NCBI RefSeq assembly: GCF_028776105.2
Contig: NZ_CP145606.1
Coordinates: 1,116,001 to 1,180,000, forward strand
DNA: 64,000 nt
Source of the DNA: Neisseria leonii
GTDB lineage: Bacteria > Pseudomonadota > Gammaproteobacteria > Burkholderiales > Neisseriaceae
Reading direction: 5' to 3'
Positions 1-64,000 of this stretch are shown here, piece after piece (positions within the stretch are counted from its first letter, which is position 1; each line of letters opens with the position of its first letter). The notes beneath the pieces are model-generated. The model did not search any database. It worked only from the letters and a program-made list of their open reading frames with translations, and had not been told where the DNA came from. The position numbers and the translations under genes are program-made.

Positions 1-408
1 GACACCGCCGAACGAAACGGTTACATCAACTTCGCCCGCACCGTCTTTGGCACTTTTGCGCGGATTGCAGCCCAAAGCTTTCACGCCGAAATCCATTTGA
101 TCTATGGCTTCGCTGTCGCGGATGACGCCGAAAATCACCGCCCCCGCCCAACCGTTGGCCGCACCGGCTGCCGCAATCATGTCGCCCATCAGTGCACTGG
201 AAAGCGAACCGCCCCCGTCCACCACCAACACTTCGCCGTCCGACGGCCGGTTCATCAACTGTTTGACCAAACCGTTGTCGCGGAAACAGCGCACGGTGCG
301 GATACGGCCGCAAAAGCGGCGGCGGCCGAAACTGCGGAACTGGGTTTCGCAGGAAGGGGTATCGGGTGCCGCATCAATCAGATCGGCGGTGGCAAATGCA
401 GACAACAT
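1..408 (-). CDS. rraA: RraA-family protein (regulator of RNase E activity / HMG aldolase fold), partial
   Basis: The reading frame is open from the ATG at 408 to the window edge (136 codons), so the C-terminus is missing. An AAGGAGAAA ribosome binding site sits just upstream. The product shows the RraA pattern: an N-terminal TADLIDAAP segment, then the glycine-rich VVDGGGSLSSALMGDMIA stretch and GWAGAVIFGVIRDS. In this family the fold either binds RNase E and lowers mRNA turnover or acts as a 4-hydroxy-4-methyl-2-oxoglutarate aldolase; sequence alone does not separate the two. It lies downstream of hldD on the same strand with a DUS-containing gap of about 56 nt. Confidence 0.85.
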   Translation of the reverse strand, partial: MLSAFATADLIDAAPDTPSCETQFRSFGRRRFCGRIRTVRCFRDNGLVKQLMNRPSDGEVLVVDGGGSLSSALMGDMIAAAGAANGWAGAVIFGVIRDSEAIDQMDFGVKALGCNPRKSAKDGAGEVDVTVSFGGV

Positions 409-464
409 GATTTTCTCCTTTTTTTCAGGCGGTTTTCAGACGGCCTTGGCGGCCGGGAATCCGG

Positions 465-1466
465 TCAGGCCCGTTCCAGCAGCCACGCCACATAACGCGC
501 CACGCCCTCTTCCACGCTGTAAAACGGCATGGCGTAGCCTGCGGCGCGCAGTTTGGCAATATCGGCCTGGGTGAAACTCTGGTACTTGCCTTTCAGTGCG
601 TCGGGGAACGGCAGGTAGCGGATCAGCCCGCTGTCCACCAATTCCGCCAGCGGCAGCGGGTCTTTGCCTTCGGCCGCGCGGCAGGCATTGACGGTGGCGG
701 CGGCCAAGTCGTTAAACGGCTGGCTGCGGCCGGTACCCAGATTGAAAATGCCCGACTGCATGGGGTGGTCGAGAAAATGCAGGTTGACCGCCACCACATC
801 TTCGACGCTGACGAAATCGCGGCTCTGGCCGCCGTCGGCATAACCGTCGTAGGCACCGAACAGATTGACAAAGCCCTGTTCTCGGTATTGGTGGAAATGA
901 TGGTAGGCCACCGAAGCCATGCGGCCTTTGTGCTGCTCGCGCGCGCCATAAACGTTGAAATAGCGGAAACCGGCCACCTGCGCGCTCAATCCTTCGGCCA
1001 TGCGGCGGCGCACCACTTGGTCGAACAGGAATTTGGAGTAGCCGTACACATTGAGCGGCGCCTCCAAAGCGCGCTCTTCACGGAAAACTTCGCCTTTGCC
1101 GTACACTGCCGCGCTGGAAGCGTACAGGAAGGGAATGCGCTGGTCCTGACACCAGTCGAGCAGGTCGAGGCTGTATTGGTAGTTGTTGTCCATCATGTAC
1201 AGGCCGTCGTGGTTCATGGTGTCGGAACACGCGCCCTGATGGAAGACTGCCTGTATATCGGCAAACGGAAAGCTGTGGTTGCGCACCTGGCGGATAAATT
1301 CGTGCTTATCCAGATAATGGCCGATGTCGCAGTCGGCCAGATTTTGGAATTTATCGCCGTGCGCCAGATTATCGACGGCCACAATATCCGTGATCCCGCG
1401 CCCGTTCAAAGCCTTGACGATGTTGCTGCCGATAAAGCCGGCCGCGCCGGTTACGATGATGGTCAT
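465..1466 (-). CDS. hldD: ADP-L-glycero-D-manno-heptose 6-epimerase
   Basis: Converts ADP-D-glycero-D-manno-heptose to the L,D epimer, the last cytoplasmic step in making heptose for the lipooligosaccharide inner core. The 333-residue protein has the NAD-binding motif [10 protein letters not shown] at residues 6-15 and the SDR catalytic pair in [10 protein letters not shown]. The ATG at 1466 was preferred over an upstream in-frame ATG at 1538 because it begins MTIIVTG, directly before the Rossmann motif, and has AGGAAAGAG upstream. gmhB, another gene of the same pathway, lies about 56 kb away in this window. A DUS hairpin at 1551-1604 separates it from leuA. Confidence 0.95.
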
Positions 1467-1550
1467 GATGCACTCTTTCCTGAAAATAAGCCGCCCGCAG
1501 GCGTGCTGGCTATTGTAACGCAATCCGCCGTTTTGCACGAACGGCGGTCA

Positions 1551-1604
1551 AAAAAGCCGTCTGAAAACGGCGTTTGGCAGCCAAACGGTTTTCAGACGGC
1601 CTTT
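1551..1604 (-). terminator. Inverted-DUS hairpin after leuA
   Basis: Two DUS copies face each other (GCCGTCTGAAAAC and GTTTTCAGACGGC) and form a long stem with T-rich flanks. Paired uptake sequences commonly serve as terminators in Neisseria. It lies just beyond the leuA stop. A further inverted repeat, CCGCCGTT / AACGGCGG, lies at 1525-1547. Confidence 0.75.
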
Positions 1605-1614
1605 TGCCGGGAAA

Positions 1615-3399
1615 TTACAAACCCTGCGCTTTGACTTTTTCCGCACCGGATTCCAGCTTGTTCAAAGCCGACAGATAGGCTTTGGCCGTTGCCGCCAGAA
1701 TATCGGTATCCGCCCCCTGCCCGTTGACCACACGGCTGCCGCGCGCCAGACGCACGGACGTTTCGCCCTGACTTTCTGTACCCTGCGTCACGGCATTGAC
1801 CGAATAAAGCTGCAAGACCGCGCCGCTTTGCGCCACGCTTTCGATGGCTTTGAAAACCGCGTCCACCGGCCCGGAACCTGTGGCCTCGGCCTGTTTTTCC
1901 TCGCCTTTGACGCTGAACACAATCTGCGCGCGCGGCAGTTCGCCGGTTTCGGTGACGATTTTCTGCGAGATAAAGCGGTAGTTGTCCTGATTGAGGGTTT
2001 CCATCTCGTCGGACACCAGCGCGTGCAGGTCTTCATCGAAAATTTCGCGTTTTTTGTCGGCCAGTTCTTTGAAACGGGCAAACGCGGCATTCAAGGCTTC
2101 TTCGCTGCCCAACTCAATGCCCAAATCGGCCAGCTTGGTTTTGAAAGCGTTGCGGCCGGAGAGCTTGCCCAGACTCAAACGGTTGGCCGCCCAGCCGACC
2201 GATTCGGCCGACATGATTTCATAGGTTTCGCGGTGTTTGAGTACACCGTCCTGATGAATGCCCGATTCGTGGGCAAACGCGTTGGCACCGACCACAGCCT
2301 TGTTCGGCTGCACGGGATAGCCGGTGATGGTGGAGACCAGTTTGGAAGCGGGCACAATCTGCGCCGTGTCGATGCCGGTTTCCAGACCGAACACATCGTG
2401 GCGCACTTTCAGAGCCATCACAATTTCTTCCAGCGAGGCATTGCCCGCCCGCTCGCCCAAACCGTTGACGGTGCATTCCACCTGACGCGCGCCGCCTTGG
2501 AGCGCAGCCAGCGAGTTGGCCACGGCCAAACCCAAATCGTTGTGGCAGTGTGCCGACCATACGACTTTTCCGCTGCCCGGGGTTTTGGCAATCAGCTCGC
2601 GGAACAAGGCTTCGGTACGGTGCGGAACCGAATAGCCCACGGTATCGGGGATATTGATGGTGGTCGCACCCGCCTCAATCACCGCACCGCAGATTTCGGC
2701 CAGAAAATCAATGTCCGAACGCAGCGCGTCTTCGCATGAAAATTCGACATCGTCGGTATATTCTTTAGCGATTTTTACCGCCTTAACCGCCGCTTCCACC
2801 ACTTTGGCCGGTTTCATTTTCAGCTTGTGTTCCATATGGATCGGGCTGGTGGCGATAAAGGTGTGGATCCGTTTTTTGGCCGCAGGCGCAACGGCTTCGC
2901 CCGCTTTGCGGATGTCGCTTTCCACCGCGCGCGACAGCGAGCAGACGGTGGAGCGGGTAAGCGTTTTGGCGATTTCGTTTACCGCCTCCCAGTCGCCCGG
3001 GCTGGCGGCGGCGAAACCGGCCTCAATCACATCGACCCCCAGTTTTTCCAACTGGCGGGCAACGCGGATTTTTTCTTCTTTGGTCATGGCGGCGCCGGGC
3101 GACTGTTCGCCGTCGCGCAGGGTGGTGTCAAAAATAATGACGCGGTTGTTTTGGGGCATGGCCTGCTTCTCCAGAGTGGTTTGTTGATGCATAAAGGCGT
3201 TCAAATCCAGCGGCCGTCCCTGCGCTTCGGCCAGCGCGCCGAGCCGCCGCAGCTGGTTGAGCGGCAGCGAACCGCGGGTGCGCCATTTATAAATCGCCGC
3301 CGCGCTGGCTGCGTGTTCGGGATCTTGTTCTTTTAGTGCTTCGGCCAGCGCGCTCACGCCGCCGAAATAGGCAATTAAACGGTCGATATCCAACTGCAT
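1615..3399 (-). CDS. leuA: 2-isopropylmalate synthase with an N-terminal HTH-like extension
   Basis: Condenses acetyl-CoA with 2-oxoisovalerate, the first committed step of leucine synthesis. Residues 81-594 are ordinary Leu[17 protein letters not shown], the metal-binding [11 protein letters not shown], and a C-terminal regulatory domain. Residues 1-80 are extra and resemble a Cro/YdaS-type helix-turn-helix ([13 protein letters not shown], then [12 protein letters not shown]). No stop separates the parts. An internal ATG at 3159 ([10 protein letters not shown], the usual LeuA start) has GGAG 9 nt upstream, so a short form could also be made; the 3399 start has only a weak GGA. The promoter holds TGTCCAA motifs that may be operators (see findings). 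A DUS hairpin follows the gene. Confidence 0.93.
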
Positions 3400-3403
3400 A
3401 ATG

Positions 3404-3536
3404 TGTCCAATCGCGAAAGGCCGTCTGAAAATGACAAGTGGCGATTATACCCAAATTGGACATTTCGACAAGCATTGCTCGCTATATTTTAAAAATCCTT
3501 ATCCCAAAGAGATATTTTTAGACTTATTGTCCAAAT
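3404..3536. promoter_or_regulatory. Three TGTCCAA(A/T)T motifs around the leuA promoter, candidate operators
   Basis: TGTCCAAT occurs at 3404-3411 (plus), its exact complement ATTGGACA at 3455-3462 inside the promoter spacer, and TGTCCAAAT at 3528-3536 (plus). The middle copy is extended to CCAAATTGG, a 9-bp palindrome. One copy lies between the first leuA ATG and the -10, one between -10 and -35, and one upstream. The likely ligand is a repressor; the HTH domain fused to LeuA is the natural candidate, which is inference. Confidence 0.5.
3444..3471 (-). promoter_or_regulatory. leuA promoter (TTGTCG-16-TATAAT)
   Basis: On the minus strand, TTGTCG (3471-3466) and TATAAT (3449-3444) are separated by 16 nt, about 45 nt upstream of the first leuA ATG. 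The spacer contains TGTCCAATTTGG (3462-3451), so a protein bound there would block RNA polymerase. Confidence 0.7.
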
Positions 3537-3800
3537 TTGCACAGCAAATCTCGGTAGGCGACATGAAGCGCAGAGACTTTTTTAGTTGGGAACTTTGGAT
3601 ATATTTACATTCATGGCGCGGTTTCGGATAACAGAATCATGCCTGATGAAAGACCGTCAATAAAGCCGGAAAATGACAGGACAGCAACTTTCATATCGGG
3701 AAGAAGCAATACCGTCTCCTTTCCATTATTCCCCGCCCGCTCAGGCCGCCTGAAAGTTGAAAATATAGTACACTGTCCGTTTTCCGCACCCTGCCCTGCC
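3472..3800. other. Intergenic stretch between divergent leuA and the methyltransferase gene
   Basis: Apart from one TGTCCAAAT motif and an AT-rich segment at 3481-3540, I see no gene here. A promoter-like TATAGTACA near 3766 could serve the downstream methyltransferase. In-frame codons from 3639 to 3800 precede the methyltransferase but lack family similarity. Confidence 0.5.
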
Positions 3801-4940
3801 ATGCAGCCGATTACCACTTCCCGCACGCCCGTGATGTTCTGGCATACTGAAAGCAGCCAAAAACCGCCCCGACACGCCGTTTTTGCCGACCGCCTTTCGG
3901 CCGGTGCCCTGCTGAAAGCCGCCCGCGACCATACGGCAACGGTATGGACGGGCGATTTCCACCAAGCCAAGCAGGTGTTGGCCGCGCTGAAAAAACGTGT
4001 GCGCAGCCCTGCCAAACCGCCCGCCGCAACAGCAACTGATATTCAGACGGCCTTCCACCGCCACCGCCTGAGGCAGGCACAGCAAAGCCGTCTGATCAAT
4101 ATGCTGGCGGTAGAAATCCTGCCGGATTTCCGTCTCGGCCTGCCCCGCGCGCCCGATGTGCGCGCCGCACTGGCCGATGTCTTCGCCAGCCCCAACCGCG
4201 AACCCTTCCTATTGCCGCTCAACCAGCTGCTCGGCTTTATCGGCGCACACGAATGGCACAAAAAAGGCGTGTTTGTCGAACCCCTGAATGCGCGTATCCA
4301 CGTCCCCTTCGGCGTATTCTCGCCCCTGCGCGGCGAATATCTGGCCTTGGCTGCCGACGCGCCGCTGCCCGAAGGTGTGCAAACCGCATTCGACATCGGC
4401 ACCGGCTCGGGCGTACTGGCCGCCGTTCTGGCCAAACGCGGCGTCGCCCGCATCAGTGCCACCGACAACAATCCGCGTGCCATAGCCTGCGCCCGCGCCA
4501 ACTTCGCACGGCTGGGGCTGAACCATATCGCCCTGCTGCAAACCGATCTGTTTCCCGACGGCCGCGCCGACTTGATTGTCTGCAACCCGCCGTGGCTGCC
4601 CGCCAAACCGACCTCGGCCGTCGAAACCGCACTTTACGACCCCGACAGCGCGATGCTGCGCGCATTCCTGCAACAGGCGGCGCATCATTTGAACCCCAAC
4701 GGCGAAATCTGGCTGATTATGTCGGATTTGGCCGAACATCTCGGCCTGCGCGCGCCGGACGAATTAAACCGTCTGTTCCAAGCCGCCGGTTTCAGCGTCA
4801 AAGGCCGTCTGAACGCACGCCCGACCCACGCCAAAGCCGCCGCCTCAGACGACCCGCTGGCCTTCGCCCGCCGCCGCGAAACCACCACACTCTACCGCCT
4901 GCAACCCGTATCGCCTTTCCTGCCACCGAAAGCCGTCTGA
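3801..4940 (+). CDS. Class I SAM-dependent methyltransferase (small-domain/HemK-like)
   Basis: A 379-residue protein with SAM-binding motif I (DIGTGSGVLAAVLAKRG) and the NPPW tetrapeptide typical of N-methyltransferases that modify nucleobases, glutamine or ribosomal proteins. The N-terminal half (FHRHRLRQAQQ, PFLLPLNQLLGFIG) is a separate region without a motif I recognise. The ATG at 3801 was chosen because the region before it has no family similarity; an in-frame ATG at 3639 gives a longer form. The target is unknown; an rRNA or release-factor substrate is possible. Confidence 0.8.
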   Translation: MQPITTSRTPVMFWHTESSQKPPRHAVFADRLSAGALLKAARDHTATVWTGDFHQAKQVLAALKKRVRSPAKPPAATATDIQTAFHRHRLRQAQQSRLINMLAVEILPDFRLGLPRAPDVRAALADVFASPNREPFLLPLNQLLGFIGAHEWHKKGVFVEPLNARIHVPFGVFSPLRGEYLALAADAPLPEGVQTAFDIGTGSGVLAAVLAKRGVARISATDNNPRAIACARANFARLGLNHIALLQTDLFPDGRADLIVCNPPWLPAKPTSAVETALYDPDSAMLRAFLQQAAHHLNPNGEIWLIMSDLAEHLGLRAPDELNRLFQAAGFSVKGRLNARPTHAKAAASDDPLAFARRRETTTLYRLQPVSPFLPPKAV

Positions 4941-5035
4941 AAACAGGCACGGCGGATTTCTGCAAAATGCTGGACGGACAGCGCATTTTTCCGCCCTGCA
5001 ACCGCCCTTTTCAGACGGCCGGAACGAACCGCACT

Positions 5036-6847
5036 ATGAACAAAACCTATTACTCGGCCGTCCTGTTGGCCGCTTTCTGCTGCTCCGCCGCCCTGGCCGC
5101 CCACGGCATCGCATTGGGCAGCACACCGCGCTATCCGGCCGGTTTCCCCCACTTTTCCTATGTCAATCCCGATGCACCGAAAGGCGGCAGCCTGACCCTG
5201 CCCGCCCAAGGCGGCTTCGACAGCCTCAATCCGTTTACCCTGAAAGGCAGTCCACCCGCCGGCATCGACCTGACACTCGACACACTGGCCGAACAGAGCT
5301 GGGACGAGCCTTTTGCCATGTACGGCCTCTTGGCGCAGGACATCGCACCGGCCGCAGACGGCCTCTCGGTTACGTTCACACTCAATCCGCGCGCACGTTT
5401 CCACAACGGCGACCCCGTACGGGCAGAAGATGCGGTCTACTCGTTCCGCACCCTCACCCAAGACCCCGCAGCCTCACCCGCCTACCGCTTTTACTGGGCC
5501 GACGTAGCCGCCGCCGAAGCCCTGGACAGCCGGCGCGTCCGCTTCCGTTTCAAAAAACGCAATGCCGAACTGCATATGATTTTGGGGCAACTGCCGGTAT
5601 TTTCGCGCAAAAGCTTCCCCAACGGGCTGGCCGGGGCCGCCAACCGCGCACCCATCGGATCAGGCCCCTACCGCCTGCTGAAAACCGAAACCAACCGCTC
5701 GGCCGAATACCGCCGCGACCCCGCCTATTGGGGACAAAGTCTGCCCGTACGGCGCGGCATGTTCAATTTCGATACCGTCCGCTTCCGCTACTACCGCGAC
5801 CCGGCCGTACGCGTGGAAGGCATCAAAGCCGGACGCTACGATTTCGCGCAGGAAAACACCGCCCGCGACTGGGCGCGCGCCTATCCCGACAGTATTCTGC
5901 AAAAACGCGGCCTGACCAAACAGAGTACCGCCCACAGCGGCACCGCCGGTATGCAGGGTTTTGTGATGAATCAGAGGCGCAGCCTGTTTGCCGATGTCCG
6001 CGTACGCCGTGCACTGGTATTGAGTTTCGACTTTGAAAGCCTCAACAGCCGCCTGTTCTACCAAAGCTACCGCCGCAGCGACAGCTTCTTCACCAACAGC
6101 ACGCTGGCCGCACGCGGCCTGCCCGATGCGGACGAGAAGGCCGTCTTAACACCGCTCAAACCGCTGCTGCCCGATGCCGTATTCACACAGCCCGCCCCCG
6201 TACCGCCCGCGGCCGACCCGCATTTGGGCATCCGCCCCAATCTGAACGCCGCGCGCGCACTGCTCGAAGAAGCGGGTTACCGCTACCGCAACGGCCGCCT
6301 GATTTCGCCCCGGGGCAAACCGGTCGAAATCGAACTGCTCATTTCCGGCAAAACCTTCGAACGGCTGGCGGCCAAATGGCAGCGCGACTTAGCCAAAATC
6401 GGCATCACGCTGGACATCCGCCCGGCCGACCCCGCTGTGTACCAAAAACGGCTGAACCATTTCGATTTCGACATCACCACCGTGGTATACGCCAACAGCG
6501 AAAGCCCCGGCAACGAGCAGGCCGACTATTTCAGCTGTGCCGCCGCCAAAACGCCGGGCAGCCGCAATTGGGCGGGCATATGCAATCCGGCCGTGGAAAA
6601 ACTGCTGGCCCGCTTCGAGCATTTCGACAACCGCCGCGAACTGGCCGCTGCCGCACGCAGCCTCGACCGCGTACTGCGCCACCAATACCTCGTCGTACCG
6701 CACTGGTACAGCCCGAACTACAACCTGATCTACCGCAGCACCCTGCACCGGCCCGCCGTCCTGCCGCCATATTATTCGCCGCAGCAATGGGTATTGCAGA
6801 CTTGGTGGCAGAATCCGAAAACCATTGACAGCGCAAACAAAAAATAA
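5036..6847 (+). CDS. YejA-type extracellular solute-binding protein (family 5)
   Basis: A 603-residue periplasmic binding protein of the oligopeptide/microcin C type. It begins with a signal peptide (MNKTYYSAVLLAAFCCSAALAA, cut after ALA), followed by PAGFPHFSYVNPDAPKGG and SLNPFTLKG, which are typical of YejA proteins. No permease or ATPase genes are adjacent, so it either works with a transporter encoded elsewhere or is an orphan. The start at 5036 was chosen because it gives a clean signal peptide; the same frame is open far upstream within the preceding gene. No lipobox is visible. Confidence 0.85.
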   Translation: MNKTYYSAVLLAAFCCSAALAAHGIALGSTPRYPAGFPHFSYVNPDAPKGGSLTLPAQGGFDSLNPFTLKGSPPAGIDLTLDTLAEQSWDEPFAMYGLLAQDIAPAADGLSVTFTLNPRARFHNGDPVRAEDAVYSFRTLTQDPAASPAYRFYWADVAAAEALDSRRVRFRFKKRNAELHMILGQLPVFSRKSFPNGLAGAANRAPIGSGPYRLLKTETNRSAEYRRDPAYWGQSLPVRRGMFNFDTVRFRYYRDPAVRVEGIKAGRYDFAQENTARDWARAYPDSILQKRGLTKQSTAHSGTAGMQGFVMNQRRSLFADVRVRRALVLSFDFESLNSRLFYQSYRRSDSFFTNSTLAARGLPDADEKAVLTPLKPLLPDAVFTQPAPVPPAADPHLGIRPNLNAARALLEEAGYRYRNGRLISPRGKPVEIELLISGKTFERLAAKWQRDLAKIGITLDIRPADPAVYQKRLNHFDFDITTVVYANSESPGNEQADYFSCAAAKTPGSRNWAGICNPAVEKLLARFEHFDNRRELAAAARSLDRVLRHQYLVVPHWYSPNYNLIYRSTLHRPAVLPPYYSPQQWVLQTWWQNPKTIDSANKK

Positions 6848-7088
6848 GACAATCGCCCTTTTTCTCCGCCGCGCGTCTTGCCCTATGCCGCGCCGCACAG
6901 CCAACCGCTTTTTGCCGCGCAAAAAGCCCGTAAGGAGGTGGTGTTCCCCATCACGGCGCGTATCGCGCCCTGCCGCAAACGGCAAAACCCGATACGGAAT
7001 CCGAAGGGAAAGCCCGTCCGCCAAGCCTGGTTTCAGACGGCCTTTTCCGCATGAAACGAACAACAAATTGAAAAGTTAGGAAGTCAAA

Positions 7089-7301
7089 ATGCCTGCTGTA
7101 CGTGTAAAAGAAAACGAACCCTTTGAAGTTGCGATGCGCCGTTTCAAACGCGCCGTGGAAAAAACCGGCCTGCTGACCGAGCTGCGCGCCCGCGAAGCCT
7201 ACGAAAAGCCGACCACCGAGCGCAAACGCAAAAAAGCCGCTGCGGTCAAACGCCTGCAAAAACGCCTGCGCAGCCAACAGCTGCCGCCGAAAATGTACTG
7301 A
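7089..7301 (+). CDS. rpsU: 30S ribosomal protein S21
   Basis: A 70-residue basic protein beginning [20 protein letters not shown], as in S21 of other bacteria, ending in lysine- and arginine-rich helices. S21 sits at the 30S platform near the anti-Shine-Dalgarno and aids initiation. An AGGAAG ribosome binding site lies 7 nt upstream. It opens the rpsU-yqeY-dnaG group, the Neisseria version of the macromolecular synthesis operon. A strong terminator follows at once, so it can be transcribed alone. Confidence 0.97.
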
Positions 7302-7324
7302 ATCAAGGCCGCGCCTTGATTGCG

Positions 7325-7360
7325 AAAAACACCGTCAGGTTTCCCGCCTGCGGTGTTTTT
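7325..7360 (+). terminator. Rho-independent terminator after rpsU
   Basis: AAAAACACCG pairs with CGGTGTTTTT, with an inner CAGG/CCTG stem; the hairpin ends in a T run. It begins 23 nt after the rpsU stop. Confidence 0.85.
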
Positions 7361-7541
7361 CCGTTTGCGGCAACGGCACGGGTTTTGCGATAATGCCGTA
7401 CCGTTCGGCAGCACTGCCAATCCGCCGCAGCTTCTCCCGATACTGCCCTGAAACTGCGGCCGTTTCAAACGGCATACCATCAATCTAAGACGGCAAAGCG
7501 CAGCCGATTTATGCCCGCCCCACCGGAAAAAGGATACTCTG

Positions 7542-7988
7542 ATGAACCTGAAAACCCGCCTGTCCGAAGACATGAAAACCGCCATGCGCGCCAAAGACAG
7601 CGTTACCCTGTCCACCGTGCGCCTGATTAACGCCGCCGTCAAACAGTTTGAAGTGGACGAGCGCGCCGAAGCCGACGATGCCAAAATCGCCGCCATCATC
7701 GCCAAAATGATTAAGCAGCGCAAAGACTCGGCCAAAATCTACACCGATGCCGGCCGCAGCGATCTGGCCGATAAAGAGTGTGCCGAAATCGATGTCCTGA
7801 ACCGCTATCTGCCCGAAATGCTCTCGGCAGACGAAATCGCCGCCGCTGTGCAGCAGGCCGTTGCCGAAACCGGCGCAGCGGGCATGGCCGATATGGGCAA
7901 AGTGATGGGGCTGCTGAAAACCCGTCTGGCCGGTCAGGCCGATATGGGCGAAGTGAACAGGATTTTGAAAGCCGCACTGACTGCCTGA
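7542..7988 (+). CDS. yqeY: GatB/YqeY domain-containing protein
   Basis: A 148-residue helical protein related to the tail domain of the GatB amidotransferase subunit: MNLKTRLSEDMKTAMRAKDS, then DLADKEC.EIDVLNRYLPEMLS and GDMGKVMG-like VMGLLKTRLAGQADMGEVN. Members are found beside rpsU and dnaG in many bacteria; the function is uncertain, with a role linked to tRNA-dependent amidation suggested by homology. AAAAGGA lies 9 nt upstream of the ATG. Confidence 0.93.
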   Translation: MNLKTRLSEDMKTAMRAKDSVTLSTVRLINAAVKQFEVDERAEADDAKIAAIIAKMIKQRKDSAKIYTDAGRSDLADKECAEIDVLNRYLPEMLSADEIAAAVQQAVAETGAAGMADMGKVMGLLKTRLAGQADMGEVNRILKAALTA

Positions 7989-8325
7989 TACCCGCCGAAG
8001 GCCGTCTGAAAACGCTGCTCTGCCGCATCAGGCCGCCCGTTTTTTCAGACAGCCGCCATGAACGGCACAGCAAACCGATGGATTGCACGGCAAAGTTGCG
8101 GCACGCACCGTATCACCGCCGCCAGTCCGCCTGCCTGCGCAACATACAACCGCTGCCGACCGCGCGGTTTTCCATAACCGCCGGGCATTCCCCGCCCTAG
8201 TCATACCGCAAAGGCACGCACCATATCGAAACAATTTATTGAACAAAAAAGAATTTTTTATTGAATCATTTTTCAGACGGCCTTTTAAACCGACAGGCCG
8301 TCTGAAACAACAAACACCCCGCCCC
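7989..8325. other. Gap between yqeY and dnaG
   Basis: No gene is evident. The stretch holds several DUS copies (for example 8001-8012 and 8296-8307) and an AT-rich island at 8231-8270 where TTATTGAA occurs twice, at 8236-8243 and 8258-8265, 22 nt apart. That spacing equals two helical turns and suggests a promoter or operator for dnaG. Confidence 0.4.
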
Positions 8326-10119
8326 ATGATACCTTCTGAGTTTATCGACGAGCTGCTGGCCAAAATCGATATTGTCGATTTAATCGACGAATATGTGCCG
8401 CTGAAAAAAGGCGGTGCCAACTATATGGCCTGCTGCCCGTTCCACAAGGAAAAATCGCCGTCGTTTTCCGTCAGTCCGCATAAGCAGTTCTACCACTGTT
8501 TCGGCTGCGGCGCGCACGGTTCGGCCATCGGTTTTCTAATGGAATATCAGGGGCTGGCGTTCACCGAAGCCGTCCGGCAGCTGGCCGACCGCGCCGGTAT
8601 GTCTGTCCCGTACAGCCGCAGCGGCAGCGAGCCGCCGCAACAGCGCGCCGAACGCAAAAAAAAGCAGCAGACATTGGAAGAAACCCTGACCGCGTGCAGC
8701 GATTTCTACCGACAGCAGCTCAAACTGCACCCCCAAGCACAAGCCTATCTGGAACAGCGCGGCATCAACGCCGAAACCGCCGAACGCTACGGCTTGGGCT
8801 ACGCCCCCGACGGCTGGCAGCCGCTGGCGCAAGTGTTCCAACCCTATCCCAATCCCGCCCTGCTGGAAAGCGGCCAAACGGTTCATAACGACGAAAACGG
8901 CCGTGAATACGACCGCTTCCGCCACCGCATTATGTTCCCGATCCGCGACAGCCGCGGCCAAGTCATCGGCTTCGGCGGGCGCGTGCTGGACGACAGCAAA
9001 CCCAAATACCTCAATTCGCCCGACACGCCGCTGTTCGACAAAGGCAGAAACCTCTACGGTCTTTACGAAGGCCGCGCCGCAGTCAAAGAGGCCGGACGGA
9101 TTCTGGTGGTGGAAGGCTATATGGACGTGGTGGCGCTGGCACAGTTCGGCATCGGCTACGGCGCGGCCGCGCTCGGTACGGCCACGACTGCCGAACACAT
9201 CAAAATCCTGATGCGGCAGACCGACCAAATTTATTTCTGCTTCGACGGCGACGCTGCGGGGCGCAAAGCGGCCAGCCGTGCATTGGAAAACGCCCTGCCG
9301 CAGCTGAAAGACGACAAAGCCCTGCATTTTCTGTTTCTGCCCGCCGAACACGACCCCGACAGCTATGTCCGCGCATACGGCGCGGCGCGCTTTGAAGAAC
9401 TTCTGCTGTCGCAAAGCCTGCCGCTGTCGGCCTATTTCTGGCAGACACTGACAGCAGGGCTGAATCTGGACGGCGACGAGGGCAAGTCGCAGCTGATAAA
9501 AGCCGCCGCGCCGCTGCTGGCACAGATTCAGGCACCGGCACTGGGCTTTCTGCTCCGACAGCATCTGAGTACACTGGTGGGCATCGATCCGGCCGATCTG
9601 GCACAACTGATGGGACAGGCCGCCCCGCAGCGTACCGTCCGGCAAAAAAACTACAAACTGCCGCAGGCAACTTTCCGCCAGCCCGCTATGCCCACGCTGG
9701 TGCAGAAGCAGATTCACACGCTGATCCACCGGCCGCAGCTGGCCGCCGAAGTGAAGCTGCCCGATTATTTGACCTTACACGGCGAGCTGGCCTGCCTGGC
9801 CTATTTGGCCGAGCTGCTGCAAAGCCGCCCGCACTTGAATACCGGCCAAATCGGCGAACATCTGCGCGGCAGTCCTTACGAACCGGTTGTGGGAAAAATC
9901 ATGTCCCACCCCGATTTGAACAGCCATGCCGCCGCAGACCATGCCGATGCCGAATTGGAAAAACAGGCATTTTCAGACGGCATGAAACGCCTGTTTGCCG
10001 ATTTGCAGCAAAACCTGATCCATGCACTGAAACAGAAAGCCGCACACGGCGGTTTGAACGATGCGGAAAAAAAACAGCTGATCGCCCTGCTGGCACAAAA
10101 ACCGCATCAGGCCGTCTGA
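8326..10119 (+). CDS. dnaG: DNA primase
   Basis: Makes RNA primers for the replication fork. The 597-residue protein has the CHC2 zinc finger near residues 35-65 (CCPFHKEKSPSFSV and FYHCFGCGAHG), the RNA polymerase core, the TOPRIM motifs (VVEGYMDVVAL, FDGDAAGRKAA) and a C-terminal helicase-binding region. The ATG at 8326 starts MIPSEFIDELL, the usual DnaG start; the longer frame upstream has no similarity. A DUS copy is embedded in the coding sequence near 9970. It is followed by hemB rather than the rpoD seen in enterobacteria. Confidence 0.97.
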   Translation: MIPSEFIDELLAKIDIVDLIDEYVPLKKGGANYMACCPFHKEKSPSFSVSPHKQFYHCFGCGAHGSAIGFLMEYQGLAFTEAVRQLADRAGMSVPYSRSGSEPPQQRAERKKKQQTLEETLTACSDFYRQQLKLHPQAQAYLEQRGINAETAERYGLGYAPDGWQPLAQVFQPYPNPALLESGQTVHNDENGREYDRFRHRIMFPIRDSRGQVIGFGGRVLDDSKPKYLNSPDTPLFDKGRNLYGLYEGRAAVKEAGRILVVEGYMDVVALAQFGIGYGAAALGTATTAEHIKILMRQTDQIYFCFDGDAAGRKAASRALENALPQLKDDKALHFLFLPAEHDPDSYVRAYGAARFEELLLSQSLPLSAYFWQTLTAGLNLDGDEGKSQLIKAAAPLLAQIQAPALGFLLRQHLSTLVGIDPADLAQLMGQAAPQRTVRQKNYKLPQATFRQPAMPTLVQKQIHTLIHRPQLAAEVKLPDYLTLHGELACLAYLAELLQSRPHLNTGQIGEHLRGSPYEPVVGKIMSHPDLNSHAAADHADAELEKQAFSDGMKRLFADLQQNLIHALKQKAAHGGLNDAEKKQLIALLAQKPHQAV

Positions 10120-10145
10120 ATCCCCATCATGCCAAGAAAGGTTGA

Positions 10146-11153
<1,008 letters not shown>

Positions 11154-11281
11154 CATCAGGCCGTCTGAAAACGGTGTACAGCGGGGTTCTGCAAACCAAA
11201 AACATAAACCCAAACACCCGCCGCGTTTTGACACCTGCCAAACGCATTTTCAGACGGCCTCCGCCTTTTGCCTGCATCAAA

Positions 11282-11575
11282 ATGACCGAACCTTTACTCA
11301 ACGAAAAACTCAATGCCGAAACCGCCCGTATCGCGTGGCGCGAACTGCAAACCCACTTTGCCCGGGGCGCGGCGGTATATGTCGCCCCCGAACTGGATTT
11401 GATTGCCACCGCACGGCTGGTGGCCGACGATAACGGCGAAGCCGTGCACAAACTGATGGCACAAGGCCTCTTCGGCCCCGTCAGCGAAACACAAGCACGC
11501 ACATTTTGGGAAAACGATCAGGAAATGTGGGCGGTGGTGGTTGCGCCGTGGGTACTGATGCAACCTGTCGGATAA
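11282..11575 (+). CDS. DUF2288 domain-containing protein
   Basis: A 97-residue protein with the DUF2288 pattern: LARE-like TARIAWRELQTHFARGAAVYV, DLDL-type ELDLIATARLVADDN and the C-terminal WAVVVAPWVLMQ. Function unknown. The ATG at 11282 begins MTEPLLNEKL; the frame is open upstream through hemB in another phase, but that part has no similarity. Its last 58 nt overlap the 3' end of bioD on the opposite strand. Confidence 0.85.
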   Translation: MTEPLLNEKLNAETARIAWRELQTHFARGAAVYVAPELDLIATARLVADDNGEAVHKLMAQGLFGPVSETQARTFWENDQEMWAVVVAPWVLMQPVG

Positions 11576-12249
11576 GCGGCCAGATACCCGGCTCCGTCTG
11601 CCAGATAAGCGGCAGCCCGATCCGCCCCCGCCTGCGGCAGATACGGCACCACGCCCAGCAGCGGTGCGGGCAGCCGCTGCGACAAATCGGCCACATAATC
11701 CGTCAAACGGTGCGGCTGCGCAGTCGGACAGTTGGCAATCCACCCTGCCAGCGGCAGTCCCGACTGCGCTACTGCGGCCGCCGTCAGCAGTGCATGGTTC
11801 AAACAGCCCAGCTTCATGCCGACCACCAACACCACCGGCAAAGCATGGTCCGCCGCCCAATCGGCCAATGTCCGCCGCCCGTCCAGCGGTGTCAGCCAGC
11901 CGCCGGCCCCTTCTGCCAAAACCAGCTCTGCCGACTGTTGTAAAGACCGCAGCTTCCGGTTCAAAACGTCCGTATCGATCCGCCGCCCCTCACCGGCCGC
12001 CGCCAGATGCGGTGCCGTGGCCTCGGCAAATGTATAAGCGTTATGATCGGCATATGCCCCAGGCTGCGACGATGCGGCCTGCAAGGCCAAAACATCCGCA
12101 TTGCACCCGCCCGCCGCACCCGAAGCCACGGGTTTGAAACCGGCCGCCCGATAACCCGCCGCCGCCCATGCCCGCAGCAAGGCCGTACTGCACAAAGTTT
12201 TTCCGGCATCGGTATCCGTACCGGCAACAAAAAATGTTTTTGCCGTCAT
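11518..12249 (-). CDS. bioD: Dethiobiotin synthetase
   Basis: Closes the ureido ring of biotin by ATP-dependent carboxylation of 7,8-diaminopelargonate. The 243-residue protein has the P-loop GTDTDAGKT at residues 9-17, the VLAEGAGGWLTPLD motif and VVLVVGMKLGCLNHALL. The ATG at 12249 puts the P-loop at its usual distance; a longer frame begins at 12312. No other bio genes are in the window. The end overlaps the DUF2288 gene tail-to-tail. Confidence 0.93.
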   Translation of the reverse strand: MTAKTFFVAGTDTDAGKTLCSTALLRAWAAAGYRAAGFKPVASGAAGGCNADVLALQAASSQPGAYADHNAYTFAEATAPHLAAAGEGRRIDTDVLNRKLRSLQQSAELVLAEGAGGWLTPLDGRRTLADWAADHALPVVLVVGMKLGCLNHALLTAAAVAQSGLPLAGWIANCPTAQPHRLTDYVADLSQRLPAPLLGVVPYLPQAGADRAAAYLADGAGYLAAYPTGCISTHGATTTAHIS

Positions 12250-12556
12250 CTGCCACTCCCCGTTAAGGCCGTCTGAAACGGGCCGGATACCTTTATCCCG
12301 CCGCCTGAGCATGGTGCTGCCGTGCAGATACGGTATTTTCAGACGGCCTGATATATGAAATACTCAAAAATTTAACAAAACTTCACAATATCTTTAAACC
12401 TCAGTCATGATGGCCTGCATCAGCCCGGTTTGCGTTCCTTTATTGACCATTCGTCAAACTCAAAAGAACCCGACTGTGCCTGCGTCCATCACTCCTCCCC
12501 CGGCTTTTACCAAAAGCGGTGCAGCTAAAACAGCGTTAATCGCGAACTTGGCCGGT
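12250..12556. other. Gap upstream of bioD, with an imperfect inverted repeat
   Basis: DUS copies lie at 12266-12277 and near 12340. At 12434-12469, GTTCCTTTATTGAC faces GTCAAACTCAAAAGAAC, an imperfect 36-bp inverted repeat. A plus-strand frame (12407-12781) and a minus-strand frame (12460-12645) run through here; neither resembles a known family and both continue as antisense of thiL, so I call no gene. Confidence 0.4.
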
Positions 12557-13591
12557 TTACAGGCCGTCTTCGGTTTGCGCGTCTCCATGATTGGTGCCGA
12601 TGTACCGCCCGGCCTGAGCCGCCGCTTCGTCCGCAAAATGATCAAATCCTGTTTTTTCCACCAACAACGGGCAGCCGTCGGCGGCCAAAACCTGCAAACC
12701 CGGTTCTGCCGTTACGCTGCCAATCAGCGAAACCGCCACCCCCGCCGCCTGAGCCGCCTGCCGTATCTCTGTACGTACTGACGGCGGCGCGGTAAACACT
12801 AATTCATAATCGTCCCCGCCCGCCAGTACCCAATCCCGGTACTGTGCCGGCGAAACAGCGGCAGCCAAACATTCGTCCAAGGGCAGCTGCGGCCAATATA
12901 TCCGCCCGCCGACACCCGATGCCGTCAGAATATGCCCCAAGTCCTGCACCAAACCGTCAGACACATCTTGCGCAGAATGCGCCAGCGGCAGCAGGAGACG
13001 CCCCAAAGCCACCCGTGGTGTCGGCCTCAACAATGCCGCCAAAGCCTGATCGGCACAGGCAGGCGGCAGCTCAACCGTTTTCAGACAGTGCTGCAAACCG
13101 GCCGCCGCCCAACCCAACTGCCCCGATACCCAAATATCGTCGCCTGCCTGTGCCGCACTGCGCGTCAATGCGCGCCCGCACGGCACCTCGCCGATAACCG
13201 TAACACTGAATACCCAACCGCCCCGCGTCGTATCACCGCCAATCAACGCCACACCGTATTCCCGGCACATGGCAAAAAACCGGCCGGAAAAACGGCTGAT
13301 CCATGCTTCGTCCAATTCAGGCAACGCCATGCTGAGCAATACCCAGCGCGGTACCGCCCCCATTGCCGCCATATCGGACAAATTGACCGCCAATACCTTA
13401 TGTGCCAGATCTTCCGGCGCAGTATCGAAAAAAAAATGGCGGCCGCCGACCAGCATATCGCTGCTGACACACCAATCCGACTCCGCATCGGTACGCACCA
13501 CCGCCGCATCGTCGCCGATACCGACCACAACTCCGTTTTCCGCCTGTGCGTCGGCCTGCAAATAACGGCGGATAAAATCAAACTCGCGCAT
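12557..13591 (-). CDS. thiL: Thiamine-monophosphate kinase
   Basis: Phosphorylates thiamine monophosphate to the active cofactor thiamine diphosphate. The 344-residue protein begins MREFDFIRRYL and has the ATP/metal motif VVGIGDDAAVVR, then VNLSDMAAMGA and IGGDTTRGG, all typical of ThiL. The ATG at 13591 has AAGGAG 6 nt upstream; a longer frame from 13756 has no similarity. A pgpA gene, which often follows thiL, is not found here. Confidence 0.95.
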   Translation of the reverse strand: MREFDFIRRYLQADAQAENGVVVGIGDDAAVVRTDAESDWCVSSDMLVGGRHFFFDTAPEDLAHKVLAVNLSDMAAMGAVPRWVLLSMALPELDEAWISRFSGRFFAMCREYGVALIGGDTTRGGWVFSVTVIGEVPCGRALTRSAAQAGDDIWVSGQLGWAAAGLQHCLKTVELPPACADQALAALLRPTPRVALGRLLLPLAHSAQDVSDGLVQDLGHILTASGVGGRIYWPQLPLDECLAAAVSPAQYRDWVLAGGDDYELVFTAPPSVRTEIRQAAQAAGVAVSLIGSVTAEPGLQVLAADGCPLLVEKTGFDHFADEAAAQAGRYIGTNHGDAQTEDGL

Positions 13592-13774
13592 TGTCTGCTC
13601 CTTCAACCCGGCCGTCTGAAATTCATGTCTTAGGCCGATGGTTGCCGATTCTATTACAACGGTATCGGCACAGCCAAACAAACCGCATATCCCTGTTTCC
13701 TGCCTGACCGACACCGGTAAACCGCCTGCCTTCGGGTTGGACATCAGAACAATCATGCCGATGCTACCCGACTA

Positions 13775-13805
13775 AGAAAAAACCCCGCTGTTTCAAGCGG
13801 GGTTG
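13775..13805 (-). terminator. Rho-independent terminator after rmpM
   Basis: On the minus strand, AACCCCGCTTGAAACAGCGG and GGTT form a GC-rich hairpin followed by six T residues, 34 nt past the rmpM stop. Confidence 0.85.
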
Positions 13806-13838
13806 ATATTATCGGAATCGGCTTTGAACCGAAACGGA

Positions 13839-14504
13839 TTATTGTACGCGGGTAGTCACCACGCTGCGGATGCGGACATCAACGCGGCGGTCGGGTTCGA
13901 TACAAGAAATCAGCTCTGCACGGCGTTTGGCGGCAGATACACGTTTGCCCAATTGGGCAACCTGTGCCTGACACTGTTCAGTCATACGGGCTTGCGACTC
14001 GCCCAAACCAACGGCAGAAATTTTAGCCGCCGGTACACCGCGGTTAACCAGGTAGTTGGCAACGGTATTGGCGCGACGCTCTGACAGCTGCTGGTTGTAA
14101 GATTCGGCACCCATAAAGTCGGTGTGGCCTTCTACGCGCACGGTTTGTACGTTTACATCAGACAGACGTACAGCCAGATCGTTCAGGGTTTGGACAGCTT
14201 CGGGGCGCAGGTTGTCTTTATCGAAACCGAACAGGGCACGTGCAGACAGAGAAACGACTTCGTCTTTATATTGCGGAGCAGGTGCGGGGGCGGCAGGTGC
14301 TACGGCATCGCCGCACTCAACCAGACCATTGGCGGATTTGTTCAGATAAGCGTTTTCCCAGCATTCGCCGTAGTTGTTGCGGACGACTTGTTTGCTCCGT
14401 TCGCTTACGGTGTAACCGGGGGCAGGGTGGGTCTGATTGGCCAGAGCGTTACCGGAAGCAATGGCGGCAACAATCAAAGCGCCTAATTTAAGCTGTTTGG
14501 TCAT
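13839..14504 (-). CDS. rmpM: OmpA-family outer membrane protein, class 4 (RmpM-like)
   Basis: A 221-residue exported protein: signal peptide of about 22 residues ([15 protein letters not shown]), a short N-terminal region that in meningococcus contacts porins, an alanine/proline linker ([10 protein letters not shown]), and a C-terminal OmpA domain that binds peptidoglycan ([20 protein letters not shown]). Cysteine pairs in the GECWEN/VECGD region and the C-terminal EQCQ/ISCIEP region are as in RmpM. It anchors the outer membrane to the wall. A possible -10 TATTAT lies near 14569-14564. Confidence 0.92.
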
Positions 14505-14925
14505 TATGATTCCCTCGTCAAAAAATGGTTATGCGGCAGCAGATACCGCATAGCACTAAGATAATACAGGCCGCAGCCGGAGCCGCAGCAAACGGATATT
14601 TCAAGCCAGAACTATAAAAAGCCGTTCCCGAGCTGTCAATACTCGGCTGCACCAAGCCATCTGCAAACCGGCTTCTTAATGCCGAACTATGCCGAAAAAA
14701 CAGACGGCTGTCATGTATTTGCGGCAAAATCCGCCTGCCCCGCCATACGGCGTTGCGCAAAAGCAACAGTAAAAGCCGCCGGGCTGTGCAGGTACCGCAA
14801 CCGGTTCGGACCGCTCCGACACGGCAGCAAACGGTGCGGTTTCCGCATACGGTTCGGTTTTATGTTAAAGTGGCACGGTTTTCTGTAAATCGGCTGCGCC
14901 GCACACACATCCATAGTCCGTTCTT
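14505..14925. other. Divergent regulatory gap between rmpM and cysB
   Basis: No gene is supported. On the minus strand TGTATTAT near 14564-14571 could be an extended -10 for rmpM; on the plus strand TTATGTTAAAGT near 14859-14870 could belong to cysB. The remainder shows nothing I can name. Confidence 0.35.
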
Positions 14926-15873
14926 ATGAAACTGCAACAGTTACGCTACGCTCTCGAAGTTTACCGGCACAATCTCAATGTTTCCGAAGCAGCCGATGCG
15001 CTGTTTACATCCCAGCCCGGGGTGTCCAAGCAGATCCGCCTGCTGGAAGACGAATTGGGCATACAGATTTTTATCCGCAGCGGCAAACGGATTGTATCGG
15101 TGTCGCAGCCGGGCAAAGCCGTACTGCAAATGGCGGAACGGATTTTGCACGATATTCAGAACATTAAAAATATCGGCCGCGAATTCAGCGGGCAGGACAA
15201 CGGTACGCTGACCATCGCCACCACGCACACACAGGCGCGCTATGTTCTGCCCGATGTTGTGGCTGCCTTTATGCAGCGTTACCCGAAAGTACGCCTGAAT
15301 ATCCGCCAAAGCGATCCCGAGGGCATTGTGCAGATGCTGCACGAAGACGGGGCGGATTTGGCGGTTCTCAACGAACTGCCCGCTTCCTGCGGCGATTTGC
15401 GCCGCCTGCCGTGCAAACGGTGGGTATACGGGCTGGTCATGCCCGAAGACCACCCGCTGCTCGACAATATGGGACTCAGCTGGGAAGCCCTGCTCCGCTA
15501 CACGCTGATTACTTACGAATCTGCTTTTTCACCCGGCAGCAGCAGCGCGCGCGCATTCGGCCGGGCGGGGGTTTCGCGGGACGATATTGCGCTGTTCGCT
15601 GCCGATGCCGATGTATTGAAAGCCTATGTCCGGCGCGGCTTGGGCATCGGCGTGGTGGAAAAAATGGCATTCTCGCCCGAGTCCGATCAGGGTTTGGTAA
15701 TGGTGGATGCCGCCAAACTGTTCGAGCCTGCCGACACCAGCGTGCTGCTGCGCCAAGATACCTATCTGCGCGGCTATATCTACGATTTTCTCGAACTGTT
15801 CTCCCCCGAACTGACCCGCAACCACATCGACCATCTGCTGTACGCACCGGCCGTGGAAGACTTCTCGATTTAA
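14926..15873 (+). CDS. cysB: LysR-family regulator CysB
   Basis: Controls sulfur assimilation genes in response to N-acetylserine and sulfide. The 315-residue protein has the LysR winged HTH at residues 1-60 (MKLQQLRYALEVYRHNLNVS, TSQPGVSKQIRLLEDELGIQ) and the CysB-specific TIATTHTQARYVLP at the start of the effector domain. Length and start match the family. No cys genes are adjacent; it is set apart by a DUS terminator from mutL. Confidence 0.93.
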   Translation: MKLQQLRYALEVYRHNLNVSEAADALFTSQPGVSKQIRLLEDELGIQIFIRSGKRIVSVSQPGKAVLQMAERILHDIQNIKNIGREFSGQDNGTLTIATTHTQARYVLPDVVAAFMQRYPKVRLNIRQSDPEGIVQMLHEDGADLAVLNELPASCGDLRRLPCKRWVYGLVMPEDHPLLDNMGLSWEALLRYTLITYESAFSPGSSSARAFGRAGVSRDDIALFAADADVLKAYVRRGLGIGVVEKMAFSPESDQGLVMVDAAKLFEPADTSVLLRQDTYLRGYIYDFLELFSPELTRNHIDHLLYAPAVEDFSI

Positions 15874-15885
15874 GCAGTACGATAC

Positions 15886-15929
15886 AGGCCGTCTGAAACC
15901 GCACCCGCCCGTTTTCAGACGGCCTTTTT
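15886..15929 (+). terminator. Inverted-DUS terminator after cysB
   Basis: AGGCCGTCTGAAA and TTTTCAGACGGCCT form a stem followed by a T run, 13 nt past the cysB stop. Confidence 0.8.
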
Positions 15930-15954
15930 CCGTGCAATCGTCCCGCACGCTTTG

Positions 15955-15960
15955 TATAAT
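15955..15960 (+). promoter_or_regulatory. Candidate -10 box of the mutL promoter
   Basis: A perfect TATAAT lies 27 nt upstream of the mutL ATG and just after the cysB terminator. The -35 region is weak. Confidence 0.5.
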
Positions 15961-15987
15961 GGCAGCCTTGTTTTACGGAAAACCGCC

Positions 15988-17892
15988 ATGAACCGCATCG
16001 CCGCCCTGCCCGACCATTTAATCAACCAGATTGCCGCCGGCGAAGTGGTGGAACGGCCGGCCAACGCACTCAAAGAAATCATCGAAAACAGCATTGATGC
16101 CGGTGCGGACAAAATCCAAGTGGAAATCGCAGGCGGCGGCATCAAGCTGATACGCGTTACCGACAACGGCGCGGGCATACACGCCGACGATACCGCACTG
16201 GCTCTCTCCCGCCACGCCACCAGCAAAATCGCCAGTCTGAACGATTTGGAACGTGTCGCCAGCATGGGTTTCCGCGGCGAAGGGTTGGCCAGCATCGCCT
16301 CTGTTTCGCGCCTCACGCTCACCAGCCGCCGGGCGCAAACCGGCCATGCCGTGCGCGTGTATGCCGAAGACGGCAAAATCGCGCCGCCTCAGGCCGCCAC
16401 CCACCCCGAAGGCACCACAGTCGAAGTGGCCGACCTGTTTTTCAACACCCCCGCCCGCCGCAAATTCCTCAAATCCGAAAACACCGAATACGCCCATTGC
16501 GCCGCCATGTTCGAACGTCTGGCACTGGCACACCCGCACATTGCCTTCCACCTGAAACGCGACGGCAAAACCGCAGCCGACTACCCCGCCCAAACACTGG
16601 CTGACCGCGCCGCCGCCATACTGGGCGGCGACTTCGCCCGCGCCTCGCTCGAAATCGACAGCACAGGCGGACCGATGCGCCTGTACGGCCTGATTGCCAA
16701 ACCCACCTTTGCCAAAGGCAAAAACAGTCAGCAGTATTGTTTTGTCAACCGCCGCTTCGTGCGCGACAAAGTGATGCTGCACGCTGTCAAACAGGCCTAC
16801 CGCGACGTGCTGCACCACGCCCTTACCCCCGCGTTCGTTTTATTTCTCGACCTGCCGCCCGAAGCGGTGGACGTGAATGTCCACCCCACCAAAACCGAAG
16901 TGCGTTTCCGCGACAGCCAGGCGGTACACCAGCTGCTCTTCCACAGCCTGAACAAAGTACTGGCGCACACCGGCGCGGCCGAAACCGAAAGTGTCAGCAA
17001 CGCCGGCGAAGTCCTGCATCACATGTTGGGCATTACCGCACCGGCATCCGCAGCAGATACCCCGACAGCCGCACCCGATACCGCCCCGCCCCCGTTTTCA
17101 GACGGCCTGACCGCTGCCGGATCCCGCCGCACGCCTGCAGCCTACGCCCCCGCCGCCCGCGCGCCGCAACAGCGCAGCCTGTCGTTAAACGAAAGCCGTG
17201 CCGCGCTCGACCGCTACGCCGAACTGTACCGCCGCCCGTCCGAAAACGAAACCCGCCCGCCCGCCGACACCCACCCCGCCGGCCATCAGAACGACCCCGC
17301 CGCCCACTATCCACTGGGCTTCGCCATTGCACAACTGCTCGACATCTATATTCTGGCACAAGCCGAAGACGCACTGCTGCTCATCGATATGCACGCAGCG
17401 GCCGAACGCGTGAACTATGAAAAAATGAAAGCCCAGCGCGATGCGCAAGGCCGCGTCGCCAGCCAAACCCTGCTGATTGCGCACACTTTCCGCGCCACCC
17501 ACCAAGAAACCGCCGCATTGGCCGAACACGGCAGCCTGCTGGCTTCGTTCGGCCTTGCGCTGACCCAAACCGCGCCCGACACCATCGCCATTCAGGCAGT
17601 ACCCGCCATGCTGGTGCGCGCCGACGCGGAACATCTGGTGCGCAGCGTATTGGAAGAAATCGCCGAACACGGCAGCAGCCAAACCGTTACCCGCCTGGAA
17701 AACCAAATCCTCGCCACCTTGTCCTGCCACGGTTCGGTACGCGCCGGCCGCCGCCTCACGCTGCCGGAAATGAACGCCCTGCTGCGCGATATGGAAAACA
17801 CGCCGCGCAGCAACCAATGCAACCACGGCCGGCCCACTTGGGTCAAACTCACCCTGAAAGAACTGGACGCGCTGTTTCTGCGCGGCCGCTGA
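15988..17892 (+). CDS. mutL: DNA mismatch repair protein MutL
   Basis: The 634-residue protein has the GHKL ATPase motifs ([27 protein letters not shown]), a proline/alanine linker near residues 350-450, and a C-terminal domain with [12 protein letters not shown] and CNHGRPTW. These correspond to the DQHA(X)2E(X)4E and CPHGRP motifs of nicking MutL proteins, with M for Q and N for P. The start at 15988 ([20 protein letters not shown]) is standard. A DUS is embedded in the linker at about 17095-17108. miaA starts 13 nt after the stop. Confidence 0.97.
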
Positions 17893-17905
17893 CCGGAACC
17901 CGCCG

Positions 17906-18865
17906 ATGCCCCACGCCCGCACCGCCCCGAAAGCCCTCGCCCTGCTCGGCCCCACCGCCTGCGGCAAAACCGCGCTGGCTCTCGCCTTGGCCGAACACTG
18001 GCCGGTAGAAATCATCAGCCTTGATTCGGCCTTGGTATACCGTGAAATGGACATCGGCACGGCCAAACCCTCGCCCGCCGAACTGGCCGCCGTACCGCAC
18101 CACCTCATCGACATCATCGACCCGCCGCAAAGTTACAGCGCGGCGCAATTCGTTGCCGACTGCACCCGCCTGACCGCCGAAATTACCGCGCGCGGCCGGC
18201 TGCCGCTGATTGTCGGCGGCACCATGATGTATTACCACGCCCTGACCGCCGGTTTGAACAGCCTGCCCGAAGCCGATGCCGCCACCCGCGCCGCACTGCG
18301 CGCGCAAAAAGCCGCCGAAGGCACCGCCGCGCTCTACCGCCGCCTGCTCGCCGTCGATCCCGCCACCGCCGCGCGGCTCGCTCCGGGCGACAGCCAGCGC
18401 ATCGAACGCGCCTTGGAAGTCTATCTGGTAAGCGGCCGCCCGTTGAGTGCGCATTTTGCCGCACAAAAAACCGCCGCACCCGCCCTCCGTCTCTGCACCC
18501 TAGCCCTGATTCCCGAAAACCGCCGCCTGCTGCACACGCAAATCGAAAAACGCTTTATCACCATGCTGGAAAACGGTTTGCTGGACGAAGTCGGCCGTCT
18601 GAAAACACGCTATCCCGAACTCAATGCCGACAGCCCCGCCGTGCGCTGCGTCGGCTACCGGCAGGCGTGGGCGCATCTGGCCGGCGAAACCGACTATGCC
18701 CAACTGGCCGCACAAGGCACCGCCGCCACCCGCCAGCTCGCCAAACGCCAGCTCACCTGGCTGCGCAAACTGAATGCCGACATCACGGCCGACCCCTTCG
18801 CCCAAACGCCCGCCGCCCTGATTCAGACGGCCTCCGAAGCCGTCCGGCGTCATTTTTCACCATAA
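17906..18865 (+). CDS. miaA: tRNA dimethylallyltransferase
   Basis: Adds an isopentenyl group to A37 of tRNAs that read UNN codons. The 319-residue protein has the P-loop GPTACGKT, then [18 protein letters not shown] and [12 protein letters not shown], all classic MiaA motifs. It is 13 nt downstream of mutL, the same order as in enterobacteria, so one transcript is likely. DUS copies lie inside the coding sequence near 18593 and 18822. Confidence 0.97.
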
Positions 18866-18902
18866 CATTCCACCACAGCCCCGATTTTGCGAAAGTCCGA
18901 CC

Positions 18903-19424
18903 ATGCCGCCCGCCGCACCGCTCAAACGCCGCACCGCCGCCCTGATTTACGAACTGCTGCTCGCCGCCGCCGTGGGCTGCGTCGCCGCCATACCTGCCGG
19001 TTTGGCCGCCCTGCTGCTCAATCCCGTGCTGCCCCAGCTGTCGAGCATCGCCGTTTCGCTGATTCTGCTGGCCGCCTGGTGGCTGTATTTCCGGCTCAAC
19101 TGGCAGAAAAAAGGCCGCACCCTGCCGATGAAAGTATGGCATATCGGCCTGACCGACCGCCACGGCCGCCCGCCTGCAATGGTACAGCTGCGACTGCGCT
19201 TCGTCTGGGCATGTATTTTGTGGCTGTTTATTCCCATGCTGGCCTACGGCGTACTGCAACGCTGGGGGCAGATACCGCCGAAAACCGCTTTCGGTGCCGC
19301 CCTGATTTGGTGGCTGCTGCCGTGGGGCTTCGCCCTGCTCAATCCCGACCGCCAGTTCCTGCATGATTTTCTGGCCGGCACCCGCCTGACCGACACCCGC
19401 CCGCGAAAACGGAACACGCCATGA
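18903..19424 (+). CDS. RDD-family membrane protein
   Basis: A 173-residue inner-membrane protein with three or four hydrophobic segments (for example LLLAAAVGCVAAIPAGLAAL and ISFPL-like SIAVSLILLAAWWLYF) and a C-terminal QFLHDFLAGTRL segment typical of RDD proteins. Arginine and the paired aspartates that name the family are visible (RR, FLHD, TDTR). Function is not established. Its TGA overlaps the ATG of recB (ATGA), so the two are translationally coupled. Confidence 0.85.
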   Translation: MPPAAPLKRRTAALIYELLLAAAVGCVAAIPAGLAALLLNPVLPQLSSIAVSLILLAAWWLYFRLNWQKKGRTLPMKVWHIGLTDRHGRPPAMVQLRLRFVWACILWLFIPMLAYGVLQRWGQIPPKTAFGAALIWWLLPWGFALLNPDRQFLHDFLAGTRLTDTRPRKRNTP

Positions 19425-22400
19425 CCGCCCAAGCCTTCGACCCGCTCGATATTCCGATTCAGGGAACCAACCTGATCGAAGCCTCCGCCGGCACCGGCAA
19501 AACTTACGGCATCGCCGCCCTGTTTTCCCGCCTGATTGTGCTGGAACAGATGCCGGTAGAGAGCGTGCTGGTGGTTACCTTTACCAACGCCGCCACCGCC
19601 GAACTGAAAAACCGTCTGCGCGCGCGGCTGGCCGAAATGCTTGCGGTATTGGAAGCCGTGCCGCAGGCTGCGGATGACCCCGCCGCCTTGGCCGAATACT
19701 GCCGAAGCCGCCATGAAGGCGATGATTTTCTGCCGCAAATCCTGCACAAAGCCTTGCAGAATGAAGCGCAAAACCGCGTGATTCTGCGCCTGAAAGCCGC
19801 GCTGTCCCAGTTCGACAATGCCGCCATCTACACCATTCACGGTTTCTGCCAGCGCATTTTGCGCGACTATGCCTTTTGGTGCGAATCGCCTTTCGACATC
19901 GAGCTGGCCGACAACCACGACCGCCTGCTGCTGACGGCGGCACAAGACTTCTGGCGCAAACGCGTTGCCGCCGACCCCGTAACCGCACAGGCGGTTTTCA
20001 GCGCACGGCTGACCCCGCAAACCCTGCTGGCCGGACTGCGCCGCCATATCGGCACGCCCGCCCTCGATTTCAGACGGCCTGAACCGGCCGACGGCCGCGC
20101 CCGTGCCGATGCCCTCGCCTGCTGGCAGCAAGTGCAGCCGCAACTGGCGCAGCTGGAAACCCTGTTTTGGCAGGTTCACCCCCAACTCAAAGCCAATATC
20201 TACCAAAAAGCCACGTTCGAACGCATCTTCGCCGCTTTACGGCAAACCCCGCCGCACCAACTGCCGCCTGCCGAAAAACTGGACAAATTCCGTGAAGAGG
20301 ATTTGCGGGCCGGTTTGAAAAAAAATGCCGACATCGCCGCCGGAACTGTAAACTCCCTGAACGTTCTGGGCCGTCTGCACACCCGGCTGCAACAGGCCGC
20401 ACAGGAAGACGAAAACATTCTGATTCTGCTGTCGCAGGATTTTCTGACCCATCTGCGCCAAACCTTGACCGCCGGGAAAAACCGCCGCCGCGAGCGTACA
20501 TTTGACGACTTATTGGCCGATGTCCACCGCGCCCTGACCGAGCTGCCGCAAGCAGCCGCACTCGCTGCCGTACTTGCCCGAAACTGGCAGGCCGCCTTAA
20601 TCGACGAATTTCAAGACACCGACCCGCAGCAATACGCCGTTTTCGAACGGATTTTTGTCGCACACGGCCGGCCGCTGTTTCTGGTGGGCGACCCCAAACA
20701 GGCCATCTACCGCTTTCGCGGCGCGGATATCCATGCCTATCTGTATGCCGCCGCCCGAGCCGGCCGCCGCTACACGCTGACCCGCAATTTCCGCAGCCAT
20801 CACGCGCTGACCGGGAGCATCAACCATCTGTTCCGCCAAAAACACCGCCCGTTTATTCTGGCCGACATTCCCTATCCCGAAGTGGCGGCCGCACGGCAGA
20901 ACAGCCGCCTGCACCCCGAACCGCCCGCTTTCACCGTGCGCTGGCTGCACGGCAGGGACAATGAACCGGCCAACAAAGCCGTTCTGGACACCCGCGCGGC
21001 AGAATATTGCGCCGACGAAATCGCCGCACAGCTCAATCAAGGCGCGGCAGGCCGTCTGAATATCGTCAGCGGCAGCGGTTCCCGCCCGCTCGCGCCCGGC
21101 GACATCGCCGTTTTGGTGCGCAACCGCAGTCAGGCCGCAGCGCTGGCCGATGCCTTGAAAAAACGGCGTGTCCAAAGCGTGATGATCCGCAAAGATTCCG
21201 TTTTCCATACCGCCGAAGCCGCAGCACTGGCCGCGCTGCTGCAATGGTGGCTCAACGCTTCGCACACCGACCTGCTGCGTTTTGTGCTGGCCGGACCGCT
21301 GTTCAAACGCAGCGCGGACGAACTGGCCGCGCTCAACGAAAACGAAGCGCAGATCAGTGCCTATATCACGGCTGCCGACCACGCCGTCGAGCTGTGGCAG
21401 AAGCACGGCATTTACACCGCCCTGCAATATTTCTCCGGCCGGTGCGGCCTGGAAACGGGGCTGTTGGCCTGCGGCGACGAACGCGCGCTCACCAATTATC
21501 TGCAATTGGCCGAACTCTTGGCCGCCGAAGACGAACACGGCCGCCCGTCCGCCGCACTGGCCGAATGGCTCAACCGGCAGATTCAGACGGCCTCCGACAG
21601 CGACGAACACATGCTGCGGCTGGAAAGCGACGAAGCCTTGGTGAAAATCATCACCATGCACGCGGCCAAAGGTTTGCAGTATCCCGTGGTGTACTGCCCG
21701 TTTCTGTGGTCGGTACAGGCTGCGCAAAACGACGGCTGGCAGGTGCTGCAATCGGCCGGCCGCCGCGAACTGCTCGCCCCGTCCCAACTGGATGCCGCCG
21801 CGCAGGAACAAATCGGCGCCGATCTGCTGGGCGAAGAACTGCGGCTGTTTTATGTCGCCCTCACCCGCGCCGAAGAGCAATTAATCGTGTATGCGGCGGC
21901 CGACCGCCAAACCGCACACCACCCGATCGCCCACCTGCTCGAAGGCACGCCCGATACCCCGCCGGCCGAAACCGCCAAAAGCTACCGTGCGGAAAAAGAC
22001 ACCGCCGCCATGCTGCGCCGAAACTGGCTGCGCCTGATGGAAAACGCGCCCGAAGACACATCGTTCGCCTGGTACGACACCCCGCCCGAACCCGCAGTTT
22101 ATACACCGCCGCAAAGCGGACAGGCAGACGGCTTCACCGCGCGGGAATTTGCACCGCGCCCGTTTGAAGCTGTCCGCCAAACCAGCTTTACCGCCCTCAC
22201 CCGCCGCCGCGAAGCGGCCGCACCGGACGAATGGCACAGCCGCATCGACCCGGGCGAAACCGCTGCCGGCACGCCGCCCGACACTCCGGATCCGGACAGC
22301 CGCGACGCTGAACCTGCAAACGGTATGGCCGCCTTCCCGCGCGGCATACAGGCCGGCCTGTGCCTGCACGACATTCTGGAAACCTTCGATTTCAGACGGC

Positions 22401-23029
22401 CTGCCGCCGAACAGCAGGCCCATGCGGCCGCCTGTCTGGCGAAACACCGCTATGAAGCGGATTGGCTGCCGGTTTTACTGCCCATGCTCGATGCCGTCGG
22501 CTGCACCACCCTCAACCCGCAGGGCGTGAGCCTGAGCAGCCTGCCGCCGGAAAAACGCCTGCCCGAAATGGGTTTTGTCATGCACGCGCACGACTTTTCG
22601 CCCGACCGGGTGCGCCGCGCGCTGGCAGCGGCCGGTTTGACCGAAACCTGCCTGAATGCGGCGGCCGCACTCGATTTCGACACGGTGCGCGGTTTTCTCA
22701 ACGGCTTTATCGACATGACCTGCATGAGCGGCAGCAGCGAAGTGTGCATCATCGACTACAAATCCAACCATCTGGGCAACCATGCCGCCGACTACCGCAC
22801 CGCCGCACTGAATGAAGCCGTGGCACACCACCACTATTACTTTCAGGCTTGGATTTACGCCGTGGCCGCCGCCCGCTATCTGCATATCCGCCGCTACCCG
22901 CTGCACACCGTGCGTATCCGCTATCTTTTCCTGCGCGGGCTGGACGGTACGGGCAACGGCGTGTGGCAGTGGGACATTCCCGCCGCCGCCCTGACACCGT
23001 GGCTTGAACAGACGCACAATCCCCGCTAA
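19421..23029 (+). CDS. recB: Exodeoxyribonuclease V subunit beta (RecB)
   Basis: Helicase-nuclease subunit of RecBCD, which processes double-strand breaks for recombination. The 1202-residue protein has Walker A SAGTGKTYG near residue 25, motif II LIDEFQDTDPQQY, a UvrD-like C-terminal helicase region (VKIITMHAAKGLQYPVVY, LFYVALTRAEEQL) and the nuclease motif IIDYKSNHLG near residue 1110. At least four DUS copies lie inside the gene (near 20070, 21050, 21583 and 22391). recC and recD are not in the window. Confidence 0.96.
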   Translation: MTAQAFDPLDIPIQGTNLIEASAGTGKTYGIAALFSRLIVLEQMPVESVLVVTFTNAATAELKNRLRARLAEMLAVLEAVPQAADDPAALAEYCRSRHEGDDFLPQILHKALQNEAQNRVILRLKAALSQFDNAAIYTIHGFCQRILRDYAFWCESPFDIELADNHDRLLLTAAQDFWRKRVAADPVTAQAVFSARLTPQTLLAGLRRHIGTPALDFRRPEPADGRARADALACWQQVQPQLAQLETLFWQVHPQLKANIYQKATFERIFAALRQTPPHQLPPAEKLDKFREEDLRAGLKKNADIAAGTVNSLNVLGRLHTRLQQAAQEDENILILLSQDFLTHLRQTLTAGKNRRRERTFDDLLADVHRALTELPQAAALAAVLARNWQAALIDEFQDTDPQQYAVFERIFVAHGRPLFLVGDPKQAIYRFRGADIHAYLYAAARAGRRYTLTRNFRSHHALTGSINHLFRQKHRPFILADIPYPEVAAARQNSRLHPEPPAFTVRWLHGRDNEPANKAVLDTRAAEYCADEIAAQLNQGAAGRLNIVSGSGSRPLAPGDIAVLVRNRSQAAALADALKKRRVQSVMIRKDSVFHTAEAAALAALLQWWLNASHTDLLRFVLAGPLFKRSADELAALNENEAQISAYITAADHAVELWQKHGIYTALQYFSGRCGLETGLLACGDERALTNYLQLAELLAAEDEHGRPSAALAEWLNRQIQTASDSDEHMLRLESDEALVKIITMHAAKGLQYPVVYCPFLWSVQAAQNDGWQVLQSAGRRELLAPSQLDAAAQEQIGADLLGEELRLFYVALTRAEEQLIVYAAADRQTAHHPIAHLLEGTPDTPPAETAKSYRAEKDTAAMLRRNWLRLMENAPEDTSFAWYDTPPEPAVYTPPQSGQADGFTAREFAPRPFEAVRQTSFTALTRRREAAAPDEWHSRIDPGETAAGTPPDTPDPDSRDAEPANGMAAFPRGIQAGLCLHDILETFDFRRPAAEQQAHAAACLAKHRYEADWLPVLLPMLDAVGCTTLNPQGVSLSSLPPEKRLPEMGFVMHAHDFSPDRVRRALAAAGLTETCLNAAAALDFDTVRGFLNGFIDMTCMSGSSEVCIIDYKSNHLGNHAADYRTAALNEAVAHHHYYFQAWIYAVAAARYLHIRRYPLHTVRIRYLFLRGLDGTGNGVWQWDIPAAALTPWLEQTHNPR

Positions 23030-23072
23030 TATCGTCCATACCCGTTTGGCATTTTCTATTCAGGAGAAACTT

Positions 23073-23612
23073 ATGAACCCTGCCTTCCGCCCCGAAAACA
23101 CCGCCTGTCTCGTGGTCGATATCCAAACCCGCCTGTGCCCTGCACTGCACCAGGCCGAAGCCATGACCGCCAACAGCATCACCCTGCTGCAAGGCCTGAA
23201 CGCGCTCGATGTACCGGTCATGATCACCGAACAGTATCCCAAAGGTTTGGGACACACCGTCCCCGAAATCGCCGAGCTGCTCCCCGCCGCGCCTGTGGCG
23301 GAAAAAACCCGCTTCTCCGCCCTGACCGACGAAACCGAACACTTCCTGCGCGGCAAACAGCACGTCATTCTGATCGGCGCGGAAGCCCACGTCTGCATGC
23401 TGCAAACCGTGCTGGATCTGCGCGGACGCGGTTTCCATGTCTGGATACCGTTTGAATGCACCACCTCGCGCAACCCCGCCAACCGCGACAATGCCCTGAC
23501 CCATATGCGGCAGGCCGGTGCCGTTGTCAGCAATGTGGAAAGCATTCTGTTCCTGCTGCTGCAAGATGCCAAACACCCTGTCTTCAAAACCATATCCGGC
23601 CTGATACGCTGA
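23073..23612 (+). CDS. Isochorismatase-family cysteine hydrolase
   Basis: A 179-residue protein of the YcaC/nicotinamidase-like fold. The catalytic triad positions are visible: Asp in CLVVDIQTRL, Lys in the AEKTRFSAL segment, and Cys in GAEAHVCMLQT. The substrate is unknown. AGGAGA lies 6 nt before the ATG at 23073; an upstream in-frame start at 23004 overlaps the recB end and is less likely. A DUS hairpin terminates it. Confidence 0.88.
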   Translation: MNPAFRPENTACLVVDIQTRLCPALHQAEAMTANSITLLQGLNALDVPVMITEQYPKGLGHTVPEIAELLPAAPVAEKTRFSALTDETEHFLRGKQHVILIGAEAHVCMLQTVLDLRGRGFHVWIPFECTTSRNPANRDNALTHMRQAGAVVSNVESILFLLLQDAKHPVFKTISGLIR

Positions 23613-23630
23613 CAGCCGATGCCCACGGCA

Positions 23631-23671
23631 AAGGCCGTCTGAAAACCCTGTTCCGGTTTTCAGACGGCCTT
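23631..23671 (+). terminator. Inverted-DUS terminator after the cysteine hydrolase
   Basis: AAGGCCGTCTGAAAAC and GTTTTCAGACGGCCTT (loop CCTGTTCCG region) form a long hairpin 18 nt past the stop. Confidence 0.8.
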
Positions 23672-23739
23672 GATTTCTAATCGGCAGGCGGTACCGTATT
23701 GCCGATAAGTATCGCGAACCTGCCCTTTAATCGGAGAAT

Positions 23740-23763
23740 GTCGGATTCGAGCATCCGGCCTGC
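23740..23763 (-). repeat. Degenerate REP-like element
   Basis: GTCGGATTCGAGCATCCGGC followed by CTGC is a worn copy of the GAATCC-class REP in minus orientation. The flanking 23672-23913 holds no gene. Confidence 0.55.
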
Positions 23764-23913
23764 ACACCCGCCCTAGCGGGACGGATACTGATGCACGGCG
23801 CAATCCATCCGCTTTTTTCCTGCAATCAATTCTCTCCATAACCTTTTCACCGCGCACGGTGTTTCCAAACCCTGCTGTGCTCCGACAGGGTTGCCTCAGC
23901 CCGAGTAGCCCGA

Positions 23914-23937
23914 GTAGGTCGGATTCTCGAATCCGAC
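23914..23937 (+). repeat. REP-like element, GGATTC class
   Basis: GTAG followed by the palindrome GTCGGATTC-GAATCCGAC (spacer TC overlapping). It ends 4 nt before the tilS stop codon on the other strand, and a second GTAG lies 10 nt upstream. Confidence 0.75.
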
Positions 23938-23941
23938 ACTT

Positions 23942-25282
23942 CTAAATATCCGCCACGGTAAAACCATCCGCCTCCCCAATCCGACGGTGCATCACCCAGC
24001 GCATCAACAGCGGCCAATACGGCAGCAGGCCGCCGCGCACGGTGTGGGTACGGGCGGCACTGATGCCGATCAGTGCAGCGCATTCGCCGTCGATTTCCAA
24101 CACCGGCCAATCCGTGCGCAACAGCGGCGGCACGCCCGCTTCCTGCAATATTTTTTTCACCGTTTTGCTGCCGCCCGCCACCGCCATACGCTCGCCCGAG
24201 CGCGCGGGACGGATGCGGCCGTGTCGGGCGAAACATTCCGCTGCCAAGCCGTTTTCAGACGGCCGAAGCTGCCACAGGCCGTCTGAAAACAGGGTCTGCA
24301 CGCAGCCTTCCTGCCCGGGCGGATAGGTTTGCCGCCATGCGGCTTCCAAAGCATACAGACGGCCTTGATGCGCCAGCAGGCTGCCGCCCGCCAAGAGCCA
24401 GCGGCCGCTGTCCGCGCGGCACAATACCCGGTCGGCATCGGCCAGCATGGTTCGGTTCAAACCGCCCAAACCGTTTTCCCGTGCAAAATTCAGCAACTGC
24501 CGCCGCCGCCGCCCGCTGCCCAAACCGCGCCACAAGGCCAAATCCAACACCCCGCCCCGGCACACCAGCGCGGCATCGGCCGCTTCGATTTCCGCCAACA
24601 GGGCCGCTTCTTCCTGCAACTGCGCCACCGATGCCGAAATATGGCGCGCCAAATGCGGCATATGCGTCCGCCATGGCGGCAGACCGCTGAGCCGCAGCCA
24701 GTTGCGCAAATAAATCTGATGGCCGTTGCTCGGATCTTCGATAAACGGTAAATGATGGCGCGCGGCATAAGCGGCCAGCTGTTCGCGGCTGTATGACAGC
24801 AGCGGCCGCCACAGGCATTTGTCCGCCAGCGGCCGTTCGCGCGGCATGGCCGAGAGCGCGCGCAGCCCGCCGCCGCGCAAAGCCGCCAGAAAAAACGTTT
24901 CGACCTGATCGTCGGCATGGTGCGCCAATGCCACCACTTCGGCCGGCGAGGCGGCAAACACACGGTAACGTGCCTGCCGCGCCGCCGCTTCCACGCCCGA
25001 ACCGTCAGCCGCCACCCGTACTTTTTCCACCCGAAGCGGTACCTGCCAATCCGTGCACAGCTGCGCGCAAAACCGCGCCCATTCGTCGGCGGCCGTCTGC
25101 AAACCGTGATGGACATGCACCGCCTCCAACTCGAAACGGTGCACTTCGCGCAGGCGGCGCAGCAAATGCAGCAGCACCACCGAATCCAAACCGCCGCTCA
25201 GTGCGGTTTCCACCCGAATGCCTTCACGCCACACCTGCGGCAGCTGCGCCGCCAGCCCTTGCAGCCACGCCTGGTCCTGCAT
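23942..25282 (-). CDS. tilS: tRNA(Ile)-lysidine synthase
   Basis: Converts C34 of the CAU-anticodon isoleucine tRNA to lysidine so that it reads AUA; essential. The 446-residue protein has the PP-loop motif ALSGGLDSVVLLHLL, then HVHHGLQ and ALAHHADDQVETFF, all diagnostic. The C-terminal TilS domain carries GERMAVAGGSKTVKKILQEA. GGAAGGG lies just upstream of the ATG at 25282. The gene is 3' flanked by a REP element. Confidence 0.95.
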   Translation of the reverse strand: MQDQAWLQGLAAQLPQVWREGIRVETALSGGLDSVVLLHLLRRLREVHRFELEAVHVHHGLQTAADEWARFCAQLCTDWQVPLRVEKVRVAADGSGVEAAARQARYRVFAASPAEVVALAHHADDQVETFFLAALRGGGLRALSAMPRERPLADKCLWRPLLSYSREQLAAYAARHHLPFIEDPSNGHQIYLRNWLRLSGLPPWRTHMPHLARHISASVAQLQEEAALLAEIEAADAALVCRGGVLDLALWRGLGSGRRRRQLLNFARENGLGGLNRTMLADADRVLCRADSGRWLLAGGSLLAHQGRLYALEAAWRQTYPPGQEGCVQTLFSDGLWQLRPSENGLAAECFARHGRIRPARSGERMAVAGGSKTVKKILQEAGVPPLLRTDWPVLEIDGECAALIGISAARTHTVRGGLLPYWPLLMRWVMHRRIGEADGFTVADI

Positions 25283-25541
25283 ACCCTTCCTTCATCTTCA
25301 AAACGCAATGCGGTCTGAGCCGCGCCCAACTTGGCACAGGCCGTCTGAACCCGCACCCGGCTTCGGCTGTTTGCCGTTTTCAGACGGCCTGAACCGCCAC
25401 GCTGCCCGCCCGCTCCAACCAAAAGCAAGCCCGAGCCATTCCAGTCAGATTCCCTAGCCCGACAAACTGCCGTCCGCGTACCGACTTCCGCCCGCCTGCC
25501 GGGCACCGGTTTTCAGACGGCCAAGCGCCGCAATGCCCAAC

Positions 25542-25567
25542 AAAAAAGCAAGCCTGCGCTTGCTTTT
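25542..25567 (-). terminator. Rho-independent terminator after accA
   Basis: AAAAGCAAGC and GCTTGCTTTT pair around CTGC; A and T runs on both sides would allow function in either direction. It lies 14 nt beyond the accA stop. Confidence 0.8.
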
Positions 25568-25580
25568 CGGATTCTGCCGT

Positions 25581-26540
25581 TTATTTCTCGGCAAACTGCC
25601 CGTACGCCATAATGCGGTCGAAACGGCGTGTCAGCAAATCGGACAGAGGCATATCCTGCGCCCGCCGCAACTGGTCGGTCAGCACCTCTTTTACCCGCTT
25701 CATCAGCTCTTCATAATTGCGGTGCGCGCCGCCCAGCGGCTCTTCGATCACTTTGTCCACCAGATTGAGTTTTTCCAGACGGTCGGCCGTAATGCCCAAT
25801 GCGGCTGCGGCTTCCGGTGCCTTCTCGGCGGTTTTCCACAAAATCGAGGCACAGCCTTCGGGCGAAATAACGGAATAAGTGGAATATTGCAGCATATTGA
25901 CATAATCGCCCACCGCAATCGCCAGCGCACCGCCCGAACCGCCCTCGCCGATGACCGTACAGATGACCGGCACTTTGAGTTTGGTCAATTCGTACAGATT
26001 TTTACCGATGGCCTCCGACTGGTTGCGCTCTTCTGCACCGATACCGGGATATGCGCCGGGCGTATCGATAAACGTCAGCACGGGCAGGCGGAATTTTTCC
26101 GCCAGATGCATCAGGCGCAGGGCTTTGCGGTAGCCCTCGGGGCGCGGCATACCGAAATTGCGGCGGATTTTTTCTTTGGTATCGCGGCCTTTCTGATGGC
26201 CGACCACCACCACGCTCTGCCCGTTGAAACGCGCCAAACCGCCTACCACCGCATCATCGTCGGCAAAATGGCGGTCGCCGTGCAGCTCCTGAAAATCGGT
26301 ACACAGCGCGGCGATGTAATCGAGTGTATAGGGACGCTGGGGGTGGCGGGATACTTGGGAAACCTGGGCGGGTGTGAGTTTGCCGTAGATGGATTTGGTC
26401 AGCTCCCTGCTTTTTTTCTGCAGGCGGGCGATTTCTTCGCTGATGTCCAAGGCCGATTCGCCCTGCACAAAACGTAATTCTTCGATTTTGTTGTTCAGCT
26501 CGGCAATCGGCTGCTCGAAGTCAAGAAAGACGGGCTTCAT
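25581..26540 (-). CDS. accA: Acetyl-CoA carboxylase carboxyltransferase subunit alpha
   Basis: With AccD, moves the carboxyl group from biotin-BCCP to acetyl-CoA, the first step of fatty-acid synthesis. The 319-residue protein starts [20 protein letters not shown], has the coiled N-terminal helix pair and carries [20 protein letters not shown] and [15 protein letters not shown] in the crotonase-like core. The ATG at 26540 has GGGAG upstream; the longer frame from 26738 lacks similarity. Confidence 0.97.
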
Positions 26541-26776
26541 AAAATTTCGCTCCCTTTTAAACGGGTTGCCCCGCAAGACACACCGGAACCGGGGCGGCCG
26601 GCCGGCATCATCATTGCGGGTAAAAATCTTGTCGCAATGTACGCGATAATCCGCTTCGGGGCAAGAGGCCGTCTGAAAATTTAGAGTCAATATTTTAATG
26701 GAAAGGCATACGGCAGCAGCGGCTGCGCTGTGGTACACTGGACACCCCGAAACAATCCGGCAACGGCAGAAACGAG

Positions 26777-27175
<399 letters not shown>

Positions 27176-27260
27176 GCCGTCTGAAAACAGAGCAAACGGC
27201 CGCCCCGCTGTTTTATTTTTTGAGATTGTGATTGATTTACCCACCCGTAAGGATTTGATG

Positions 27261-28097
27261 ATGCGCTGGCAAGGACGCAGACAGAGCAGCAATGTAGAAG
27301 ACCGCCGTTCACAACGGACAGGCGGCAGAAAAACCACCGGCATTTTGGGGCTGATTGTCCTGCTGGTGGGCGCGTATTACGGCGTGGATCTGTCGGGCAT
27401 CGTCGGCACCCCCCAGCTGGGCGGCGCACAAGTCCGGCAGTCCGCGCTCGACAGTAAACAGGAAGCACAGCTCAACGAACTGGCACGCGTGGTACTGGCC
27501 GACACCGAAAGCGTGTGGCAGCAGTATTTTGCCGCACAAGGTGCCGCCTACCGCCCCGCCACCTTGGTACTCTACTCCGGCGCCACCCAAACATCGTGCG
27601 GCACCGGCCAGGCGGCGATGGGGCCGTTTTACTGCCCTGCCGACAGCCGTGTCTATCTGGATTTGTCGTTTTACGAAGACATGCGTACCAAACTCGGTGC
27701 GGCCGGCGAAGCCGCATTCGGCTATGTGATTGCCCACGAAGTCGGCCACCATGTACAAAACCTGACCGGCGTACTGCCGAAAATCCATCAGGCACAGCAG
27801 CAGGCACGCAGTCAGGCAGAAGCCAACGCCCTTTCCGTGCGTTTGGAGCTGCAAGCCGACTGCTACGCTGGACTGTGGGCGAAATACGGCCGCGAATACC
27901 AATTGCTCGGCAACCGTGATGTCGAAAACATTCTGGCCGCCGCCGCTTCCGTCGGCGACGACCGCCTGCAACACCGCAGCGGCGCGCGCGCCGTACCGGA
28001 AAACTTCACCCACGGTTCATCGGAACAGCGTATGGCCTGGTTCCGACGCGGCCTGCAAAGCACCGATCTGAACCAGTGCAACACCTTCAAAGGCTGA
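27261..28097 (+). CDS. ypfJ: Neutral zinc metallopeptidase, YpfJ family
   Basis: A 278-residue membrane-anchored protein: N-terminal MRWQGRRQSSNVEDRR, one transmembrane segment (GILGLIVLLVGAYYGV), then a zinc peptidase-like domain with HEVGHHVQ (HExxH) and a downstream LQADCYAGLW glutamate/aspartate motif. Family members in enterobacteria share the same first residues. Start 27261 was preferred to 27258 because it gives better spacing from AAGGA. The biological substrate is unknown. Confidence 0.88.
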   Translation: MRWQGRRQSSNVEDRRSQRTGGRKTTGILGLIVLLVGAYYGVDLSGIVGTPQLGGAQVRQSALDSKQEAQLNELARVVLADTESVWQQYFAAQGAAYRPATLVLYSGATQTSCGTGQAAMGPFYCPADSRVYLDLSFYEDMRTKLGAAGEAAFGYVIAHEVGHHVQNLTGVLPKIHQAQQQARSQAEANALSVRLELQADCYAGLWAKYGREYQLLGNRDVENILAAAASVGDDRLQHRSGARAVPENFTHGSSEQRMAWFRRGLQSTDLNQCNTFKG

Positions 28098-28102
28098 TAG
28101 CA

Positions 28103-28186
28103 GTAGGTCGGATTCTCGAATCCGACATGCCCGCCTATGCTTTACCTTAATCAATAAAGATAGTCGGATACAAGTATCCGACCTAC
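28103..28186. repeat. Head-to-head REP pair (BIME-like)
   Basis: A plus-oriented GTAG + CGGATTC/GAATCCG element (28103-28126) faces a minus-oriented CGGATAC/GTATCCG + CTAC element (28163-28186), 36 nt apart. It begins 5 nt after the ypfJ stop and could stabilise its mRNA end. Confidence 0.8.
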
Positions 28187-28265
28187 ACCTACGTCTGCCA
28201 CGCCCCGACACCATGCCCAACCTGTGCCACATCATGAAAACCGAATCCGCACCCAATTAAAGCAC

Positions 28266-28307
28266 AGGCCGTCTGAAAACCGTTATCGGCATATTCAGAC
28301 GGCCTTT
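28266..28307. terminator. Inverted-DUS hairpin
   Basis: AGGCCGTCTGAAAAC and the facing TTCAGACGGCCTTT form a hairpin between convergent ypfJ and nqrM. Confidence 0.7.
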
Positions 28308-28327
28308 ATGCGGGAATAAGGGATAAA

Positions 28328-28408
28328 GTCGGTCGGATTCTTGAATCCGACACACACCCGCATCCTTTACCGTTCTAAGATACAGTCGGATACAAGTATC
28401 CGACCTAC
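28328..28408. repeat. Second head-to-head REP pair
   Basis: A GGATTC-class element in plus orientation (28332-28351, preceded by GTCG rather than GTAG) faces a GGATAC-class element ending in CTAC (28385-28408). It repeats the mixed-class arrangement of the pair at 28103. Confidence 0.75.
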
Positions 28409-28424
28409 ACTGTTCTGTGATTTC

Positions 28425-28625
28425 TCAACCGTTTCTGCGTGCCTGCTCCATCTGTGCACGGCGGCGCGCACACGGGGTTTCGCAGTCGCACACTTTTTCG
28501 ATGCCCAGCGCGGCAATGCCGCCGCAACTGCCTTTAATCTCGCGCCTTTTCACGATATAGCCCAAAGCCATACCGAAAATCACCAGCAGAAACAGTCCGA
28601 AAGTCATCAAAAAAACGGTCGTCAT
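28425..28625 (-). CDS. nqrM: NqrM, Na+-translocating NADH:quinone reductase maturation factor
   Basis: A 66-residue protein with one N-terminal transmembrane helix (VFLMTFGLFLLVIFGMALGY) and four cysteines in GSCGGIAALG, EKVCDCETPC, as in NqrM (formerly DUF539), which delivers iron for the NqrD/NqrE cysteine site. It starts 12 nt after apbE, with AAGGAT upstream, so the two form an operon. The nqrABCDEF genes, which often adjoin apbE, are absent from the window. Confidence 0.88.
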   Translation of the reverse strand: MTTVFLMTFGLFLLVIFGMALGYIVKRREIKGSCGGIAALGIEKVCDCETPCARRRAQMEQARRNG

Positions 28626-28637
28626 TTGTGTATCCTT

Positions 28638-29669
28638 TTATTTTTCGTCCAACAGGCGGCGCAAAGCCGGCGACATGCGGGTTTCAAAGCCCCCGTCGCG
28701 GTAAATAATCAAAAAAACAGGCAGATTCTGCGCTTCAGCCACCGCCATCGCCTCATCTTCGCCCAAGACAAACAAACCTGTCGCCAAGCCGTCGGCCGTT
28801 ACCGCCTGCGGTGCCAGCACGCTCACCGATGCCAGACTGTGGCTGATCGGCCGCTGCGTTTTGGGGTGGATAATATGCGACAGCCGCTGTCCCGCCCCGT
28901 CCAGACGGAAATTGCGGTAATCGCCCGATGTGGCCAGCGCCATATTGTCCAGCGGCACCACCAAGCTGCCCGCCTGCCCCTGTGCCAAAGACGGCTGTTC
29001 GATGCCCACCTGCCACGGCTGCCCCTGCGGGTTCGTCCCCCTGCCGCGCAGCTCGCCGCCCACTTCCACCAAATAGCGCGACACACCCAAGGCTTCGAGG
29101 CGGTGCGCCAGCACATCGACACCGTAGCCCTTGGCAACCGCCGACAAATCCAGATAAACGCCGTCGGCTTTTTTGCCCAAAAACGCTTTGCCGCCGCTGC
29201 GGCGCAAGCTGATTTTATCGATGCCCGCCACTTCTGCCGCTGCGGCCAGCTGCCGCGCCGTCGGCTCGCGGGTAATCTTTTTATCGGGTCCGAATCCCCA
29301 CAAATTCACCAGCGGCCCGACGGTAACATCCAGCGCACCGCGCGTGATGCCGTTCAGGCGTACCGCCTCGTCCACCACTTCGGCAAACCCCGCCGACACC
29401 GCCGCTTCACCCGCCCCCATGCGGTTGAATGCGCTGATTTCCGAATCTTCGCGATAGGTGGACATTTCGCGGTTGACCGATTCGAGCAGGGCTTCCAGCT
29501 CCTGCTGCACACGCTCCCGTGCCAAACCCTGCGGTTCGATGTATTTCACCGTATAGGTCGTCCCCATGGTCTGCCCCTGGATCACGGCCACGGCAGACGG
29601 TTCGCGCATACAGGCTGCCAGCAGCCACAGGCCGCCCCACAGCAGCAGTCGGCAAAACAGCCGCTTCAT
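28638..29669 (-). CDS. apbE: FAD:protein FMN transferase lipoprotein
   Basis: Attaches FMN covalently to threonines of NqrB and NqrC in the periplasm. The 343-residue protein begins with a lipoprotein signal ending in LLAAC (Cys20) and has TMGTTYTVKY, STYREDSEISAFN, DLSAVAKGYGVD and HIIHPKTQRP, all conserved in ApbE. AAAGGA lies upstream of the ATG. Coupled with nqrM, it provides Na+-NQR maturation. Confidence 0.94.
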   Translation of the reverse strand: MKRLFCRLLLWGGLWLLAACMREPSAVAVIQGQTMGTTYTVKYIEPQGLARERVQQELEALLESVNREMSTYREDSEISAFNRMGAGEAAVSAGFAEVVDEAVRLNGITRGALDVTVGPLVNLWGFGPDKKITREPTARQLAAAAEVAGIDKISLRRSGGKAFLGKKADGVYLDLSAVAKGYGVDVLAHRLEALGVSRYLVEVGGELRGRGTNPQGQPWQVGIEQPSLAQGQAGSLVVPLDNMALATSGDYRNFRLDGAGQRLSHIIHPKTQRPISHSLASVSVLAPQAVTADGLATGLFVLGEDEAMAVAEAQNLPVFLIIYRDGGFETRMSPALRRLLDEK

Positions 29670-29732
29670 CTCGTTCCTTTACGGAAAAAAGCATATTTTA
29701 AACCAAAGCACACCGGTATGCCTATGGCGGCC

Positions 29733-29778
29733 GAGGCCGTCTGAAACCGCACCGGACAAGCGGTTTTCAGACGGCCTC
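29733..29778 (-). terminator. Inverted-DUS terminator after the lytic transglycosylase
   Basis: GAGGCCGTCTGAAAC and GTTTTCAGACGGCCTC pair 18 nt beyond the stop of the gene at 29796. Confidence 0.75.
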
Positions 29779-29795
29779 GGTGCGGGACACGCTTC

Positions 29796-31622
29796 CTAAC
29801 GGCGGGCGGGCACCACACCCATACGCGCTTTGAGCGAAGTTTGCGGCTCGTTGAACAGGCTCGCGTAATAAGTGGCGTTGGTCATGACTTTTTTCACATA
29901 GTCGCGCGTTTCGTCAAACGGAATAGTTTCGGCATAAACCGCACCCTCCAGCGGCACGGCGGCCTGCCAGTTGCGCGCACGGCCGGGGCCGGCGTTATAG
30001 CCTGCCGTCGCCATCACTTCGTTGTTCTGCAAACGGCGTTTGGCATCGCCCAAATACCAGGTTCCCATGCGGATATTGCCGTTCATGGTATAGAGTTCGC
30101 TGCTGTCCATACCGATTTTGGCCGCGATTTCGCGCGCGGTGGCCGGCATCACCTGCATCAGTCCCTGCGCGCCCACGCTGGACTGCGCACCCAGCATAAA
30201 GCGGCTCTCCTGACGGATCAGACCGTATACCCACGCCGGATCCACGCCCGCCTGTCCGGCATACGGCACGGCAATGTCGCGGAAAGGCGAAATATAGCGC
30301 AGGCGGTAGTTGAGTTTGTGGTCGGTACTTTCGGCGGTATTGACCGCCATTTCGTAAAACTGCCGCTCATAGGCCAGCTGTGCAGCCGCCAGTTTTTCAT
30401 CTTCATTGAAGTGGCGAACGGCATAACGCCATTCGGCCTGCGCGGCACGGCGCATATTCCAGTTGCCGCTGCTCGCCTGAAACAGCGTCAGCGCACGGGA
30501 AACCGCACCGTCCTGCGCCATACGTTTCACAGCCTCCGGTTGTGCGTCCGCCACATTATTGCGTGTGCTGATGCGCCCGCCCAACTCTTCCGTTGCCATC
30601 ACGGCATAGAAATTGCGCCCGCTCTGTGCCGCCTGACGGTACAGAGCGTCCGCCCGAGCCGCTTCCCCCTGTGCGGCCAGACTGCGCGCCATCCAATACT
30701 GCCACGTCGGATTCTGTTGCAGTTTGGCGGGCATGGCACGGATCACGGCCGCCAGTTCGTCCCAACGTTGCAGGCGCAAAGCGGAACGGGCATACCATTC
30801 GATTTGGTCGTCGGTCAGCTGCGCGGGCATGGCGCGCCGGTAATGCGCCAGCGCGGTATCGAAATTCTGTTTTTTCGCCTGATAATAGCCCAACACGCCC
30901 CACGCATAACCCGCCTGCTCGCGGGTCAGGCTGTCTTCCAGCGCGCTCAGGCGTGCGGCCGAAGCGGCAGACGAACGGCCGGACGGACCGATAATGTCGC
31001 GCAGCAGATTTTCCTGCGCACCGCGTCCGCTGCCGCTGTCCAGCGGACTGCCCAATGCGGCGGCCAAATTGCGCGCATCGGTGATTTGGTTCTGACTGAT
31101 CAGACCCCGTACGCGCCGCCACGCCAGCTCACTGTCCAAACGCCCCTGTGCGGCACGGTTTTCAATCAGGCGGGTACAGCCTTCGGGCAGACGGCCGGTT
31201 TCATTGACCAGTTCGTCCGCCAAACCGCCGCCGGTTCCGGCCACCTCGGCATAACAGCGCACTTCCTGACTGCGCCCCGCCGCTTCAAGCTGCGCGTATT
31301 CGCGCATAAACGCCGCCCAATCGCCGCGTTTGGCCAGCGTTTTCAGCCACTCGTTGCGCACCGCCTCACCCATCGCGCTTTGGCTCTGACGGCGTAAAAA
31401 ATCGGCCGCCGCCGCATCGTTTCCGGTCTTGGCCGCCGCCAGCGCGCTTTCATAAACGGCAAAATCGGCCAGCGTCTGTGCAGCGGGTTCCGCACTGCGC
31501 GGCGCAGCCGCAGCGGTTTTCGGCAGCCCGGGTTCGGCAGCGGTCGGCGGCGTTTCGGAAGTGGAACAGGCCGCCAGCAGCAAAGCTGCGGCAGTCAGCG
31601 AGAGTCCGGCAGTTTTCATCAT
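29796..31622 (-). CDS. Soluble-type lytic murein transglycosylase lipoprotein (Slt70/LtgA-like)
   Basis: A 608-residue lipoprotein (signal MMKTAGLSLTAAALLLAACS, Cys19) that cleaves peptidoglycan to 1,6-anhydro products. A helical superhelix region (residues about 60-440) precedes a C-terminal SLT domain with the catalytic glutamate in GLIRQESRF, then GAQGLMQVMPATA and NIRMGTWYLGD, AGYNAGPGRARNW. In gonococcus the related LtgA contributes to release of cytotoxic monomers. AAGG sits 5 nt before the first ATG. Confidence 0.92.
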   Translation of the reverse strand: MMKTAGLSLTAAALLLAACSTSETPPTAAEPGLPKTAAAAPRSAEPAAQTLADFAVYESALAAAKTGNDAAAADFLRRQSQSAMGEAVRNEWLKTLAKRGDWAAFMREYAQLEAAGRSQEVRCYAEVAGTGGGLADELVNETGRLPEGCTRLIENRAAQGRLDSELAWRRVRGLISQNQITDARNLAAALGSPLDSGSGRGAQENLLRDIIGPSGRSSAASAARLSALEDSLTREQAGYAWGVLGYYQAKKQNFDTALAHYRRAMPAQLTDDQIEWYARSALRLQRWDELAAVIRAMPAKLQQNPTWQYWMARSLAAQGEAARADALYRQAAQSGRNFYAVMATEELGGRISTRNNVADAQPEAVKRMAQDGAVSRALTLFQASSGNWNMRRAAQAEWRYAVRHFNEDEKLAAAQLAYERQFYEMAVNTAESTDHKLNYRLRYISPFRDIAVPYAGQAGVDPAWVYGLIRQESRFMLGAQSSVGAQGLMQVMPATAREIAAKIGMDSSELYTMNGNIRMGTWYLGDAKRRLQNNEVMATAGYNAGPGRARNWQAAVPLEGAVYAETIPFDETRDYVKKVMTNATYYASLFNEPQTSLKARMGVVPARR

Positions 31623-31811
31623 AGATACCTTCTGGAAAAGCGGATACGGACGGCTGCATACAGCCGCTCCAAAACGCCCGATGATAACAGCTTTCCGCCC
31701 CTGCCAAGGGTAAGCGCAATGTAAAAAGCGGGCGTTTTTCCCGCTGCGGCGGCTGATGGGCGGACTGCTTTGCGTTAAAATACGCGTTTTCTGTTTTCAG
31801 ACGGCCTGACT

Positions 31812-32894
31812 ATGCGCGTTCTCGGCATCGAATCCTCCTGCGACGAAACCGGTGTCGCCCTCTACGACACCGATCTCGGCCTGACCGGCAACCAGCTCCA
31901 CACCCAAATGGCCATGCACGCCGAATACGGCGGCGTGGTTCCCGAACTGGCCAGCCGCGACCATATCCGCCGTCTGGTGCCGCTGACCGAAGCCTGTCTG
32001 GCCGAAGCCGGTATCGGCTATCGGGACATCGATGCCGTGGCCTTTACCCAAGGGCCGGGCTTGGGCGGCGCGCTCCTGGCCGGTACGGCCTATGCCAACG
32101 CACTGGCTTTTTCACTGGGCAAACCCGTGATTCCCGTACACCATCTCGAAGGCCATCTGCTCTCGCCGCTGCTGGCCGACGACCGTCCCGAGTTCCCTTT
32201 TGTCGCACTGCTGGTGTCCGGCGGCCATACGCAACTGATGGCCGTATACGGCATCGGCGACTACCGCCTTTTGGGCGAAAGCATCGACGATGCGGCGGGC
32301 GAAGCCTTCGACAAAACCGCCAAACTGCTCGGCCTGCCCTACCCCGGCGGCGCGAAACTGTCGCAGCTGGCCGAATCCGGCCGCCCCCGCGCATTCTCCT
32401 TCCCCCGCCCGATGCTGCACTCGCGCGATTTGCAGATGAGTTTTTCCGGTCTGAAAACCGCCGTGCTGACCGCCGTCGAAAAAGTGCGTGCCGAACACGG
32501 CGGCGATGTCCCCGACGATGTGCGGAACGACATCTGCCGCGCCTTTCAAGATGCTGTGGTCGATGTTTTAACCGCCAAAACACATCAGGCATTACTCGAT
32601 ACGGGACTGCGCACACTGGTGGTGGCGGGCGGCGTAGGTGCAAACCGCCAACTGCGCGCCGCTCTGAACACACTGACCGTCCGCCCCGCCGCCAAAGGCC
32701 GTCTGAAACCGCCCGCCGAAGCCGTCCGCGTCTATTTCCCGCCGCTGCACCTGTGCACGGACAACGGCGCCATGATCGCCTTCGCCGGCGCCATGCGTCT
32801 GCAACAGGCAGAAACCGCCGGCGCCTTCGCCGTCAAACCGCGCTGGCCGCTGACGGATATCGTGCAGCCGCCGCTATCCGGTTCAGACAGATAA
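31812..32894 (+). CDS. tsaD: tRNA N6-adenosine threonylcarbamoyltransferase
   Basis: Transfers threonylcarbamoyl to A37 of ANN-decoding tRNAs together with TsaB and TsaE. The 360-residue protein has the ASKHA motif [15 protein letters not shown], the iron-binding [10 protein letters not shown], and LVSGGHTQL and [14 protein letters not shown] lies in the C-terminal part (32697) and another just before the start codon. A DUS terminator follows. Confidence 0.97.
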
Positions 32895-32908
32895 CATCTG
32901 CACCAAAG

Positions 32909-32946
32909 AGGCCGTCTGAAAAGTATTTTGGTTTTTCAGACGGCCT
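32909..32946 (+). terminator. Inverted-DUS terminator after tsaD
   Basis: AGGCCGTCTGAAAA and TTTTTCAGACGGCCT pair around GTATTTTGG, 15 nt past the tsaD stop. Confidence 0.8.
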
Positions 32947-33017
32947 GTGCGTTTCCATTGCCCCAAATATTTCAACCCGCAATGCCGTATCCGATAACCA
33001 CCGATAAAATATCCGCC

Positions 33018-33041
33018 GTAGGTCGGATTCTCGAATCCGAC
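33018..33041 (+). repeat. REP-like element, GGATTC class
   Basis: GTAG followed by GTCGGATTC/GAATCCGAC. A similar but worn stem, GGATTTAAAAATCC, follows at 33059-33072. Confidence 0.75.
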
Positions 33042-33163
33042 AAAAGTGCGATGATGCTGGATTTAAAAATCCAACCGGCATAATGTCCGCCCAACCGTTA
33101 AACCGATTACCAAACGGCAGCGTGCGGCGGCAGAAGCCATGACGGACAGACTGCCGACATCAA

Positions 33164-33206
33164 AAGGCCGTCTGAAAACACATGTTCTGTTTTTCTGACG
33201 GCCTTC
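33164..33206. terminator. Imperfect inverted-DUS hairpin
   Basis: AAGGCCGTCTGAAAAC faces TTTTTCTGACGGCCTT; the right arm differs from a DUS by one base (CTGACGG). Confidence 0.6.
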
Positions 33207-33250
33207 GGATCAAACCCAACCGGTTTTGATTCACAAAAATTCACACCTTT

Positions 33251-33274
33251 GTCGGATTCAAGAATCCGACCTAC
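33251..33274 (-). repeat. REP-like element, GGATTC class
   Basis: GTCGGATTCAAGAATCCGAC followed by CTAC, i.e. minus orientation. It ends 10 nt before the stop of the small gene at 33285. Confidence 0.75.
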
Positions 33275-33284
33275 CTAACTACGC

Positions 33285-33443
33285 TTACTTAGGTGGTCGA
33301 AAGCTGTCTCGATCGATCATATGTTTGATTCTATTATCGACAATATCCCTTACTTGCTGCTTGCTTTCTCCTAACGCAGAAATAACAAATATAACCATTA
33401 CTACCACAGTAGTCATGCCAACCAACCATAATATTTTTTGCAT
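33285..33443 (-). CDS. Small single-span membrane protein, 52 residues, unrecognised
   Basis: Read directly from the bases: ATG at 33443, TAA at 33285. It starts MQKILWLVGMTTVVVMVIFV, which is one transmembrane helix (about residues 4-23), and continues with a charged tail (ESKQQVRDIVDNRIKHMIDR) ending RPPK. GAAAGGA lies 6 nt before the start, well placed. Base composition is clearly more AT-rich than the neighbours, which suggests acquisition from elsewhere. A minus-strand DUS terminator from ubiD lies upstream at 33522-33567. I do not recognise the family; a small regulatory membrane peptide is one possibility. Confidence 0.6.
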   Translation of the reverse strand: MQKILWLVGMTTVVVMVIFVISALGESKQQVRDIVDNRIKHMIDRDSFRPPK

Positions 33444-33521
33444 GAATATCCTTTCAAACAAATCATAAAAATAACGTGGAGATTATTTCCACCAGAACAT
33501 TCTATATAGCGGTTGCCATCA

Positions 33522-33567
33522 AAAAGGCCGTCTGAAAACACTATTTGCGTTTTTCAGACGGCCTTTA
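33522..33567 (-). terminator. Inverted-DUS terminator after ubiD
   Basis: AAAAAGGCCGTCTGAAAAC and the facing TTTTTCAGACGGCC with TTTAT form a strong hairpin 26 nt past the ubiD stop. Confidence 0.8.
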
Positions 33568-33593
33568 TATTTGAAAGATTTTTACGGCGGCGG

Positions 33594-35072
33594 TTACAGC
33601 CCCAAATCTTTCCACATTGCATCGACTTTTGCCGCAACGGCGGCATCTCGCACGATCACGCGGCCCCATTCGCGGTCGGTTTCGCCCGGCCATTTATTGG
33701 TGGCGTCCAAACCCATTTTGCCGCCGAGGCCGCTCACGGGGCTGGCAAAATCGAGATAGTCGATGGGCGTGTTTTCCATCAGCACGGTATCGCGCACGGG
33801 ATCCATGCGTGTGGTAACCGCCCAAATCACTTCTTTCCAGTCGCGGCAGTCCACATCGTCGTCCACCACAATGATGAATTTGGTGTACATAAACTGGCGC
33901 AGGAAACTCCAACAGCCCATCATCACGCGCTTGGCATGACCTGCATACTGTTTTTTAATCGACACCACCGCCATGCGGTAGGAACAGCCTTCGGGCGGCA
34001 GGTAGAAATCGACGATTTCGGGAAACTGTTTTTGCAGCAGCGGCACAAAAACTTCATTCAGGGCCACGCCCAAAACGGCCGGTTCGTCGGGCGGTTTGCC
34101 GGTGTAGGTGGAATGGTAGACCGGGTTTTTGCGCATGGTGATGCGCTCGACGGTGAAGACGGGGAAATCATCCTGCTCGTTGTAATAACCGGTGTGGTCG
34201 CCGTACGGCCCTTCCAACGCGGTTTCGTCGGGGTGGATCACGCCTTCCAGTACGATTTCTGCACGCGCGGGCACCTGCAAATCGCTGCCGATACATTTTA
34301 CCAACTCTGTACGCGAACCGCGCAGCAGTCCCGCAAACTGATATTCGCTCAATGTGTCGGGTACGGGCGTCACCGCGCCGAGAATGGTGGCGGGGTCGCA
34401 GCCGAGCACCACGGCCACGGGATACGGCACGCCCGGGCGGGCTTTTTTGTGTGCCTGAAAATCCAGCGCGCCGCCGCGGTGTGCCAGCCAGCGCATAATC
34501 AGTTTGTTTCTGCCGATGACCTGCTGGCGGTAGATGCCCAGATTCTGGCGTTTTTTGTGCGGCCCGCGTGTAACGGTCAATCCCCACGTGATAAGCGGTG
34601 CCACGTCTTCCGGCCAACAATGCTGAACCGGCAGGCGGCTTAAATCGACTTCATTGCCTTCGATAACGATTTCCTGACACGGCGCGTTTTTTACCACATT
34701 CGGCGCCATGCTCCAAATGTCTTTCAGCAGCGGCAGTTTGGCAAACGCATCTTTAATACCCTTTGGCGGCTCGGGTTCTTTCAGATAAGCCAGCGTGCGG
34801 CCGATTTCGCGCAGCTTGGCCACGCTGTCCGCCCCCATGCCCATCGCCACACGCTCGGGCGTGCCGAACAGATTCGCCAGCACGGGATAATCATAAGTGC
34901 GGCCGTCTGAACCGACGGGGTTTTCAAACAGCAGCGCAGGCCCTTCGGCACGCAGCACGCGGTCGGCGATTTCGGTCATTTCCAAATGCGGCGACACGGG
35001 CGCGGTAATACGTTTGAGTTTGCCCTGCTGTTCGAGCATGGCCATAAATTCGCGTAAATCTCGGTATTTCAT
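33594..35072 (-). CDS. ubiD: 4-hydroxy-3-polyprenylbenzoate decarboxylase
   Basis: Decarboxylates the polyprenylated benzoate intermediate of ubiquinone synthesis using prenylated FMN made by UbiX. The 492-residue protein begins [20 protein letters not shown] and contains the UbiD signatures [29 protein letters not shown] and [17 protein letters not shown]. Start 35072 was chosen for family agreement; the frame is open to 35252. DUS hairpins isolate it on both sides. Confidence 0.95.
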
Positions 35073-35260
35073 GATGTGGCTTTCAGACGGCCTGCCTGTG
35101 GCCGTCGGTTCGGGCAGGCGGCGGTTTGACCATAAATATACGCACAGGCTTGGCCGGGATAGCTGTCCGCATGGAAACTGTCTCAGGCAAGCAACCTGCC
35201 GCTGCCCATACAGCGGTAACCGCATCATTCGCAAATGCCGCCCGACGGACAAAATGAAAA

Positions 35261-35302
35261 CAGGCCGTCTGAAAAAACGGCAACCCGTTTTTCAGACGGC
35301 CT
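35261..35302 (-). terminator. Inverted-DUS terminator after the dpp operon
   Basis: CAGGCCGTCTGAAAAAACGG faces CCGTTTTTCAGACGGCCT, 11 nt beyond the dppF stop. Confidence 0.8.
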
Positions 35303-35312
35303 AGATTATCGC

Positions 35313-36287
35313 TTATGCGGCGATTTCTTCCAAGCGCAGACAGGCAACTTTCCGCCCGTGCCATTCGCGCAGCTGCGGCTCTTCGGCGGCACAGCGCGCC
35401 ACGGCGTGCGGGCAGCGGCGGTGCAGCGCGCAGCCGGTGGGCGGGTTGAGCGGGCTGGGCAGTTCGCCGGAAAGTTTGAGCTGGATATTCTGCCCTTTCA
35501 GACTGGGTGCGGCAGACAGCAGGGCTTGGGTGTAGGGGTGCAGCGGCCGCTCGAATACGGCACGGCTCTCGCCGTGTTCCACCGCTTTGCCCAGATACAT
35601 CACCATAATGTCGTCGGCCACATGTTCGACCACGGACAGGTTGTGCGAGATAAACACATAAGCCGTATGGTATTGCGCCTGCAAATCCATAAACAGGTTC
35701 AGCACCTGCGCCTGAATGGAAACGTCCAGCGCGGAAGTCGGCTCGTCGGCCACCACGATTTTCGGGTTCAGCATCATGGCACGCGCCAGGGCAATCCGCT
35801 GGCGTTGGCCGCCGGAAAACATATGCGGGTAGCGCGAAGAATGTTCGGGACGCAGGCCGACGGTTTTCATCATTTCCACCGCGCGCGCGTAGCGTTCTTT
35901 TTTGCTGAGTTTGGTGTGTATCGCCAGCGGCTCCATCAACTGAAACGCAATGGTTTGGCGCGGATTGAGGCTGGCGTAGGGATTTTGGAACACCATTTGG
36001 ATTTCGGTGCGCATTTTTTTCAGTCCGCGCGCCGACAGCTTGGCGGTTTCCACGCCGTTGACCGCCAGCGAACCGCTGCTGGGGGCTTCAATCAGCGTCA
36101 GCTGGCGCGCCAGCGTGGATTTGCCCGAACCCGATTCGCCCACCACGGCCAGCGTTTTGCCCGCGCGCAATTCGAACGAAATGCCGTTGAGTGCCTTCAC
36201 CACCTGCCTGGGTTTGCCCAAACCGCCGCCCACCGGATAGTGGCGGGCGAGTTCACGCGCCTGTAAAACGATTTCCGGGCCACTCAT
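35313..36287 (-). CDS. dppF: Dipeptide ABC transporter ATP-binding protein DppF-like
   Basis: A 324-residue ABC ATPase with Walker [10 protein letters not shown], signature FSGGQRQR, Walker [14 protein letters not shown] and the C-terminal oligopeptide-transporter cysteine region ([15 protein letters not shown]), which may hold an iron-sulfur cluster in this family. ATG at 36287 overlaps the dppD stop (ATGA) and has GGAGGGG upstream, so it is preferred over 36302. Last gene of dppBCDF. Confidence 0.93.
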
Positions 36288-37273
36288 TTCACGCCCCTCC
36301 ATTGGGTTAAATTATCCGCAACACAGCGCACGCGGCCGTAAGGGGCGGCCAGCATGGGCGGCGGCAGCGCGCAGGCTTCGCGCACATACGGGCAGCGCGG
36401 CGACAGCAGGCAGCCGGCGGGTCGGTCGTATTGGCTGGGCACGACGCCGGGCAGCGATTTCAGACGGCCTTCGCCGGCGGAAAATTCGGGAATCGCTTCC
36501 AACAGGGCCTCGGTGTACGGGTGGGCGGGAGACTCGAACACCTGCGGTACTCTGCTCTCTTCCACCACCTGCCCCGCATACATTACCACCACGTTTTCGG
36601 CATGCTGCGCCACCAGCCCCAAATCGTGGGTAATCAGAATCATCGCCATGCCGCGCTCCTGTTGCAGGCGGTGCAGCAGGTCCATAATCTGCGCCTGAAC
36701 GGTAACATCCAGCGCGGTGGTCGGCTCGTCGGCAATCAGCAGTTTCGGCTCGCAGGCCAGCGCCATCGCAATCATCACACGCTGGCTCATGCCGCCCGAC
36801 AATTGGTGCGGATAGGCTTTCAGACGGCCTGCCGCATCGGGAATTTCCACCAGTTCCAGCAGCTCCACCACGCGGTCGCGCGCGGCGCGGCCTTTGAGCC
36901 CCAAATGGACTTTGAGCACTTCGGCAATCTGCATTTCGACAGTAAAACTGGGGTTCAGGCTGGTCATCGCGTCCTGAAAAATCATCGAAATGTCTTTGCC
37001 GATGATGCGGCGTTTTTCGCGCGCGCTCATAGCCAGCATATCGCGGCCGTTAAAATGCAGTTTGTCGGCCCGAACCGCTGCCGTATCCGGCAGCAGCCCC
37101 ATCAGCGCCATCATCGACACCGATTTGCCCGAACCCGATTCGCCCACCACGGCCAGCACGCCGCCTTCGGCCACATTCAAACTGACAGCGTCCACCGCAC
37201 GGAATGCACGCGCACCCCGCCCGAACGTTACTTGCAGATTTTCGATGTTCAATAAAGGTTGCTTCGCTTCCAT
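36284..37273 (-). CDS. dppD: Dipeptide ABC transporter ATP-binding protein DppD-like
   Basis: A 329-residue ABC ATPase: [51 protein letters not shown], with C-terminal [15 protein letters not shown]. Its start codon overlaps the dppC stop in TAATG. Pairs with DppF to power import through DppB and DppC. Confidence 0.94.
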
Positions 37274-38181
37274 TACGACACCTGTTTCAGTTTCGGGTCG
37301 AGCGCGTCGCGCAGGCCGTCGCCCGTCAAATTAATCGACAGTGCGGCGATGAAAATCGCCAAACCGGGGAAAACCGCCATCCACACATTGCTTTGGATAT
37401 ATTGGCGCGCATTGCCCAGCATCGCGCCCCATTCGGCCGACGGCGGCTGTACACCCAAGCCCAGAAAGCCGATCGCGCCCGCTTCCAGAATGGCGGAAGA
37501 AAAAATCATGGTGGCCTGAACAATCAGCGGCCCCATGCAGTTGGGCAGCACGGTAATCAGCATCAGGCGCGGCAGCCCCGCCCCCATCACGCGTGCGGCG
37601 GTAACATAGTCTTTTTGCAGTTCCACCAGTGCGGTGGCGCGGGTGATGCGGATAAACGGCGGCATACACACCAGTGCAATCGCCAAAACCGTGTTGGTCA
37701 TCGACGGGCCGAGAATGGCGGCAATGATAATCGCCAGCAGCAGGCCGGGGTAGGACATCAGAATATCGTTGAGCAGCATAATCAGTTTGCCCGCCGATTT
37801 CGGCCAGAAGGCGGCAGCCAAACCGAGGCAAACCCCCGCCAGCATGGCAATCAGCGTGGCGGCCAGACCGATCAACAGCGAATAGCGGCTGCCGTAGAGA
37901 ATGCGCGACAGGGTATCGCGGCCGGCATCGTCAGTGCCGAAAATAAATTCCGCCGTACCGCCGAAAAGCACGGGCGGCAGCTGTTCTTTGCCGGCATGGA
38001 GGATATTGGGATCATACGGCGCGATCCACGGTGCCAGCACGGAAGCCAACACCAACAGCAGCAGCACCAGCAGGCCGGCGGCCGCGCCTTTGTTTTTCAG
38101 GAAAGCCGCCGCAAACTGCTGCCATTCGCCCGGCGGTTTGAGCGCCGTGGCGGCAGAGGGCGCGGGAACGCTTGAAGTCAT
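37273..38181 (-). CDS. dppC: Dipeptide ABC transporter permease DppC-like
   Basis: A 302-residue inner-membrane protein with an N-terminal hydrophobic helix ([20 protein letters not shown]), a periplasmic stretch with [17 protein letters not shown], further helices and the EAA-loop segment [28 protein letters not shown] lies upstream of the ATG. It is separated from dppB by about 150 nt containing two outward-facing DUS copies. Confidence 0.94.
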
Positions 38182-38331
38182 AATGTGTTCCTTTTTTGTT
38201 TTTGGTACCGTATCGGCGGCAGCGGGTCAAATACCGCTGCGAACCGGAAACCGGCTTTTATTTTTCCGTATTGCCCGTTTCAGACGGCCTGCCGCTTCCA
38301 AGCACAACAGAGGCCGTCTGAAAACCGGCAT

Positions 38332-39345
38332 TTAAGCATGACGGATACGCGGATTAATCAGGCCGTAGGTAATATCCACCAGCAGGCTGATGAGCATCAG
38401 CATGGTGGCCACCAGCAGAATACCGTTCTGGACAATGGGATAGTCGCGGCTGAAAAAGCCGTCGAGCAGCCAAGTGCCGACTCCCGGACGGCTGAAAATG
38501 GTTTCGGTCAGAATCGCGCCGGCCATCAGGGTTGCCATTTGCAGGCCGACCACGGTAATCACCGTAATCATCGTATTGCGCAGAACGTGTACGAGAATAA
38601 TGCGCGCAGGCGAGAGGCCTTTGGCTTTGGCGGTGCGGACATAATCTTCGCCCAGCACTTCGAGCATGGCCGAACGTGTCATACGCGCAATCATGGCCAA
38701 CGGAATGGTGGACAAAGCCACCGCAGGCAGTATCAAATGTTTGACCACATTCCACAGTGCGCCCGCATCGCCCGACACGGCCGCACCCAACAGCCAGGAA
38801 CCGTACAGCGGCTGCACATCGATATAGCGGATCACATTAATCACGCCGGATACGGGCAGCCAGCCCAGATAGTGCGCGAAAATACCGGTCAGAATCGGCC
38901 CCAGCAGGTAAATCGGCATCGAATAGCCCGCCAGTGCGCCGCTCATCAGCACATAATCCAGCCAGCTGCCGCGCTTTAAGGCGGCGATGATGCCCAAGGA
39001 TACGCCCGCCAAGGAAGCAATCACAATGGCGCACAACGCCAATTCCAAAGTGGGAACGAAATATTGGAAGAAGTCCTGTAAAACAGGCGTACGGGTGCGG
39101 AACGTCTCGCCGAAATCGCCGCCGAGGATTTTCAGCAGATAATCCCAATACTGCACGATAATCGGTTTGTCCAAGCCCAAACGCTGCATCATGGCTTCGC
39201 GGACGGCCAGATCGACTTTGTGCTCGCCCATCATCACCAGTACCGGATCGCCCGGCACCAGACGGATCAGCGTGAACGTGGTAATCGTCAGGCCGATATA
39301 AATCGGCACCATCAGCAGCATACGGCGCAAAATATACGGAAGCAT
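38332..39345 (-). CDS. dppB: Dipeptide ABC transporter permease DppB-like
   Basis: A 337-residue permease: MLPYILRRMLLMVPIYIGLT at the N-terminus and LVPGDPV, as in the DppB/OppB family; the EAA loop is VRTAKAKGLSPARIILVHVL. Six hydrophobic helices can be traced. It is 131 nt downstream of dppA with two hairpins between, which may reduce but need not stop read-through. Confidence 0.94.
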   Translation of the reverse strand: MLPYILRRMLLMVPIYIGLTITTFTLIRLVPGDPVLVMMGEHKVDLAVREAMMQRLGLDKPIIVQYWDYLLKILGGDFGETFRTRTPVLQDFFQYFVPTLELALCAIVIASLAGVSLGIIAALKRGSWLDYVLMSGALAGYSMPIYLLGPILTGIFAHYLGWLPVSGVINVIRYIDVQPLYGSWLLGAAVSGDAGALWNVVKHLILPAVALSTIPLAMIARMTRSAMLEVLGEDYVRTAKAKGLSPARIILVHVLRNTMITVITVVGLQMATLMAGAILTETIFSRPGVGTWLLDGFFSRDYPIVQNGILLVATMLMLISLLVDITYGLINPRIRHA

Positions 39346-39392
39346 AAGCCTTACTCTGGTTGCGGTTTGCAGAATTATTGTTGTTATCGGGT

Positions 39393-39426
39393 GTTTTCAG
39401 ACGGCCTTGCCATGCCGTCTGAAAAC
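39393..39426 (-). terminator. Hairpin of one AG-DUS and one AT-DUS between dppA and dppB
   Basis: GTTTTCAGACGGCCTTGCC is followed directly by ATGCCGTCTGAAAAC. The left arm is the complement of the AG dialect used throughout; the right arm is the meningococcal ATGCCGTCTGAA form. They pair into a near-perfect stem. Confidence 0.7.
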
Positions 39427-39431
39427 GCGAA

Positions 39432-39465
39432 AACACCGGTTTGCCCGCAAAGGCAAATCGGTGTT
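39432..39465 (-). terminator. Hairpin just after dppA
   Basis: AACACCGGTTTGCC pairs with GGCAAATCGGTGTT around CGCAAA, 11 nt past the dppA stop. Together with the DUS hairpin it probably makes dppA mRNA more abundant than dppBCDF. Confidence 0.65.
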
Positions 39466-39476
39466 CGGACGGCGTA

Positions 39477-41114
39477 TTATTCTACGCTGACACCTTCAAA
39501 ACGGGTGCTGCCCAAAGGTTCGAGCACATAACCTTTGACGTTTTTCGCCAACAGTGCGTCGGTTACGGAGTGGGCGATGTAAACGGCCGGTTTCTTCTGG
39601 ACAAGCTGGGCCTGTGCGTTCAGATACAGCGCGGTACGCTCGTCTTTATCGGTGGTCGAACGGGCATCGAGAACGGTCTTGTCGAACTCTTTGTCGCAGA
39701 AACCGCCGTAGTTGGATCCGCCCACCGCGCCGCAGCTGAGCAGGTTGCCGAACCAGTTGTCCGGATCGCCGTTGTCGCCCGTCCAGCCGATCAGCATGGT
39801 ATCGGCTTCGCCTTTTTTACCCCGGCTGAGGTATTCGCCCCATTCGTAAGTAACCAGCTTGGTGTTCAGCCCCACTTTCGCCCAGTCGGCCTGAATCATT
39901 TCGGCCATCAGCTTGGCGTTCGGGTTGTACGGACGCTGAACCGGCATATACCACAGCTCGATGGCCGCATTTTCCTTGCCCGCCTCTTTCAGCAGGGCTT
40001 TGGCGCGCTCGGGATCGTATGCCGACGGTTTCAGGTTGGTATCCACGCCCCACTGGCTCGGCGGCAGCAGGCCGGCGGCGCGTTTGCCCGCACCGGCAAA
40101 TACCGCATTGATAATCGCGTCTTTATCGATGGCCAGATCCAGAGCTTCGCGTACGCGTACATCAGAGGCGATGCGGCCTTCGCGGCTGTTCAGGCTCAAA
40201 TAGCCGGTGTTGTAGCCCTCGCGAGACTCGACATTGACTTTACCCGATTTTTTCGCCGCTTCCACTTCGGCTACTTTGTTGTAGCGCGACAGGCTGCACT
40301 CGCCCGCTTCCACTTTCTGCGCGCGTACGCCGGAATCTTTGGTAATCGAGAAAATCAGGTTGTCGAGTTTGACATTGTCTTTGTTCCAGTAGTCCGGATT
40401 TTTCACATAACGGATCTGCTGGTCTTTCTGATACGACTTCAAGACAAACGGGCCGGTACCGACAGGCTGGGTGTTGATGTCGGCATGTTTGCCCGCCGCT
40501 GCCAGCTTGTCGGCATATTCGGCCGACAGGATATAGGCAAACGGCATCGCCAGATTTTGCAGGAAGGGTGCATTGACTTTGTTCAGCGTGATTTTGACGG
40601 TGTTGTCGTCCACTTTTTCAACCGAAGCGACATCTTCCACCATGCCCATATCGGCCGCATAGGGGAACTCGGCCGGATACGCGGTGTTGTACGGGTGCTT
40701 CTGGTTCAGCATACGCTGCAAGGTAAACACCACATCATCGGCATTGAAATCGCGGCTCGGGGTAAAGTAGTCGGTAGTATGGAATTTCACGCCCTGACGC
40801 AGTTTGAAGGTGTAGGTTTTGCCGTCTTCGGATACGTCCCAGCTCTCGGCCAGGGCAGGTTCGACATCGGTGGTGCCGATTTTGAACTGTACCAGACCGT
40901 TGTACAGCGTATGCGCGGAAGCATCAAAGGTGGCACCGTCGGTAAACTGGCCGGGGTCGAAGCCGCTCGGGCTGCCCTCGGAGCAGTACACCAGCGTCGC
41001 ATTACTGCCGGAAGCAGCCCCCCCCCCCGCACTTTCTTCTTTTTTGCCGCCGCAGGCCGCCAAACTCAGGGTCAGCGCAGCCAGCGCGGTCAATTTAAAC
41101 AGTGGTTTTTCCAT
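39477..41114 (-). CDS. dppA: Dipeptide-binding lipoprotein DppA-like, with an 11-G tract
   Basis: A 545-residue family 5 solute-binding protein anchored by a lipobox (LTLSLAACGG, Cys21). Mature part shows GFDPGQFTDGATFDASAH, VKFHTTDYFTPSRDFNADD and GEADTMLIGWTGDNGDPDN, as in DppA proteins that also bind haem or dipeptides in other species. TTAAGGAG precedes the ATG. Between codons 28 and 33 (KKEESAGGGAAS) lies an uninterrupted run of 11 G residues; the frame is open at this length, and slippage would abolish the protein. First gene of the dpp operon. Confidence 0.92.
   Translation of the reverse strand: MEKPLFKLTALAALTLSLAACGGKKEESAGGGAASGSNATLVYCSEGSPSGFDPGQFTDGATFDASAHTLYNGLVQFKIGTTDVEPALAESWDVSEDGKTYTFKLRQGVKFHTTDYFTPSRDFNADDVVFTLQRMLNQKHPYNTAYPAEFPYAADMGMVEDVASVEKVDDNTVKITLNKVNAPFLQNLAMPFAYILSAEYADKLAAAGKHADINTQPVGTGPFVLKSYQKDQQIRYVKNPDYWNKDNVKLDNLIFSITKDSGVRAQKVEAGECSLSRYNKVAEVEAAKKSGKVNVESREGYNTGYLSLNSREGRIASDVRVREALDLAIDKDAIINAVFAGAGKRAAGLLPPSQWGVDTNLKPSAYDPERAKALLKEAGKENAAIELWYMPVQRPYNPNAKLMAEMIQADWAKVGLNTKLVTYEWGEYLSRGKKGEADTMLIGWTGDNGDPDNWFGNLLSCGAVGGSNYGGFCDKEFDKTVLDARSTTDKDERTALYLNAQAQLVQKKPAVYIAHSVTDALLAKNVKGYVLEPLGSTRFEGVSVE
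41018..41028 (-). repeat. Poly-G(11) tract in dppA, candidate phase-variation site
   Basis: Eleven C residues on the given strand, i.e. 11 G on the coding strand, 86-96 nt into dppA. Tracts of this length are slippage-prone in Neisseria. Confidence 0.8.
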
Positions 41115-41256
41115 ACTCGACTCCTTAATTTAATTTTCGATTATTCTTGATTCCGTCCCGACAAAAGCCGCTTCTGCCCGGTAACAGACGCAATATATAT
41201 GTGAAAAATTGTTCACGCAAGCCATTTAATTGTTAAGAATGAAACAAAACCAACAG

Positions 41257-41303
41257 AAAGGCCGTCTGAAAATGCATCAAACAGCATTTTTCAGACGGCC
41301 TTT
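41257..41303 (-). terminator. Inverted-DUS terminator after the DMT transporter
   Basis: AAAGGCCGTCTGAAAATGC and GCATTTTTCAGACGGCCTTT form a long stem, 13 nt past the stop at 41316. Confidence 0.8.
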
Positions 41304-41315
41304 CTATTCCGATTG

Positions 41316-41744
41316 CTAGCGTTTCAAGGCCAAAACCAGTACGCCGCCGCCGATCAGCACGATGCCCAGCCATTCCTGCGCACCCGGCCGCTCTTTGAGA
41401 AACACCACCGACATCAGCACCACCAGCACAATACTGAATTTGTCCACCGGTGCCACTTTCGATGCCTCGCCCATCTGCAAAGCCTTGAAATAGGCCAGCC
41501 ACGATGCGCCCGTCGCCAAGCCCGACAAAATCAGAAACGTCCAGTTTTTCGCACTGAAACCGGCCACACCCTGCCATTTGCCGGTATAGCTCAAAAATGC
41601 CGCCAGCGCGCCCACAATCACCAGCGTGCGGATAAAAGTGGCAAAATCCGAATCAATGCCCTGCAAGCCCGCTTTGGCCAGCACCGCCGTCAGCGCGGCA
41701 AAAAATGCAGAAGCCAACGCCCAATAAAACCAAGTCTGTTCCAT
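41316..41744 (-). CDS. EamA-family (DMT) half-size transporter
   Basis: A 142-residue inner-membrane protein with about five hydrophobic helices and a single EamA repeat: FYWALASAFFAALTAVLAK, then WLAYFKALQMGEASKVAPV and ERPGAQEWLGIVLIGGGVLV. Full-size DMT exporters have two such repeats, so this one must dimerise. The substrate cannot be told. It starts 9 nt after the copper ATPase gene with GAGGGAG upstream, which suggests co-expression. Confidence 0.88.
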   Translation of the reverse strand: MEQTWFYWALASAFFAALTAVLAKAGLQGIDSDFATFIRTLVIVGALAAFLSYTGKWQGVAGFSAKNWTFLILSGLATGASWLAYFKALQMGEASKVAPVDKFSIVLVVLMSVVFLKERPGAQEWLGIVLIGGGVLVLALKR

Positions 41745-41753
41745 TTTTCTCCC

Positions 41754-44210
41754 TCAACGGCGCAAACGCAGCGCATTGAGCACCACCACCAGCGAGCTGG
41801 TACTCATGCCCAAAGCCGCCACCCACGGCGTTACCCACCCCGCAGCCGCCAACGGTACGGCCAGCAGATTGTATACCGTGGCCCAAATCAGGTTCTGCCG
41901 GATTACGGCAGCCGTACGCTTGGCCTGCGCCACCGTTTCGGCCAGTATGCCCATTTCATCGTTCAGCATCAGCACATCGGCACCTTCGCGCGCCACATCG
42001 GCACCGCCGGCCACCGCCACCGAAACATCGGCCGCTGCCAGCACCGGAGCGTCATTGATGCCGTCGCCCACCATCAGCACTTTCCTGCCCTGCCGCTGCA
42101 AATCCGCCACATAGGCCAGCTTGTCTTCCGGCGAGGCTTGGGCACGGTAATCGTCCACACCCAACACCCCCGCCGCCGCCGCTACCGCCGCCGTACGGTC
42201 GCCACTCAAAATATGCGGGCGCAAACCCTGTGCTCTGAGTGCCGCAAGCATGGCCGCGCTGTCGTCCTTCATCGGGTCATCCAGCAGAAACAGCGCGGCA
42301 AAACCGGCCGTGCTGCCCAAAGCCACCAGCGTCCCGTTGTGCGTCGGCCGCTGCCAGTCATCGGGCAGCACTCCGGCAATTTCGGCCACAAATTCCGGCC
42401 GCCCGATGCGCCAAACCGCCGTTTCGCCGTTGAGACGCACATCAGCGGCCACGCCGTAACCCACGCGGTTCGTCCGCCCGGAAACAGCGATTTCCATGCC
42501 GTCTGAAAACGGTGTTTTTTCAGACGGCATCCGGCAGACGGCACGGGCAATCGGGTGTTCCGACTGTGCTTCAAGCACCTGCGCCAGCCGCACGGCCGTC
42601 CCTTTGTCGAAGCCTGCTGCGGCCAACACTTTGGAAACTCGGAGCCGCCCCTGTGTCAGCGTGCCGGTTTTATCGAACACGACATCGGTGGCCGCCGCCA
42701 GCGTTTCGAGTGCCTGCGCACCCGATACCAGCACCCCCTGCCCCGCCAGCCTGCCCGTGGATGCGGCCAGCGCGGTGGGTGTGGCCAGCGACAGGGCGCA
42801 CGGACAGGTAATCACTAACAGCGACACCGTTACCCACAAAGCCTGATAAACATCGCTGTACCACCACCAGCCCAAAAACACCGGCACGGCAAAAACAATC
42901 ATGCTGCCGACAAAAGACGAAGCATAACGGTCGGCCAATACTGCCAGACGCGGTTTCTGCGACAGGGCTTTGTCCAGCAGCCGCACAATATGCGCCAGCC
43001 GCGTCCCGCCGCCCACTTCTTCGGCACGCACCACCAGCGGGCTTTCGCTGTTGAGCGTACCGGCCGTTACCCGATCGCCCGACCTCTTGACCACCGGCAG
43101 GTTTTCGCCGGTGAGCATGGCTTCGTCCACCGCCCCTTCGCCCGACAAAACCACACCGTCCACCGGCACGACTTCGCCCGGCTTCACCAATACCACATCG
43201 CCCGCTTTCAAACGGACAACGGCCGCCTCGGTAACCGTTTCATCGGGATAGCCTGCCAACTGATGACAGAACGCCGGCACCAGCCTGACCAACCGCTCGG
43301 CCGCGTCTCCGGCCTTGTAGCGCGCATTCTGTTCCGCATAACGCCCCAAAAGCAGCAGGAACACCAGCATCGCCAGCCCTTCAAAATACATCCCCTGCCC
43401 CGCACCGCTCAGCAGGGCATAAACCCCCGCCCCGAAAGTCAGCGCAACCGCCAATGCAATCGGCGTATCCATACCGGCACGGCGGTTTTGCACATCGCGC
43501 CAAAACCCGCGATAAAACGGCTGCGCGGCATAAAAAATGACCGGCAGCACCAGAATAAACGTCGCCCAATGCAGAATATTCAGATAAAGCGGTTCGATGT
43601 TGTCATACAGATAAGTCGGCACCGCAAACATCATGGTCTGCATCATCGACAGCCCCGCCACCGCCAGCCTGAACAACGACTGTTTGCGCGCCTTTTGCGC
43701 CTGAACTTCGACTTTCTGCGCATCATACGGCGCGGCCGTATAACCGGTTTGATGAATGGTCAGCAAAATATCCGACAGGCGCACCCGCGTTTCGTCCCAA
43801 CGCACGCGTGCGCGCTGCGAACTGTAATTCAAATCCGCCGACAACACCCCCGGCAAACGCATCAGCCGCTGCTCGATCAGCCACACACAAGCCGCACAGG
43901 TAATGCCGCCCAGCATCAAAACCGCTTCACGCACATCATCGGGATGCGTTTCGACAAAATCGGCCTGCACCTCGGGCAAATCATACAGCCGGATCTGATT
44001 GAGCATTTCCTGCGACGGCAGCGCCGCCCGTTCGGCATCGGCCGTACGCTGACGGTAATAATGCCCCAAACCCGCATGGATAATACTCTGCGCCACCGCC
44101 TGACAGCCCGCACAGCAGGCAGGCTCGCTCCGCCCCTCATATTCGATGGGCAGATCAAGATTTTCAGGCACGGGCAGCCCGCAGTGGAAACAGGAAAGCG
44201 GATGGTTCAT
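41754..44210 (-). CDS. ccoI: Copper-transporting P1B ATPase, CcoI/FixI type
   Basis: An 818-residue membrane ATPase. Order: N-terminal cysteine-rich region ([20 protein letters not shown]), an HMA domain with [11 protein letters not shown], eight predicted helices, the CPC metal site [13 protein letters not shown], the phosphorylated DKTGTL, and [11 protein letters not shown]. The cysteine-rich N-terminus and length point to the FixI/CcoI branch that supplies copper to cbb3 oxidase rather than CopA export; this is inference. cco genes are not in the window. A DUS lies inside the gene near 42497 and 42520. Confidence 0.88.
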
Positions 44211-44268
44211 GGTGCGGATTGTACTCCCGATTCACATGGCAAAAAATGCTTTACATCAACATTCGGCA

Positions 44269-44307
44269 GGCCGTCTGAAAAACCAAAACCCCCGTTCAGA
44301 CGGCCTT
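44269..44307. terminator. Inverted-DUS hairpin
   Basis: CAGGCCGTCTGAA faces TTCAGACGGCCTTA between the ATPase gene start and the tRNA-Asp terminator. Confidence 0.65.
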
Positions 44308-44340
44308 AAGGACGGCATACCGCCTATCGGATACGCACGC

Positions 44341-44371
44341 AAAAACAGCAGCCGTCAGGCTGCTGTTTTTA
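44341..44371 (-). terminator. Rho-independent terminator after tRNA-Asp
   Basis: AAAAACAGCAGCC and GGCTGCTGTTTTT pair around GTCA. It ends the tRNA-Val/tRNA-Asp transcript 4 nt past the CCA end. Confidence 0.85.
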
Positions 44372-44374
44372 TCT

Positions 44375-44451
44375 TGGCGCGGCGGACGGGGCTCGAACCC
44401 GCGACCCTCGGCGTGACAGGCCGATACTCTAACCAACTGAGCTACCGCCGC
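44375..44451 (-). tRNA. tRNA-Asp (GTC)
   Basis: On the minus strand the 77-nt gene runs from GCGGCGGTAGC to CCGCCGC, discriminator G and an encoded CCA. The D arm (AGCTCAGTTGGTTAGAG), anticodon loop CTGTCAC (anticodon GTC) and T arm (GGGTTCGAGCCCC) are all canonical. Confidence 0.96.
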
Positions 44452-44482
44452 GCATTGCCGTTTCAATGCGGCAAAGGAAACT

Positions 44483-44558
44483 TGGTGGGTGATGACGGAG
44501 TCGAACCGCCGACATTCTGCTTGTAAGGCAGACGCTCTACCAACTGAGCTAATCACCC
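44483..44558 (-). tRNA. tRNA-Val (TAC)
   Basis: On the minus strand, 76 nt from GGGTGATTAGC to ATCACCC-A-CCA; anticodon loop CTTACAA (TAC), T arm GGCGGTTCGACTCCGTC. CCA is encoded. It is 31 nt upstream of tRNA-Asp in the same transcript. Confidence 0.96.
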
Positions 44559-44652
44559 GTTTGCTGAAAAGCGAAAACGTGATTAAACCAAATTTAACGC
44601 CACACCGCAAGCAAAAAAACGGCTGCCGAAAGGAAACCCTTGTTCGACAAAA

Positions 44653-45255
44653 TTATTTCTTTTCACTGCCGTGCAGCAGATGCCCCAATTTTTCCGCTTT
44701 CGTATGCAGATAACGTGCGTTTTCCGCATGTTCGCCCACCTGTAACGGCACTCGTTCCGCCACATTGATGCCTGCTGCCTGCAACACCGCCACCTTATCG
44801 GGATTGTTGGTCAATAAGCGCACGCTTTGGACACCCAAATAGGCGAATATTTCCTGTGCCAGCCGGAAATCGCGTGCATCCACCGGCAAACCCAGTGCAA
44901 CATTGGCTTCCACCGTATCCAATCCCTGATCCTGCAATTGATACGCACGGATTTTATTAATCAAGCCGATACCCCGCCCCTCTTGGCGCAGATACACCAC
45001 TACACCTCGCCCTGCCTGCTGAACTGCCTGCATCGCCGCTTGAAGCTGCGGACCGCAATCGCACTTTTGCGAAAACAGCGCATCACCGGTCAGACACTCA
45101 GAATGCACCCGCGCCAACACCGGCTCGCCGTCGTCCACCTGCCCCATCACCAGCGCAATATGCTCTCTCCCTCCGGTTTCCTCAAAACCGTACATTTGAA
45201 ACACGCCCCATTCGGTCGGCAGACGGCAGGCCGCCCGATAAGTCAGTTTACTCAT
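44653..45255 (-). CDS. ribA: GTP cyclohydrolase II
   Basis: Opens GTP in the first step of riboflavin synthesis. The 200-residue protein has the zinc cysteines in [20 protein letters not shown] and the catalytic [12 protein letters not shown] segment, then LTNNPDKV. Start 45255 has GGAG 6 nt upstream and overlaps the end of the GAF gene by 8 nt; in-frame ATGs at 45270 and 45258 are alternatives. Confidence 0.95.
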
Positions 45256-45898
45256 CATCGGCTCCACCATCCGTACGGTCGGACAACAGCATCAAAGGCG
45301 CAGCCAAGGCTACCGCCAGCCCCACCCATGCCGCCTGTGCCGTTTCATCAAATGCCCCCGCCTGCGCCGCCTCCACATATAGTACGCCGAACACCGCACC
45401 GCTTTCCGAACACACCGGTGCCGCCAATTGCGCGCCGCTATGGTGCATACCGCCCAAACTGCCCGATGCCAGCCAGGCCGCCACATCATCGGCCACACTC
45501 AACCACCCCGTCTGCGCCGCGCGCGCCGCCAGCGAGCATTCAACGGAAGCCGCATCAACCGTCAGCCGCTGCACACCCACCTTACCCTGCTGCGCCACCC
45601 GCACCAGCACATCATCAGCCGTATAAACATACACTACCGCCGACACCGCCCGTTCATCACGTGTCCATGCCGAATCCAAGGCCATAAACACCTGCTTTAA
45701 CGCTGTCCCGCGCGTGTCGTCCTGCTCAATATAATCGGCCAACCGCCAATCTTCCTGCATATGCCACAGTACACCGTACTCCACAGCCGACTGCCCGCCC
45801 GCCATCACAGCTTCTGCCGCCAACTGCGCCACCCGCACCTCATCACGCGGCAGCCGCAAACCCTGCATTTTCACATAATCGTCCAACACTACCGTCAA
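45248..45898 (-). CDS. GAF-domain protein upstream of ribA
   Basis: A roughly 216-residue protein. Residues about 80-200 form a GAF-like domain ([55 protein letters not shown]), ending in a hydrophobic helix. No output domain is attached, so its role is unknown. No ATG is available near the start: TTG at 45898, GTG at 45889 and TTG at 45886 are the candidates; AAGGA fits GTG best. The integrase remnant abuts its 5' side, so the original start or promoter may have been altered. It overlaps ribA and is likely co-translated. Confidence 0.7.
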
Positions 45899-45949
45899 TT
45901 CCTTTAAACATCATACCCGCCATATTGCCCGTACGCAGACAGTCAATCC

Positions 45950-46407
45950 CACCATCGCAAGACAGCGGCAAACCCCGCAGCTACCTGTTCCGGCAGTTTG
46001 ATGTCGGCAACTCCGATATCACCAACCGACGATATGCAGGGAAACGCCTTTGCCAAGATAATTCACCATTCGTGCAGCATGATCGGCTTTCCGGCGCTAC
46101 CAAATTATTGCCGAACCAACGGCGGAACCGCCTCAAACATATTCAGCCGCCCGCTGCGCCTGCTTATCGGCGACAGAGAATCGGCTTTCCGCCAGCAAGC
46201 GGCGCATTTTCCGCTCCCACTGCTACCAACGTAACAGCGGGATACCTGCCGATATACAGCGCCTTTTCTTTGCCGTTGATCCAATATTTCAGCCGACAAA
46301 ACCTCCATCCAGACGGCATAACCAGCCAAAACAAACCCCCGCCGTCTGCCAGCTTATAGGCTTGACGGACTGCTTGGCATTCCTGATCCGACAGTCGTTT
46401 GCAGCAT
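45950..46407 (-). pseudogene. Decayed tyrosine integrase (DUF4102/P4-type)
   Basis: Read across frames on the minus strand: an ATG at 46407, RNAKQSVK, then after a frameshift YKLADGGGLFWLV...LKYWINGKEKAL, YIGRYPAVTLV (46358-46164, ending in TAA), then another frame ADHAARMVNYLGKGVSL (46090-46019), then VGDIGVADIKLPEQVA. These match, in order, the arm-binding domain and the start of the core-binding domain of island integrases. The catalytic domain is missing. At least three frameshifts or stops make it non-functional. Confidence 0.8.
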
Positions 46408-46452
46408 TGAGAGAGGGGGATTTTTTTCAGACATTTTCAGAAAAATTCGAAC

Positions 46453-46701
46453 TATACCCCCATATTTCGGGCAATTCAATTAAACGGCATCGGACGGCAT
46501 CAGGCGGTTCAAAAAACCAAATCAGCCCGAAAGCCTTACCAATATTGGGATTGGTTGATTGCGTTAGATTGCATTAGACAAAAAAATAACCCCTGAAAGG
46601 GGTTGGGTGGGCGAAGAGACTCGAATTATAGACTTAAATTATTGATTTTAATAGTTGGTGTTTTTTATTAAATCAGAAAATACCCCCAAATATACCCCCA
46701 A
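46453..46701. repeat. Arm-type ATACCCCCA repeats beside the integrase remnant
   Basis: ATACCCCCAT occurs near 46453-46462 and AATACCCCCAAATATACCCC near 46679-46698. Both are followed by ATTCAATTAAACGGC (about 46474 and 46713). Such C5 motifs commonly flank integrases of this type and probably bound its N-terminal domain. Confidence 0.6.
46604..46627 (-). other. Partial copy resembling the tRNA-Leu 3' end
   Basis: GGGTGGGCGAAGAGACTCGA and following bases resemble GGTGCGGACGGAGAGACTCG in tRNA-Leu at 46892 onwards, sharing AGAGACTCGAA. A terminator-like AACCCCTGAAAGGGGTT precedes both-sided. This looks like a degraded attachment-site duplicate. Confidence 0.45.
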
Positions 46702-46854
46702 TTTTCAGCCTATTCAATTAAACGGCGTTATACGGGATTAGACAGCCAAGCAGGCGGAATAACAGAAAAAAGGAACCGGAAACTAGAAATAAATATTTTA
46801 TTTTTAATAATTTATCTTATTGCATTAGATGCCGTCGGACGGTATTGGACAAAC

Positions 46855-46886
46855 AAAAAACAGCCCCGAAAGGCTGTTGTTTTTTG
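46855..46886 (-). terminator. Rho-independent terminator after tRNA-Leu
   Basis: On the minus strand CAGCC-TTTCGG-GGCTG is flanked by A and T runs, 5 nt past the tRNA CCA end. Confidence 0.85.
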
Positions 46887-46890
46887 AGTG

Positions 46891-46975
46891 TGGTGCGGAC
46901 GGAGAGACTCGAACTCTCACACCTCGCGGCGCTGGAACCTAAATCCAGTGCGTCTACCAATTCCGCCACGTCCGC
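46891..46975 (-). tRNA. tRNA-Leu (TAG)
   Basis: An 85-nt class II tRNA on the minus strand: GCGGACG acceptor stem, anticodon loop TTTAGGT (TAG), a long variable arm (GCGCCGCGAGGTGTG region), T arm AGAGTTCGAGTCTCT and encoded CCA. It is the likely integration target of the lost island. Confidence 0.96.
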
Positions 46976-47124
46976 ACGATTTTGCGCAAGCGGTGTATTA
47001 TACAAGGTTGCCCGCCCTTTGCAAGAAAAAGGCAGCCCCATACAGGCTGCCCGAATCTTTTCAATCAGAAATTTCTTTAAAAGCGACAAATGCCCACAAA
47101 ATCAACCTGTCCGGATAAGTCTTG

Positions 47125-47163
47125 TTTCAGACGGCCTCCGGCATACCTGAGGCCGTCTGAAAC
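47125..47163 (-). terminator. Inverted-DUS hairpin after aceA
   Basis: GTTTCAGACGGCCTC pairs with GAGGCCGTCTGAAAC, a perfect 15-bp stem, 9 nt past the aceA stop. Confidence 0.8.
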
Positions 47164-47171
47164 ACACCGGA

Positions 47172-48770
47172 TCAGTGGAATTGATTCATGGTGTTGTCTT
47201 TGCCGCCCGCTTTGAGTGCGGCTTCTCCGGCAAAGTATTCTTTATGGTTGTCGCCGATGTCGGAACCGGCCATGTTTTGGTGTTTCACAGTGGCGATACC
47301 TTGACGGATTTCTTCGCGCTGGACACCTTTCACATACGCCAGCATACCTTGGTCGGCAAAATAGCCTTTGGCCAGATTGTCGGTTGAAAGTGCGGCGGTA
47401 TGATAGGTCGGCAGGGTGATCAGATGATGGAAGATACCGGCTTGGGCTGACGCATCTTTTTGGAAAGTACGGATACGCTCGTCGGCTTCCTTGGCCAAAT
47501 CGGTGTCGTCGTAATCCGCGCTCATCAGCTTGGTACGGTCGTAGGCGGATACGTCTTTGCCCGCTTCCTGCCATGCGTCGAACACTTGTTGGCGGAAGTT
47601 CAACGTCCAGTTGAACGAGGGGCTGTTGTTGTACACCAGCTTGGCGTTCGGAATGGTTTCGCGGATTTTGTCCACCATTTCTTTAATCTGGCCGATGTGC
47701 GGTTTTTCGGTTTCAATCCACAACAGGTCGGCACCGTTTTGCAGCGAGGTGATGCAGTCGAGCACCACGCGGTCGATACCGGTTCCTTTGCGGAATTGGA
47801 ACAGATTGCTCGGCAGGCGAACGGGTTTGATGGTTTTGCCGTTGGTATTGACAATGACATCGCCCGGTTTGATTTGGCTCAGGTCGGTAATTTCCTCACC
47901 GTCCAGAAAACTGTTGTATTGGTCGCCCAAATCGCCCGGCTCCTGAGAATAAGCGATTTGCTTGGTCAAACCCGCGCCCAGAGAATCGGTGCGGGCGACA
48001 ATCACGCCGTCGTCCACGCCCAATTCCAAGAATGCGTAGCGCACAGCGTTGATTTTTGCCAGAAAATCGACGTGCGGAACGGTTACTTTACCGTCTTGGT
48101 GGCCACATTGTTTTTCGTCGGAAACCTGGTTTTCGATTTGGATACAGCAGGCACCCGCCTCGATCATTTTTTTGGCCAAAAGATAAGTGGCTTCGGCATT
48201 GCCGAAACCGGCATCGATGTCGGCAATAATCGGTACAACGTGGGTTTCGAAATTGTCGATCTGGTTTTGGATTTCCTGCTCTTTGGCTGTGTCGCCCGAC
48301 GCGCGGGCAGCATCGAGTGCGGTGAACAGCAGGTCAAGTTCGCGTGCGTCGGCCTGTTTCAGGAAGGTGTACAACTCTTCAATCAGCTTGGGTACACTGG
48401 TTTTTTCGTGCATGGATTGATCCGGCAGCGGGCCGAACTCGGAACGCATACCGGCCACCATCCAGCCGGAGAGATAGAGATAACGCTTATTGGGCGTTTT
48501 GTGGTGTTTTTTGATGGCAATCAGTTTTTGCTGGCCGACGAAACCGTGCCAGCAGCCGAGCGATTGGGTGTAGTTTGCGGGATCGGCATCGTATTCCGCC
48601 ATATCGCGGCGCATGATGGCGGCGGTATATTTTGCGATGTCCAAACCGGTTTTGAAACGGTTTTGCAGCCGCATACGGGCAACGTATTCCGGCGTGATGG
48701 CGTGCCAGCCGCCGCCTGCCTGCTGTTTGATTTCGCCCGCTGTGCGGATTTCTTCCTGATAATTAGCCAT
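47172..48770 (-). CDS. aceA: Isocitrate lyase
   Basis: Splits isocitrate into glyoxylate and succinate for growth on acetate or fatty acids. The 532-residue protein is of the longer class seen in Pseudomonas/Acinetobacter. The catalytic loop is visible as EKQCGHQDGK, and PIIADIDAGFGNAEA and YNNSPSFNWTLNF are conserved. AAAGGAGC precedes the ATG. Malate synthase is not in the window. A 420-nt AT-rich leader lies upstream. Confidence 0.96.
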   Translation of the reverse strand: MANYQEEIRTAGEIKQQAGGGWHAITPEYVARMRLQNRFKTGLDIAKYTAAIMRRDMAEYDADPANYTQSLGCWHGFVGQQKLIAIKKHHKTPNKRYLYLSGWMVAGMRSEFGPLPDQSMHEKTSVPKLIEELYTFLKQADARELDLLFTALDAARASGDTAKEQEIQNQIDNFETHVVPIIADIDAGFGNAEATYLLAKKMIEAGACCIQIENQVSDEKQCGHQDGKVTVPHVDFLAKINAVRYAFLELGVDDGVIVARTDSLGAGLTKQIAYSQEPGDLGDQYNSFLDGEEITDLSQIKPGDVIVNTNGKTIKPVRLPSNLFQFRKGTGIDRVVLDCITSLQNGADLLWIETEKPHIGQIKEMVDKIRETIPNAKLVYNNSPSFNWTLNFRQQVFDAWQEAGKDVSAYDRTKLMSADYDDTDLAKEADERIRTFQKDASAQAGIFHHLITLPTYHTAALSTDNLAKGYFADQGMLAYVKGVQREEIRQGIATVKHQNMAGSDIGDNHKEYFAGEAALKAGGKDNTMNQFH

Positions 48771-49155
48771 AAGAGAGCTCCTTTGTTCTCGCTTGATTTT
48801 TGGATCACTCTGCTGCTGATGCCGGCACCGTGCAGCCGGTGGACAGCAGCGAAGCGCGGAATGAATTTACCTTTATTTTCATCTTCTGCCAAGACCAAAC
48901 CGCTAAATTTAATCAGATTTCTTACTCTAATTTCCGCCAAGCCCAAACCAGCGAAAACATTTTTTAACAAATACCCGCACAAAATAAAAACGATATAGCA
49001 CCAAAATGCCGTTCTTTGGCATTTGCTACCGCGTTTCCCTTTAAAAATATTTTTTCCGTACAACCGCCGCCGCTGCTTTTTCAGACGGCCGCAACCCAAC
49101 TGTCAAGCCGCCTGAAAACCGCCTGTTATGCGGTAAAAGGCAAAACAGGAAACGG
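48771..49155. other. Leader region of aceA and gap to queF
   Basis: No gene is supported. The aceA leader includes an AT-rich stretch near 48890-48990 and the imperfect inverted repeat TGCCAAAGAACGGCATTTTG (minus strand, near 49022-49003). A DUS-like CAGACGGCC is at 49082. Open frames here have no similarity. Confidence 0.4.
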
Positions 49156-49184
49156 CTGACAAAAACGCGGCACAACCGTATAAT
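49156..49184 (+). promoter_or_regulatory. queF promoter (CTGACA-17-TATAAT)
   Basis: CTGACA at 49156-49161 and TATAAT at 49179-49184 with a 17-nt spacer. Transcription would begin close to 49191, right at the riboswitch. Confidence 0.75.
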
Positions 49185-49192
49185 GCCCGCCC

Positions 49193-49230
49193 CTGTGGTT
49201 CGCAAATCCGCCCACATTAAAAAACTAGGA
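49193..49230 (+). promoter_or_regulatory. preQ1-I riboswitch upstream of queF
   Basis: TGTGG pairs with CCACA around TTCGCAAATCCG, followed by the A-rich tail ATTAAAAAACTAGG, the preQ1-I layout. The tail overlaps the ribosome binding site (AGGAA, 8 nt before the ATG), so preQ1 binding would hide it and block translation. Confidence 0.85.
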
Positions 49231-49238
49231 ACCCCGAT

Positions 49239-49712
49239 ATGACACGCCAAGCCTGCGAGCTGGGCGGCATCAGCCTGCTGGGCGACAGCCGTACCCGCTA
49301 TCCTTCCGATTACGCGCCGGATATTCTGGAAGCGTTCGACAACAAACACCCGGGCAACGATTATTTCGTCAAATTCATCTGCCCCGAATTCACCAGCCTG
49401 TGCCCGATTACCGGCCAGCCCGATTTTGCCGATATTATTATCCGTTACATTCCCGACGCAAAAATGGTGGAAAGCAAATCGCTGAAACTGTATTTATTCA
49501 GTTTCCGCAACCACGGCGATTTTCATGAAGACTGCATCAATATCATTATGAAAGACTTAATCGCCCTGATGAATCCGAAATACATCGAAGTGGCCGGCGA
49601 ATTTACACCGCGCGGCGGCATCGCCATTCATCCGTTTGCCAATTACGGCCGCCCCGGCACGCCGTTTGAGAATATGGCGCGCGAACGGCTGATGCGCTAC
49701 GAATTGCCCTAA
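49239..49712 (+). CDS. queF: 7-cyano-7-deazaguanine reductase
   Basis: Reduces preQ0 to preQ1 with NADPH in queuosine synthesis. The 157-residue protein has the catalytic cysteine in [12 protein letters not shown], the [15 protein letters not shown] motif and HEDCIN. It is the short, single-domain form. Expression is probably controlled by the preQ1 switch directly upstream. Confidence 0.96.
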
Positions 49713-49722
49713 TATATGCCAC

Positions 49723-49767
49723 ACAGGCCGTCTGAAACGGCGCATCTTGCGTTTTTCAGACGGCCTG
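49723..49767 (+). terminator. Inverted-DUS terminator after queF
   Basis: ACAGGCCGTCTGAAACGG faces TTTTTCAGACGGCCTG, 11 nt past the queF stop and just before the second riboswitch. Confidence 0.75.
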
Positions 49768-49777
49768 CCTACCCACC

Positions 49778-49814
49778 CTGAGGTTCGCAATCCTCCCGCA
49801 TCAACAAAACTAGG
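49778..49814 (+). promoter_or_regulatory. Second preQ1-I riboswitch, upstream of yhhQ
   Basis: GAGG pairs with CCTC around TTCGCAAT, followed by CCGCATCAACAAAACTAGG. It shares GGTTCGCAATC, CA-rich tail and ACTAGGAACC with the queF switch, and again overlaps the AGGAA ribosome binding site. Confidence 0.8.
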
Positions 49815-49821
49815 AACCTTC

Positions 49822-50520
49822 ATGAACACCTACACTTTTTCCCGTGCACAACAGCAAAAAGCCCTGTTTTGGCTTACCTTTTTCCACATTCTGATTATTG
49901 CATTGAGCAATTATCTGGTGCAGTTTCCGTTTACTGTCTCCCTGCCCGGCGGCAGCCAAGTACATTCCACTTGGGGCGCGATCAGCTTCCCCTTCATCTT
50001 TCTGGCCACCGACCTGACCGTCCGCATTTTCGGCCGCCGCCCGGCACGGCGGATTATTTTCTGCGTGATGCTGCCTGCCCTGCTGATTTCCTACGCGTTC
50101 TCCGTCCTGTTTTCCGGCGGCACATGGGCGGGCTGGGGCGCATTGGCGGAATTCGACGCTTTCGTTTTCCGCATCGCGCTGGCCAGTTTCACTGCCTATG
50201 CCGTCGGCCAGCTGCTGGATATTCGGGTGTTCGACCGTCTGCGCAAACTGCGTACATGGTGGATCGCGCCGACGGCATCGACTTTTGCGGGCAACGCGGT
50301 GGACACGCTGCTGTTTTTCGCCGTGGCATTCTATGCCGGCAGCGATGAGTTTATGGCGGCAAACTGGCCGCAGATCGCTTTTGTCGATTATCTGTTCAAA
50401 CTGTTTATCTGCACGCTGTTTTTCCTGCCCGCCTACGGCCTGATACTCAGCATACTGACCCGGAAACTGACCACCCTGAGTGAAAACGGCCGCCTCACCG
50501 CCGTTGCCGACGGCCGCTGA
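49822..50520 (+). CDS. yhhQ: Queuosine precursor transporter
   Basis: A 232-residue inner-membrane protein of the YhhQ/QPTR family, which imports preQ0 or preQ1. About six helices; family features are QFPFTVSLPGGSQVHSTWGA, FIFLATDLTVRIFGRRPAR and FAGNAVDTLLFFAVAF. The ATG at 49822 follows AGGAACCTTC; the frame is open to 49747 but that part is the riboswitch. It lets the cell salvage the product that QueF makes, so both are repressed by the same ligand. Confidence 0.93.
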   Translation: MNTYTFSRAQQQKALFWLTFFHILIIALSNYLVQFPFTVSLPGGSQVHSTWGAISFPFIFLATDLTVRIFGRRPARRIIFCVMLPALLISYAFSVLFSGGTWAGWGALAEFDAFVFRIALASFTAYAVGQLLDIRVFDRLRKLRTWWIAPTASTFAGNAVDTLLFFAVAFYAGSDEFMAANWPQIAFVDYLFKLFICTLFFLPAYGLILSILTRKLTTLSENGRLTAVADGR

Positions 50521-50560
50521 TTTCAGCAGGCCTGCCCCGAAAACCGGCCTACAAATAAAC

Positions 50561-50600
50561 GGCCGTCTGAAAACAGGCAACACCCGTTTTCAGACGGCCT
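50561..50600. terminator. Inverted-DUS hairpin between yhhQ and the convergent tautomerase gene
   Basis: GGCCGTCTGAAAAC and GTTTTCAGACGGCC pair around AGGCAACACCC. Confidence 0.75.
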
Positions 50601-50697
50601 GTGGTGCGGCCGGGAAAAAATCCGTTCCAAAGCCCGCACCGGCTGCCCCAAACCGATTCTAACGGTATCCGTTCGTACCCTGCCGCTTCCGGCCGGC

Positions 50698-51033
50698 TCA
50701 CGCTTTCCAGTACAGCGGGGAAAGTTCAACCACTTCAACCGAATATTGCGGCTTACAATCAAACGGCAGTCCGCCCAACACCGCCAAAACGGCTTGCGCC
50801 AATGCCTGTTTGACCGCATCCGTCCGCCCCGCCAGCAACAGCAGGCGGACGGCGATAAAATCCTGACTGCCCCCGCCGGTACCCACCAGCGAAGCATCGG
50901 CACGGTATAGACGGCTTTTAATATCGCTCAACACAAATTCGCCGCTGTCATACAGTGCCTGCGCCAAATCCGCCAAGAGTTTCGTCTCATCAACTGCCAG
51001 CCCGGCACTGATCTCAACCATCAGATGCGGCAT
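50698..51033 (-). CDS. Tautomerase-superfamily protein (5-carboxymethyl-2-hydroxymuconate isomerase-like)
   Basis: A 111-residue protein starting MPHLMVEISAG; in the CHMI/4-OT superfamily the proline after the initiator methionine becomes the catalytic N-terminal base. DIKSRLYRADASLVGTGG and FIAVRLLLLAGRT fit the CHMI pattern. AAGGAGAAA precedes the ATG at 51033. The real substrate in Neisseria is unknown and no aromatic degradation genes are nearby. Confidence 0.82.
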   Translation of the reverse strand: MPHLMVEISAGLAVDETKLLADLAQALYDSGEFVLSDIKSRLYRADASLVGTGGGSQDFIAVRLLLLAGRTDAVKQALAQAVLAVLGGLPFDCKPQYSVEVVELSPLYWKA

Positions 51034-51233
51034 ATTTTTCTCCTTGAATCCGGTAAAACGGGAAAGGCCGCCCCTGTTCCGCAGCAAACAGCCCGCCATA
51101 ACGGAAACAGGCCGTACTCCTTGCCGGTGCCGTCTGATACACGGTACAGCCACGCAGCAATCCTGCGGCCGCTTCGGCTTCCCAAAAAGCCGCGCACCGA
51201 TTTTGGCTGCACAGAAACCCGCTTCGCCCCCAT

Positions 51234-51257
51234 GTAGGCCGGATACCTGTATCCGAC
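51234..51257 (+). repeat. REP-like element, GGATAC class
   Basis: GTAG, then GCCGGATAC/GTATCCGAC. It directly precedes the 30-nt tandem repeat. Confidence 0.75.
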
Positions 51258-51272
51258 AAAAGCAGTTTCATT

Positions 51273-51362
51273 CGTTTTAGCTTATGCAGAACTCTGCTTG
51301 CCCGTTTTAGCTCCGCAGAAACCCGCTGCGCTCGTTTTAGCTCCGCAGAAACTCGCTGCGCT
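51273..51362. repeat. Three tandem copies of a 30-nt repeat
   Basis: Units start CGTTTTAG at 51273, 51303 and 51333 and read CGTTTTAGCTCCGCAGAAAC then YCGCTGCGCT; the first is divergent. A fourth start, CGTTTTCAGACGG at 51363, merges into a DUS. Worn copies occur at 56516-56760 and 62717-62785. Confidence 0.8.
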
Positions 51363-51399
51363 CGTTTTCAGACGGCCTCGAAAGTCAATGCGCGGCCGC

Positions 51400-53166
51400 C
51401 TAAACCGCCCACACGTCCGGCGCCGCCAATACCGCCCCGCTGCCGTGCAGGACTTGGACGGCATATGTGTGGACTTGCGGCAGCACATAAGCGAAATATC
51501 CCTCGGTAATCTGACGGCGCGCCCGCACAAAGGTTTCGCCGAAGGTTTCCGCTTCGGCCGCCGCGTATTCCCGTGCCAGTGCAACCGCACCCAATGTACA
51601 GGCCATTTGGTGCAGATAGGCATGGGAGGCGGCAGCGGCCGCTTCCGGTTCGGCGGCCATGGCGCGCACAATCTGTGCAACCGACGCTTCGGCCGCGTCC
51701 AAGGCCTGAGTCAGGCTGTCGGCCAACTCCGCCGCACCGGCTTTGCGCAGCCCATCGGCAGCCCCGCGCCCGTCGTCTAACAGCATACGGGCGGCACGTC
51801 CTTCGTCGGCAGCGGTTTTGCGGCCGATCAGATCCAATGCCTGAATACCGTTGGTTCCTTCGTAAATGGCGGTAATCCGCACATCGCGCACATACTGCGC
51901 CACACCGGTTTCCTCGATATAACCCATGCCGCCGAATACCTGCACGGCCAGATTGGTCAGCAGCGTACCGTTGTCGGTACACCATGCTTTCACAATCGGA
52001 ATCAGGAAATTCAATTCGGCCTGCGCCGAACGCCGCACATCGTCATCAGCCGCACCGTGTGCCAGATCCAACGCGGCGGCGGCACGCATATACAGCGCGC
52101 GCTGTGCCGCCAGCGTGGCTTTCTGTACCAGCAGCATACGGCGCACGTCGGGGTGGCGGATAATGGCTACCGGCGTGGTACTTTGGCCGCCGATACTGCG
52201 GCTCTGCACCCGTTCTTGCGCATAAGCCAGCGCGGCTTGGTACGCACGCTCGGCCACCGCATGGCCTTCAATGCCCACACCCAGACGGGCATGGTTCATC
52301 ATAGTAAACATATAGGCCAGCCCCTTGCCCGCTTCGCCGACCAGATAGCCTTCGGCTTCGTCGAACTGCATCACGCAGGTGGGGCTGGCGTGGATACCCA
52401 GCTTGTGTTCCAGTCCGACCGCCGCCACGCCGTTTCGCGCACCCAAACTGCCGTCGCCGTTTACCAGATATTTCGGCACGATAAACAGCGAAATGCCTTT
52501 CACGCCCGGCGGCGCATCGGGCAGGCGCGCCAGCACCAGATGGACAATGTTTTCGGTCAGCTCGTGATCGCCCCAGGTAATAAAGATTTTCTGGCCGCTG
52601 ACCGCATACGCACCGTTGTCTTTCGGTACGGCTCTGGCCGCTACCTGTGCCAGATCGCTGCCGGCCTGCGGCTCGGTCAGATTCATGGTGCCGCTCCAAA
52701 TACCCGCACTCATTTTCGGCAGATAAAGCTGTTTTTGTGCATCGGAACCGTGGTTCAGAATGGCTTCGGCCGCCCCCAGAGTCAGCATCGGCAGCAGCGA
52801 GAGTGCCAGATTGCCCGCACACCACATTTCTTCGCAGGCCGCCGCGACCACCGCAGGCAGACCTTGGCCGCCGTATTCGGCCGGTGCGCGCAAACCCGGC
52901 CAGCCCGCCTGACGGTACTCGTCGAACGCTTGTACCAAATCGGGGTGGGTATGCACCCGGCCGTCTGAAAGACGGGCACCGTGCAAATCGCCGGTCCGGT
53001 TGGTGGGCGCAATCATTTCTTCGGCAAAACGGGCAGCCTCTTCCAATACGGCATCGGCCGTATCACTGTCCAGGCCGTCCGCAGCAGGCAGCGACAGCAC
53101 CTGATCCAGCCTGCCGTGCACACGCAGGGCAAAACGCAGTTCGTTCAACGGGGCTCGGTAAGTCAT
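51400..53166 (-). CDS. Acyl-CoA dehydrogenase, DmdC-like subfamily
   Basis: A 588-residue flavoprotein. MTYRAPLNELRF at the start and the long C-terminal extension (after residue 470) mark the subfamily that includes 3-methylmercaptopropionyl-CoA dehydrogenase. Core motifs: GTMNLTEPQAGSDL, the GEAGKGLAYMFTMMNHARLG segment and the catalytic glutamate in YEGTNGIQALDLIGRK. GGAAGGAG precedes the ATG at 53166. The substrate acyl group is not known. It stands alone, without electron-transfer or hydratase genes. Confidence 0.9.
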   Translation of the reverse strand: MTYRAPLNELRFALRVHGRLDQVLSLPAADGLDSDTADAVLEEAARFAEEMIAPTNRTGDLHGARLSDGRVHTHPDLVQAFDEYRQAGWPGLRAPAEYGGQGLPAVVAAACEEMWCAGNLALSLLPMLTLGAAEAILNHGSDAQKQLYLPKMSAGIWSGTMNLTEPQAGSDLAQVAARAVPKDNGAYAVSGQKIFITWGDHELTENIVHLVLARLPDAPPGVKGISLFIVPKYLVNGDGSLGARNGVAAVGLEHKLGIHASPTCVMQFDEAEGYLVGEAGKGLAYMFTMMNHARLGVGIEGHAVAERAYQAALAYAQERVQSRSIGGQSTTPVAIIRHPDVRRMLLVQKATLAAQRALYMRAAAALDLAHGAADDDVRRSAQAELNFLIPIVKAWCTDNGTLLTNLAVQVFGGMGYIEETGVAQYVRDVRITAIYEGTNGIQALDLIGRKTAADEGRAARMLLDDGRGAADGLRKAGAAELADSLTQALDAAEASVAQIVRAMAAEPEAAAAASHAYLHQMACTLGAVALAREYAAAEAETFGETFVRARRQITEGYFAYVLPQVHTYAVQVLHGSGAVLAAPDVWAV

Positions 53167-53297
53167 CGGGTTCTCCTTCCTTGGGTATTTTTGTTTTGAC
53201 AGCACGGCAAAGCGTATCACAGCTTCGCGCTTTGCCGCCGTTTAAATTTCGACTGACTGCTCTACACCGCACACAGTATGACCTGCCCGCCAGACCT

Positions 53298-53588
53298 TTA
53301 AAGCCAATGCCTGAACAGCGCAGCCGATGCCACAGCAATCAGCACCGTCGGCAACAGCGGAAAACGCAGCACCGCCAGTACAGTCACGCCCGCAGCCAGC
53401 ATATCGGCAGGCTTGCCCGACACCAGCACCGGCGCGATCACGGAAACCAGCACACACCCGGGCACTGCTTCCAACACCCGCAGCATACGCGGCCCCCACT
53501 GCCGCCGCCCCAGCAGCAGATACGGTATCGCACGGGTCAGATAAGTGGTCAGCGCCATCAGCACAATCGTGACCAAGGCGGCCGTCAT
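53298..53588 (-). CDS. azlD: AzlD-family branched-chain amino acid export subunit
   Basis: A 96-residue protein with three hydrophobic helices (LVTIVLMALTTYLTRAIPYL, GCVLVSVIAPVLVSG, FPLLPTVLIAVASAALF), as in the small subunit of the AzlCD exporter. Its ATG overlaps the azlC stop by 4 nt, so the pair is translated together. Confidence 0.9.
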   Translation of the reverse strand: MTAALVTIVLMALTTYLTRAIPYLLLGRRQWGPRMLRVLEAVPGCVLVSVIAPVLVSGKPADMLAAGVTVLAVLRFPLLPTVLIAVASAALFRHWL

Positions 53589-54286
53589 ACTTTTTCCCTA
53601 CACCAGAAAGCGGCCAGCATCCCCGATACTGCACCGCCTGCCACATACCATGCCCCGTCGAAGGCGTGGTACATACCTCCCGCCACCGCCAAACTCACCA
53701 GCCACGGTATAGCAGGGAGGATACCGCGCCACATACCTTTGAGCAGCACCAGAAACACCGCCGTAAACGCCATATCGAAACCGTATGCGTCCAAATCACC
53801 GAGCAGCGGCCCCGACAACGCCCCCGCCGCCGTAAACACCACCCATGCCAGATACAGATGGCACGACACACCGAAATAATACGGCAGGTTCAATTGCGTC
53901 CTGTGGTGGCGGCGCGCCTCGGCAATCCCCATCGCCCAAGCCTCGTCGCACATAAAATACAGCGCAGCCAGAGCCTGCTTGCGCGGCACCCCTGCAAGCA
54001 GCGGGCTGAACGCCAGACTCATCACCAAGTGGCGGCTGTTTACCAGTACCGACATCAGCACCACCAAACCGATATTGACCGGATTACCCCACAAACTGAC
54101 GGCGGCAAACTCCGAACCGCCGGCAAAATTGGTTCCCGTCATCAGCGGCACCTGCCAGACCGCCATGCCGCTTTTGACACCCGATGCACCCAACACCAGC
54201 GCAAACGGCACCAAGCCCAATATCACCGGCACGGCTTCTTTCATGCCGCGCCAAAACTCCGGCCGCATTGCGGCAGCATTCTGCAT
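53585..54286 (-). CDS. azlC: AzlC-family branched-chain amino acid exporter subunit
   Basis: A 233-residue inner-membrane protein: FWRGMKEAVPVILGLVPFAL, GGSEFAAVSLWG, LVNSRHLVMSLAFSPLLAG and CDEAWAM are typical of AzlC. CAGGAGAAAC precedes the ATG at 54286; the longer frame from 54505 is not similar. With AzlD it probably exports valine-like amino acids. Confidence 0.92.
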   Translation of the reverse strand: MQNAAAMRPEFWRGMKEAVPVILGLVPFALVLGASGVKSGMAVWQVPLMTGTNFAGGSEFAAVSLWGNPVNIGLVVLMSVLVNSRHLVMSLAFSPLLAGVPRKQALAALYFMCDEAWAMGIAEARRHHRTQLNLPYYFGVSCHLYLAWVVFTAAGALSGPLLGDLDAYGFDMAFTAVFLVLLKGMWRGILPAIPWLVSLAVAGGMYHAFDGAWYVAGGAVSGMLAAFWCREKV

Positions 54287-54560
54287 GACTGTTTCTCCTG
54301 ACTGCTCCGATACAGCAGGCCGTCTGAAACGGGTACAGCGGGTATCCGCAAAGCAAAAACAGGCCACTGCGGCCGTTTCCGTCAAATGCAAACCGCCCGC
54401 AAAAACGGGAAACAGCCGTTTCAGACGGCCAGCCTTGCAAATATTAACAGAAACCGCCAACCGGCAAAACCGCCCGATGCACGCACGGCGGCAAGCTGGT
54501 ATCATCGTGTTTTTTCATCATGCCCGGCCTGTTTCAGGCCGTCTGAAAAAGCCCTGAACC

Positions 54561-56396
54561 GTGTCTGAACCTTTCGACCTTGCCGTTTTCCTGAAAAACC
54601 TGCCCACCCTGCCCGGCGTGTACCGTATGCTGGGCAAAGACGGGCAGGTGCTTTACGTGGGCAAAGCCGTGAACCTGAAACGGCGCGTGTCGAGCTATTT
54701 TCAAAAAAACGACCACTCGCCGCGCATCACGCTGATGGTGAAACAGGTGCATTCGGTGGAAACCACCGTTACCCGTTCCGAAGCCGAAGCGCTGATTCTC
54801 GAAAACAATTTCATCAAAGCCCTGTCGCCCAAATACAATATCCTGTTCCGCGACGACAAAACCTATCCCTATCTGATGCTCAGCGGCCACACTTTCCCGC
54901 AAATGGCCTATTACCGCGGACCGCTCAAAAAGCCGAACCAATATTTCGGCCCCTACCCCAACGGCTGCGCCGTGCGCGACAGCATTCAGATTTTGCAGAA
55001 AGTATTCCGCCTGCGCACCTGCGAAGACAGCGTCTTCGCCAACCGCGACCGCGCCTGCCTGCTCTACCAAATCCGCCGCTGCTCCGGCCCCTGCACCGGC
55101 CACATCAGCGAAGCGGACTATCAGGCCGACGTGCGCGAAGCCGCCGCCTTTCTCAACGGTAAAACCGGCGAACTGACCCAAACCCTGCACCGCAAAATGC
55201 AGCAGGCCGCCGAATCGCTCGATTTTGAAGCCGCCGCCCGTTACCGCGACCAGATTCAGGCACTGGGTCTGGTGCAGAGCCGGCAGTTTATCGACAGCAA
55301 AAATCCGAATACGCCCAACGACATCGACCTGCTGGCCTTGGCGGTGGAAGGCGGCAGCGTGTGTATCCATTGGGTCAGCATCCGCGGCGGGCGGCACGTG
55401 GGCGACAAAAGTTTTTTCCCCGACACCCGCCACGACCCCGAACCGGACGGGCAGGATTACGCCGAAGCCTTTGTCGCGCAGCACTATCTGGGCAAAGCCA
55501 AACCCGATGTCGTTATCAGCAATTTCACCCTGCCCGAAGTCGTTCAGACGGCCTTAATCCAAGAACACGGCAAACCGATCCAATTTGTCGCCAAAACCGT
55601 CGGCGAACGCAGGGTATGGCTGAAAATGGCCGAACAGAACGCCAAACTCGCCATCGCCCAACACCGCCTGCAACATGACAGCCGCCAAAACCGCATCGAA
55701 GACTTGGCGCGCGTGCTGGAAATGGAAGCCGACAGCCTGCAACGTCTCGAATGCTTCGACATCAGCCACACACAGGGCGAGGCCACCGTCGCTTCCTGCG
55801 TGGTGTACGACGAACACAATATCCAGCCCCCGCAATACCGCCGCTACAACATCACCGGCATCACAGCAGGCGACGACTACGCCGCCATGCGCGAAGTGCT
55901 CACCCGCCGCTACGGCAAAATGGCCGAAGCCCAAGCCGCCGGCGAAACCGTCCGCTGGCCCGATGCCGTCTTAATCGACGGCGGCAAAGGCCAAATCGGC
56001 GTGGCCGTGGACGTATGGGCGCAATTGGGGCTGACCATTCCGCTGGTCGGCATCGCCAAGGGCGTGGAACGCAAAGCCGGGCTGGAAGAGCTGATTCTGC
56101 CCTTTTCCGGCCGCACCTTCCGCCTGCCGCCGCACAGCCCCGCCCTGCACCTTTTGCAAACCGTACGCGACGAAGCCCACCGCTTCGCCATCACCGGCCA
56201 CCGCAAAAAACGCGACAAAGCGCGTGTTACCTCGTCGCTGAACGACATTCCCGGCATCGGCAGCAAACGCCGCCAAGCCCTGCTCGCCCGTTTCGGCGGC
56301 CTGCGCGGCGTGGCCGCCGCCGGTGTGGAAGAATTGGCACAGGTGGAAGGCATCAGCCGCACACTGGCCGAAAAAATCTACCACAGCCTGCATTGA
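54561..56396 (+). CDS. uvrC: Excinuclease ABC subunit C
   Basis: Makes both incisions in nucleotide excision repair. The 611-residue protein starts at GTG and has the GIY-YIG nuclease domain (PGVYRMLGKDGQVLYVGKAV), the UVR motif (HRKMQQAAESLDFEAAARYR), the RNase H-like C-terminal nuclease (ECFDISHTQGEATVAS, LIDGGKGQIG) and a helix-hairpin-helix tail (IPGIGSKRRQALLARFGGLR). A DUS pair lies immediately upstream and one copy inside at 55545. Confidence 0.97.
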   Translation: MSEPFDLAVFLKNLPTLPGVYRMLGKDGQVLYVGKAVNLKRRVSSYFQKNDHSPRITLMVKQVHSVETTVTRSEAEALILENNFIKALSPKYNILFRDDKTYPYLMLSGHTFPQMAYYRGPLKKPNQYFGPYPNGCAVRDSIQILQKVFRLRTCEDSVFANRDRACLLYQIRRCSGPCTGHISEADYQADVREAAAFLNGKTGELTQTLHRKMQQAAESLDFEAAARYRDQIQALGLVQSRQFIDSKNPNTPNDIDLLALAVEGGSVCIHWVSIRGGRHVGDKSFFPDTRHDPEPDGQDYAEAFVAQHYLGKAKPDVVISNFTLPEVVQTALIQEHGKPIQFVAKTVGERRVWLKMAEQNAKLAIAQHRLQHDSRQNRIEDLARVLEMEADSLQRLECFDISHTQGEATVASCVVYDEHNIQPPQYRRYNITGITAGDDYAAMREVLTRRYGKMAEAQAAGETVRWPDAVLIDGGKGQIGVAVDVWAQLGLTIPLVGIAKGVERKAGLEELILPFSGRTFRLPPHSPALHLLQTVRDEAHRFAITGHRKKRDKARVTSSLNDIPGIGSKRRQALLARFGGLRGVAAAGVEELAQVEGISRTLAEKIYHSLH

Positions 56397-56515
56397 CACC
56401 GGGCCGTCTGAAACGGCAGCGGGCGGTTTTCACACCGCAGATACTGCGCCGCGTTTCGTTTCCCCGCCCGCAGAACCGGTTTTATTCCGTTCCCGCGCCG
56501 CTGAAATGACCAGTG

Positions 56516-56720
56516 TCGGTTTTTCTCCGCAGAAACCCGCTGCGTCCTCATGCAGGTCGGATACCTGTATCCGACAAAAACCATTTCGCCCGTTTTAGCT
56601 GATGCAGAACCCCGCCTGCGTGTTTTAGCTTCACAAACCCGCTGTGTTCTCATGTAGGTCGGATACTCGTATCCGACAAAAGCAATTCGCTCATTTTAGC
56701 TCCGCAAACCCACTGTGATG
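56516..56720. repeat. Mosaic of REP elements and 30-nt repeat fragments
   Basis: GGATAC-class REPs in plus orientation at 56552-56575 (GCAG in place of GTAG) and 56654-56677 are interleaved with worn CGTTTTAGCT..GCAGAAACCCGCTG units. No gene is evident in 56397-56843; a -10-like TATAAT is at 56811-56816. Confidence 0.7.
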
Positions 56721-56843
56721 GGTTTTAACCCGCTGCACCCTTTTTAGCTTTGCAGAAACGGTGCCCGCACCGTTTTCAGACGGCCTGTTTTGCAAATGGC
56801 CCGTTACCGTTATAATTCCCGCTCGACGACCCGGACAACCGCC

Positions 56844-57290
56844 ATGCTCTACGACCATATTTCTTTTCATTTGGACGAACACTATCCGTCCGGCCTGCCC
56901 GAGTGCCATGCCGCACACCATATCGGCTATTACTACGCTTGGGCGGTGTCGCAAAATCTGCACAGCGAAGCGGCCGCCGCGCTGGACGGTTTCGCCTATA
57001 TGCAGAGCGGGCGCATTTCCGGTGCCGCTTTCGTTCTCGAACGGCTCAACGGCGGTATCGACACCGCCTGTTTCAACGACTTGGGCAACCGCTTCACCCG
57101 CTATTACTATGCCGACGAAGACGAAGGCTACGGCCATTTTATGACCGATTATTTCGCCGCGCTGGGGCTGGAAACGCAGAACGATTTCTACCGCACGCCC
57201 GACAACGCCGCCTGCCGGCAGCGTCTCGACGCCGTTTTTCAGACGGCCTTCGACCGCTGGCAGGCCACGCTGATGCCGTCTGAACGCTGA
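56844..57290 (+). CDS. Conserved hypothetical protein (possibly DUF7832-like)
   Basis: A 148-residue acidic protein starting MLYDHISFHLDEHYPSGLPE. Features: HHIGYYYAWAVSQNLHSE, FVLERLNGGI, LGNRFTRYYYADEDEGY. No signal peptide or membrane helix. The pattern recalls small cytosolic proteins of the DUF7832 type linked in some genomes to polymorphic toxin immunity, but this is a weak resemblance. It sits upstream of gmhB with only 15 nt between, so it is probably in the same operon. A DUS lies near the 3' end. Confidence 0.7.
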   Translation: MLYDHISFHLDEHYPSGLPECHAAHHIGYYYAWAVSQNLHSEAAAALDGFAYMQSGRISGAAFVLERLNGGIDTACFNDLGNRFTRYYYADEDEGYGHFMTDYFAALGLETQNDFYRTPDNAACRQRLDAVFQTAFDRWQATLMPSER

Positions 57291-57305
57291 ATACGGAAAA
57301 CTGCC

Positions 57306-57881
57306 ATGAAACTGATTATTCTCGACCGCGACGGTGTCATCAACCAAGACCGGGACGATTTCGTCAAATCGGCCGATGAGTGGGTGCCGATAGAAGGCAG
57401 CATGGATGCCGTCGCCTTTCTCACGCAGGCCGGTTACACACTGGCCGTCGCTACCAACCAGTCGGGCATCGGACGGGGCTATTTCTCCATGCAGGAATTG
57501 ACCGAAATGCACAATAAAATGCACAAGCTCGTCCAGCAGGCAGGCGGCCACATCGACGGCATCTGGTTCTGCCCGCACACAGGCGAATCGGGCTGCACCT
57601 GCCGTAAACCCGCCCCCGGCATGGTGGAAGACATCATCGCCCGCTTCAACGCCCGTGCCGAAACGGTTTATATGGTGGGCGACAGTCTGCGCGATTTGCA
57701 GGCTGTCGAAACTGTGGGCGGCAAACCCATTCTCGTGCTGACCGGCAAAGGCAAGAAAACCTTGTCCCGGCACGGCGACGAACTGCCCGAGCACACCCAA
57801 ATCTTCGACAGTCTGCTCGCCTTTGCCCAACACCTGATTCAAGAACACCGCACGGAAGCCGACCATGCTGCTGATTCGTAA
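57306..57881 (+). CDS. gmhB: D-glycero-beta-D-manno-heptose 1,7-bisphosphate 7-phosphatase
   Basis: Removes the C7 phosphate in ADP-heptose synthesis (called gmhX in meningococcus). The 191-residue HAD phosphatase has the DXD motif LILDRDGVINQD, the zinc-binding CPHTGESGCTCRKP loop and VGDSLRDLQA. Its last 17 nt overlap plsC. With hldD at the left end, this window holds two of the pathway's genes. Confidence 0.95.
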   Translation: MKLIILDRDGVINQDRDDFVKSADEWVPIEGSMDAVAFLTQAGYTLAVATNQSGIGRGYFSMQELTEMHNKMHKLVQQAGGHIDGIWFCPHTGESGCTCRKPAPGMVEDIIARFNARAETVYMVGDSLRDLQAVETVGGKPILVLTGKGKKTLSRHGDELPEHTQIFDSLLAFAQHLIQEHRTEADHAADS

Positions 57882-58596
57882 CCTGATTTACTGGCTGATT
57901 CTGGTATTCAGCCTGATTCTCCTGTTTCCCTTTCTGATGGCGGGCGCACTGTTTCCCAACGGCATCCGCCGCGTGGCGCACTGCTGGGTACAGATTCTGA
58001 TGTGGTCGCTCGAACACGTCATCGGCCTCAAATACCGCATCAGCGGTGCCGAAAACATTCCCGACCGCCCCACCATCGTCTGCGCCAAACACCAAAGCGG
58101 CTGGGAAACCCTCGCCTCACAAGTCATCTTCCCGCCGCTGGTTTTCGTCGCCAAACGCGAACTGTTCAAAATCCCGCTGTTCGGCTGGGGGCTGAAATGG
58201 GTCAAAACCATCGGCATCGACCGCACCAGTCTGCACGCCTCCGAACAGCTGCTCCGGCAGGGTCTGGCACGCAAAAGCGAGGGTTTCTGGATTGTGATTT
58301 TCCCCGAAGGCACCCGTGTTCCGCCCGGCAGCCGCGGCCGCTACAAGCCCGGTGCCGCGCGCATGGCCAAACTGTTTGAAATGGATCTGCTGCCTGTCGC
58401 ACTCAACAGCGGCGAATTCTGGCCGCGCAACTCCTTTCTGAAATACCCCGGCACCATCGATGTCGTCATCGGCCCGCCGGTTGCCCACCAAAGCGGCAAC
58501 GAAGCCGAGTTGACCGCCGCCTGCGAAAACTGGATCGAATCGCAGCAGGAAATCATCAACGGCCGCGGCCCCTGCTACCCGCGCCGCAGCGCATAA
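57865..58596 (+). CDS. plsC: 1-acylglycerol-3-phosphate O-acyltransferase
   Basis: Adds the second acyl chain to lysophosphatidic acid. A 243-residue membrane protein with an N-terminal helix (NLIYWLILVFSLILLFPFLM), the acyltransferase motif CAKHQSGWETL (HX4E, a known variant of HX4D), FVAKRELFKIPLFGWGLKW and FPEGTRVPPG. Overlap with gmhB matches, as I recall, the meningococcal gmhX-nlaB arrangement; I use the general name. A GC-rich hairpin follows at 58606-58628. Confidence 0.92.
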   Translation: MLLIRNLIYWLILVFSLILLFPFLMAGALFPNGIRRVAHCWVQILMWSLEHVIGLKYRISGAENIPDRPTIVCAKHQSGWETLASQVIFPPLVFVAKRELFKIPLFGWGLKWVKTIGIDRTSLHASEQLLRQGLARKSEGFWIVIFPEGTRVPPGSRGRYKPGAARMAKLFEMDLLPVALNSGEFWPRNSFLKYPGTIDVVIGPPVAHQSGNEAELTAACENWIESQQEIINGRGPCYPRRSA

Positions 58597-58655
58597 AGCA
58601 AAAACGCCTGCCGCAAACCGCGGCAGGCATTGGCAAAATCCGTCAGTCAAACCCG

Positions 58656-58687
58656 AGGCCGTCTGAAAACCCCGTTTCAGACGGCCT
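58656..58687 (+). terminator. Inverted-DUS terminator after plsC
   Basis: GAGGCCGTCTGAAA faces TTTCAGACGGCCTG with a short CCCCG loop. Confidence 0.75.
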
Positions 58688-58720
58688 GTGTCTGTCTACT
58701 CCCCCGTGCATCACCCCGAC

Positions 58721-59097
58721 GCAGGACGGATACTCCGTATCCGACATCTCCACGTTACCGCTCATGTCGGATTCAAGAATCCGACCTACGCAAAGGCAGC
58801 TGCCCGAAACAGTATCCGTACTGTTTTGATTTCGCGCGGCAGGCCGTCTGAAAACGGCTAAAACAGGTAGGTCGGATACTCCGTATCCGACATTTTCCAC
58901 GCTCCCGCACTGTCGGATTCAAGAATCCGGCCTACTGTTCCGAATCCAATCTATCCGAATAAGAAAGAGTCGGATACCGGTATCCGACCTGCTACTTTCT
59001 ATGGGACAGTGCGTGCCGCAACCGACAAACGTAGGTAGGACTCTATATCCGACATTATCCACACTCCCGCACTGTCGGATTCAAGAATCCGACCTAC
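58721..59097. repeat. Dense REP array, seven elements
   Basis: In order: GGATAC class plus (58721-58745), GGATTC class minus (58766-58789), GGATAC plus (58867-58891), GGATTC minus (58912-58935), GGATAC minus (58969-58992), a worn GTAG-led plus copy (59031-59055) and GGATTC minus (59074-59097). A DUS sits at 58842-58853. Plus copies begin GTAG or GCAG, minus copies end CTAC. No gene is visible in 58597-59108. Confidence 0.85.
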
Positions 59098-59108
59098 CAT
59101 TTTCAGAC

Positions 59109-59831
59109 TTACAGATACACAATCTCGCCGCTGCGTCCCCTGCTTTCCGCACCTGCCCAATAGACAAACTGCGGCATGATGTCGTCCAGACTGCGGCGTT
59201 CCGCCGACGACTCGCCCGGGTGGGTTTTTTCGCGCTGCGGCGAATTGACCGCACCGGGAACCAGAACATTGGCACGCAGATTGTCGAAACGGCTCCATTC
59301 GTCGGCCGCCACGCCGCACAGGTAATTGAGTGCCGCTTTGGACGCGCCGAAGCCGCCCCAATAGGCCTGCGGTTTTTCGCTGTGGCTCTCGCCGACGAAC
59401 AACACTGACGCATCGGGCGAATTTTTCAGCAGCGGCAGCAGGGCACGGGTCAGTCCCATCGGCGCGACGGTGTTGATGCGGTATTGGTTGACCCATTCGG
59501 CCACGGTTTGAAAATCCAGCGGCGAGAGGGCGTAAAAATAGGAAGCGCAATGCACAATACCGTCCAAACGGCTGCCTGCGGATTCGGCCAAGGTTTCGGC
59601 CAGTTGGGCAAATTCCTTTTCTTCTGCTGTCAAAAGGTCCAGACAGACGGCAAACGGCTCGGGGCCGCCCGCCGCTGCAATTTCGTCATACACGCTTTCC
59701 AGTTTTTTGCGGCTGCGTCCCACCAGCACCACCGTCGCGCCTTCCTGCGCATAGGTTTTGGCCACGCGCGCGCCCACGCCCTGTGAAGCGCCGGTAACCA
59801 AAATGGTGCGTCCCTGCAATTTTCCCGACAT
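59109..59831 (-). CDS. Short-chain dehydrogenase/reductase, YciK-like
   Basis: A 240-residue SDR with the cofactor motif TGASQGVGARVAK, the catalytic serine region and the YWGGFGASKAAL (YxxxK) dyad, and the late AVNSPQREKTHPGE segment seen in YciK. The start at 59831 has AGGAG 6 nt upstream; 59834 is an alternative. It follows hpnE by 13 nt, so it is likely in the hpnD-hpnE operon, but a role in hopanoid or carotenoid chemistry is unproven. Confidence 0.88.
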   Translation of the reverse strand: MSGKLQGRTILVTGASQGVGARVAKTYAQEGATVVLVGRSRKKLESVYDEIAAAGGPEPFAVCLDLLTAEEKEFAQLAETLAESAGSRLDGIVHCASYFYALSPLDFQTVAEWVNQYRINTVAPMGLTRALLPLLKNSPDASVLFVGESHSEKPQAYWGGFGASKAALNYLCGVAADEWSRFDNLRANVLVPGAVNSPQREKTHPGESSAERRSLDDIMPQFVYWAGAESRGRSGEIVYL

Positions 59832-59844
59832 CATTATCTCCTGT

Positions 59845-61137
59845 TTACATTCCGTATTCGTCAATCATCATTTCGGCGGCGGCGCGCCCGCTCTGCACGG
59901 CGGCTTCCAGCGTGGCCGGATAGCGCGGGTGCAGCCAGTCGCCCGCCGGATAAATCCCCTGCCGGTGCAGCCAAGTGCAGTCGGGCAGGCGGCGGCCGGC
60001 GGTTGAAGCGGCGGTGGCGCGTTTTTCGGTGATCACGCGCACGGCCTGCGGCTCGGGCAGGTTCGGCACCAGTCTCAACAAATCGCGGTGCGCGGCTGCT
60101 GCCCACTGCCGGGTATCGTGCGGCGGCAACCGGTCGGATACGCTGATAACCGCCGCCACTTCTTGCGCCTGCCCTGCCACATCTTCACGCGCAATAAACC
60201 ACTGCACCGTTGCGTCGGCCAAGCCGGTCATCGGCGCGGGCAGCGAAAAGGCACGACCGTAGCGCAGATAAACCGTGGTAATGGCATGATACGCCGTATT
60301 CCGCCATGCCGACACCCATTCTTCGGGCATCTCTTCGGGCAGCATCGCCGCGCCGTGATACGGTGCCACGGCCAGCACGACGCCGTCGAACCATTCACCG
60401 TCCACCGCCACTTTGCGCCCCACAGCGGTTTTCAGACGGCTTACCCGCTGCGAAAACCGCAAATCCGCCCCCTGTTCACGCAGATAACGCACCGCCGGTT
60501 CGGGTACGATGCTGCCCAAATCACTTTGCGGCAGCCAGTATTGCGCCGCATTTTTATCTGCCCAAACGCCGTCCTGCAACACCGCGCGCACAAACTGTAT
60601 CCCTGCCTGCTCCAAAGGCGTATTGAGCGCGCCCCAAATCAAAGGCTGCCAGAAATCGCGCACTAAAACCGGCGGGCAGCGGCACTCACGCAACCATACC
60701 GCTGCTGCCACATCGCGCGTTTCCTTTTTCAGCGCGGCCATTTGGCGCAAAAGCTGCCATTTTTCGTACCAGCCGATGCCGCGCGCGCGGGCAATACCGG
60801 CCAGCAGATGCCACGGCGCAGGCAGGTCGGCCGTCTGAAACTGCAAGCCGTCGGCCAGATACCATTGCAGCGGCAGTTGGCGCAGCGTACCGGCCGGGCT
60901 GCCGATTTTGTCCATCAGTTCGGCCACGCTGCGGTACGCGCCCATCAAAATATGCTGGCCGTTGTCGAGAAAGCGGAAACCCGCCTGATCGCCCGCCAGC
61001 GTACGCGCGCGGCCGCCTGCGGTTCTGCCCGCCTCGAATACAGTCAAATCGGCGCGGCCGCTCAAATACACCGCCGCCGCCAGCCCGCTCCACCCCGCAC
61101 CGATAACGGCGATTTTCGGTTGCTTTCGCGCGCTCAC
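59845..61137 (-). CDS. hpnE: Hydroxysqualene dehydroxylase
   Basis: Reduces hydroxysqualene to squalene. The 430-residue FAD enzyme has the dinucleotide motif AVIGAGWSGLAAAVYL, then EAGRTAGGRA and FLDNGQHILMGAYR, as in HpnE. It starts at GTG (61137), overlapping the hpnD stop by 4 nt. The C-terminal GDWLHPRYPATLEAAVQSGR binds FAD. Confidence 0.93.
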   Translation of the reverse strand: MSARKQPKIAVIGAGWSGLAAAVYLSGRADLTVFEAGRTAGGRARTLAGDQAGFRFLDNGQHILMGAYRSVAELMDKIGSPAGTLRQLPLQWYLADGLQFQTADLPAPWHLLAGIARARGIGWYEKWQLLRQMAALKKETRDVAAAVWLRECRCPPVLVRDFWQPLIWGALNTPLEQAGIQFVRAVLQDGVWADKNAAQYWLPQSDLGSIVPEPAVRYLREQGADLRFSQRVSRLKTAVGRKVAVDGEWFDGVVLAVAPYHGAAMLPEEMPEEWVSAWRNTAYHAITTVYLRYGRAFSLPAPMTGLADATVQWFIAREDVAGQAQEVAAVISVSDRLPPHDTRQWAAAAHRDLLRLVPNLPEPQAVRVITEKRATAASTAGRRLPDCTWLHRQGIYPAGDWLHPRYPATLEAAVQSGRAAAEMMIDEYGM

Positions 61138-61982
61138 GGCCGAAATCCGAACAGCCAGGTTTTCAGGGCAATGCGCTTTTTGCGCGCCGAGGGCAGCGCG
61201 ATTTTGTAGCGCAGCACATTGTGCGCGCCGTCGCGGCGGATTTCGTGCAGCAGCGCGTAATACACCGCCCCCATCACCAAACCGACTTTCTGCCGTTTGC
61301 GGTCGGCTTTCGGCAATAGTGCAACGGCTTCGCGGTACACCGCTTCGGCACGCGAAATCTGAAATGCCATCAGGCGGGCAAATGCTTCACTGTCCCGCGC
61401 GTTCAAAATATCCGCCGCCGGCACATCAAAACGCTGCAATTCGTCCACCGGCAGATAAATCCGCCCCATGCGTGCATCTTCGCCCACATCGCGGATAATG
61501 TTCGTCAGCTGCAAGGCCAGACCGAGTTTTTCGGCATATACCAAAGTTGCCGCATCGGAAAAACCCAAAATACGCGCAATCAGCCGCCCCACCACGCCGG
61601 CCACGCAATAGCAATAAGTTTGAAGCGCGGCAAAATCGGCATAGCGCATCTGATTCAAATCCATCTGCATACCGTTGATTAACTCGGCCAGTTCGGCCTC
61701 GGGCAGAGCATAATCCGCCGCCACAGTTTTCAAAGCCCGATTGACCGGATGCGCAGGCAGGCCGTCTGAAAAGACAGCAGCCAAATCGGCGCGCCACCAT
61801 GCCAGCGTCGTCTGCGCCACGCCCGCATCGCGGCAGTCGTCCACCACATCGTCCAGCTCGCGGCAATAAGCGTACAGAACGGCCAGCGCATCACGTTTTT
61901 CAGACGGCAGAAAGCGGAAGCCGGATAAAAAGCTCGAACCGCTGGCAGCGGCTTTTTCACGACAATAATCTAAGGGGGTCAT
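61134..61982 (-). CDS. hpnD: Presqualene diphosphate synthase
   Basis: Condenses two farnesyl diphosphates. The 282-residue protein carries the first aspartate motif in YAYCRELDDVVDDCRD and the second in LTNIIRDVGEDARMGRIYLP. AAGG lies 8 nt upstream of the ATG. In most genomes hpnC, which completes the HpnCDE route, lies next to hpnD; here it does not. Confidence 0.94.
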   Translation of the reverse strand: MTPLDYCREKAAASGSSFLSGFRFLPSEKRDALAVLYAYCRELDDVVDDCRDAGVAQTTLAWWRADLAAVFSDGLPAHPVNRALKTVAADYALPEAELAELINGMQMDLNQMRYADFAALQTYCYCVAGVVGRLIARILGFSDAATLVYAEKLGLALQLTNIIRDVGEDARMGRIYLPVDELQRFDVPAADILNARDSEAFARLMAFQISRAEAVYREAVALLPKADRKRQKVGLVMGAVYYALLHEIRRDGAHNVLRYKIALPSARKKRIALKTWLFGFRP

Positions 61983-62097
61983 TCAGAATGCCTTTTCAGC
62001 ATCGGTATCGCTCCGGCAAGGGCGGATTGCCGACGCGCTTTTGGTGCAGGCAGCCGGTACACAATCCGCCGCTGCCGCATATCGGGTTTCCAAAGAT

Positions 62098-62655
62098 TCA
62101 AACACGTGTGCAGGTCTGCATCACTTCCATGCCGTCCTTGGTCAGTTTGCCGACAAAATTCTGCGCATCCAGCCGGACAATTTCGGCAGAAATTTCCCGC
62201 TCATCGAATGCACCCAGCTCACGCAAGGCTTCGGCCTTCAAACCGGCCAGCGCGGGATTACTTTTTTCCAACATCCGCAAAAGGATACGCTCGGACTGAC
62301 TCTCGGCAGGCAGCATCCACACTTTCGGCTTAGCAACCTGCTGCTCGAAATAATGCCCGCCGTCAATACGCCATCTGCTTTGATTTTCCTGCATAAACCG
62401 CCATACCGCACCTTCGCCCAACGCAATAGTAATCAAGGATTGTCCCTCGGCAGTACCGTCGCGGCGGAACAGGGCATCGGTTCGGATCAGCGCATTGGGC
62501 AGAGAGGCTTCACACTGCCATTTTCCGGCCAGCAGTTCCGCACGCTGCGGCAGAGAGGCTTGAACAGGCGGACTGTCCGCACGCTGCGGCGGTACGGTTT
62601 GGGCACAACCGGCCAAAGCCGTGAAACATACGATAGCGCAAATTTTCTTTTTCAT
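62098..62655 (-). CDS. Putative lipoprotein, unrecognised
   Basis: A 185-residue protein beginning MKKKICAIVCFTALAGCAQT, a lipoprotein signal with LAGC. The mature part includes LAGKWQCEASLPNALIRTDA and a C-terminal KDGMEVMQTCTRV; a two-cysteine pair (WQCE, QTCT) could form a disulfide. I do not recognise the family. In-frame ATGs at 62664 and 62673 exist but have poorer upstream context. It lies 115 nt before hpnD. Confidence 0.75.
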   Translation of the reverse strand: MKKKICAIVCFTALAGCAQTVPPQRADSPPVQASLPQRAELLAGKWQCEASLPNALIRTDALFRRDGTAEGQSLITIALGEGAVWRFMQENQSRWRIDGGHYFEQQVAKPKVWMLPAESQSERILLRMLEKSNPALAGLKAEALRELGAFDEREISAEIVRLDAQNFVGKLTKDGMEVMQTCTRV

Positions 62656-62716
62656 CGGGATCATTCTCAACATAAAGGCAACCCGCAGGCCGTCTGAAAA
62701 CGGTGCGCGGCACTGT

Positions 62717-62863
62717 TTCTGCGAAGCTAAAACGAACGCAGCGGGTAAAACAAGCACAGCGGGTTTCTGCGGGGCTAAAACGAATGAAACTGTTTTTGTC
62801 GGATACAAGTATCCGACCTACATGGGCTAAAACGCATGAGTCGGATACAAGTATCCGACCTAC
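62717..62863. repeat. Mosaic of 30-nt repeat copies and two REP elements
   Basis: On the minus strand, TTTTAGCCCCGCAGAAACCC GC and TTCGTTTTAGCTTCGCAGAA copies precede GGATAC-class REPs in minus orientation at 62798-62821 and 62840-62863. No gene is supported between 62656 and 63092. Confidence 0.75.
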
Positions 62864-63092
62864 ACGGGAGTTTCTGCGAAACCAACAAGTGCAACAAGGT
62901 CAGCAAACCAACGCGCCCAACGGTTTTGCAACCACTAAACAGACAAGACGTTTCGCACCGCCCGACCACTGCCGCAACCGTATCAATTGGGGCATACGCG
63001 CCCCTCCTGCCCGAATGCGGACAAACAGAACCTGCCTCAAAGCGGCAGAAAGTAGCGGATTGTACCGTATTTTCAGACGGCCACAAATCAGG

Positions 63093-63506
63093 CTAAAACC
63101 GGCTGCACGCCGTTTCGTCATGATTTTGCGCCGCCTGCGCCTGCGTACACCAATACACGCCGCGCGACACTTCCGCCCAAGCCGCGCGCGCTGCCGCACG
63201 GTCGGGCAATGCGGTCAGATAAACCGTCCCGCCCTCCACTTGGAGCGAAAAACGGTAGCCCCCGCCCTGATCGGGATAGGCCGCCAGCAGGGTCTGCAAA
63301 CGGCCGTTGTCCCACGGTTCAGACGGCCTTTTCAGATTTTCCGCCTCGATGTCGCCCAGAAGCTGCCACAACAGTGTCTGCACCGCCGCTTCGGCGGCTT
63401 CGGCACGGCTGTGCTGCCACGAGTGTACGGCCACCCCCGCCAGCAGCGCGGCCAAAACCAGCACCACCGCCATTTCCATCAAACCGAATCCCGACTGCCG
63501 CTTCAT
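63093..63506 (-). CDS. Minor type IV pilin, PilX-like
   Basis: A 137-residue prepilin. After a short leader (MKRQSG) comes the mature N-terminus FGLMEMAVVLVLAALLAGVA with Glu5, the class III signal cut by PilD. C-terminal cysteines in YWCTQ and TACSRF would form the D-region loop. The position after a PilK homologue fits the pilHIJKX order of Neisseria, where PilX promotes aggregation. The start at 63506 gives a normal leader. It lies 4 nt after the upstream gene. Confidence 0.8.
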   Translation of the reverse strand: MKRQSGFGLMEMAVVLVLAALLAGVAVHSWQHSRAEAAEAAVQTLLWQLLGDIEAENLKRPSEPWDNGRLQTLLAAYPDQGGGYRFSLQVEGGTVYLTALPDRAAARAAWAEVSRGVYWCTQAQAAQNHDETACSRF

Positions 63507-63510
63507 TCCG

Positions 63511-63996
63511 TTACTCCCATGCCGCATGGCTTTGCAGCGTTACCGCCGTATTCGGGTGCGCGCCCCACGCGCGTACGGTGATGCGGAAGATTTCCGCCCC
63601 GTCCTGCGTGCCCAAATACTCAATCAGATAACGCGGCGGTTTGGCCGTTTTGCCGCGTACCGCCACTTTTACCCCCCATGTTTCCAGACAGGGCCGTCTG
63701 CCGCATTCCCTCAGCCAAACCGCCGTCCTGCCGGGCAGGCACAAACCGTTCGGACAGTTTTCGCCGAAGCGTGCCAATGCGGCTTCATCGGCCAGTTTTT
63801 CCCGGACAATGCGCGTCTCGGCGGCGGCCAAAGCCGTTTCAGCCGCCTGCAATGCCCATTGGCGGTCGGCATCGAGACGGTAACGCTGCTGCGCGCCGAA
63901 GTAAAACTGTACCGCCGCCCACACCAGCAGGCTCACGCCGAGCAATACCACCAGCGTAAACAGCAGCACCCAGCCTTTTTCGTTCACGCCGCGCAT
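63511..63996 (-). CDS. Pilus assembly protein PilK-like, possibly 5' partial
   Basis: A 161-residue protein with one N-terminal helix (GWVLLFTLVVLLGVSLLVWA), then RQWALQAAETALAAAE, ENCPNGLC and PRYLIEYLGTQDGAEIFR, which parallel PilK of meningococcus closely (ENC.KGLC, PRYIIEYLG). PilX N-terminal domain family. The ATG at 63996 is 4 nt from the window edge, so a longer start outside cannot be excluded; the first residues are shorter than in meningococcal PilK. Coupled to the PilX-like gene. Confidence 0.78.
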   Translation of the reverse strand: MRGVNEKGWVLLFTLVVLLGVSLLVWAAVQFYFGAQQRYRLDADRQWALQAAETALAAAETRIVREKLADEAALARFGENCPNGLCLPGRTAVWLRECGRRPCLETWGVKVAVRGKTAKPPRYLIEYLGTQDGAEIFRITVRAWGAHPNTAVTLQSHAAWE

Positions 63997-64000
63997 CGTC

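Follow-up and report, generated by a model that had tools for sequence, protein, structure and literature searches.

Why should an enzyme of leucine biosynthesis carry a DNA-binding domain, and which DNA would that domain bind? The leuA gene of Neisseria leonii raises this question. It lies within the 64,000-nucleotide stretch of DNA analyzed here (the window), and all window features given below are on its minus strand. A first-pass annotation had proposed that the enzyme represses its own gene. The sequence tests that follow support this proposal, in which repression itself is what we infer.

The helix-turn-helix domain of LeuA and the two start codons

A single open frame (1615 to 3399) encodes a LeuA of 594 amino acids, in which an N-terminal helix-turn-helix (HTH) domain precedes 2-isopropylmalate synthase. 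The fusion of an HTH-like extension to a full LeuA, as first annotated, is borne out by the family models on both sides of the junction. The HTH domain (residues 5–65; 3205 to 3387) matches the NCBIfam model NF046037 (carph-isopro) with 66.8 bits when the whole protein is scanned and 71.1 bits with the first 80 residues (cut-off 38). LeuA equivalog models cover residues 83–592 (NF002087, 902.8 bits; cut-off 729), and PF00682 and the allosteric domain PF08502 both score above their cut-offs. The P22 Cro family PF14549 stays below its gathering cut-off of 30.2 (19.7 bits with the first 80 residues, 14.9 with the whole protein). The predicted structure of residues 1–82 is a helical domain with a mean pLDDT of 84.7. 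The best Foldseek rows for this model are phage Cro proteins, one of them on operator DNA, with modest scores; the lack of a DNA-binding fold, which would have counted against the first-pass annotation, is not what the prediction suggests. When the HTH profile is run against solved structures, the matches are all weak (XPH1 at E 0.19, a Cro protein at 0.42 and an aminotransferase at 0.67). The domain shares its chain with the enzyme, and its binding to DNA is predicted from family and fold. The suspicion that the fused domain might already be recorded proved correct: the window domain is a member of NF046037, which is a domain model only, and 2-isopropylmalate synthases of 593–596 amino acids are already named as such by NCBI.

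The domain scores above the cut-off in 76 of the 83 Neisseriaceae genomes. The seven others comprise G030 (LeuA cut by a contig end), G039 (a fragment only), G063 (LeuA without the HTH) and four genomes of 58–86% completeness that have no LeuA match (G007, G040, G060 and G077).

An internal ATG opens a second, shorter frame (1615 to 3159) for a 2-isopropylmalate synthase without the HTH, and the ribosome-binding site GGAG that had been annotated with it is present 9 nt before this ATG (3172 to 3169). A ribosome-binding match of at least 4 nt precedes the internal ATG at 92 of the 101 fused loci that possess it. The corresponding frequencies are 12% for random codons, 10% for the remaining in-frame ATGs and 20% for linkers after shuffling. 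Could the HTH extension then be an artefact of start-site choice, with translation from 3159 and the upstream frame left unread? In the window the ribosome-binding match is better at the internal ATG (GGAG) than at the long one (GGA), and unfused relatives begin near the former. Against this, the HTH codons vary mainly at third positions, as do those of the core (Neisseriaceae differences at codon positions 1/2/3 of 0.19/0.08/0.51 in the HTH and 0.15/0.07/0.48 in the core), the internal ATG is absent from 4 of the 105 fused loci (L057–L060), and the domain is recognized throughout most of the family. We regard an artefact as extremely improbable, and production of the short form alone, which would have undone the original proposal, as unlikely on the first two of these grounds. 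At L057–L060 the long protein must, barring another start, act as the enzyme, since no internal ATG is available; G063 has the short form only. The retention of the internal start suggests that two products would be made, the long one both repressor and enzyme, the short one enzyme only.

Operator-like sites at leuA promoters

The first-pass annotation had noted three copies of TGTCCAA(A/T)T in the leuA promoter. The 7-mer TGTCCAA does occur there three times (3404 to 3410, 3456 to 3462 and 3528 to 3534), out of 14 occurrences across the window, where shuffles average 6.0. The full motif is matched exactly only twice (3454 to 3462 and 3528 to 3536), the third copy reading TGTCCAATC. Two or more copies of the full motif arise in 20 of 100 window shuffles, so that the motif alone is weak evidence in a single window. 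The upstream copy forms one arm of a palindrome, O1 (3518 to 3534, centre 3526; TTGGACA-ATA-AGTCTAA), which matches the consensus described below at 13 of 14 positions and is the sole site with at least 12/14 matches in the 64 kb. The half-site O2 (TGTCCAA, 3456 to 3462; implied centre 3464) sits inside the 16-bp spacer between a –35 box TTGTCG (3466 to 3471) and a –10 box TATAAT (3444 to 3449), both assigned by position. The half-site O3 (TTGGACA, 3404 to 3410; implied centre 3402) lies between the –10 box and the long ATG, 4 nt 5' of the latter. The placement of one copy between the two boxes and another between the –10 box and the ATG, as annotated, is therefore confirmed by position, and neighboring centres are 62 bp apart. 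An Rfam search of 3000 to 4000 returned no riboswitch or known RNA leader up to an E value of 1. The leuA 5' leader also holds ATTTTCAGACGGCCTTT (3432 to 3416), which we take to resemble the Neisseria DNA uptake sequence; a similar pair is seen 3' of leuA, near 1600 to 1550.

The regions upstream of leuA at 105 fused loci suggested a consensus 17-bp inverted repeat, TTRGACA-N3-TGTCYAA, and we called an operator where at least 12 of 14 positions match within 300 bp upstream. Such a site is present at 66/76 fused loci of the Neisseriaceae and 24/29 in six other families (90/105 together), counts that are partly circular because the consensus derives from the fused set; the remaining 15 loci score 11. 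The comparisons with unfused loci, spacer lengths, the reversed pattern and leuC are free of this circularity. Within the same order, none of 39 unfused leuA loci has an operator (39 of 40 scored, L164 not being located; most come from the top portion of a list in which 86 of 100 genomes have LeuA, including genomes with the fusion). Only a spacer of 3 stands out among nine lengths tried, the runner-up reaching 4/76 and 2/29, and the reversed pattern, as control, occurs at 1/76 and 0/29 fused loci. After dinucleotide shuffling of the 76 Neisseriaceae upstream regions a mean of 0.15 reach at least 12/14 (maximum 1 in 20 rounds), compared with the 66 observed; for the 29 other-family regions the mean is 0. 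The Neisseriaceae set excludes L126, whose HTH is cut by a contig end, and includes two loci (L046 and L047) from one genome, G036. These are two different fused leuA genes, by duplication or in a mixed assembly (listed contamination 4%). The other-family set holds 29 of at least 31 fused leuA frames, G213 and G329 not being included; L085, without the LeuA catalytic motif, and L105, a different protein, were kept out of it. The co-occurrence of motif and fusion, proposed at the outset as a check, is thus seen in the contrast of 90/105 with 0/39, and an operator-like site at the gene's own promoter tracks the DNA-binding domain.

Two genera with both fused and unfused genomes give the same contrast at close range. 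In genus g33 one of seven genomes is fused and has a 13/14 operator, and the six unfused genomes are without any site of at least 11/14 in 700 nt; the LeuA core of the fused genome is 87% identical to that of an unfused sibling. In genus g8, LeuA of G063 starts at the position of the internal ATG, without the HTH, and no site of at least 11/14 lies within 4.5 kb (the gene ahead of leuA is, on our reading, of clp type). At leuA of five fused siblings (L070–L074) the site matches in 13 or all 14 positions. The leuC gene is uninformative in the g8 contrast, as the operator is absent at all three leuC loci read there, fused or unfused. In both mixed genera, the candidate operator and the fusion come and go together.

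The position of these sites relative to the promoter is also constrained. Within the Neisseriaceae an O2 half-site, TGTCYRA, lies 45–100 nt 5' of the ATG in 65/76 loci, and its distance to the –10 box is fixed in 62/76, at 6 nt for the 45 loci with TATAAT and at 7 nt for the 17 with TATATT. In the other families TTGACnnnnnGTC places a –35-like TTGAC inside the palindrome at 26/29 loci; none of the 39 unfused regions contains this sequence. The O1–O2 centre distances at 23 loci of these families are 41, 53–54, 62–65, 72–76 and 83–84 bp. With one value per genus (n = 16; the smallest distance where a genus had two) the phase concentration is 0.82 at 10.5 bp, a value reached by none of 20,000 random sets, and the best scanned period is 10.3 bp. 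All choices for the two-value genera give 0.72–0.84, the lowest of which is reached by 2 of 20,000 random sets. The Neisseriaceae show 58 non-zero distances, at 44, 52–54 and 61–64 bp, among closely related loci (7 of 65 distances were zero, one site having been picked twice, and were excluded). The phasing of O2–O3 and O1–O3 was weaker (R 0.65 and 0.47) and was not used. Variation by whole turns on a constant face is as predicted by looping or by same-face cooperation.

Does LeuA itself occupy these sites? A separate leucine-responsive regulator could bind them while the HTH of LeuA does something else. The meningococcal global regulator NMB0573 is a candidate, as it is described in PMC4138514 as responsive to leucine and methionine, and an operator at leuC, documented below for the Neisseriaceae, would fit any trans-acting factor. 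An unlinked factor is not expected to track the HTH so closely, however, as the sites do both across the order and within the two mixed genera, and a LeuA paralog without the catalytic motif retains HTH and operator alike. We judge a separate regulator to be quite unlikely, and LeuA the probable ligand of its own promoter.

leuC, leader peptides and an altered paralog

The operator is not limited to leuA. It stands upstream of leuC at 52/58 Neisseriaceae loci, including this genome (58 of 59 loci scored, L233 not being located, out of 81 family genomes with leuC), and at 0/30 leuC loci of the other fused families and 0/30 unfused ones. These two zeros give no support to the leuC operator as an ancestral trait; confined as it is to the Neisseriaceae, leuC control looks like a later extension. 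The target set is hence wider than first assumed. In this genome the palindrome with at most one mismatch occurs in three places: at leuA, about 120 bp 5' of leuC, and inside one gene that we read as clpB. Allowing two mismatches gives 28 sites against 22 for the reversed control; weak sites are therefore unreadable, and a larger own-genome regulon was set aside. The 83 family genomes hold 23 exact palindromes (8 at leuA, 4 at leuC, 5 at a transporter gene and 6 elsewhere), compared with 13 for the reversed control. The five transporter palindromes lie about 150 bp 5' of the gene in Snodgrassella (genus g10); at one locus the transporter is of the SNF family (152.8 bits), and the other four share its N-terminal sequence.

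Leucine-rich leader peptides provide leucine control of leuA transcription by attenuation. An ATG-started leader peptide with at least three consecutive leucines is found in 23 of 45 unfused rows (G103 counted twice), versus 3/76 and 0/29 in the two fused sets; with any start codon the numbers are 24, 11 and 3. The unfused leader peptides often contain GLLLR (L142–L181, L313–L318). The two devices would serve the same task and differ in kind, attenuation using an RNA leader with leucine codons that is mostly absent from fused loci. The HTH fusion appears to replace leader-peptide attenuation, as judged from these distributions.

Genome G282 has, beside its fused leuA (L084), a paralog of 555 amino acids (L085, 1010 to 2677, plus strand) in which DTTLRDGEQ has become DASLRPAHL and HCHND has become CCHDG, changes that presumably include metal ligands, and in which barrel segments are missing. 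The paralog keeps the HTH (56.4 bits) and the allosteric domain (106 bits), with the catalytic domain at 66 bits. Its identity to three protein clusters is 99, 91 and 51%, and the most distant of these likewise retains an HTH scoring 48.4 bits and an allosteric domain scoring 89.2 bits. Upstream of the paralog lies a 13/14 palindrome, beginning 174 bp from its start. The frame that follows the paralog, truncated where the locus ends, is recognized by LeuA models of the yeast type. This pattern is expected if the parent protein was already a leucine-sensing regulator.

HTH domains are found on other enzymes as well. Cro/YdaS-type domains occur on class V aminotransferases (L109–L112 and L114–L123; L113 left out), where an inverted TTGTCA/TGAC or TGAT repeat (TTGTCAAA..TTTGACAA) lies 5' of the gene at 13/14 loci and at none in five shuffling rounds. 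An HTH is likewise fused to GalU (UTP-glucose-1-phosphate uridylyltransferase; L125, 1189 to 2280, minus strand), with the palindrome TGTTCAATTTAATGAACA at the start. Scans of one fusion of each kind against family libraries found no allosteric domain. These cases suggest a recurrent route to self-regulating enzymes. The same kind of HTH also sits on frames of 451 and 458 residues (L105, 974 to 2326; L108, 108 to 1481), which we take to resemble the RhuM family.

Is a metabolite signal needed at all? LeuA could be a purely autogenous repressor, leucine affecting its activity alone, and the aminotransferase and GalU fusions, with palindromes at their own promoters and no allosteric domain in the one of each scanned, would be precedents; outside the Neisseriaceae, moreover, the operator is at leuA and not at leuC. 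This reading leaves aside the Neisseriaceae, where leuC and in some genomes the transporter gene carry the operator, the leucine-codon-rich leaders that unfused relatives often have and fused ones lack, and the better conservation of the allosteric than of the catalytic domain in the paralog. Repression without a leucine signal is accordingly an unlikely alternative to a leucine-responsive LeuA.

A proposed leucine repressor built into LeuA

From what is read directly in the DNA (the fusion, operators, co-occurrence, helical phasing, target genes and internal ribosome-binding site) we propose, with a probability of roughly 80%, that LeuA is a bifunctional protein, both enzyme and repressor of the leucine pathway, acting on leuA and, in most Neisseriaceae, on leuC; DNA binding, repression in place of activation, leucine as the effector, looping and the making of two forms are the predicted parts of this proposal. 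A dimer of the long form, with two Cro-like HTHs, would bind TTRGACA-N3-TGTCYAA, whose half-sites are one helical turn apart. Occupancy of O2 would cover the –35 box or the –35/–10 spacer. Bound there and at O1, some 40–85 bp upstream on the same DNA face, the protein would repress leuA through a complex that is looped or cooperative. Long LeuA would also repress leuC in most Neisseriaceae, and probably the SNF-family transporter gene in some Snodgrassella genomes. The effector is most likely leucine, which the allosteric domain of LeuA would sense in the way it does for feedback inhibition, and the conserved internal start would supply extra enzyme without the DNA-binding domain.

Two known systems resemble this arrangement. 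PutA of enteric bacteria is a proline dehydrogenase with an N-terminal ribbon-helix-helix domain, a catabolic enzyme that represses genes of its own pathway and is released by its substrate. LeuA is like it as a metabolic enzyme whose N-terminal DNA-binding domain would act on its own pathway. LeuA differs in having a Cro-like domain, in belonging to a biosynthetic pathway and in its likely effector, which would be the end product. In E. coli, BirA joins an HTH to biotin ligase, uses a palindromic operator and senses a reaction intermediate. It shares with LeuA, as proposed here, the N-terminal HTH on a biosynthetic enzyme, the palindromic operator and an end-product-type signal. The HTH family and the enzyme are different, and in LeuA the sensing of leucine would fall to an allosteric domain of its own. 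A further difference is the conserved internal start of leuA, from which the enzyme alone would be made.

The solved structure of N. meningitidis LeuA (3RMJ) is of the same catalytic protein, aligned over window residues 80–444; its chain of 370 residues is without the HTH and stops before the C-terminal allosteric domain. With no HTH in that structure, the regulatory half of LeuA looks unstudied. The name carph-isopro does not occur in the open-licence literature searched, and the titles and abstract beginnings of that literature contain no description of the leuA HTH, its operator, a leucine regulon, a replacement of attenuation or a comparable enzyme fusion; to that extent the operator link is new, as the first-pass annotation had supposed. 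Anaerobic induction of gonococcal leuA has been read tentatively as a sign of low leucine, Lrp being left to later work (PMC3032703).

A wider reading, to which we give only somewhat better than even odds, is that across the Neisseria–Chromobacterium group, including the gonococcus, LeuA is the leucine repressor, has superseded leader attenuation, loops two phased operators and is able to give up catalysis, leaving a dedicated leucine-sensing transcription factor, with Cro-like domains repeatedly captured by housekeeping enzymes as autorepressors. Our results propose a leucine-pathway regulator, with a precise operator, for a large bacterial group that includes the gonococcus. They present an apparent case of one gene exchanging RNA attenuation for a protein repressor, and what may be a case of an enzyme that has evolved into a transcription factor.
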